From the NCBI GenBank assembly GCA_026196275.1, contig JAPHTQ010000015.1, forward strand, positions 1 to 35,280: a DNA stretch of 35,280 bases, read 5' to 3'. The position numbers were made by a program, and so were the translations under genes. The notes beneath the pieces were generated by a model. That model was not told where the DNA came from. It made no database searches and was given only the letters and a program-made list of their open reading frames with translations. This DNA comes from Gammaproteobacteria bacterium. GTDB taxonomy: Bacteria; Pseudomonadota; Gammaproteobacteria; Thiohalomonadales; Thiohalomonadaceae. This document shows, piece after piece, positions 1 to 35,280 of the stretch; position 1 is the stretch's first letter; every line of letters begins with the position of its first letter.

Positions 1-48
1 AGGGCATGGGTCACCTCCCGATGTTCCTCATGCCGTCAGTCTAAAAGG

Positions 49-91
49 TGTTACCTATCTCTCCGAACAATGTGTTACCCATGTCCCCGGT
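49..91. repeat. Two tandem 19-nt repeats resembling an IS terminus
   Basis: Two similar 19-nt units (49-67 and 73-91) begin with TGTTACC and share the pattern TGTTACCyATsTCyCCG at a 24-nt spacing. Multiple short terminal repeats of this style, next to text reading like 'CCCCGGTCTGTACA', are familiar from ends of IS21/IS481-like insertion sequences. No transposase follows on the right, so this would be an IS end whose body lies to the left of the window, or a remnant. The family is recalled from general experience, not searched. Confidence 0.35.
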
Positions 92-126
92 CTGTACACA
101 GGGCACGCCCTATGCCCCTACCCAAT

Positions 127-215
127 ACTCTCGCCAAGCCGCCAAGCCCGCCAGGAAAGGACTTGTTTCTCTTTGCGCGCTTGGCGGCTTGGCGGCTTGG
201 CGGCTTGGCAAGAGT
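127..215. repeat. Long inverted repeat with GCCAAGCC arms
   Basis: The left arm (127-153) is built from GCCAAGC-type units. The right arm (182-215) is its reverse complement and holds three consecutive GGCGGCTT units before GGCAAGAG. The spacer is about 28 nt. The extra unit in the right arm suggests slippage. It resembles the CGCCAAG/CGCAAAG inverted repeats at 14604-14673. The surrounding 1-352 stretch contains no gene I can support. Confidence 0.7.
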
Positions 216-313
216 CCCATGGGGTTTTACCGGATCGCGACATATAGGGCAGCCCATGGCCGCCGCACAATGACCGGGAATAGAGAACTGCGTCAAGGGG
301 GCGAGTAGTTACC

Positions 314-352
314 TTGAAATTTGAAATTTGAAACTTTTTTCCCGTTTGAAAC
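314..352. repeat. Short array of 7-nt TTGAAAT units
   Basis: Three consecutive 7-nt units (TTGAAAT, TTGAAAT, TTGAAAC) are followed by a T-run and a further TTTGAAAC. It looks like a single arm of the 7-nt-unit inverted repeats found at 20043, 28329, 32088 and 33912. It lies immediately 3' of the small minus-strand gene that ends at 353, so on that strand it is downstream sequence. Confidence 0.5.
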
Positions 353-487
353 TCAGTAACGACCCTGCACCTGCGCCGGGCGCTCTTCACTCGTGTTGCC
401 GAAGGTCAATTCGGTTACCAGCACCCCCGTGCCGATGAGAATCGCCAGCATCACGATAATGTCGGGTCTCTTTCTCACTGACGCCAT
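353..487 (-). CDS. Small single-pass membrane protein, 44 aa (hypothetical)
   Basis: This is a short gene on the minus strand, running from ATG at 487 to TGA at 353-355. The product is 44 residues: a basic N-terminus (MASVRKRPD), one hydrophobic segment at about residues 10-25 (IIVMLAILIGTGVLV), and a polar C-terminus ending in QGRY. A purine-rich GAGGGGG lies about 7 nt upstream of the ATG, a good Shine-Dalgarno match, which is the main support for it being real. The basic side preceding the helix predicts an N-in topology. No family is recognised and no function is proposed. It is separated by about 145 nt from the convergently placed end of ilvA and stands alone. Confidence 0.6.
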   Translation of the reverse strand: MASVRKRPDIIVMLAILIGTGVLVTELTFGNTSEERPAQVQGRY

Positions 488-632
488 ATTACGTCCCCCT
501 CTGCTCTATTTTACCCGGATGATTCACCCCACCTGAAGAAGGCCCGAGAGTGTCACCGGTTTATTATGGAATGGCATTAACGCATAAAAAATCAGGGATT
601 TCCATGACCATTATCACAAAACAGCACTACCC

Positions 633-2150
633 CTAACGCAGGAATAGCGGATAGACCGGGTTATCCGTCTCCTCCCAGGAGCGGTAGCCCAATTGCTCAA
701 GAAAGGCATCGAATTTATCATTCTCACCGGGAGGAACCTGGATGCCGCACAGCACTCGGCCATAGGCCGCGCCGTGGTTACGGTAGTGGAACAGACTGAT
801 ATTCCAGTGCTGCCCCATATGGTTGAGAAAGCGCAGCAGCGCGCCCGGCCGCTCCGGGAACTCAAAACGGATCAGCCGCTCATGCTCCGCCTGTGCACGA
901 CCACCAACCATATAGCGCATGTGCAGCTTGGCCATCTCGTTGTCGCTCATATCCAGCAAGGGATAGTCCCGTGACTCAAGCAGCGCCAGCAGCTCCTGTT
1001 TCTCCTTCTGTCCACCGGCCAGCTGCACACCGACAAAGATATGCGCCTCGCTGCTGTCGGTGTAGCGGTAATTGAACTCGGTAATGGCCCGCTGACCCAG
1101 CGTCTCGCAGAACTGGCGAAAACTGCCCGGGCGCTCGGGAATGGTCACCGCCAACAAGGCCTCACGGCGCTCGCCCAGTTCGGCCCGCTCGGCCACGTGA
1201 CGCAGGCGGTCGAAATTGATATTGGCACCGCTGTCGATGGCGACAAAGGCCTTGCCGCTGCACCCCTCGCGCTCGACATACTTCTTCACCCCGGCCACCG
1301 CCAGCGCCCCGGCCGGCTCGGTGATGGAGCGGGTATCCTCGAAGATATCCTTGATCGCGGCACAGATCTCATCGGTGGTGACCAGGATCACCTCATCCAC
1401 ATACTTGCGCGCAATGCGAAACGGCTCCTCGCCCACCTGGCGCACCGCCACGCCATCGGCGAAGATCCCCACCTGATCCAGCACCACCCGCTCATCCGCC
1501 TTCAGCGCCTCGTACATGCAGGGGGCGTCCTCCGGCTCGACACCGATAATCTTGATATCGGGGTAGAGGTACTTGATATAGGCCGCAACACCGGCGATAA
1601 GCCCGCCGCCGCCCACCGGCACGAAGATCGCATCGAGCGCACCATGATGCTGGCGCATGATCTCCATGGCGATAGTCCCCTGGCCCGCGATCACATCAGG
1701 GTCGTCGTAGGGGTGGACGAAGGTTCTGCCCTCCTCCACTGCCAGGGTCTTGGCATACTCCGCTGCCTCGTTATAGGTGTTGCCGTGCAGAGTGATGCGG
1801 GCACCGCGCCGCGCCACCGACTGCACCTTGATCTCCGGGGTGGTCTTGGGCATGACGATCAGCGCATCGATGCCGAGACGGCTGGCAGACAATGCCAGCC
1901 CCTGGGCATGGTTACCGGCAGAGGCGGCGATCACCCCGCGCTCACGCTCGAGCTGGGTCAGATTGACCATGCGGTTATAGGCCCCGCGCAACTTGAACGA
2001 AAAGACCGGCTGCAGATCCTCGCGCTTGAGCCAGATGGCGTTGTTCAGGCGGGCGGAGAGTGAGACGGCATGCTCCAGCGGGGTTTCGATTGCGACATCG
2101 TAGACCCGCGCGGTAAGGATACGTTTGATATAGTCACTTAACATCGGCAT
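633..2150 (-). CDS. ilvA: Threonine ammonia-lyase, biosynthetic (IlvA)
   Basis: This PLP enzyme deaminates L-threonine to 2-oxobutanoate, the first step of isoleucine synthesis. At 505 aa it has the length of the biosynthetic form (E. coli about 514) rather than the short catabolic form. The PLP lysine lies in SFKLRGAYNR at 51-60 (K53), the substrate loop SAGNHAQG at 77-84, and the glycine-rich phosphate-binding loop GGGGLIAG at about 180-187. After about residue 325 two ACT-like regulatory domains follow (RREALLAVTIPERPGSF and ERLIRFEFPERPGALLRF), which in the family bind isoleucine and valine. The start at 2150 (MPMLSDY) is not backed by a strong ribosome-binding site; the ATG at 2144 is equally possible. 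The gene stands alone, divergent from rpiA. Confidence 0.97.
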   Translation of the reverse strand: MPMLSDYIKRILTARVYDVAIETPLEHAVSLSARLNNAIWLKREDLQPVFSFKLRGAYNRMVNLTQLERERGVIAASAGNHAQGLALSASRLGIDALIVMPKTTPEIKVQSVARRGARITLHGNTYNEAAEYAKTLAVEEGRTFVHPYDDPDVIAGQGTIAMEIMRQHHGALDAIFVPVGGGGLIAGVAAYIKYLYPDIKIIGVEPEDAPCMYEALKADERVVLDQVGIFADGVAVRQVGEEPFRIARKYVDEVILVTTDEICAAIKDIFEDTRSITEPAGALAVAGVKKYVEREGCSGKAFVAIDSGANINFDRLRHVAERAELGERREALLAVTIPERPGSFRQFCETLGQRAITEFNYRYTDSSEAHIFVGVQLAGGQKEKQELLALLESRDYPLLDMSDNEMAKLHMRYMVGGRAQAEHERLIRFEFPERPGALLRFLNHMGQHWNISLFHYRNHGAAYGRVLCGIQVPPGENDKFDAFLEQLGYRSWEETDNPVYPLFLR

Positions 2151-2210
2151 AACATAACCCGGATACCCGCCAAATTCGAGAGATGATCACGGAGAGGAGG
2201 GTATTTTCTG

Positions 2211-2288
2211 CCACAGAGGGCACAGGGTACACGGAGGAAGAAACCATGTTCCTGAAATGTGCGCTGCCCATCATTTGACCTCTGTGGC
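2211..2288. repeat. Inverted repeat of the CACAGAGG family
   Basis: The left arm GCCACAGAGGGCACAGGG (from 2211) and the right arm GACCTCTGTGGC (2277-2288) are reverse complements over about 11 bp. It sits in the divergent ilvA-rpiA promoter region. The same family recurs at 17725-17831. Confidence 0.6.
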
Positions 2289-2305
2289 TTGATCCGCTCG
2301 CTTGC

Positions 2306-2314
2306 TGCTAAAAT
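2306..2314 (+). promoter_or_regulatory. Extended -10 promoter of rpiA
   Basis: TGC followed by TAAAAT (2309-2314) is an extended -10 element, followed at once by the GC-rich discriminator GGCGCC. It lies about 42 nt before the rpiA ATG. A TTGATC at 2289 would be only 14 nt away, too close for a standard -35. The 16-nt stretch 2305-2320 matches the metH promoter at 15 of 16 positions. Confidence 0.55.
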
Positions 2315-2355
2315 GGCGCCATTGCAACGAATAATGACAAGAGGATACTCCTTCC

Positions 2356-3018
2356 ATGGCTATGACTCAGGATGAAATGAAACAGGCGGTGGCCCGCGCC
2401 GCCCTGGAACACGTTGTGCCCGGCACCATCATCGGTATCGGCACCGGCTCCACCGCCAACTTCTTCATCGACTACCTGGCCGAGATCAAGGGTACCATCA
2501 AGGGCACCGTCGCCAGTTCCGAGGCCAGCGCCGAGCGTCTCAGGGGCCACGGTATCGAGGTGTTCGACCTCAACTCCGTCAATGAAATCTCGGTCTATGT
2601 CGACGGCGCCGACGAGACCAACAACCACGCCCACCTGATCAAGGGCGGCGGCGGCGCACTGACCCGCGAGAAGATTGTCGCCGCGGTAGCGAAGAAGTTC
2701 GTCTGCATCGTCGACAACACCAAGGTGGTCGACCTGCTCGGCGCCTTCCCCCTGCCGGTCGAGGTGATCCCGATGGCGCGCAGCTACGTCGCCCGCGAGC
2801 TGGTCAAGCTCGGTGGCGAGCCGGTCTATCGCGAGGGCTTTGTCACCGACAATGGCAATGTGATCCTCGACGTCCACCGCCTGCAGATCATGAAACCGGT
2901 GGAGCTCGAGCAGAAGCTCAACAACATTACCGGCGTGGTGACCAACGGCCTGTTCGCCCTGCGGCCGGCCGATGTCGTGCTGGTGGGTAGCGAAGAGGGC
3001 GTCAAACCGCTCTTCTGA
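2356..3018 (+). CDS. rpiA: Ribose-5-phosphate isomerase A
   Basis: This enzyme interconverts ribose 5-phosphate and ribulose 5-phosphate in the non-oxidative pentose phosphate pathway, in the cytoplasm. The 220-aa length is typical of RpiA. Family motifs are complete: [11 protein letters not shown] at 27-37 (phosphate loop), VDGADETN at 82-89 with the catalytic acid region, and [11 protein letters not shown] at 96-106. The C-terminus ends in GVKPLF, close to other RpiA proteins. The start at 2356 is preceded by AAGAGGA at a slightly long spacing; a second ATG two codons later (2362) is an alternative. It is a single-gene unit reading away from ilvA, with a REP hairpin 70 nt downstream. Confidence 0.97.
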
Positions 3019-3087
3019 GCGACGGCGCCAGATAGGCAGACGGCACCTTGTGACCAATGCCGATCAGTTAAGCAGTTTCGCTATTGT

Positions 3088-3137
3088 GTAGGAGCCGAGT
3101 CCCTTCGGCGAATTTCGCCCAGAGGACTGGCTCCTAC
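3088..3137. repeat. REP hairpin of the GTAGGAGC type
   Basis: GTAGGAGCC (3088-3096) and GGCTCCTAC (3129-3137) are perfect 9-bp arms, extended by GAGTCC/GGACT. The head TGTAGGAGC is typical of Pseudomonas-type REP elements mobilised by RAYT transposases. It lies between the convergent ends of rpiA and the 68-residue gene and could end transcription in both directions. Confidence 0.7.
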
Positions 3138-3203
3138 CGAAAGATCGAACTATCTCCCTAACTGCACGACATTAGCCCTTTATATTAACGGATAGAGGCC
3201 AAC

Positions 3204-3410
3204 TCAGCTCTTGTAGGCAGGGTCGACCCAGCACCTGGGCAGGCTCTCCCCCGAAGGAAAAATGAGATCCGCCTTGGCGAAGGTGGCGGCATCCTGCATC
3301 TCCTCGCCGGCGTGGTAACGCCCCTTGAGTTCGGCAATATTGGGATCGAACAATGTCTCGGTATCCAGCACTTCCACCAAATCGCCATTACTCTTGTCTT
3401 TCAGATACAT
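3204..3410 (-). CDS. Conserved-looking hypothetical protein, 68 aa
   Basis: The ATG at 3410 is preceded by GAGAGATTAATT, a fair Shine-Dalgarno sequence, and the gene lies 13 nt after the stop of the GlcG-like gene, so the two form an operon. The product is a 68-residue soluble acidic protein beginning MYLKDKSNGDLVEVLDTETL, followed by FDPNIAELKGRYHAGEEMQD and ending FPSGESLPRCWVDPAYKS. I recall similar short proteins in sulfur-oxidising gammaproteobacteria, but no function is known to me. There is no signal peptide or membrane segment, and a single cysteine. The compact, motif-like composition and the operon position support it as a gene. The longer reading that would start at 3569 overlaps glcG and is rejected. 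Confidence 0.75.
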   Translation of the reverse strand: MYLKDKSNGDLVEVLDTETLFDPNIAELKGRYHAGEEMQDAATFAKADLIFPSGESLPRCWVDPAYKS

Positions 3411-3423
3411 AATTAATCTCTCT

Positions 3424-3933
3424 TTAAAATGCAGACATTTCCAGATCGGCGCTGACCGCGTCGATACCCGCGCGGGCACACTTCTCATCGATCTCACCGG
3501 AAGGGGCACCACTGACGCCGACACCACCGAGGATGGTGCCACCGGCGGTGATCGGCAGGCCACCGGCACTGATCACCAGGCCATCGATCTTCGGCACCGC
3601 GTAGGCGCCCTCGAAACGCCCCTCGAGGGCTGAAGTAGGACTATTAAAAGAGAGTGCGGTGTAGGCCTTCTGGCGCGAAATGGTCAGGGTCAGATCCATA
3701 GCCAGCACATCACGCAGTACCGCCTGCGGATGACCCCCGCGGTCGATCACCGTCGCCGCCACCTGCACCCCCTCTTCCCGGCACGCCTCGACCGCCGCCT
3801 GGGCGATCTGCTGTGCCATCTCCATGCTCAGGCGCTTGATCGGTATAATCACCGGTTCCTCGGCCTGCGCGGGACCGAAGCCGATCACCCCGATGGAGGT
3901 AGCAGCGAGAAGGGACAACATACGTTTTTTCAT
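3424..3933 (-). CDS. Exported GlcG/HbpS-family heme-binding-like protein
   Basis: The 169-residue protein begins with a signal peptide (MKKRMLSLLAATSIG... cleaved near AQAEE, about residue 24-25), so it should act in the periplasm. The rest is a GlcG/HbpS (PF03928) domain: MAQQIAQAAVEACREEG, then AATVIDRGGHPQAVLRDV, and the glycine-rich GGLPITAGGTILGGVGVSGA. Family members bind heme or accompany glycolate/lactate-type dehydrogenases (glcG sits in the E. coli glc operon). The ATG at 3933 has AGAGGAG upstream. It lies 137 nt behind a GlcD/GlcF-like fusion enzyme, a context that mirrors glcDEFG. The heme link is family knowledge; no substrate can be assigned from the sequence. Confidence 0.88.
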   Translation of the reverse strand: MKKRMLSLLAATSIGVIGFGPAQAEEPVIIPIKRLSMEMAQQIAQAAVEACREEGVQVAATVIDRGGHPQAVLRDVLAMDLTLTISRQKAYTALSFNSPTSALEGRFEGAYAVPKIDGLVISAGGLPITAGGTILGGVGVSGAPSGEIDEKCARAGIDAVSADLEMSAF

Positions 3934-4048
3934 GGACAGACTCCTCTGGTTGTTATGCTACTCATCCTAGCCCAGAAGAGACCGTTTGACGATACAGAGG
4001 TAGAGAATGCGGTGGGAGTGACGGTCTCCGCCGCGGCAGGTGGAAATA

Positions 4049-4074
4049 GTCGCGGCCGGGACGACCGCTCCTAC
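4049..4074 (-). repeat. REP element at the end of the dehydrogenase gene
   Basis: Read on the minus strand this is TGTAGGAGCGGTCGTCCCGG followed by CCGCGAC, the classic GTAG-headed REP of pseudomonads. The TAG stop codon of the upstream dehydrogenase gene (4071-4073) is part of the GTAG head. It belongs to the same family as 3088-3137. Confidence 0.6.
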
Positions 4075-7000
4075 AGCAGGATACGTTCTATACCGCCCTG
4101 TTTGGCGCGCTCAATGAACTGCTGCTGCCACTGCTCGCCCAGCACGCGGTTGGCCAGTTCGACCACGATGTAGTCACTCTCCAGTCCGGTCGCCTCGGTA
4201 TAGCGGGAGAGCCCCTGGTGACAGGCGGGGCAGGAGGTGAGGATCTTCACCTCCCCGGCGGTGCGCTGCTCGCCGGTGTAGCCGGCGATACCGGCACGCA
4301 GCTCCTCCTCCTTGCGGAAACGCACCTGGGTGGCGATGTCCGGACGGGAGATGGCGAAGGTACCCGCCTCACCGCAGCAGCGATCGTTGAGGCGCACCTC
4401 CTGCCCCAGCAACGAGGCGGCTACCTTGGTCCCGTTGTGCTGCTTCATCGGCGTATGGCAGGGCTCGTGGTAGAGGTAGTGCTGGCCGGCGACGCCCTCG
4501 GTGGTGATCCCCTTCTCCATCAGGTACTCATGGATATCGAGCAGGCGGCAACCGGGGAAGATCGCCTCGAACCGGTACTTGAGCAGCTGGTCCATGCAGG
4601 TGCCGCAGGAGACGATCACCGTCTTGATGTCCATGTAGTTCAGGGTGTTGGCCACCCGGTGGAACAGCACCTGGTTGTCGGTGGAGATCCGCTTGCCGCT
4701 GACATCGTCCCCCGCCGAGCTCTGCGGATAGCCGCAGCAGAGATAGCCGGGCGGCAGCACCGTCTGCGCGCCGGTCTCGTAGAGCATCGCCAGGGTGGCC
4801 AATCCCACCTGGCTGAAGAGTCGCTCGGAGCCGCAGCCGGGGAAGTAGAAGACGGCATCGGACTCCTCGCTGCTTACACCCGGATCGCGCAGGATCGGCA
4901 CCACCTTGTCATCCTCCAGCCCGAGCATGGCGCGGGTGGTCTGGCTCGGCAGGCCGCTGGGCATGGGGCGCTTCATAAAGTTGATCACCTGCTCCTTGAC
5001 GACCATCTTGCCGGTGGTCGCCCTGGGGCGTTTTTTGCTGCTGCCGAGCAGCCCAAAGCGCCTGAACAGGCCATGGGCGAGTCGCTGGCCGGCGTAGCCC
5101 CATTCGATCAAGGTCTTGCGCATCAGCTTGATGGTGGCCGGATCGGTCACGTTGAGGAAGGCCATCGAGGCCATGGTGCCGATGTTGCGCCGCTTCTTAC
5201 CCTGGGCGCGCAAAATGTTGCGCATCAGCACCGAGACATCGCCGAAGTCGATGTTCACCGGACAGGGCTTGAGGCAGCGGTGGCAGATGGTGCAGTGATC
5301 GGCCACGTCGTTCATCTCATCGAAGTGGCGCACCGAGATCCCGCGCCGGGTCTGCTCCTCGTAGAGGAAGGCCTCGATGATGAGACCGGTGGCGAGGATC
5401 TTGTTACGCGGCGAGTAGAGCAGGTTGGCCCGCGGCACATGGGTGGTGCAGACCGGCTTGCACTTGCCGCAGCGCAGGCAGTCCTTGACCATGTCATTGA
5501 GCTCGCCAAGATCGCTCGCCTCAAGGATCAGCGCCTCCTGCTGCAACAACCGCAGGGAGGGAGTGTAGGCGTTCTCCAGCCCGGAACCGGCCAGCAGCTT
5601 GCCACGGTTGAAGCGCTGCTCCGGATCCACCTTATGCTTGTAGGCGGTGAAGGCCTCGACCACATCCGGGGCGAGAAACTGCATCTTGGTCAGACCGATG
5701 CCATGCTCGCCGGAGATCACCCCACCGAGCGACTCGGCCAGCGCCATGATCCGCTCCACCACCCGCTCGGCCTCGTGCAGCATGGCGTAGTCGTTGGAGT
5801 GGACCGGGATATTGGTGTGCACATTACCGTCGCCGGCGTGCATGTGGGTGGCGACGAACAGGCGACGGGTGCGGTGTTCGGCATGGATCGCATCGAGCCG
5901 CTCGTGGATCCCCTCCAGCTCACGGCCGCTGTAGATCTCCTTCAGCGGCTTCTCCACCTCGCGGCGGTAGGAGATACGCAACGCCTGACGCTGCATCAGC
6001 GAAAACAGGGTATCGCCGGGACGAAGCTGCTCGGCAAAGGCGGGCGCCCACTCATCGACAAACCCGGTGGCAGGACGGTCGAGACCATCCAGATACTCCT
6101 GCCAGCGCGAGCGGATCGCCGCCAGGTGGTTGAGCGCCGCCTCGCGCTTGGCCTCCAGGATTGCCGTATTCTCCTCGCTCTCCTCGTACTCGTTGTCGCG
6201 GCGGCGCTCGGCCAGCGGCCCGTGCAGGTAGTCGCTCACCGCATCGATGATCGCCAGCTTGTTGGCGATCGACTGCTCGATGTTGATCCGCTCCACCCCC
6301 TCGCTGTAGTCAGCCAGTTTGTCGAGCGGGATCACCACATCCTCGTTGATCTTGAAGGCGTTGGTGTGAGCAGCGATGGCCGCGGTGCGGGCACGATCGG
6401 ACCAGAAGCGCGCCCTGGCCTCGGGACTGGTGGCGATAAAGCCCTCCGCCTCGCGGGCGTTGGCCATGCGCACCACGGTGGAGGCCGCCTCGGCCACCTT
6501 GTCCTCATCATCGCCGACGATGTCGGCCAGCAGCACCATCTTCGGCAGGTCGGGGCGCGGCGCCTTGGTGCTGTAGTTGACCGCTTTGATGTAGCGGTCA
6601 TCCAGATGTTCCAGCCCCGCCAGCATCACCCCCGGCAGCGCATCGAGGTAGTCCTTGGTCTCGACGATGGCCGGCACCGAGCGGCGCAGATCGGCACCGA
6701 AGAACTCCAGGCAGACGGTGCGGGTATGTCCGGGCATGCGGTGCAGCACGAACACCGCCGAGGTGATGAGACCATCACACCCCTCCTTCTGCACCCCCGG
6801 CAGGCCGCCGAGGAACTTGTTGGTGACATCCTTGCCCAGGCCGCGCTTGCGCAGGTGCTCGCCGGGGATCTTGAGGATCGCCGGCTCCCCCGTCGGCGTT
6901 TTGCCATCCCTGGCGTAGCGGCTGATACGAAACTCCGCCAGCTCCACCTCATGGATCTTGCCCCGGTTGTGGTTCAGCCGCTCCACCTCCAGCCACTCCC

Positions 7001-7925
7001 CCTCGGGGGTAACCATCTTCCATGAGGCAAGGTTATCCAGCGTGGTGCCCCACATCACCGCCTTCTTGCCACCGGCGTTCATCGCGATATTGCCGCCGAT
7101 GCAGGAGGCATCCTGCGAGGTGGGGTCCACCGCGAAGACGTAACCGGCCGCCTCGGCCCGCTCCGAGACACGCCGGGTGACCACGCCGGCACCGACGCTG
7201 ATCGTCGCTACCTCGTCCTCCACGCCCGGCAGTGAGCGCTTGCTCACCTCACCCATCCGCTCCAGCTTCTCGGTGTTGATCACCACGCTATCGGCATCCA
7301 GCGGCACCGCACCGCCGGTATAGCCGGTGCCGCCGCCGCGGGGGATGATGGTCAGCCCGAGTTTGATACACTCGCGCACCACCGCCGCCACCTCCTCCTC
7401 GCTGTCGGGGTTGACCACCACGAAGGGGTACTCCACCCGCCAGTCGGAGGCGTCGGTGACGTGGGAGACGCGCGCCAGGCCGTCGAACTGGATATTGTCG
7501 CGCCGGGTGACCCGACACAGCCGCCGCGCCACCTTCTGCCGCCGCTCGGCCACCCGCGGCAACCACTGCTCAAACTCGTTCACCGCCTTGCGCGCGGCGG
7601 CGGCCAGCGCCAGCGCCTCCTCGTTGCCATCGGCGCGCGCAACGATCTGATCCAGCCGGTGGTGCAGCGCATGCACCAGTGAATCCCAGCGCTTGCGGTT
7701 CTCGATCAGGTCATCCTGGATGAAGGGGTTGCGCACGATCACCCACATATCCCCCAGCACCTCGAACAGCATCCGTGCCGAACGGCCGGTGACCCGCTCG
7801 CCGCGCAACACGTTGAGGCGCTGCCACTGCTCCTCGCCGAGGAAACGGATCACGATCTCCCGGTCGGAGAAAGAGGTGTAGTTGTAGGGGATTTCGCGAA
7901 TGCGGGCGGTGGTTGAACGGGTCAT
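4071..7925 (-). CDS. Giant FAD/Fe-S oxidoreductase (DUF3683 - GlcD-like - GlcF-like fusion)
   Basis: This 1284-residue protein fuses a flavin dehydrogenase to an iron-sulfur electron-transfer half. In order: an N-terminal DUF3683-type region (about 1-150), a PCMH FAD-binding domain (about 165-400, with [11 protein letters not shown] at 196-206), an FAD-oxidase C-terminal domain ([19 protein letters not shown] and SGEHGIG, about 680-750), two 4Fe-4S motifs ([11 protein letters not shown] near 811, [12 protein letters not shown] near 878), and two CCG domains (YFPGCGS near 1025, CCGYPQ; HEPCH near 1151, RCCGEAGT near 1183) with a late SCPACH near 1230. This is the architecture of D-lactate, glycolate and D-2-hydroxyglutarate dehydrogenases, with electrons passed to quinone or another carrier. 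The substrate is not determinable here. No membrane helices are seen. The ATG at 7925 is the first in frame. Confidence 0.93.
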
Positions 7926-8084
7926 CTCACGGCGCTTGGCTTGGAGGAAAGCGTTTTAGTTTACCACGCCCGGCGGCAATGTAGGAATCACCGATCCACT
8001 ACATAGATGCGCAATGTAAAAGCCGTTAGCGCGAAGGGGACAAAGGGATGAATTGCTGCCGGTAGGGCAATAGCAAACCGGGGC

Positions 8085-8786
8085 TCATTCCGCCTTACCA
8101 CTCAGCTTCCTTGGCCGCCCCCTCCTTGCCTGCCCCACCCTGCACTTTAGCTTGGCCTCAATCTTCTGCCGGAAAAAATCGTTTCCCAGCGGGGTACCCG
8201 TTTGCCACGCAGAGCGAATGTCGTCCAGCACCCCTTTATCCAGATGGGCCTTGAACAGCGCCTTGTACGCCGTCAGGCGGGTGGGCAGGGTTTTCCCCAG
8301 CGCCAGATAGAGCGCATGCGGGGTGATCAGATCGTCCCCCTTGCCCTGGCCGTTGTGACGATAACTGGACCAGCGATAGTGCGCTGGTGAACGCACCATA
8401 TCCGCCCGGACCGGATTCAGCTCAATGTAGCGCATGCAGCTCAGCAAGTACTCCTCGTCGTGGATCAGGCTGGCCTTGTAACGCCCCTCCCAGATCGAAC
8501 CGCTGCTGCCATAGGTACGGTTAATGTACGGAACATACCACCTGCCGACATACTGCATCATCCGCGTGATCCCCTCCGTGTCACCCGCCGTGGCAAGAAT
8601 ATGGATGTGGTTGGTCATCAGAACATAGGCATGAATCTCGACCTTGTAGCGCTCGGCGCCCTCCTTCAGCCAGCGCAGATAGGCCCGATAGTCGTCATCA
8701 TCGAAGAACACGGGCTCACGACTGTGGCCGCGCTGTACGATATGGACCGGCAAACCGGGGAGGAAGAAGCGGGGTTTTCTTGGCAT
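8085..8786 (-). CDS. REP-associated tyrosine transposase (RAYT, IS200-like Y1 HUH family)
   Basis: This 233-aa single-domain Y1 transposase starts MPRKPRFFLPGLPVHIVQRG, typical of RAYT proteins. The HUH metal-binding pair is in TNHIHILA (H60, H62) and the candidate catalytic tyrosine lies in GRWYVPYINRTYG (84-92), followed by SGSIWEGRYKAS. RAYTs cut and join single-stranded DNA at REP hairpins with a GTAG/GTGG head and are usually domesticated single-copy genes. GTAG-type REPs occur 4-5 kb away (3088, 4049), and a different hairpin lies 55 nt before its start codon (8841-8863). It appears full length with an intact reading frame and a basic C-terminus (GQARRGRPRKLSGKAE). Confidence 0.93.
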   Translation of the reverse strand: MPRKPRFFLPGLPVHIVQRGHSREPVFFDDDDYRAYLRWLKEGAERYKVEIHAYVLMTNHIHILATAGDTEGITRMMQYVGRWYVPYINRTYGSSGSIWEGRYKASLIHDEEYLLSCMRYIELNPVRADMVRSPAHYRWSSYRHNGQGKGDDLITPHALYLALGKTLPTRLTAYKALFKAHLDKGVLDDIRSAWQTGTPLGNDFFRQKIEAKLKCRVGQARRGRPRKLSGKAE

Positions 8787-8840
8787 GGCACGTCTCGGGA
8801 CTGATAGCTTCAGGGAAAAGTATCACAGAGAGGATAGGAA

Positions 8841-8863
8841 TTAAAGGGCTCTGACCCCTTTAA
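8841..8863. repeat. Hairpin copy 1, upstream of the RAYT gene
   Basis: TTAAAGGG (8841-8848), a 7-nt loop CTCTGAC, and CCCTTTAA (8856-8863): a perfect 8-bp stem. The loop is the exact reverse complement of the loop in the hairpin at 9512-9534, so the two are inverted copies of one element. GGGGTCAGAG cores of this kind are often seen next to RAYT genes. Confidence 0.8.
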
Positions 8864-9007
8864 CTTATTATTTAGACTTGCACGACCCGGATAGCCGGCA
8901 GCACTGCCGTCCAGGCTCGCCTGCCCTGCCACCGTGCCCGATCGGCGTCAGGAAGCTGTATCTTGTGCCATTGAGAATTTCTGTGATACGGTTCACACTA
9001 TGCTAAA

Positions 9008-9087
9008 AAAGGCAAACTCGCCGAAAGGCGGGGACGCAAAGTCACCGGTCTACGGGAGCGTATCCTATGACAGCGGGGCCGCCGGAC
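9008..9087 (+). ncRNA. Cyclic di-GMP-I (GEMM-I) riboswitch
   Basis: The conserved GEMM-I core is plain to read: GGCAAAC (9011 on), a GAAA-tetraloop hairpin (GCC-GAAA-GGC), GGGACGCAAAG followed by TCACCGG, then a second helical arm closing with GACAGCGGGGCCGCC. The GAAA loop and its receptor, the ACGCAAAG joining strand and AGCGGGG all match the Vibrio Vc2-type aptamer as I remember it. The aptamer sits about 180 nt before the start of a truncated membrane sensor gene, so it would have controlled that gene in response to c-di-GMP. I see no obvious terminator hairpin with a U-run after it, so the expression platform is unclear. Confidence 0.92.
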
Positions 9088-9268
9088 AGTCTGTGAGCCT
9101 GTCGTTCGCCAACTGCGCGCCTGCACTCACCCCCTTTCCCGCCACGCGAATCATCTCCCGTCCACCACTGGACCACCGTCTTGCGGCGTGTGCTGCGCCC
9201 TTTCGAACAGGGAACAGAACACTCACAGGGAAGCGAAAGTGACACCGCCGCACAACAGGGGACGAGGT

Positions 9269-9559
9269 ATGATGACAAGACCCGCTGCCGCCGCCGGGCA
9301 ACCGCAGCGCCAAGTGACCAGCCATTTCTGGCGACTCCTGCCATTCGGCATCGCCATTGCTGTCCTGGTGATCGCCTTTACGCTTGAGCGCCTGTTCGTC
9401 CAGCAGCAACAGCACCACCTGCAACGCACCATTGAGGCGCGTACTGTCGCGGTCAAGAACGAGATCCAGTCCCACCTCTCCAACTATCTGCTCTCCCTGG
9501 TACGCATCAGATTTAAGGGGTCAGAGCCCTTAAAACACCTCTTCATGCCGCAAACCTAA
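9269..9559 (+). pseudogene. 5' fragment of a membrane sensor gene (c-di-GMP-controlled), truncated
   Basis: GGGGACGAGGT precedes ATG 9269. The fragment encodes MMTRPAAAAG, one strong membrane helix (LLPFGIAIAVLVIAFTLERL, about residues 21-40) and the start of a periplasmic coiled segment (QRTIEARTVAVKNEIQSHLS). That is how PAS/CHASE-GGDEF-EAL or histidine-kinase sensors typically begin, but no sensor or output domain is present. Native coding ends at about 9511, where a hairpin repeat (9512-9534) is joined; the frame then runs through the repeat to a chance stop at 9557-9559. The rest of the gene is not found in the next kilobase. Together with the riboswitch upstream it is best read as the broken remains of a c-di-GMP-regulated sensor. 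Confidence 0.75.
9512..9534. repeat. Hairpin copy 2, at the breakpoint of the sensor gene
   Basis: TTTAAGGG (9512-9519), loop GTCAGAG, CCCTTAAA (9527-9534): a perfect 8-bp stem with the same loop as copy 1 in opposite orientation. It marks the exact point where sensor coding sequence stops. Confidence 0.8.
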
Positions 9560-9766
9560 CAATCTCCACCTCAGCCCCATGCTGCAATGCCACTTCGGCA
9601 CGCGCCATCAGCTGGCCGGTGATTTCATCGCTAAGATAATACTCACCACAGTTCTCGCAGACTTCCGGGGGACGTTCTTGAAGATAATGGTGGACTCACC
9701 GTGCTGCAGGGTCACGGTAACGTGGCCGGGATGGGTTTCGCCGTGTCTGCAAATCACGCAGTCCAT
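9543..9766 (-). pseudogene. YgiT-type zinc-finger protein, frameshifted
   Basis: From the ATG at 9764-9766 the frame reads MDCVICRHGETHPGHVTVTL and on to TIIFKNVP, with the first CxxC pair. It then goes out of frame at a run of five G (9667-9671, plus strand). One base further on, the other frame continues PEVCENCGEYYLSDEITGQL ... EVEIVRFAA and stops at 9543-9545. Restoring one base would give a 74-residue protein with two CxxC pairs, the YgiT/MqsA N-terminal zinc-finger type found as antitoxin or antitoxin-like partner. Its ATG directly abuts the stop of the HigA-like antitoxin, so it is the third gene of that operon. The shift lies in a homopolymer, so a sequencing error is a real alternative to decay. 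Confidence 0.75.
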
Positions 9767-10057
9767 TCAGCTCGCCTCATCCAGCAACACCTCAGGATGC
9801 TTCTCCACAATGCGCAATAGTGCCTTCGCCGGCCCTGTCGGTTTTCGACGCCCCTGCTCCCAATCCTGCAAGGTACGGATGCTGACACCAATAAGTCCGG
9901 CAAAGGCTTCCTGGGAGAGACCCAGCTTCTTACGGATGTCCTGTGCTGAAGAAGGGTCTTTGAGTTCTCGTGTATGGAGTTTAACCTTGCCGGCCTTGTG
10001 TGCCTTGATCTCCCGAATCCCTTCCAGGATCTCCGTTCCGATGTCTCGCTCAGCCAT
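9767..10057 (-). CDS. HigA/NadS-type antitoxin, Xre-family DNA-binding protein
   Basis: This 96-residue protein begins at ATG 10057 (MAERDIGTEILEGIREIKAH), which overlaps the toxin gene stop by 8 nt. A helix-turn-helix of the Xre class spans about residues 41-75 (IRKKLGLSQEAFAGLIGVSI followed by RTLQDWEQGRRKP). This is the usual antitoxin of HigB2/RelE-type modules: it binds the toxin and represses the operon. The gene order, toxin first, fits the higBA arrangement. A perfect palindrome ahead of the toxin gene (10372-10388) is its probable operator. The longer start at 10075 would lie deep in the toxin gene and is less likely. Confidence 0.88.
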   Translation of the reverse strand: MAERDIGTEILEGIREIKAHKAGKVKLHTRELKDPSSAQDIRKKLGLSQEAFAGLIGVSIRTLQDWEQGRRKPTGPAKALLRIVEKHPEVLLDEAS

Positions 10058-10361
10058 TTCCGATCTCCTCGGCAATCTGCTTTAGGATGTGGGCCGGTAT
10101 GGTGGAACGCTCATTCTTCGCATAGAGGGTGAGCATCCAAATTTCGTCATCGGCACACTTCCAGTAATAGATCACACGTATACCGCCTCGCTTGCCTCTA
10201 CCAGACACCGCCCAGCGGAGTTTGCGGACCCCTCCACTGCCCGGAACTATCACACCCGCATCAGGGTGTTCCATTAGCAGGGCTTGGAGACCCGTGTATT
10301 CGTCGTCGCTAAGGTAATCAGCGATATCTCGTGTGAACAGTGATGTTTCTATAAATAGCAT
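10050..10361 (-). CDS. HigB/RelE-type toxin
   Basis: This 103-residue basic RelE/HigB2-superfamily protein reads MLFIETSLFTRDIADYLSDD, then GVIVPGSGGVRKLRWAVSGR and GGIRVIYYWKCADDEIWMLT. The central G-[VI]-RK-[LI]-R-W motif and the GKRGG-R-V-I-YY motif are hallmarks of HigB2-like mRNA interferases, which cleave mRNA on the ribosome. Length and motifs look intact. The ATG at 10361 has GAGGGATCT just upstream. It is co-transcribed with the Xre antitoxin (8-nt overlap), giving a type II module that probably maintains this accessory island. Confidence 0.9.
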   Translation of the reverse strand: MLFIETSLFTRDIADYLSDDEYTGLQALLMEHPDAGVIVPGSGGVRKLRWAVSGRGKRGGIRVIYYWKCADDEIWMLTLYAKNERSTIPAHILKQIAEEIGNG

Positions 10362-10371
10362 AGATCCCTCT

Positions 10372-10388
10372 ATACGGCAATGCCGTAT
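10372..10388. promoter_or_regulatory. Palindromic operator of the toxin-antitoxin operon
   Basis: ATACGGCA-A-TGCCGTAT is a perfect 17-bp dyad (8-bp arms, 1-nt centre) located 10-27 nt before the toxin ATG, with an additional TACGG half-site at 10393-10397. Position and symmetry suit binding by the dimeric HigA-like antitoxin for autorepression. Confidence 0.7.
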
Positions 10389-10464
10389 CCCTTACGGCTC
10401 GTTCTGTCTGAAATAGATATTATTTATCCCATCCTCCAGCCAACGAAATCAGGAGTCGGAGGGA

Positions 10465-10671
10465 CTAAATTTCCTCCAACAACGGCAACACCACCTTGTC
10501 GTAGTGGTCGCGCTGGCGTGGCGAGAGGCTTGCGAGGTTGCCGTCGTTGGCGATGAGCAGGATTGACAATCCTTTGGCTACAGCCGAGTCGAGACCAACC
10601 TCTGCGGCATAGGCCTCGATGGTTCCCGGGGTGTCATGCAGGAGGATATTAAGTGCACGAAGATTGACCAT
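10465..10671 (-). CDS. Hypothetical protein, 68 aa
   Basis: The ATG at 10671 is preceded by TATAGGAGAAAAATAG, with AGGAGA at ideal spacing, so translation is well supported. The product (MVNLRALNILLHDTPGTIEA ... RQRDHYDKVVLPLLEEI) is a small soluble, mildly acidic, leucine-rich and probably alpha-helical protein. I do not recognise its family. It lies 64 nt downstream of metH on the same strand, but a 42-bp hairpin flanked by exact direct repeats separates them, and the toxin-antitoxin operon follows about 100 nt later. It may belong to the accessory island rather than to methionine metabolism. Confidence 0.7.
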   Translation of the reverse strand: MVNLRALNILLHDTPGTIEAYAAEVGLDSAVAKGLSILLIANDGNLASLSPRQRDHYDKVVLPLLEEI

Positions 10672-10680
10672 CTATTTTTC

Positions 10681-10735
10681 TCCTATACGTCACACTGCTC
10701 ACGGCCATCCATGGCCTCCGCAGCACTAGTATGTC

Positions 10736-10744
<9 letters not shown>
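10681..10744. repeat. 42-bp hairpin element flanked by 11-bp direct repeats
   Basis: The 11-mer TCCTATACGTC occurs exactly at 10681-10691 and again at 10734-10744. The 42 bp between them contain the perfect dyad GGCCATCCATGGCC and further outer pairing (CTGCTC/GCAGC). The second copy overlaps the metH stop codon and the first supplies the Shine-Dalgarno of the 68-residue gene. It looks like a small palindromic element inserted with an 11-bp target duplication. Confidence 0.6.
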
Positions 10745-14437
<3,693 letters not shown>

Positions 14438-14477
14438 GCTCTTGTTTGCCAAATCTCGTTCGTTGGTCGTACGTATC

Positions 14478-14509
14478 GTCGGATTACGCGGCGGGGCCGC
14501 TGATCCGAC
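14478..14509. repeat. GTCGGATTA-type hairpin in the metH leader
   Basis: GTCGGATTACGCGGC and GCTGATCCGAC form a stem-loop between the metH promoter and its start codon. The same GTCGGRTTA head occurs in hairpins at 25465-25495 and 25508-25531. It would be transcribed in the metH 5' untranslated region. Confidence 0.6.
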
Positions 14510-14537
14510 CTACATCTACTAAGGTATTAAGGGCGCC

Positions 14538-14546
14538 ATTCTAGCA
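14538..14546 (-). promoter_or_regulatory. Extended -10 promoter of metH
   Basis: On the minus strand this reads TGC-TAGAAT, followed by GGCGCC. It is nearly identical to the rpiA promoter (CTGCTARAATGGCGCC) and lies about 100 nt before the metH ATG. Confidence 0.5.
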
Positions 14547-14603
14547 GTTCCGCGGCGTGGGGGGCATGCCACAGGCATTTAAGTCGAACCGAAATGATCT
14601 GTT

Positions 14604-14673
14604 TCTCGCAAAGACGCCAAGAACGCAAAGCAAAAAACACTCAACCCTTTGCGTCTTGGCGCCTTGGCGAGAG
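14604..14673. repeat. Inverted repeat of the CGCAAAGACG family
   Basis: The left arm (14604-14630) TCTCGCAAAGACGCCAAG... pairs with the right arm (14647-14673) CTTTGCGTCTTGGCG... over about 26 bp with a few mismatches. It lies between metH and the DUF427 gene, both on the minus strand. A separate CCCGGAT/ATCCGGG hairpin follows at 14684-14710. Confidence 0.7.
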
Positions 14674-14683
14674 AAAGCCGTAG

Positions 14684-14710
14684 CCCGGATGGCGCGCAGC
14701 GGAATCCGGG
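14684..14710. terminator. CCCGGAT hairpin after the DUF427 gene
   Basis: CCCGGAT (14684-14690) and ATCCGGG (14704-14710) are perfect 7-bp arms around a GC-rich loop, a REP-like 'TAGCCCGGAT' hairpin. It begins 7 nt beyond the stop codon of the DUF427 gene on the minus strand. There is no U-run, so a role in termination or mRNA 3'-end protection is only suggested. Confidence 0.4.
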
Positions 14711-14716
14711 GGATTG

Positions 14717-15001
14717 TTACAGCTGGACGTCGATACCGTGCCAGAAGGCGATGCGGTTGCGGATCTTTTCCGCCTTGGGTTTGGGCTCGCGGTAGGTCCA
14801 GGCGGCGTCGGGGTTGGTCATGCCGTCGACGACGACATCGTAGTAGTTCGCCGTGCCCTTCCAGTTACATTCGGTGGTGGTTTCGCTGGGGCGCAAGTAG
14901 TCGCCGGTGATCGACGCTTGCGGAAAGTAGAGATTGCCCTCAACCATGACGATGTCGTCGCTCTCGGCGATCACTACACCGTTCCAGCTCGCGCTTGCCA
15001 T
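14717..15001 (-). CDS. DUF427 family protein
   Basis: This 94-residue protein begins MASASWNGVVIAESDDIVMV at ATG 15001, with GGGAGAAGG about 10-12 nt upstream. Its sequence follows the DUF427 (PF04248) pattern: WNG..IA.S......EGN.YFP, then TTECNWKGTANYYDVVVDG and AWTYREPKPKAEKIRNRIAF. These are small beta-rich single-domain proteins without known enzymatic function. The gene follows egtD with a stop-to-ATG distance of 17 nt and so is the third gene of the egtB-egtD operon. The reading that extends to a TTG at 15022 would overlap the egtD stop and is less likely. Confidence 0.9.
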   Translation of the reverse strand: MASASWNGVVIAESDDIVMVEGNLYFPQASITGDYLRPSETTTECNWKGTANYYDVVVDGMTNPDAAWTYREPKPKAEKIRNRIAFWHGIDVQL

Positions 15002-15018
15002 TGCCTTGCCTTCTCCCG

Positions 15019-15978
15019 TCAAACTACACGAAGGCAGTGCACACTAAACAAATCGTCTTTGTCCGTCCAGACCTGCACCGGGACGAAGCCGGCCGCGGCG
15101 GCCAGTTTGTGGAAGCCCTCGATGGTGTACTTGTAGGAGTTTTCGGTGTGGATCCCCTCGCCGGTGGCGAACTGGAAATGGCTGCCCGCCACCTCGACCC
15201 ACTGCGACTTTGCGCTGATCAGATGCATCTCCATCCGCCCCTCGGCACCGTTGTAGAAGGCGTGGTGGTGAAAAGCGTCGAGGACAAAGTCGGCCTGCAG
15301 TTCGCGGTTGATGCGCGCCAGCAGGTTAAGGTTGAATGCGGCGGTGAGCCCCTCGCCGTCGTTGTAGGCGGCGTTGAGAACATCCGGGTCCTTCTGCAAG
15401 TCGACGCCGATGAGCAACTGTCCGCCAGGGCCCAGTGCCCGGGCCACGTGTCCGAGCAGTTGCCGCGCCTCGGCCGGTTCGAAATTACCGATGCTGGAGC
15501 CGGGGAAGAAGGCGGCACGGGGCAGCTCTTCGGGGCACCAGGGCAGCTCCAGTCCGCGGGAGTAGTCGGCACAGAGGGCGTGCACCGCGATCGCCGGAAA
15601 CTCAGCGGCCAGCTCGTTGGCGGCATCGAGCAGAAAATCGCGCGAGATATCCACCGGCATGTAGGCGGCAGGCCGCAGCGCATCGAGCAGCAGGCGGATC
15701 TTGCGGCTGGAGCCGGAGCCCAGCTCTACCAGCAGGCCATCACGCCCCAACAGCTTGGCCATTTCGCTGCCGTAGCGCTCGAACAGCCCCAGCTCGGTGC
15801 GGGTGGGATAGTACTCCGGAGTGTGGGTGATCGCCTCGAACAGCTCGGAGCCGCGCCGGTCATAGAACAGCTTGGGGGAAAGGCGGCGCGGCTGGCGGGT
15901 CAGCCCCTGCAGCACCTCCTGTTTCAAGTCCGCCGTCGGAGGATGGAGGTCGTAAAAGTGAATGGCCATGTCACTCAT
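15019..15978 (-). CDS. egtD: L-histidine N-alpha-methyltransferase (EgtD)
   Basis: EgtD trimethylates histidine to hercynine with S-adenosylmethionine, the first step of ergothioneine synthesis. The protein is 319 residues, the usual length. The SAM-binding motif LLVELGSGSSRKI is at about 82-94, with YMPVDISRDFLLDAA after it, and the C-terminal segment GIHTENSYKYT is typical of EgtD. The ATG at 15978 overlaps the egtB stop codon (TGATG), so the two are translationally coupled. EgtB is expected to act on its product. The TTG at 15981 is a theoretical earlier start. Confidence 0.95.
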   Translation of the reverse strand: MSDMAIHFYDLHPPTADLKQEVLQGLTRQPRRLSPKLFYDRRGSELFEAITHTPEYYPTRTELGLFERYGSEMAKLLGRDGLLVELGSGSSRKIRLLLDALRPAAYMPVDISRDFLLDAANELAAEFPAIAVHALCADYSRGLELPWCPEELPRAAFFPGSSIGNFEPAEARQLLGHVARALGPGGQLLIGVDLQKDPDVLNAAYNDGEGLTAAFNLNLLARINRELQADFVLDAFHHHAFYNGAEGRMEMHLISAKSQWVEVAGSHFQFATGEGIHTENSYKYTIEGFHKLAAAAGFVPVQVWTDKDDLFSVHCLRVV

Positions 15979-17276
15979 CAAACATCCTCAGCCAAACGGA
16001 ATCCCTTGAATTGCCAGCGCTCGTTCGGGTAGAAGAAGTTGCGGTAGCTGGCGCGGATATGCTCGGCGGGGGTGGCGCAGGAGCCGCCGCGCAGCACCAT
16101 CTGGTTGCACATGAATTTACCGTTGTACTCGCCCAGCGCACCGGCCGGGGCTCGGTAGCCGGGATAGGGGGTATAGGGGCTGGCGGTCCACTCCCACAGG
16201 TCACCGAACAGTTGCTGCAGCCCCTCGCCCCCGGCCGGCGCCGGATGGAGTCGGCCGCTGTCGCGCAGATTGCCGCTGACCTCTACACCCGCGGCGGCCA
16301 GCTCCCACTCCTGCTCGGTGGGAAGGCGATGGCCGGCCCAGCGGGCATAAGCGTCCGCCTCGTAGTAGCTAATGTGTGCCACCGGTTCGTGTTCATTGAA
16401 CCGCTGCAAACCAGCGAGAGTGAAGTGCCACCAGTCGTTGTCCTGTTTGAGCCAGTAGAGCGGTGCCTGCCACTGTTGCTGCTGCACCGTGGCCCAGCCG
16501 TCGGAGAGCCACAGCTCGGGACGTTTATAGCCACCCTCGGCGATAAAGGCGGCGAACTCGCCGTTGTTCACCAGGCGGCTGGCCAGCTGGTAAGGCTGGA
16601 CGTAGACGGTGTGGCGCGGCCACTCGTTATCATAGGCGAACGCCTCGCCACGCTGACCGATGCAGCCGAGGCCACCCTCAAACGCATGCCACTGCAGCGG
16701 CGCCGAGACCTCGGTACTCGGTGGCAGATCGCTGCGGTAGGCCGGGAACAGCGGATTGACCCAGAAGTTGTGCTTGATGTCGGTCAGCAGCAGCTCCTGG
16801 TGTTGCTGCTCGTGATTGAGGCCGATAGCGATGCGCAGCGCCACCTCCGGCCAGTACTCCTCGGCCACCGTCTGAATCAGCGCGGCCATCTGCTCATCGA
16901 CCCAGGCACGATAGCGGTAGATCTCCTCCAGCGTGGGGCGAGAGAGCATGCCACGTTGGGGCCGCGGGTGGAACGGTCCCACCTGTTCGTAATAGGAGTT
17001 GAACAGGACACGAAACTGCGGCTGGAACGGGCGATAGTCAGGCACATAGACCTGCAGCAGGAAGGTCTCAAAAAACCAGCTCACGTGGGCCAGATGCCAT
17101 TTGGGCGGGCTGGTCTGCGGCATGCTCTGCAGCAGGTAGTCCTCTGCCTGCAGTGGCTCACAGAGCAGTTCGCTGTCATGGCGTATGCGGCGATAGGCCT
17201 CCGCTGCAGTGTCCCGTTCCATGCCGGGACAGACAGAACGGTTGCGTGTCTCGATGTGGGCCTGAGTCCGGGTCAT
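15978..17276 (-). CDS. egtB: Ergothioneine biosynthesis sulfoxide synthase (EgtB)
   Basis: This non-heme iron enzyme joins hercynine to a thiol donor (gamma-glutamylcysteine or cysteine) with oxygen. The 432-residue protein starts at ATG 17276 (MTRTQAHIETRNRS). It has an N-terminal DinB-like helical domain with HLAHVSWFFETF at 61-72 and NHEQQHQE at 154-161 (the iron-binding histidine set), then a formylglycine-generating-enzyme-like C-terminal domain (EWELAAAG, LWEWTASPYTPYPGY, QMVLRGGSCATP). Neither egtA, egtC nor an egtE candidate is in the window. The frame is open another 44 codons upstream but lacks coding character. It is the first gene of the egtB-egtD-DUF427 operon. Confidence 0.95.
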   Translation of the reverse strand: MTRTQAHIETRNRSVCPGMERDTAAEAYRRIRHDSELLCEPLQAEDYLLQSMPQTSPPKWHLAHVSWFFETFLLQVYVPDYRPFQPQFRVLFNSYYEQVGPFHPRPQRGMLSRPTLEEIYRYRAWVDEQMAALIQTVAEEYWPEVALRIAIGLNHEQQHQELLLTDIKHNFWVNPLFPAYRSDLPPSTEVSAPLQWHAFEGGLGCIGQRGEAFAYDNEWPRHTVYVQPYQLASRLVNNGEFAAFIAEGGYKRPELWLSDGWATVQQQQWQAPLYWLKQDNDWWHFTLAGLQRFNEHEPVAHISYYEADAYARWAGHRLPTEQEWELAAAGVEVSGNLRDSGRLHPAPAGGEGLQQLFGDLWEWTASPYTPYPGYRAPAGALGEYNGKFMCNQMVLRGGSCATPAEHIRASYRNFFYPNERWQFKGFRLAEDV

Positions 17277-17482
17277 AGGTATTATTCCACGCCCCTTCCG
17301 TGCGAATTGGTTGAGTGGCACATCCTCGAAGCATAGACCATCGACATACCGCTGCCCGCCAGACAAGGCGCACCCAGCTTGTGGGTAGTGGCTGATAAGA
17401 ATATTCAATCACTCTGGCATAGCCATACAGCTTTTCAACTGCTAAGACTATAGACATACTCAAACGGTAGGAGGGTAAGGCC

Positions 17483-17707
17483 ATGACCGCTGAAATCCTG
17501 ATGCATATCGATGAGAATCTGAGTGAAGAGCAGCAGCGTGAGCTTCTGCTCTCCTTCGGCAATCGCGAGGAGGGGATGCATGCGCATCTACATGCGCAAA
17601 AACCACACATGCTGTTTGTCGCCTATGATTCCGAGGAGCTCTGCCCGCACGACCTGGTGGAGATCGCCGGTGAGTCCGGGGTGCACGCCCAGGTGATCGA
17701 CCTGTAA
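17483..17707 (+). CDS. Small HMA-like alpha/beta protein, 74 aa (hypothetical)
   Basis: GGAGGGTAAGGCC lies directly before ATG 17483, a strong ribosome-binding site. The 74-residue acidic product (MTAEILMHIDENLSEEQQRE ... HDLVEIAGESGVHAQVIDL) has an apparent beta-alpha-beta-beta-alpha-beta order, like the heavy-metal-associated fold. It has no CxxC metal site, and several histidines cluster in MHAHLHAQKPH. I recall similar small proteins annotated as heavy-metal-transport-domain-like in gammaproteobacteria. The function is unknown; metal binding through the histidine cluster is only a possibility. It is divergent from egtB. Confidence 0.75.
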   Translation: MTAEILMHIDENLSEEQQRELLLSFGNREEGMHAHLHAQKPHMLFVAYDSEELCPHDLVEIAGESGVHAQVIDL

Positions 17708-17724
17708 GACCACGGCTAAGATTC

Positions 17725-17831
17725 AGCCACAGAGGTCACAGGGTACACAGAGGTGAAAACAGAGGGGACCGGTATTCAGGGGCCCCCGATGGTGCTGGCA
17801 TAGCGTTGCATTCTCTGTGCCCTCGGTGGCT
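17725..17831. repeat. Inverted repeat of the CACAGAGG family between convergent genes
   Basis: The left arm AGCCACAGAGGTCACAGG (17726-17743) and the right arm CTCTGTGCCCTCGGTGGCT (17813-17831) are reverse complements with few mismatches and an 80-nt spacer. It fills the space between the 74-residue gene and the rhodanese gene. The related element is at 2211. Confidence 0.65.
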
Positions 17832-17858
17832 AAATTTTTTCCTTCGAATCGTCAAACC

Positions 17859-18287
17859 TCAGCACTGCTCCCAGGGCAGCTCCTCATAACGCCAGCCGCC
17901 GAGTGAACTGCGGTGGTGCTGCTCATCCAGCTCCCCCTCGAAGCCGTCGCTAACGTTGAAGACATTGGTAAAGCCCTTTTCGATCAGTGCGCGCCCCGCC
18001 TCAAGCGAACGCTTGCCGCTGCGGCAGATGAGGATCACCGGGGCACATCCCTCTTCATTGCTGCAGATCACCCCGCCGAGCATCAGCTCGCGCACCTGAC
18101 GCACGAAGTTCGGGTTGATCTCCCAGTCGGGCTCGTCGATCCAGGGGATGTGTACCGCCCCTTTGGGGTGGCCGACGAACAGGAACTCCATATTGGAGCG
18201 CACATCCACCAGCACCGCGCGCGGGTCGTCCTGCAACAACTGCCACGCCTGCTGCGGGGTAAGGGTTTTTAGCTGCGCCTCGTTCAT
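17859..18287 (-). CDS. Rhodanese-like sulfurtransferase domain protein
   Basis: This 142-residue single rhodanese domain protein has its start ATG at 18287 (MNEAQLKTLTPQQAW), with AAAGGGGTGCAGC upstream. The CH2A-like region VLVDVRSNMEFLFVGHPKGA and the active-site loop CRSGKRS (Cys88-Ser94) are present, so the persulfide-forming cysteine is retained. The protein may carry sulfane sulfur; the physiological donor is unknown. It lies back to back with a TtcA-like tRNA thiolation gene (about 110 nt between starts), a neighbour that would consume persulfide sulfur. There is no signal peptide. Confidence 0.92.
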   Translation of the reverse strand: MNEAQLKTLTPQQAWQLLQDDPRAVLVDVRSNMEFLFVGHPKGAVHIPWIDEPDWEINPNFVRQVRELMLGGVICSNEEGCAPVILICRSGKRSLEAGRALIEKGFTNVFNVSDGFEGELDEQHHRSSLGGWRYEELPWEQC

Positions 18288-18384
18288 GCTGCACCCCTTT
18301 GTTGTCCGGCGTGCACGGCACGCCCGGTGGCAATAGCGAAAGTCAAAGCATACACCAGCCATGCCGCAAAGGGGCATTTCGCGC

Positions 18385-18390
18385 TACAAT
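18385..18390 (+). promoter_or_regulatory. Probable -10 element of the TtcA-like gene (leaderless mRNA)
   Basis: TACAAT lies only 8 nt before ATG 18399, and no Shine-Dalgarno sequence precedes that ATG. If it is the true -10, transcription would start at or next to the start codon. The -35 region is weak. Confidence 0.4.
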
Positions 18391-18398
18391 CGCCCCCC

Positions 18399-19169
18399 AT
18401 GAATACGCCATACATCAAACCACCTAAACTGCTGCTGCGCCCGGCAGGCCGCGCCATTGCCGATTTCGGCATGATCCGCGAGGGGGACCGGGTACTGCTG
18501 GGCCTCTCCGGCGGCAAGGACTCGCTCTCGCTGCTGCATATCCTGCTCCACCTGCAGCGCCACGCCCCCATCGACTTCGAGGTCGGCGCCATCACCATCG
18601 ACCCGATGATCCCCGGCTTCGACCCCTCAGTGCTCAAGCCCTACCTGGCCGAGTACGGTGTGCCCTATATCTACGACGCCGAGCCGATCGCCGACGAGGC
18701 GATGAAGTTCCAGGAGGACCCCAGCTTCTCCTTCTGCGCCTTCTGCTCACGACTCAAACGCGGCTCGATCTACAGTCAGGCGCGTGAGCACGGCTACAAC
18801 GTCATCGCCCTGGCGCAGCACCTTGACGACCTGGCCGAGAGCTTCCTCATGTCCGCCTTCCACCGCGGCCAGCTCAGCACGATGAAGGCCCACTACGTCA
18901 ACGACAAGGGCGACCTGCGCATCATCCGACCGCTGGTCTACGTGCGTGAGCGCCAGACCGCCGCCTTTGCCGAAAACGCACAGCTGCCGGTGGTGCCCGA
19001 CAACTGCCCGGCCTGCTTCAGCAAACCCACCGAACGGCAGCACTTCAAACAGCTGCTGGCCGATGAGGAGGGGCGCTACAAGCACCTGTTTCGCAACCTG
19101 CTGCACACCCTCAAACCGCTGATGGCGGACGACAACCGCAAACCGGGCGATAGCCAGATGGAGCTGTAA
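18399..19169 (+). CDS. TtcA-like PP-loop ATPase, probable tRNA thiolation enzyme
   Basis: This 256-residue N-type ATP pyrophosphatase carries the PP-loop SGGKDS at 37-42. Two cysteine pairs, CAFC at 113-116 (followed by SRLKRG, the TtcA signature) and CPAC at 203-206, fit the TtcA/TtuA group that binds an iron-sulfur cluster and thiolates tRNA. The alternative is another adenine-nucleotide alpha-hydrolase; the sequence diverges from E. coli TtcA (shorter, different C-terminus), so I withhold the gene symbol. ATG 18399 lacks a ribosome-binding site (see the -10 element). Its TAA overlaps the next gene's ATG by one base, so the two are coupled. Confidence 0.82.
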   Translation: MNTPYIKPPKLLLRPAGRAIADFGMIREGDRVLLGLSGGKDSLSLLHILLHLQRHAPIDFEVGAITIDPMIPGFDPSVLKPYLAEYGVPYIYDAEPIADEAMKFQEDPSFSFCAFCSRLKRGSIYSQAREHGYNVIALAQHLDDLAESFLMSAFHRGQLSTMKAHYVNDKGDLRIIRPLVYVRERQTAAFAENAQLPVVPDNCPACFSKPTERQHFKQLLADEEGRYKHLFRNLLHTLKPLMADDNRKPGDSQMEL

Positions 19170-20044
19170 TGACCGCCCTGCTGCGCCTGCTTGTCCGGCT
19201 GCTTGCCCTCCTGCCGCTGCCGCTGCTGCATGGCACAGGGAGCGTGCTCGGCAGCCTTGCCGCCCTCTTCCCCAACCGCAACCGCCGTATCACCCTGCGC
19301 AACCTGGCGCTCTGCTTTCCCGAGCTCTCCGAGCAACAACGGGCGCGCTGGCTGGTACTGAGTCTGCGTGAGACGGCCAAAGCGGCCACGGAGACGGCGC
19401 TGATGTGGCGTATCGGGCCGCAGCGCCTCAAGCGACTGGTGCGTGGGGTAGAGGGCGAACCGCTGCTGCGCGAGGCGATTACCCGGGGCAAGGGGGTGAT
19501 CATCGCCTCACCGCACCTGGGCAGCTGGGAGCTCATCGGTCAGTACCTGCAACTGCAGCACCCGCTGACCAGCATGTACAAACCGGCGAAAAACGTGGCG
19601 CTGGACCGGGTGATGCACGAGGGGCGCAGCCACCTGGGGATGCAGCTGGCCCCCACCGATACCGGCGGCATCCGCATCCTGCTGGCCGCGCTCAGGCGCG
19701 GTGAGCTCATCGGTATCCTGCCAGACCAGAACCCCCGCTCGGGCGCTGGAGTCTTTGCCCCCTTCTTCGGTATCACCACCGACACCATGACCCTGCTACC
19801 CAAGCTCGCCGCGCGTAGCGGTGCGCCGGTGCTGGTGGCCTATGCCGAACGGCTCGGCTGGGGCCGCGGCTACCGCATCCACTTCCTGCCGGTTGACGGC
19901 AGTGTCCACGACAGAGATGAAACAGTTGCCGCCGCGGCCCTCAACCGCGCAATCGAAACCGCCGTACGCCAGACACCGACGCAATATGCCTGGAGCTACA
20001 AGCGCTTCCGTCGCCGGCCAGAGGGGGAGCCATCGCTCTATTGA
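19169..20044 (+). CDS. Lysophospholipid acyltransferase family protein (LpxL/HtrB type)
   Basis: This 291-residue protein has an N-terminal hydrophobic segment (LLRLLVRLLALLPLPLLHG). The catalytic HX4E motif of late lipid A acyltransferases is at H116-E121 (SPHLGSWE), followed by YKPAKN and by PDQNPRSGAGVFAPFFG, the substrate-pocket block. Family members transfer secondary acyl chains onto Kdo2-lipid A in the inner membrane. ATG 19169 overlaps the preceding TAA (TAATG). A second, divergent family member lies convergently downstream. Which acyl position it modifies cannot be told from the sequence. Confidence 0.92.
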   Translation: MTALLRLLVRLLALLPLPLLHGTGSVLGSLAALFPNRNRRITLRNLALCFPELSEQQRARWLVLSLRETAKAATETALMWRIGPQRLKRLVRGVEGEPLLREAITRGKGVIIASPHLGSWELIGQYLQLQHPLTSMYKPAKNVALDRVMHEGRSHLGMQLAPTDTGGIRILLAALRRGELIGILPDQNPRSGAGVFAPFFGITTDTMTLLPKLAARSGAPVLVAYAERLGWGRGYRIHFLPVDGSVHDRDETVAAAALNRAIETAVRQTPTQYAWSYKRFRRRPEGEPSLY

Positions 20045-20121
20045 AGTTGAAAGTTACAAGTTGAAAGTCGAGCCGGTCTCCTCTTTGAGCTTTAAACTTG
20101 TAACTTTCAACTTTGAACTTC
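20043..20121. repeat. Inverted repeat with 7-nt-unit arms between convergent acyltransferase genes
   Basis: The left arm (20043-20067) contains GTTGAAAGTTACAAG and the right arm (20090-20121) contains CTTGTAACTTTCAAC. They pair over about 22 bp with one mismatch across a 22-nt spacer. The repeat spans the whole 75-nt gap and touches both stop codons, so it probably serves as a two-way terminator. Confidence 0.75.
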
Positions 20122-21127
20122 ATTCCGGCCTTGCCCTCGGACCTGAACCGGCCTTGCCCTTCATGCTATAGGGCGGCGGTGCGCCGTCGGCGAGGGTTTT
20201 GAACAGCCGCAGTGACCACAGGTACTGGGCCGGGGCGGTGCGCACCATCTGTTCGATCACGGCATTGAGCCGGGTGGCGTCGGCCACCTCATCTCCGGAG
20301 GGGTACCCCTCCAGACGCGGGAAGACATGCAATACATAGCGTCCGCTGCTCTCCTCCAGCAGGGTGATCGCCGGATAGACCTCAGCCCTGGCCAGCCTCG
20401 CCAACCGCGACGGCGTGGTGAGGGTGGCGCGCGGGATACCAAAAAAGGGGGCGAACACCGAGGCCTCCGGTCCCAGATCCTCGTCGGGGATGATGTAGAG
20501 GGGGTAACCGGCCTTCAGCGCCTTGACCAGCGGGCGGAAACCGGCCGTGCGCGAGGTCACCAGCCCGCCGAACCGCACCCTTCCGCGCCCCACCAGCCAA
20601 TCGAGCAGCGGATTGCGCACCGGATTGGCAAAGCTCTGCAGGGGGTGATCGATAACAATCGCCAGGCCACCTCGATCGACGCCGACGCTGTGGCAGGTAA
20701 TGATCTCGACACTCCGCCCCGCCTCGATCGCCTCGAGCATCGCCTCCCCCCCTTCAATGGCCAGATGGCGCCGCACCACCGCTTCGCTGCGCAGCCAGAA
20801 GATCCCGATATCGAGCATGCTGCGTACCATGATGCGGTAGAAATCCCCCTCAATCCGCTCGCGCTCTGCTTCGTCAAGATCGGGCAACGCCCAGGCCAGG
20901 TTGGTCTGTACGATTTCGCGCCGCTTGCGGTTCGCCTGGCGCAGCCGCCGCCCCAACCAGACTGACAGGCGGTAACGCAGGCCGGGGGAAAAGGAGAGCA
21001 GCCAGAGCAGAGCGACCCCGACCCAAATCGGCCAGAAACGGGGGGCAAGAAAGCGCATCTCGAAGGGGGCCCTGGCCGCCTCCTCCATCTCCGGGGCGGG
21101 ACGCTGCCGTGGCTGCACACCGCTCAT
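20120..21127 (-). CDS. Lysophospholipid acyltransferase family protein (second copy, divergent)
   Basis: This 335-residue member of the same LpxL/HtrB family has its membrane anchor at about residues 30-50 (FWPIWVGVALLWLLSF). The catalytic motif is HSVGVD (H146-D151), HX4D rather than HX4E, and the pocket block IPDEDLGPEASVFAPFFG follows. It has a longer, proline-rich N-terminus (MSGVQPRQRPAPEMEEAARA); a start at the later Met24 (MRFLAPRFW) is possible. Its ATG overlaps the stop of the fructosamine-kinase gene (ATGA), so the two are coupled. Having two distinct acyltransferases suits the two secondary acylations of lipid A, but this is an inference. Confidence 0.9.
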   Translation of the reverse strand: MSGVQPRQRPAPEMEEAARAPFEMRFLAPRFWPIWVGVALLWLLSFSPGLRYRLSVWLGRRLRQANRKRREIVQTNLAWALPDLDEAERERIEGDFYRIMVRSMLDIGIFWLRSEAVVRRHLAIEGGEAMLEAIEAGRSVEIITCHSVGVDRGGLAIVIDHPLQSFANPVRNPLLDWLVGRGRVRFGGLVTSRTAGFRPLVKALKAGYPLYIIPDEDLGPEASVFAPFFGIPRATLTTPSRLARLARAEVYPAITLLEESSGRYVLHVFPRLEGYPSGDEVADATRLNAVIEQMVRTAPAQYLWSLRLFKTLADGAPPPYSMKGKAGSGPRARPE

Positions 21128-22005
21128 GCGGCCAGCTCCGCCAGCAGGCGATCGATCATCGTCTCGGCCTGAGCGGCATAACCGCCGCCAAACAGATTGT
21201 AGTGGTTGAGGATGTGATAGAGGTTGTAGAGGGTCTTGCGCACCGCATAACCCTCATCCAGCGGCCAGGCCTCGTTGTAGGCGTCGTAAAAATCGCGGCC
21301 AAAACCGCCGAACAGCTCAGTCATGGCGATATCCGCCTCGCGGTCGCCGTAATAGACCGCCGGGTCGAACAACGCCGGGGTGCCATCGCGGCAATAGGCG
21401 TAATTGCCCGCCCAGAGATCCCCGTGCAGCAGCGAGGGGAGCGGGCGGTGATCGCGGAAAAAACCGGACAGCTCCGCCAGCAGGCGCTCACCCCTTTTCC
21501 GCAGCGCGCCACCCGCCCCGCGGTCCGCGGCCATATCCAGCTGCGGCATGAGCCTCTGTTCGCGCCAGAACGCCACCCAGCTCTCATTCTCGCCGTTGTA
21601 CTGCGGGGTCGAACCGATGGTGTTGTCGCGGTACCAGCCGAAGTGTGAGCGGGTAGTGCGGTGCAGCGAGGCCAACTCCTGGCCCAACCGTGCAGCACTG
21701 CCGCTGCCGCCAAGTTCAAGCGCCTCCATGACGATGTAGGCCTGATCGGCGGCGATGCCAGTGACGAGCGGCGCGGGCACCCTCACCGCCCCCGCGGCGC
21801 CGAGCTCACGCAGACCGTCCGCCTCCGCCTCGAACATCGCCAGCCCGTCGGGGGTATTGAGCTTGACGAAGAAGCAGCGCCGGCCATCGCCAATTCGGTA
21901 CGCGCTGTTGATACAGCCGCCGCCCACGCTCTGCTGCTCGTGTAGCGTGAAGGCTTCACCACTTGCTTCGCTGATGGAGCGGGCGATTGCTTGCCAAAGT
22001 GCCAT
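21124..22005 (-). CDS. Fructosamine kinase family protein
   Basis: This 293-residue kinase has the aminoglycoside-phosphotransferase-like fold. The catalytic loop HGDLWAGN is at 194-201 and the metal/ATP segment DPAVYYGDREAD at 214-225, which is the fructosamine kinase/ketosamine-3-kinase signature; N-terminal GGGCINSAYRI and FFVKLN (nucleotide lysine) fit as well. Bacterial members phosphorylate ribulosamines or erythrulosamines on glycated proteins and aid deglycation. ATG 22005 (MALWQAIARSI) is the first Met. It is the upstream gene of a two-gene operon with the acyltransferase. Confidence 0.93.
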   Translation of the reverse strand: MALWQAIARSISEASGEAFTLHEQQSVGGGCINSAYRIGDGRRCFFVKLNTPDGLAMFEAEADGLRELGAAGAVRVPAPLVTGIAADQAYIVMEALELGGSGSAARLGQELASLHRTTRSHFGWYRDNTIGSTPQYNGENESWVAFWREQRLMPQLDMAADRGAGGALRKRGERLLAELSGFFRDHRPLPSLLHGDLWAGNYAYCRDGTPALFDPAVYYGDREADIAMTELFGGFGRDFYDAYNEAWPLDEGYAVRKTLYNLYHILNHYNLFGGGYAAQAETMIDRLLAELAA

Positions 22006-22196
22006 GATCGTCGGACTGCCTGTTAACTACCTGCCTGGGCGGTGATCTTAATACAGATGCGAAGCCATGTCCGCAGCAGGTACACTGGAAGGGTAGCCGC
22101 AAACACACGGAACGCATTGCCGGCGACTTGCCACTTTCGTGCGTTTCGTGATCACCCAAAGATTCCACCCCCGACAGGGAACACAAGGAGTAAACG

Positions 22197-22757
22197 ATGG
22201 CCAAGGTATTACCGGAGATCAACGAGGAACTGGCCTCATGGATCGCCGCCCAGCCGCTCTTCTTCAACGCCACTGCGCCGCTGGGCGCCGACGGCCATGT
22301 CAACCTCTCGCCGCGCGGGCTGGACAGCCTCCGCATACTCGGCCCCCACGAGGTGGCCTATCTGGACTTTACCGGTAGCGGTAACGAGAGCGCCGCTCAC
22401 CTGGCCGAGAATGGCCGCATCACCCTGATGTTCTGCGCCTTCAGCGGCGCCCCGCGCATTCTGCGGCTCTACGGGCGGGGCGAGGTGGTGCTGCCAGACA
22501 GCCCCGAGTGGCAAGGTCTGCGCGGCCACTTTCCTGCCGATCTTCCCCGGGCGCGGCAGATCGTGCGGGTGGCGGTGACACGGATCCAGACCTCCTGCGG
22601 CTACGGCGTACCACTGATGGATCTCATCGGACAACGCGAGGAGCTGCCACGCTGGACAGAGAAAAAGGGTGGGGAGGGACTGCGTGAATACCAGGAAAAA
22701 AACAACCGCCGCAGCATCGATGGCCTGCCCGCACCACACCCCGAAACGGCCCCCTGA
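22197..22757 (+). CDS. Pyridoxamine 5'-phosphate oxidase family protein
   Basis: AAGGAGTAAAC precedes ATG 22197 exactly as a strong ribosome-binding site should. The 186-residue protein has a PNPOx-like split-barrel (LFFNATAPLGADGHVNLSPR, VAYLDFTGSGNESAAHLAEN, ITLMFCAFSGAPRILRLYGR), a pattern shared by FMN-binding flavin proteins of uncertain substrate. The C-terminus (GGEGLREYQEKNNRRSIDGL) is a conserved feature of this subgroup as I recall it. It is not PdxH itself, and the reaction is unknown. A strong GC hairpin (22791-22814) follows. Confidence 0.9.
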   Translation: MAKVLPEINEELASWIAAQPLFFNATAPLGADGHVNLSPRGLDSLRILGPHEVAYLDFTGSGNESAAHLAENGRITLMFCAFSGAPRILRLYGRGEVVLPDSPEWQGLRGHFPADLPRARQIVRVAVTRIQTSCGYGVPLMDLIGQREELPRWTEKKGGEGLREYQEKNNRRSIDGLPAPHPETAP

Positions 22758-22790
22758 GCCGGCGGGTTGGCCACGGCCTGCTCACCGCTC

Positions 22791-22814
22791 CCGCCGGCGG
22801 CTGAACGCCGGCGG
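22791..22814. terminator. GC-rich hairpin after the PNPOx-family gene
   Basis: CCGCCGGCG (22791-22799), loop GCTGAA, CGCCGGCGG (22806-22814): a perfect 9-bp stem of pure G/C, 33 nt after the stop codon. No U-run follows, so termination is plausible but not textbook. Confidence 0.5.
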
Positions 22815-22872
22815 TTCGCTCATAACAAAACTTCCCTTTTGCCACAAGCGCAAAAACGGGCCGTTTACCACC

Positions 22873-23086
22873 TTATTCACATGGGAAGCAACACTTTTAT
22901 CAATTGTAAACCGGGTTCACAAAAAACTTCATAAGAATAATATGATAAGCTTTAACTTGTTGTTTTTATTATATTATTATGTGACGACTATTTTTTCGCC
23001 AATCTAACAACAACCTTGATTTGATGCCCTCTCGCGGCGGTTTCACCCAATTCATCCACAAAGTTATCCACAGGATTTGTGAATAA
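22873..23086. other. DnaA-box cluster with AT-rich segment (candidate replication origin)
   Basis: Perfect matches to the DnaA box TTWTNCACA are TTATTCACA at 22873-22881, TTATCCACA at 23064-23072 and, on the minus strand, TTATTCACA at 23078-23086; a one-mismatch box, TCATCCACA, is at 23052-23060. Between the outer boxes, about 22885-23005 is strikingly AT-rich in an otherwise GC-rich window and contains AACTTGTTGTTTT (22954-22966), 10 of 13 like an E. coli unwinding 13-mer. There are no GATC sites in this stretch, unlike E. coli oriC. It may be an origin or a DnaA-regulated priA control region. Confidence 0.5.
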
Positions 23087-23094
23087 CCGATGAA

Positions 23095-23119
23095 CCCTAA
23101 CAACGACAAGCGGTTAGGG
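23095..23119. promoter_or_regulatory. Dyad upstream of priA
   Basis: CCCTAAC (23095-23101) and GTTAGGG (23113-23119) are perfect 7-bp arms separated by 11 nt, right after the DnaA boxes and about 70 nt before the priA start. It could be an operator or part of the origin structure. Confidence 0.4.
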
Positions 23120-23171
23120 CCATTTATGCAAGAAACTCTTAACTATCTACGCTAAGTTACCACCTTTCTCA

Positions 23172-23180
23172 TGCTAGACT
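23172..23180 (+). promoter_or_regulatory. Probable extended -10 element of priA
   Basis: TGC-TAGACT ends 8 nt before ATG 23189, the same spacing as in the TtcA-like gene. No ribosome-binding site precedes ATG 23189. If it is used, the mRNA would be nearly leaderless and the earlier in-frame ATG at 23171 could not serve as the start. Confidence 0.35.
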
Positions 23181-23188
23181 TCCCGTCC

Positions 23189-25393
23189 ATGTCCGGACCG
23201 ATTTTACGTATCGCCATCCCCTCGCCGCTACGCCGGCTATTCGACTATCTGCCCCCCCTCCGGGCAGAGGCCGGTTTTATCCCCGGACAGCGCTTTTTGG
23301 TACCCTTCGGGCGCAGCCGGCAGGTAGGCATACTGGTGGCAATCGCCGACCACAGCGAGGTGCCGGCGGACAAGCTCCGGCCGGCGCTGAAGGCCCTCGA
23401 CCGCGAACCGCTGTTTGACCCGACCCTGATGGCGCTGCTGCGCTGGGCCTGCGACTACTACCACCACCCGCCGGGTGAGGTCTTCACCACCGCCCTGCCG
23501 GTGGCCCTGCGCCAGCAGCGCGAGGCAGGCGCTCGTGGCATCGAACATTGGCGGCTGAGCGCCACCGGCCGCGCCCTCTCCCGGGAGGAGTTCAGGCGCG
23601 CACCGAAACAGCTGGCACTGTTCCACCTGCTTGAGGAGTATCCGCAGGGGGTAAGTGCCGCGCGCCTCGATGCCGAATTCGAGAGCTGGCGTCCGGTGAT
23701 CAAACGCCTGCGGGAGAAGGGCTGGGTGGAGGTGGAGGAGCGCCCCTGCCTGCCCGAACCCGCGGCACAGCCTGCGGATACAGCGCCACCGCTCAACCCC
23801 ACCCAGCAGCAGGCGGTGACAGCCATCGGCGAGCACCTGCATGAGTTTCAGGCGCTGCTCATCGAGGGGGTCACCGGCAGCGGCAAGACCGAGGTCTACC
23901 TGCAGGCGATCGACAAGGTGCTGGCGGCCGGATGCCAGGTGCTGGTACTGGTGCCGGAGATCGGCCTGACCCCACAGCTGCTGGAGCGATTTCGCCATCG
24001 TTTTTCGTTACCCATCGCCCTGCTCCACTCCGGCCTCAACGACAGCGAGCGGCTCTGTGCCTGGAGCATGGCCCGCGAGGGACTGGCCCCCATCGTCATC
24101 GGTACCCGCTCGGCGGTATTCACACCGATGCCGAAGCTTGGCCTGATCATCGTCGACGAGGAGCACGACGCCTCGTTCAAGCAACAGGAGGGGTTCCGTT
24201 ACTCGGGGCGTGATGTGGCGGTGGTGCGCGCCCGACGCCACAACATCCCCATCGTGCTGGGCAGCGCCACACCCTCACTGGAGAGCCTGCACAATGCACT
24301 GGCCGGGCGCTACCGCCACCTGGCGTTGCCGGAACGGGCCGGCACCGCCGTCCACCCCGCGATCCATCTGCTCGATGTGCGCCAGCAACCGATGGAGGAG
24401 GGACTCTCCGCACCTCTGCTGAAGACGATGCAGCGCCATCTCGACGCCGGCGGCCAGGTACTGCTGTTTCTTAACCGCCGTGGCTACGCCCCGACCCTGC
24501 TGTGCCACGACTGCGGCAGTGTCAGCCACTGCCTGCGCTGCGATGCACATATGACCTACTACGCCCGCTCGGGCCGCATGCGCTGTCACCACTGCGGTGC
24601 CGAGCGCCCGGTGCCACCGCAGTGCCCCGACTGCGGCAGCCTCGATCTGCGTCCGGTGGGCCAGGGCACCGAGCGCATCGAGCAGGCGCTGAACAAGCTG
24701 TTCCCGCAGACCGGCGTAGTGCGTATCGACCGCGACAGCACCCGGCGCAAGGGGGCGCTGGATGCGCTGCTGGCCGAGGTCCACTCAGGGGAGGGCCGCA
24801 TCCTCATCGGCACGCAGATGCTGGCCAAGGGGCACCACTTCCCCAATGTCACCCTGGTGGGGATCCTCGATGCCGACCAGGGACTGTTCAGTGTCGACTT
24901 TCGCGCCGGTGAGCGCATGGCCCAGCTCATCGTCCAGGTGGCGGGCCGCGCCGGGCGCGCCGATAAGCCCGGCACGGTGCTGATCCAGACCCATGTACCG
25001 GACCACCCGCTGCTGCGCCTGTTGGTAGAGCAGGACTACGCCCACTTCGCCCGCGCCGCCCTCGAGGAGCGCCGTGCGGCACAGATGCCCCCCTTCAGCC
25101 ACCTCGCCCTGCTGCGCGCCGAGGCGGTAGACAAGCAGGCGCCGCTGACCTTCCTTGAGGAGGCGCGCCAGCTGGCCGAACAGCTGCCGCACGAGGGGAT
25201 CTGGCTGCTCGGTCCGGTGCCGGCACCAATGGAGCGCCGCGCCGGGCGCAACCGCGCCCAACTGCTGCTGCAGGCCGACGACCGCCGTACTCTGCATACG
25301 CTGCTGAACGCCTGGGCGCCGCAGCTGGAAGGGGTCAAATCGGGGCGCAAGGTGCGCTGGTCGCTGGATGTCGATCCGGGAGAGTTATTCTAA
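23189..25393 (+). CDS. priA: Primosomal protein N' / replication restart helicase PriA
   Basis: This 3'-to-5' DNA helicase reloads the replisome at stalled forks. The 734-residue protein has an N-terminal DNA-binding domain (ILRIAIPSPLRRLFDYLPP, DYYHHPPGEVF), Walker A GVTGSGKTE near 230, the DEEH Walker B near 322, a zinc-binding region with paired cysteines (CHDCG, CLRC, CHHCG, CPDCG, about 437-484) inserted in the helicase core, and QVAGRAGRADKPG near the C-terminal helicase motifs. I chose ATG 23189 because MSGPILRIAIP aligns with the PriA N-terminus as I know it and because a possible -10 overlaps the earlier ATG at 23171. The gene follows the DnaA-box region and precedes argS. Confidence 0.97.
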   Translation: MSGPILRIAIPSPLRRLFDYLPPLRAEAGFIPGQRFLVPFGRSRQVGILVAIADHSEVPADKLRPALKALDREPLFDPTLMALLRWACDYYHHPPGEVFTTALPVALRQQREAGARGIEHWRLSATGRALSREEFRRAPKQLALFHLLEEYPQGVSAARLDAEFESWRPVIKRLREKGWVEVEERPCLPEPAAQPADTAPPLNPTQQQAVTAIGEHLHEFQALLIEGVTGSGKTEVYLQAIDKVLAAGCQVLVLVPEIGLTPQLLERFRHRFSLPIALLHSGLNDSERLCAWSMAREGLAPIVIGTRSAVFTPMPKLGLIIVDEEHDASFKQQEGFRYSGRDVAVVRARRHNIPIVLGSATPSLESLHNALAGRYRHLALPERAGTAVHPAIHLLDVRQQPMEEGLSAPLLKTMQRHLDAGGQVLLFLNRRGYAPTLLCHDCGSVSHCLRCDAHMTYYARSGRMRCHHCGAERPVPPQCPDCGSLDLRPVGQGTERIEQALNKLFPQTGVVRIDRDSTRRKGALDALLAEVHSGEGRILIGTQMLAKGHHFPNVTLVGILDADQGLFSVDFRAGERMAQLIVQVAGRAGRADKPGTVLIQTHVPDHPLLRLLVEQDYAHFARAALEERRAAQMPPFSHLALLRAEAVDKQAPLTFLEEARQLAEQLPHEGIWLLGPVPAPMERRAGRNRAQLLLQADDRRTLHTLLNAWAPQLEGVKSGRKVRWSLDVDPGELF

Positions 25394-25396
25394 TGT

Positions 25397-25640
25397 CTCA
25401 CCGCAAAGACGCAGAGGGCGCAAAGAATTTTATAGGTGGATCATGGCTATCCCCAAGTCAGCAAGTCGGGTTAGCCGCTTGCGGCGTAACCCGACGATCA
25501 GGTTCCTCGGATTACGGCTCTGCCTAATCCGATCTATATACTGTGGAGGAGTTGAGGATTAATAAAGGGACGATCCAGCCGCTTACTTCCGCCATGAACG
25601 CCTTTTCCCCTTAGCGTGCTTTGCGTCTTTGCGGTGAAAG
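25397..25640. repeat. Nested inverted repeats between priA and argS
   Basis: The outer arms CTCACCGCAAAGACGC (25397-25412) and GCGTCTTTGCGGTGA (25624-25638) frame about 200 nt. Inside are two hairpins, GTCGGGTTAGCCG/CGGCGTAACCCGAC (25465-25495) and CGGATTA/TAATCCG (25508-25531), of the same type as the one in the metH leader. The 342-nt gap otherwise holds only the argS promoter; I see no gene in it. Confidence 0.7.
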
Positions 25641-25651
25641 GTTTTGTCCCC

Positions 25652-25681
25652 TTGCACCCATGCCATGGGAACAAGGATAAT
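25652..25681 (+). promoter_or_regulatory. Sigma-70 promoter of argS
   Basis: TTGCAC (25652-25657), an 18-nt spacer, and GATAAT (25676-25681) make a good sigma-70 promoter, starting transcription about 50 nt before the argS ATG and beyond the nested repeats. Confidence 0.55.
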
Positions 25682-25735
25682 GTTCTGCTTGTTTAACGGG
25701 GCACATCACCCCTTCACCTGTTTAGCCGAGACGCG

Positions 25736-27502
25736 ATGAAACACCACCTTCAGGAACTCGTACAATCCGCCCTGCATGACCTCACCAGCTCCGGTGTGCT
25801 TGAGTGTGCACTGCCCGAGAGCATCACCATCGAGCGCACCCGCGACAAGAGCCACGGCGACTTTGCCTGCAACATCGCGATGGTGCTGGCCAAGCCCGCG
25901 CGCAGCAAACCGCGCGAGCTGGCGGAGAAGATCGTCGCCCACCTGCCCGAATCCGAACATGTCGCGAAGGTGGCGATCGCCGGTCCCGGCTTCATCAACC
26001 TCACCATGGCCGAGAGTGCCTACCATGCGGTAGTGCGCGAGGTGCACGAGTCCGGCGAGGCCTACGGCCGCTCCACCATCGGTGCCGGCAAGCGGGTGCA
26101 GGTGGAGTTCGTCTCCGCCAATCCCACCGGACCGCTGCACGTGGGCCACGGTCGCGGCGCGGCCTATGGGGCGACGGTCGCCGACCTGCTGGCCGCCGCC
26201 GGCTTCGAGGTGCACCGTGAATACTATGTGAATGATGCCGGGCGACAGATGGACATCCTCGGCACCTCGGTCTGGCTGCGCTACCTGGAGCTGGCCGGCG
26301 AGACCCTCACCTTCCCCGCCAACGGCTACAAGGGCGACTACGTATGGGACATCGCCGCCACCCTGCACCGCGAACACGGTGACGCCTTCCGCCACCCCGC
26401 AGCCGATGTTTACCATGGCATCCCCGCCGATGAGCCGGCCGGCGGCGACAAGGAGGCACACATTGATGCCCTCATTATGCGCGCCAAACAGCTGCTCGGC
26501 ACGGAAGACTATCGCAAGGTCTTCGACCGAGGTCTCGACACCATCCTCGGCGACATCCGCCAGGATCTGGAGGAGTTCGGCGTTGTCTACGAGCAGTGGT
26601 ACTCCGAGCGCGAGCTGGTCGAGAGCGGCAAAGTGGACGCCGCGATCGAGCAGCTGAAAAAGTCGGACCACATCTACGAGGAGAAGGGAGCGCTCTGGTT
26701 CCGCTCCACCGACTTCGGCGACGAGAAGGACCGCGTAGTGGTACGCGACAACGGGGTGAAAACCTACTTCGCCTCAGATATCGGCTACCACTGGCACAAG
26801 CTGGATCGCGGTTTCGACCGCGTGATCGATGTCTGGGGCGCCGACCACCACGGCTATGTGCCGCGCGTGAAGGCCGCGCTCACCGCCATGGGCGATAAGG
26901 AAGACGCCGACAAGCTCGACGTGCTGCTGGTGCAGTTCGCCATCCTCTACCGCGGCGGCGAACGGCTGCAGATGTCGACCCGCTCCGGCTCCTTCGTCAC
27001 CTTGCGTGAGCTGCGCGAAGAGGTGGGCAACGATGCCGCGCGCTTCTTCTATGTGATGCGCAAGTGCGAACAGCACATGGACTTCGATCTCGATCTGGCC
27101 AAGTCGCAATCCAACGACAACCCGCTGTTCTATATCCAGTACGCCCATGCGCGGGTCTGCAGCGTACTGCGGCAAATGGAAGAGAAGGGCCTCAGTCACG
27201 ACAACGGCGCCGGGCTGAAAAACATCGCCCTGCTCAACGAGACGCATGAGCAGGAGCTGATGCGCACCCTCTCCCGCTACCCGGAGATCGTCGAGGGGGC
27301 GGCACTTAGCCATGAGCCGCACCAGCTGGCTCACTACCTGCGCGAGCTGGCCAACGATTTCCACACCTACTATAACGCCCACCAGTTTCTGGTGGACGAG
27401 TCAGGTGTCCGTGATGCACGCCTGACCCTGATCACCGCCACCCGCCAGGTCATCGCCAATGGCCTCGGTCTGCTCGGCGTCTCGGCACCGGAGAGCATGT
27501 AA
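25736..27502 (+). CDS. argS: Arginyl-tRNA synthetase
   Basis: This class I synthetase charges tRNA-Arg. The protein is 588 residues, the normal size. The N-terminal additional domain ([20 protein letters not shown]) is followed by the HIGH-type motif [19 protein letters not shown] near 127-145, a KMSKS-equivalent MSTRSGS near 412, and a C-terminal anticodon-binding domain (about 460-588: [20 protein letters not shown]). ATG 25736 is the first Met and has a weak GAGACG upstream. The order priA-argS-SPOR is a familiar gammaproteobacterial arrangement. Its stop codon abuts the left end of a 240-bp inverted repeat. Confidence 0.97.
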
Positions 27503-27742
27503 ATCCGACAAACCGCCGTTGACCGCTAATCTTCGCAGCAACGGAATACATTCATCGAGGACAGAGGCTAATGCTAATTCGCCCAACTGGTGAACAACGC
27601 TACATCAGGAATTGCACGGTTGAGAGTGCACATGGCTGTGTTATGGCTCCTTGCAATAGCGGCGGCTATTGCGCGTCGCCATGCCTTGCCCTGCACCCAC
27701 TCAACCGCACACTTCATGATGTTCAACGACGGTTTGTCGGAT
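27503..27742. repeat. 240-bp nested inverted repeat filling the argS-SPOR gap (MITE-like)
   Basis: The left arm ATCCGACAAACCGCCGTTGA (27503-27522) and the right arm TCAACGACGGTTTGTCGGAT (27723-27742) are perfect inverted repeats except for one position. Inside lie a weaker second pair (GGTTGAG.GTGCA / TGCACCCACTCAACC) and a perfect central hairpin GCAATAGC-GGCG-GCTATTGC. The element occupies the whole gap from the argS stop to 1 nt before the SPOR gene's ATG. There is no convincing gene in it. Confidence 0.75.
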
Positions 27743-27743
27743 A

Positions 27744-28322
27744 ATGGCCCAACGCGACTACGCCAAACGCACCACTACCCGCAAGGCCAAAAAGCAGGTG
27801 CCCGGCTGGTTGTGGATGCTGGCCGGACTGCTGGTCGGACTGTTTATCGCCTTTCTGGTCTACCTGCAGCAGAGCGGCGGTGCCGGGGCACTGCAGCAGA
27901 AGCTGGCCGGCCAGAAAAGTGCCCCGGCCAAAACCGATGCCCGCGCGGTGAAAAAGGAGCCTGCTGCCGAAGCGCCGAAGAAGCAGGAGGGCATCAGCTT
28001 TGACTTCTACAACATCCTGCCCGAACTGGAGGTGGTAATACCCGAGGATGAGCTGAAAAAAGAGACCGGCAGAACAGAGGGAAAGGCCACCTACTACCTG
28101 CAGGTGGGCTCATTCAAAAGCGCCGGGGATGCCGAGGCGCGCAAGGCACAGCTGTTTCTGCTCAACTTCACCCCCTCGGTACAGACCGTCACCATCGACG
28201 GCAACCAGACCTGGCACCGGGTGCGCATTGGCCCCTTCAGCGACGCCCGCTCGGTGGATCGCGCCCGACGCCGGCTGCAGGACAACGACATCGACTTCAT
28301 CATGCTCAAAGACAAGAGCTGA
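27744..28322 (+). CDS. SPOR-domain membrane protein, FtsN-like
   Basis: This 192-residue bitopic protein has a short basic cytoplasmic N-terminus (MAQRDYAKRTTTRKAKKQVP), one membrane helix (about 20-41, GWLWMLAGLLVGLFIAFLVY), a lysine/alanine-rich linker (about 42-110) and a C-terminal SPOR domain (about 115-190, YYLQVGSFKSAGDAEARKAQ ... RVRIGPFSDARSVDRARRRL). SPOR domains bind denuded septal peptidoglycan, and this layout after argS matches FtsN-type division proteins. It is smaller than E. coli FtsN (319 aa), so I do not assign the symbol. No ribosome-binding site is visible before ATG 27744, because an inverted repeat ends 1 nt upstream. Confidence 0.9.
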   Translation: MAQRDYAKRTTTRKAKKQVPGWLWMLAGLLVGLFIAFLVYLQQSGGAGALQQKLAGQKSAPAKTDARAVKKEPAAEAPKKQEGISFDFYNILPELEVVIPEDELKKETGRTEGKATYYLQVGSFKSAGDAEARKAQLFLLNFTPSVQTVTIDGNQTWHRVRIGPFSDARSVDRARRRLQDNDIDFIMLKDKS

Positions 28323-28328
28323 AATGCA

Positions 28329-28457
28329 GTTCAAAGTTTCAAGTTGAAGATTAAAAGAGGCGCATTCTGCTTACTGGTATGCTGATGGTGGCTCCCCGCG
28401 TCCGTGGTCCGGAGCTGCTGCCTTAACTTTCAACTTGGAACTTTCAACTTAAAACTT
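28329..28457. repeat. Inverted repeat with 7-nt-unit arms after the SPOR gene
   Basis: The left arm TTCAAAGTTTCAAGTTGAAG (28330-28349) pairs with the right arm TTAACTTTCAACTTGGAACT (about 28424-28443), which then continues TTCAACTTAAAAC. The spacer of about 75 nt has the motif GCATTCTGCTT and GTATGCTGATGG. Compare 32088 and 33912. Confidence 0.7.
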
Positions 28458-28463
28458 CGCGTC

Positions 28464-29147
28464 ATGCCCTACATCATCCTTCTAATACTTCTTCTCGCCG
28501 TGGTCTTCGGCCCCCAATGGTGGGCACAGTGGACCTTCCGGCGCTACGCGGCGGAACGCGAGGATCTCCCCGGTAGCGGTGCCGAGCTGGCGAGTCATCT
28601 GCTTGATAAGATGAATATCAGCGATGTCGGGGTGGAACAGACCGACAGGGGCGACCATTACGACCCGGAGGCGAAAATGGTCCGTCTCAGTGCCGAGAAC
28701 CATAACGGCCGCTCGCTAACCGCCGTGGCGGTGGCCGCCCACGAGGTGGGCCATGCCATCCAGCATCACCGCAAGGAGAGAATGCTCGAACGGCGCACCC
28801 GCCTGGTTCGCTCGGCGCAGTGGGCACAGAAGATCGGTGCGGCGATGATGTTTGCCATTCCCGTGATCACCGCCATCACCAAAATGCCGCAAAGCGGCCT
28901 GCTGCTGTTTCTGGTGGGACTGGGCAGCATGGCAATGGCTACCGTGGTGCATCTGATTACCCTTCCGGTGGAGATGGACGCCAGCTTCAACAAGGCACTG
29001 CCGCTGATCAGCCACGGCCGGTACATCAACCACCGCGACCAACGGGCGGTAAAGAGGATTTTGCGGGCTGCGGCGTTGACTTACGTTGCCGCGTCACTGG
29101 CGAGCCTGCTGAACCTGGCCCGCTGGTTCCGGTTCTTCCGGTGCTGA
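28464..29147 (+). CDS. Membrane zinc metallopeptidase, YugP-like (Zn_peptidase_2)
   Basis: This 227-residue protein begins at ATG 28464 (MPYIILLILLLAVVFGPQWW). It has an N-terminal membrane segment, the zinc-binding HEVGH motif near 93-97 (AVAAHEVGHAIQHHRKE), a further hydrophobic region (about 125-175, MMFAIPVITAITKM and LLLFLVGLGSMAMATVVHLI) and a C-terminal helix (AAALTYVAASLASLLNLARW). This is the YugP/PF04298 family of neutral zinc peptidases, whose substrates are unknown. The start is placed after the 7-nt-unit repeat that precedes it; there is no clear ribosome-binding site. It is convergent with speA. Confidence 0.92.
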   Translation: MPYIILLILLLAVVFGPQWWAQWTFRRYAAEREDLPGSGAELASHLLDKMNISDVGVEQTDRGDHYDPEAKMVRLSAENHNGRSLTAVAVAAHEVGHAIQHHRKERMLERRTRLVRSAQWAQKIGAAMMFAIPVITAITKMPQSGLLLFLVGLGSMAMATVVHLITLPVEMDASFNKALPLISHGRYINHRDQRAVKRILRAAALTYVAASLASLLNLARWFRFFRC

Positions 29148-29154
29148 GTCCTGA

Positions 29155-31038
29155 CTACTCCTCAAAATAGGTGTAGCCCTCCAGGCCGTGGCCCAGCTCT
29201 TCGAGAAAGAGCCGGCGCTGTATCTCATCCAGTGCGCTGGCGTCGACCTTGTCGCGGTAGGCCTGCATCAGCTCCACCGGGTCGAAGTGGACGTAGCGCA
29301 GCAGGTCGTCGACGGTATCACCCCGCTCTGCCCCTTCAAGGCGGTAACTGCCGTCCGCCTCCTGCACCACGTTGACCGAGTCGGTATCACCGAACAGGTT
29401 GTGCATGTCACCGAGGATCTCCTGGTAGGCGCCGACCAGGAAGAAGCCGAGCAGGTAGGGTTCGCCCTCGCGCAGCGCATGCACCCGCAGGCTCGATTCG
29501 ATCCCCTCGCTGTCGACGTAGTCGTCGATACGCCCGTCGGAGTCGCAGGTGAGGTCCTGCAGCACCGCGCGGCGGGTGGGCGGCTCGTCCAGGCGCTGCA
29601 GCGGCATGATGGGGAAGATCTGGCGGATCCCCCAGACATCGGGTAGCGACTGGAACAGGGAGAAGTTGCAGAAGTACTTGTCGGCCAGCTTTTCGTGCAG
29701 CTCGTCTATCGCCTCACGGTGGGCGCGCCGTCCTGGCTGCAACAGGCTCAGCACGTGACGACAGATGGCGAAGTAGTACTCCTCAGCATGTGCCCGCTGC
29801 GCCAGGCTGAGCACGCCGTGGGTATACATCGCCTGCGCCTCGCTCAGCCAGTGCACCGCATCATGATAGGTCTCCAGCGCAGAACGGCCGGTCAGCCCCT
29901 GCAGGGCGCGCCACAGGTCGTGGAGGATCAGCGGGTCTTGCTCCTGCGGCGGCGTGTCCTGGCCGTTCTCCGGCGCCTGCTCCACCTCCATGACATTGGT
30001 CACCAGTACCGCATGGTGGGCGGTCATCGCCCGGCCCGACTCGGTGATGATATGCGGGTGGGGAAGCTCATACTCACTGCAGACATCCCACAGGGTGTGG
30101 ACGATGGTGTGGGCGTACTCACCGACGGTGTAGTTCATTGAGCACTCGCTGCGCGATCGGGTGCCCTCGTAGTCGATGGCCAGGCCGCCGCCGACGTCGA
30201 TTATCGACAGCGGAACATCCAGCCGGTAGAGCTCGGCATAGAAGCGGGCCACCTCACGGGCGCCGCGCTGGATATCGCGTACGTTGGCCACCTGCGAGCC
30301 GAGGTGAAAGTGGAGCAGCTTCAAACTCTCCAGCAGGCCATTCTCCCGCAGCCACTCCACCGCATAGAGCACCTGCGCCGCGGAGAGGCCGAACTTGGAC
30401 TTCTCGCCGCCGCTGTTCTGCCACTTGCCGCTACCCAGCGAGGCGAGGCGCACCCGCAGTCCCAGCAATGGCTCGACTCCCAGCGCCTGCGACTCCTCCA
30501 GGATCAGCTTCAGCTCGGAGAGTTTCTCCACCACAATGCAGACGCGGTGGCCGATCGCCTTGCCGATGAGCGCCAGGCGGATATATTCGCGGTCCTTGTA
30601 GCCGTTGCACACCACCATGCCGCCGCGCGGGATCATCCCCAGTACCGCCAGCAGCTCGGGCTTACTGCCCGCCTCCAGGCCGACCTGCTCATCGCCGCGG
30701 TGCAGGATCTGCTCCACCACACTGCGCTGCTGGTTGACCTTGATGGGGTAGACCGCGGTGTAGTTGCCCTGGTAGCTGTCGGTCTCCATCGCGGTGGTGA
30801 AGGCCTCCACCAGGCTGTCGACCCGGTCATGCAGGATGCCATTGAAGCGCAGCAGCACCGGCAGGCTCAGTCCCTCCCGGTGGACCCGCTCGATCACCTC
30901 GGTCAGATCGATGCCATGTTGCGGCTCACGCTGCGGATAGACGCAGATGCGCCCGCGCTCATTGACGTCGTAGTAGCCGCCGCCCCAGTGGGCGATGTTG
31001 TAGCTGGCACGAGCCTGCTCGATACTCCAGTCGCTCAT
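29155..31038 (-). CDS. speA: Biosynthetic arginine decarboxylase
   Basis: This PLP enzyme converts arginine to agmatine, the first step of the agmatine route to putrescine. At 627 residues (E. coli 658) it fits biosynthetic SpeA. The PLP-lysine segment YPIKVNQQRSVVEQIL is near 95-110, with GLRVRLASLGSGKWQNSGGE and the helix-rich insert following; the barrel segment SIIDVGGGLAIDYEGTRSRS and the C-terminal HNLFGDTDSVNVV are typical. ATG 31038 (MSDWSIEQARASYN) is preceded by AAAGG; the TTG at 31044 is an alternative. It is divergent from speE, consistent with polyamine synthesis; no agmatinase is in the window. Confidence 0.96.
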   Translation of the reverse strand: MSDWSIEQARASYNIAHWGGGYYDVNERGRICVYPQREPQHGIDLTEVIERVHREGLSLPVLLRFNGILHDRVDSLVEAFTTAMETDSYQGNYTAVYPIKVNQQRSVVEQILHRGDEQVGLEAGSKPELLAVLGMIPRGGMVVCNGYKDREYIRLALIGKAIGHRVCIVVEKLSELKLILEESQALGVEPLLGLRVRLASLGSGKWQNSGGEKSKFGLSAAQVLYAVEWLRENGLLESLKLLHFHLGSQVANVRDIQRGAREVARFYAELYRLDVPLSIIDVGGGLAIDYEGTRSRSECSMNYTVGEYAHTIVHTLWDVCSEYELPHPHIITESGRAMTAHHAVLVTNVMEVEQAPENGQDTPPQEQDPLILHDLWRALQGLTGRSALETYHDAVHWLSEAQAMYTHGVLSLAQRAHAEEYYFAICRHVLSLLQPGRRAHREAIDELHEKLADKYFCNFSLFQSLPDVWGIRQIFPIMPLQRLDEPPTRRAVLQDLTCDSDGRIDDYVDSEGIESSLRVHALREGEPYLLGFFLVGAYQEILGDMHNLFGDTDSVNVVQEADGSYRLEGAERGDTVDDLLRYVHFDPVELMQAYRDKVDASALDEIQRRLFLEELGHGLEGYTYFEE

Positions 31039-31066
31039 CGACAAAACCTTTGCATGGAGGAATTTA

Positions 31067-31079
31067 CCCGATTATCGGG
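31067..31079. promoter_or_regulatory. Dyad in the speA-speE divergent region
   Basis: CCCGAT-T-ATCGGG is a perfect 6+6 dyad. On the minus strand its core reads GATAAT, a usable -10 for speA about 30 nt before ATG 31038, so the dyad may overlap the promoter. Function is not established. Confidence 0.3.
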
Positions 31080-31220
31080 CATTAAAGGGGGCATTGGAAT
31101 GACCGACTGCGGCCCGTGCGGTTCCAGCGCCGGAATTTTCACCGCGGCAAACCGGTTGCGAACGATCCGCAAGCCGGAGTATCTTCTGCCCTTTTCCAGC
31201 CGCCGACGGAGATCCTGCCC

Positions 31221-32084
31221 ATGCAACCCACTGACAAGCCCTGGTTCACCGAATCCTGCGACGAGTGCGGCTCCGCCTTCTCCCTGTCACTGACCGACAA
31301 ACAAAAGGTTCACGAGGAGCAGACCCCGTTCCAGAAGATCGAGGTCTACGAGACAGAAAAATTCGGCAACCTGATGACCATCGATGGCTTCGTCATGCTC
31401 ACCACCCGCGACAACTTCCTCTACCACGAGATGATGACCCATCCGGTGCTGTTCACCCACCCGGATCCGAAACGGGTGTTGATCATCGGCGGTGGCGACT
31501 GCGGCACCCTGCGCGAGGTGCTGCGCCACCCCGGCGTGGAGCTGGCCCAGCAGGTGGATATCGATGAGGGGGTCACCCGCGCCTCTGAGAAATATTTCCC
31601 GGAACTGTGCGAATCCAACGGCGATCCACGGGCCGAGCTGCACTTCGCCGACGGTCTGAAGTGGGTCAAGGAGGCCGAGGCGGGCTACTACGACGTGATC
31701 ATCGTCGACTCCACCGACCCCATCGGCCCGGCCGAGGGGCTGTTCGGCGAGGCCTTCTTCCGCGACTGCCTGCGCGCCCTGGGCGATGATGGCATCATGG
31801 TGCAGCAGAGCGAATCGCCGCTGTTTCACATGAAGCTGCTCGAGGCGATCCACACCTACATGCGCCGCGCCGGCTTCGACCACAGCCAGACCCTCCACTT
31901 CCCGCAGCCGGTCTACCCCTCCGGCTGGTGGACCTGCACCATGGCCAGTAAAAGCCCTTTCAACGGCTTCCGCGAGGAGGCGAGCGCCGCCCGCCCCTTC
32001 AAGACCCTCTACTACTCACCCGAGGTTCACAAGGGTGCGCTGGCGCTGCCGCCATTCATGCAGGAGGCGTTCGAAAACCTATGA
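31221..32084 (+). CDS. speE: Spermidine synthase (polyamine aminopropyltransferase)
   Basis: This enzyme transfers an aminopropyl group from decarboxylated AdoMet to putrescine. It is 287 residues, the typical size. ATG 31221 follows GGAGATCCTGCCC. The N-terminus has FQKIEVYETEKFGNLMTIDG and DNFLYHEMMTHP, the Rossmann core IIGGGDCGTLREVLRHPGVE is near 87-106, and the active-site motif DSTDPIGPAEGLF is near 163. C-terminal PSGWWTCTMASK is also typical. It is divergent from speA (about 180 nt between starts). The AdoMet decarboxylase it needs is not in this window. Confidence 0.96.
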   Translation: MQPTDKPWFTESCDECGSAFSLSLTDKQKVHEEQTPFQKIEVYETEKFGNLMTIDGFVMLTTRDNFLYHEMMTHPVLFTHPDPKRVLIIGGGDCGTLREVLRHPGVELAQQVDIDEGVTRASEKYFPELCESNGDPRAELHFADGLKWVKEAEAGYYDVIIVDSTDPIGPAEGLFGEAFFRDCLRALGDDGIMVQQSESPLFHMKLLEAIHTYMRRAGFDHSQTLHFPQPVYPSGWWTCTMASKSPFNGFREEASAARPFKTLYYSPEVHKGALALPPFMQEAFENL

Positions 32085-32087
32085 ATA

Positions 32088-32200
32088 GTTAAAAGTTCAA
32101 GGTTTAAAGTTCAAAGGAGTGCACTCTGCCTGGAAGCCTTGCGGTAACACTAGTGCACCCATCGTTCGTGGCTTTGAACCTTGAACCTTGAACTTTGAAC
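32088..32200. repeat. Inverted repeat with 7-nt-unit arms between speE and the ABC permease gene
   Basis: The left arm AAAAGTTCAAGGTTTAAAGT (32090-32109) continues in TCAAAG. The right arm (32171-32200) is three 7-nt units, TTTGAACC, TTGAACC, TTGAACT. A core of about 55 nt contains GCACTCTGCC and ACTAGTGCACCC. The two genes are convergent. Confidence 0.75.
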
Positions 32201-32207
32201 TGATTTT

Positions 32208-32999
32208 CTATTTCAGGCGATCCAGGCGCAACCGCTCCCGCTCGTCGAACAGGCGCCGCGCGCCGAGCCACACCGCGCCGAGAGTGCCGAAGCCGGTACC
32301 GGCGGCGATCAGGAACATGATCAGGATCTGGTACTTCACCGCCTCCAGCGGCGGCGCGCCGGCGAGGATCTGACCGGTCATCATCCCCGGCAGGCTGATC
32401 ACGCCGGCCGCGGCCATGGCGTTGACGATGGGTACCAGTCCCACGCGGATGCTCTCGCGGCGGATATCGGTGATGGCCTGTGCCGCGCTCTGCCCCAGCA
32501 TCAACCGCGCCTCGATGATCTGCCGCTGCTGCCAGGCGGAGCCGGTCAGGCGATCGAGTCCCAGCGAGATGCCGTTCATGGTGTTACCCAGCAACATCCC
32601 CAGCAACGGGATCGCATACTGCGGCAGGTACCAGGGATCGGGCTGGATGAGGACGGCGAGCGCCAGCAGCGTCACCGCAAAGGAGGAGACAAACATCGAC
32701 AGGGTGCCGGCACCATAGCCCCACCAGCCGGCAAAGCGCCGTTCCTGGCGAGCCATCACCTCACGACCGGCGATGAGCAGCATCAGCGTCGCCAGCAGCG
32801 CCACCCACAGCAGGGTGGCATTATCGAACAGCACCTTGAGAATAACGCCGATCAACAGCAGCTGCAGCGTGGTGCGCAGCGCCGAGATCAGCAGCTGTCG
32901 ACCGATACCGAAACGCATGCGCCAACTGATAAAGGCCAGCAGCAGCACCAGGGTCGAGGCCAGCGCCAGATCCCAGGCGGAGAGTGCAATCGCGCCCAT
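32208..32999 (-). CDS. fetB: FetB/YbbM-type ABC transporter permease (UPF0014)
   Basis: This 263-residue polytopic protein has about seven hydrophobic segments (e.g. LALASTLVLLLAFISW, ATLLWVALLATLMLLIAG, MFVSSFAVTLLALAVLI, YAIPLLGMLLGNTMNGISL). The UPF0014 signature blocks LLGMLLGNTMNGISLGLDRL, IVNAMAAAGVISLPGMMTGQ and ILAGAPPLEAVKYQILIMF are intact. In E. coli FetA-FetB exports iron and protects from oxidative stress. Its ATG at 32999 overlaps the stop codon of the ATPase gene, so the two are coupled. Substrate is inferred by family only. Confidence 0.9.
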   Translation of the reverse strand: MGAIALSAWDLALASTLVLLLAFISWRMRFGIGRQLLISALRTTLQLLLIGVILKVLFDNATLLWVALLATLMLLIAGREVMARQERRFAGWWGYGAGTLSMFVSSFAVTLLALAVLIQPDPWYLPQYAIPLLGMLLGNTMNGISLGLDRLTGSAWQQRQIIEARLMLGQSAAQAITDIRRESIRVGLVPIVNAMAAAGVISLPGMMTGQILAGAPPLEAVKYQILIMFLIAAGTGFGTLGAVWLGARRLFDERERLRLDRLK

Positions 33000-33598
33000 C
33001 AGCCCGCCTCCTGCAGCCGGCCCGCCGCCATTTGCAGCCGACGGCTGGCGATGCGTTCTGCCTGCGCTGTGTCGTGACTGACCCAGAGTACCGCTACCCC
33101 CCGCTCGCCACGAAGCCGTTCGATCACCGCCTCCACACGCGCCACATTTGCGGCATCGAGGCTGGCGGTGGGCTCATCGAGGAGCAGCACCGACGGCCCG
33201 TTTTGCAGTAGCCGCAGCAGCGCCAGTCGCTGTCGCTCACCGGTGGAGCAGTGCGCCACCTCCCAGCCCATCACCTCCGGGCCGAAGCCGAGCATCTCCA
33301 GCAGCTTTGCATCGTAATCCTCGAAATGCAGTCCGATCCGCTCCCCCCACCACTGGCTCTCCGCCGGCAGCAGAGCGACGCGTTGGCGCCACTGATGGGC
33401 CTTCATCGCGGCACAGGACTCACCATCGAGCAACAGCTCGCCATCATGTGCATCGAGATCGGCGATCGCCCGCAGCAGCAGGGTCTTGCCCGCGCCGCTG
33501 GGCCCCGCGATCACCACGCACTCCCCCGCCGCCAGCTGCAGATCCAGCGGCCCGACATGCAGGGTTCGCAGTTGCTTGATTGTCAGACGTGCTGTCAC
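32999..33598 (-). CDS. fetA: FetA/YbbL-type ABC transporter ATP-binding protein
   Basis: This 199-residue single ABC domain protein has Walker A GPSGAGKT near 32-39, the signature variant STGERQRLAL near 118, LLLDEPTASLD near 137-147 and the switch histidine in WVSHDTAQAERIA. It is compact, as FetA/YbbL proteins are. It probably starts at the GTG at 33598 with CAGGA about 8 nt upstream; the TTG at 33601 is an alternative. It pairs with the permease gene just after it by a stop/start overlap. The gene is divergent from the CDGSH gene, with a perfect dyad in between. Confidence 0.88.
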   Translation of the reverse strand: MTARLTIKQLRTLHVGPLDLQLAAGECVVIAGPSGAGKTLLLRAIADLDAHDGELLLDGESCAAMKAHQWRQRVALLPAESQWWGERIGLHFEDYDAKLLEMLGFGPEVMGWEVAHCSTGERQRLALLRLLQNGPSVLLLDEPTASLDAANVARVEAVIERLRGERGVAVLWVSHDTAQAERIASRRLQMAAGRLQEAG

Positions 33599-33621
33599 CA
33601 AATCAATCCTGATACCATGGC

Positions 33622-33642
33622 GTAATTTCCCTGTGAAATTAC
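33622..33642. promoter_or_regulatory. Perfect dyad in the fetA-CDGSH divergent promoter region
   Basis: GTAATTTC (33622-33629) and GAAATTAC (33635-33642) are perfect 8-bp arms around CCTGT, 21 bp in all. It lies about 24 nt before the fetA start and 36 nt before the CDGSH start, an operator-like place that could regulate both. The binding protein is unknown; it does not match a Fur box well. Confidence 0.5.
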
Positions 33643-33677
33643 CGTTAACTACTGCTCATCATACGGGAAGTTTAATC

Positions 33678-33914
33678 ATGTCAGAACCGACCATCGCGCA
33701 GAAAAAACCCTTCATCGTCGAACTTGAGGCCGGAGACTACTGGTTCTGCACCTGTGGTAAGAGTGCCAACCAGCCCTTCTGTGACGGCAGCCACAAGGGA
33801 ACGGGCTTTGCGCCGCTGAAGCTTACCATCGAAGAGAAACGCAAGGCAGGTCTGTGCGGCTGCAAACACAGCAAAAACCTGCCGTTTTGCGACGGTTCGC
33901 ACAAGGAATTGTGA
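33678..33914 (+). CDS. Double CDGSH iron-sulfur protein
   Basis: This 78-residue soluble protein has two CDGSH motifs, CTCGKSANQPFCDGSH (C24, C26, C35, H39) and CGCKHSKNLPFCDGSH (C60, C62, C71, H75). Each three-Cys-one-His set binds a redox-active 2Fe-2S cluster in this family. ATG 33678 follows CGGGAAG. Family roles include electron transfer and iron-sulfur or redox signalling; the partner is unknown. Facing a putative iron exporter across one dyad suggests iron-linked control, an inference. A repeat with 7-nt-unit arms follows the stop codon. Confidence 0.93.
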   Translation: MSEPTIAQKKPFIVELEAGDYWFCTCGKSANQPFCDGSHKGTGFAPLKLTIEEKRKAGLCGCKHSKNLPFCDGSHKEL

Positions 33915-34024
33915 GTTTAAAGTTGCAAGAGCCCCTTCTATTTCAGTACTGCTGATACCTCTATCACGCTCCCACGGCACGGACAGCCGCCTTGAACTTG
34001 GAACTTGGAACTTGAAACTTGAAA
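33912..34024. repeat. Inverted repeat with 7-nt-unit arms between CDGSH gene and amtB
   Basis: The short left arm GTTTAAAGTTGCAAG (33914-33928) and the right arm (33992-34024), which is a run of TTGAACTTGGAACTTGGAAC and TTGAAACTTGAAAC units, pair loosely. The core contains GTACTGCTGATACC. The right arm adjoins the amtB terminator. Confidence 0.65.
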
Positions 34025-34050
34025 CAAAAAAGGCACCCCGAAGGGTGCCC
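34025..34050 (-). terminator. Rho-independent terminator of amtB
   Basis: GGCACCC (34032-34038), loop CGAA, GGGTGCC (34043-34049), followed on the minus strand by six T residues: a textbook intrinsic terminator about 37 nt after the amtB stop codon. Confidence 0.9.
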
Positions 34051-34085
34051 AATGGATAACGCACGGGAGTCGTACGTTGACTTGC

Positions 34086-35280
34086 TTACCTGCCGGAACC
34101 CTTTGAGCCGGTGAACTCCGGATAGGCCTCCAGGCCGCACTCGGAGATATCCACCCCTTCGTACTCCTCTTCCTCACTGACCCGCAGTCCCATTACCGCC
34201 TTGATGATCATCCACACCACAAGGCTTGCGGCGAAGACCCAGGCGAAGATGGTGACGATACCGATCAGCTGTGCGCTCAGGGTGGCGTCGGCATTGGTGA
34301 AGACCACTGCCAGCAGACCCCAGATCCCGACCACACCGTGCACCGAGATGGCACCGACCGGGTCGTCGATCTTCAGCTTGTCCAGGGTGACGATGGAGAA
34401 GACCACCAGCACACCACCGACAGCACCGATCAGGCTTGCCGCGCCCGCACCGGGGGTGAGCGGTTCAGCGGTGATGGCCACCAGACCGGCCAGCGCACCG
34501 TTAAGGGCCATGGTCAGATCGGCCTTGCCGAAGAGCAGGCGCGAGGTGAGCAGCGCGGCAACCACACCACCGGCCGCGGCCATGTTGGTGTTGACGAAGA
34601 CCATCGCCACCGCGTTGGCCTCACCCACATCGGAGAGCTTCAGCTCAGAGCCACCATTGAAACCGAACCAGCCCAGCCAGAGGATAAACATGCCCAGGGT
34701 GGCCAGCGGCATGTTGGCGCCGGGGATAGCGTTGATCTCACCGTTCTTGCCGTACTTACCCTTGCGTGCACCGAGTAGCAGGACACCGGCCAGCGCTGCG
34801 GCGGCACCTGTCATATGCACCACGCCGGAACCGGCGAAGTCGAGGAAACCGAGGCCGTCGAGGAAACCGCCGCCCCACTTCCAGAAACCCTGCACCGGGT
34901 AGATGAAACCGGTCATCACCACGGCAAAGGCGAGGAATGCCCACAGCTTCATCCGCTCGGCCACGGCACCGGAGACGATGGACATGGCGGTGGCGACAAA
35001 CACCACCTGGAAGAAGAAGTCGGACATGTTCGAGTAGTAGGTCTCGCCGCCGCTGGCCAGCACCTCCTCCACGCTATTGTCCGCCCCCAGCAGGAAACTC
35101 AGGCTCGGGATCACCGAGCTGATGCCCTCACCGTACATAATGTTGTAACCGACCAGCATGTACATGATGCTGGCGATAGCGTACAGGGCGACGTTTTTGG
35201 TGAGAATTTCGGCGGTGTTTTTGGCACGCACCAGGCCGGCCTCGAGCATCGAAAAGCCCGCGGCCATCCACATTACCAGC
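34086..35280 (-). CDS. amtB: Ammonium transporter AmtB, partial at the window end
   Basis: The gene enters from the right edge, so its N-terminus is missing; about 398 residues are seen. It is an 11-helix Amt/Rh-type channel: WMAAGFSMLEAGLVRAKNT (conserved first block), DFAGSGVVHMTGAAAALAGV (first pore histidine), and SVHGVVGIWGLLAVVF (second pore histidine), plus GGFLDGLGFLDFAGSG. The twin-histidine pore is intact. The C-terminus ends SEEEEYEGVDISECGLEAYP then EFTGSKGSGR, the cytoplasmic tail that binds GlnK in the family. A glnK gene is expected upstream, outside the window. A strong terminator follows. Confidence 0.96.
   Translation of the reverse strand, partial: LVMWMAAGFSMLEAGLVRAKNTAEILTKNVALYAIASIMYMLVGYNIMYGEGISSVIPSLSFLLGADNSVEEVLASGGETYYSNMSDFFFQVVFVATAMSIVSGAVAERMKLWAFLAFAVVMTGFIYPVQGFWKWGGGFLDGLGFLDFAGSGVVHMTGAAAALAGVLLLGARKGKYGKNGEINAIPGANMPLATLGMFILWLGWFGFNGGSELKLSDVGEANAVAMVFVNTNMAAAGGVVAALLTSRLLFGKADLTMALNGALAGLVAITAEPLTPGAGAASLIGAVGGVLVVFSIVTLDKLKIDDPVGAISVHGVVGIWGLLAVVFTNADATLSAQLIGIVTIFAWVFAASLVVWMIIKAVMGLRVSEEEEYEGVDISECGLEAYPEFTGSKGSGR

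Follow-up and report, generated by a model that had tools for sequence, protein, structure and literature searches.

A c-di-GMP riboswitch that precedes an incomplete gene raises the question of how the remainder of the gene was lost and what the surviving RNA may still control. This arrangement is found in a gammaproteobacterium of the family Thiohalomonadaceae, on a stretch of 35,280 nucleotides (the window) that represents one entire contig (C73) of a 2.54 Mb genome, assembled in 88 contigs with 99% completeness. The riboswitch and the beginning of a membrane-sensor gene lie between two inverted hairpins, one of which neighbours the gene of a Y1 (HuH) transposase.

The aptamer occupies positions 9002-9087 on the plus strand and matches the Rfam model RF03167 (c-di-GMP-I-GGC) over its full length (positions 1-80 of 80), with 65 bits against a curated cut-off of 59 and an E-value of 2.4e-13. 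It belongs to the GEMM-I clan, for which the GGC variant model was retained, and this confirms the GEMM-I aptamer that the original prediction had placed at 9008-9087. The conserved core positions are present and, in the alignment, common to its siblings in the genome and to relatives, so that the window's aptamer resembles the RF03167 class both in its score above cut-off and in its core. The genome contains three GGC aptamers (65, 53.6 and 45.2 bits), with that of the window scoring highest. The two others, on contigs C8 and C50, each precede an intact PAS-GGDEF-EAL gene encoding about 1,173 and 951 residues, respectively, and these genes start about 115-190 nt downstream of the aptamer. The distance of approx. 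180 nt between the window's aptamer and its ATG corresponds to the same layout, but while the sibling switches are followed by whole GGDEF-EAL sensors, the gene behind the window's switch is cut to 81 codons. The leader between aptamer and start codon (9088-9268, plus strand) contains a possible Shine-Dalgarno sequence (GGGGACGAGG) at 9258-9267. A terminator scan of the leader revealed no intrinsic terminator that could serve as expression platform, and its predicted RNA fold is not more stable than that of shuffled sequences. Tandem arrays of three c-di-GMP-I-GGC aptamers occur in two relatives from the host's family (G010:C5:265306-265596 and G016:C160:28615-28906).

The open reading frame that starts with the ATG at 9269 encodes 96 amino acids, and its native part is the residual membrane-sensor gene of 81 codons (9269-9511, plus strand), which contains one hydrophobic helix followed by a probable helical segment. 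The last base of native coding is 9511, and the first base of the hairpin is 9512. That coding stops exactly at the hairpin, as first proposed, therefore applies to the native part, while the frame itself continues for 15 codons (FKGSEPLKHLFMPQT): it is read through the hairpin at 9512-9534 as FKGSEPLK (RFKGSEPLK across the junction) and runs on at 9535-9559 on the plus strand to a stop codon at 9557-9559. Pfam detects no domain above cut-off in the 96-residue product. The sensor start was searched in 56 related genomes, in 20 genomes of the host's order and in the GTDB contig set, and these samples contain neither homologues of the 81 residues nor an intact version of the sensor; in its own genome, the sensor start occurs at one place only. 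Relatives with the same 97-residue protein, which the original prediction had set against a broken gene, were thus not encountered. No GGDEF domain is encoded anywhere on the contig, and no remainder of the sensor lies behind the hairpin at 9512-9534; with the frame ending at 9559, an output domain downstream of the aptamer is absent. By its layout, which equals that of the two sibling GGC genes, the lost gene probably encoded a membrane sensor for c-di-GMP turnover with a GGDEF/EAL output. A CHASE-domain parent was rejected, since CHASE shows no match to the sensor start and this genome encodes its two CHASE proteins elsewhere.

The two hairpins, at 8841-8863 (TTAAAGGGCTCTGACCCCTTTAA) and at 9512-9534 (TTTAAGGGGTCAGAGCCCTTAAA), are both 23 nt long, with 8-bp stems and 7-nt loops that are reverse complements of each other. 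The former is oriented on the minus strand, where it reads GGGGTCAGAG, and the latter, located at the break of the gene, is on the plus strand. An inverted match of this kind has an expectation of zero in shuffled sequence, and both hairpins fold more stably than shuffles, with z-scores of -3 to -4. The proposed two inverted copies of one hairpin are therefore well founded. Exact copies of the 17-nt core are restricted to these two positions in the whole 2.54 Mb genome, and a third copy with one mismatch is located at C6:95058. The HAD-like and HD-GYP-like genes flanking this third copy look complete by eye, which argues against a displaced sensor remainder at this site. In the GTDB contigs, the core was recovered from at least 119 stretches, which are for the most part gammaproteobacterial according to their record titles. 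Among 369 genomes of the host's class, 32 contain it, and the reversed pattern, used as control, matched none.

The transposase gene (8085-8786, minus strand) encodes a 233-residue Y1 (HuH) transposase of the REP-associated type. It is recognised by PF01797 with 47-49 bits (cut-off 23), while its NCBIfam REP_Tyr_transpos score of 74 bits is below the cut-off of 80. Its motifs NHIH, WE, YIELNP and SS assign it to subclass 2.1, for which the published motif table gives NHVH and NH[YF]H and a median length of 238 residues, in agreement with the size of the window's protein (PMC6006769). A hairpin search alone retrieved relatives of this transposase at 31 of 148 loci, with 54-77% identity to the window's protein. 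In these relatives, one hairpin is located 34-116 bp (mostly 34-74 bp) upstream of the gene and a second, inverted one mostly 0-43 bp past residue 227. Examples are L163 (49 bp upstream, 8 bp downstream), L200 (57 and 0 bp) and L203 (74 and 6 bp). The hairpin flanks the genes of the relatives, and its suspected link to a RAYT-type transposase is hence corroborated. The hairpin at 8841-8863 precedes the transposase start by 57 bp, a spacing in keeping with that of the relatives, so that its position identifies it as the transposase's own upstream terminus, and a link to the riboswitch is unnecessary. In the window, the downstream terminus behind residue 227 is missing and the DNA there is unrelated, indicating at least one more rearrangement in the neighbourhood. 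A degenerate terminus near 8034 was considered and dismissed, as the best match (11/17) is equalled by 19% of shuffles. The hairpin at 9512-9534 is an additional stray copy.

The terminal repeats of TIRYT elements have the reported motif GGGGWSAS (PMC3733652), which the window hairpin fits as GGGGTCAG. The YIELNP and WE motifs are common to the window's transposase, the TIRtron/TIRYT elements (PMC3733652) and TnpAY1 subclass 2.1, which corresponds to RAYT group 1 (PMC6006769). As in TIRYT elements, GGGGWSAS repeats are present in inverted orientation, with the upstream one at the expected distance. Unlike TIRYT elements, the window's transposase is devoid of a downstream repeat, which its relatives carry, and Pfam detects no C-terminal HTH domain in the 233-residue protein. 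The window repeat is itself palindromic, a property described for only some terminal inverted repeats (PMC3733652). The hairpin also resembles the REP/REPIN sequences of RAYTs in being a short palindrome that occurs as inverted doublets across many genomes, but it differs from them in having two exact genomic copies instead of dozens to hundreds and in lacking the GT[AG]G foot (PMC2817692). No such foot is shared by the sequences flanking the two copies and 190 others, and the absent foot and the low copy number rule out a canonical REP. One large survey reported no REP-like flanking structures for this subclass (PMC6006769). Motif and arrangement place the hairpin among the GGGGWSAS-type terminal repeats that belong to Y1 transposases of subclass 2.1 (TIRYT/RAYT group 1).

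Copies of the hairpin elsewhere are mostly intergenic or located just past natural gene ends, as judged from heuristic open reading frames. At several loci (L115, L153, L087, L134, L184, L189 and others), incomplete copies, for example AAGGGGTCAG with a few additional bases, form stacks of direct repeats beside the hairpin, a pattern suggestive of repeated addition of the terminus. At L088, L112, L114, L171 and L183, the hairpin occurs as doublets whose extended stem is distinct (GATC or TTTC flanks), so that an identical core is set in different palindromes. Upstream of a GGDEF gene at L223 (2120-2380; G000:C88 near 13625), a short inverted-repeat element, the arms of which resemble GAGGAATCCCCACGA and TCGTGGGGATCCCTC, lies next to a partial hairpin (AAAGGGCTCTGACCC). 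By eye, L074 near 3040-3110 may contain two hairpin copies in frame within a coding region (KGSEPF ... KGSDPV); if true, the repeat would be tolerable as protein sequence.

Behind the hairpin at 9512-9534 follows a toxin-antitoxin locus on the minus strand, which is convergent to the sensor frame. It comprises a frameshifted YgiT-type zinc finger gene (9543-9766, TIGR03831 split over two frames), a helix-turn-helix antitoxin-like gene of the MqsA/NadS-like type (9767-10075, PF15731 and PF01381 above cut-off, TIGR03830 and NadS below) and a RelE-type toxin-like gene (10050-10361, PF06296 with 27.3 bits at a cut-off of 27). A one-base frameshift within a C run splits the YgiT gene and reflects either a real pseudogene or a sequencing error. 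Its stop codon is 8 bp from the hairpin, and the position of this copy behind the YgiT gene fits the usual place of the hairpin past gene ends. A terminator scan detected no intrinsic terminator at this hairpin on the plus strand, where a T tract is lacking. In a comparison with plasmid records, the aptamer part was the sole match of the region. In relatives from the host's order, the DNA preceding the DUF3683 gene has no neighbours in common with the window, and no relative keeps the locus, which is unconserved within the family.

The locus is probably a decayed riboswitch-sensor gene, cut short at a hairpin of the kind that forms the termini of a TIRYT-type (subclass 2.1) transposase element. 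A copy of this hairpin would have come to rest at or in the sensor gene, and the rest of the sensor would then have been lost by deletion or recombination, with the hairpin as one of the end points. The first 81 codons would thereby have been joined to the 3' end of the toxin-antitoxin locus, leaving a riboswitch with intact core before a 96-codon frame. As no sensor remainder is present past the hairpin, insertion alone is insufficient and a deletion or recombination is needed. The original prediction of an insertion or recombination event thus keeps its hairpin-linked loss of output, but not a plain insertion, because the hairpin is followed by the antisense 3' end of the toxin-antitoxin locus. 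Its orphan riboswitch agrees with an intact core without a whole gene and with a frame broken at the hairpin, although the truncation is a deduction and not a direct observation, because no intact sensor was found. Counting against truncation, a gene break at the hairpin is unusual in view of the places that other copies occupy.

The exact inverted copies, approx. 650 bp apart and the only two in the genome, would also be compatible with a mobile unit carrying the riboswitch and the sensor start as cargo. Yet in relatives the hairpin pair encloses the transposase gene, so that the initially assumed 650-bp unit between two flanking copies was not substantiated; the orientation in the window (minus on the left, plus on the right) is opposite to the layout in relatives, and the sensor start has no second copy, occurring once in the genome and in none of the others. 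Such a unit is decidedly unlikely. An inversion between the hairpins, which near-identical inverted repeats permit, could instead have flipped the riboswitch and the sensor start, with the gene once pointing towards the transposase; the missing downstream terminus and the missing sensor remainder could then result from one left-side deletion. The sequence retains no trace of such an event, no relative keeps the locus and a 23-bp repeat offers little length for homologous recombination, making an inversion quite improbable as well. In DNA amplified from single cells, inverted repeats promote chimeras, and the window, with its inverted repeats, is one of the assembly's 88 contigs. Nevertheless, a junction formed by assembly or amplification is extremely unlikely, considering that the 23-bp repeat is much below read length and that single amplified cells rarely yield 99% completeness.

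Two further explanations assign a role to what remains. A functional small membrane protein under riboswitch control would be in line with the conserved aptamer core, the plausible ribosome site, the single hydrophobic helix and the 96 open codons, but it is very unlikely, because no homologue of any length is present in the 56 related genomes, the order's 20 genomes or the GTDB contig set, and because the tail derives from the hairpin. The riboswitch RNA could also run antisense into the RelE/HTH/YgiT locus, which would tie the toxin-antitoxin system to c-di-GMP levels after the loss of the sensor. The convergent locus ending 8 bp from the hairpin and the lack of a T tract and of a terminator there would allow this, and one survey ranks c-di-GMP riboswitches first among the classes in antisense tendency (PMC9943018). 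The frameshift in the YgiT gene speaks against it, and convergent arrangements are common and may mean nothing; antisense control is thus very improbable.

Under the favoured truncation at a terminal hairpin, the 96-codon frame is most likely without function. The riboswitch, with its intact-looking core, may still control a short transcript, the product of which would probably be non-functional. The region represents ordinary genome decay caused by a widespread kind of mobile element and not a new system. The palindromic terminal repeat GGGGTCAGAGCCC is documented here across many genera for subclass 2.1, and the window provides a clear case of such a terminal hairpin of a Y1 transposase at the breakpoint of a gene, where the break deprives a riboswitch of a proper gene while its core stays intact.
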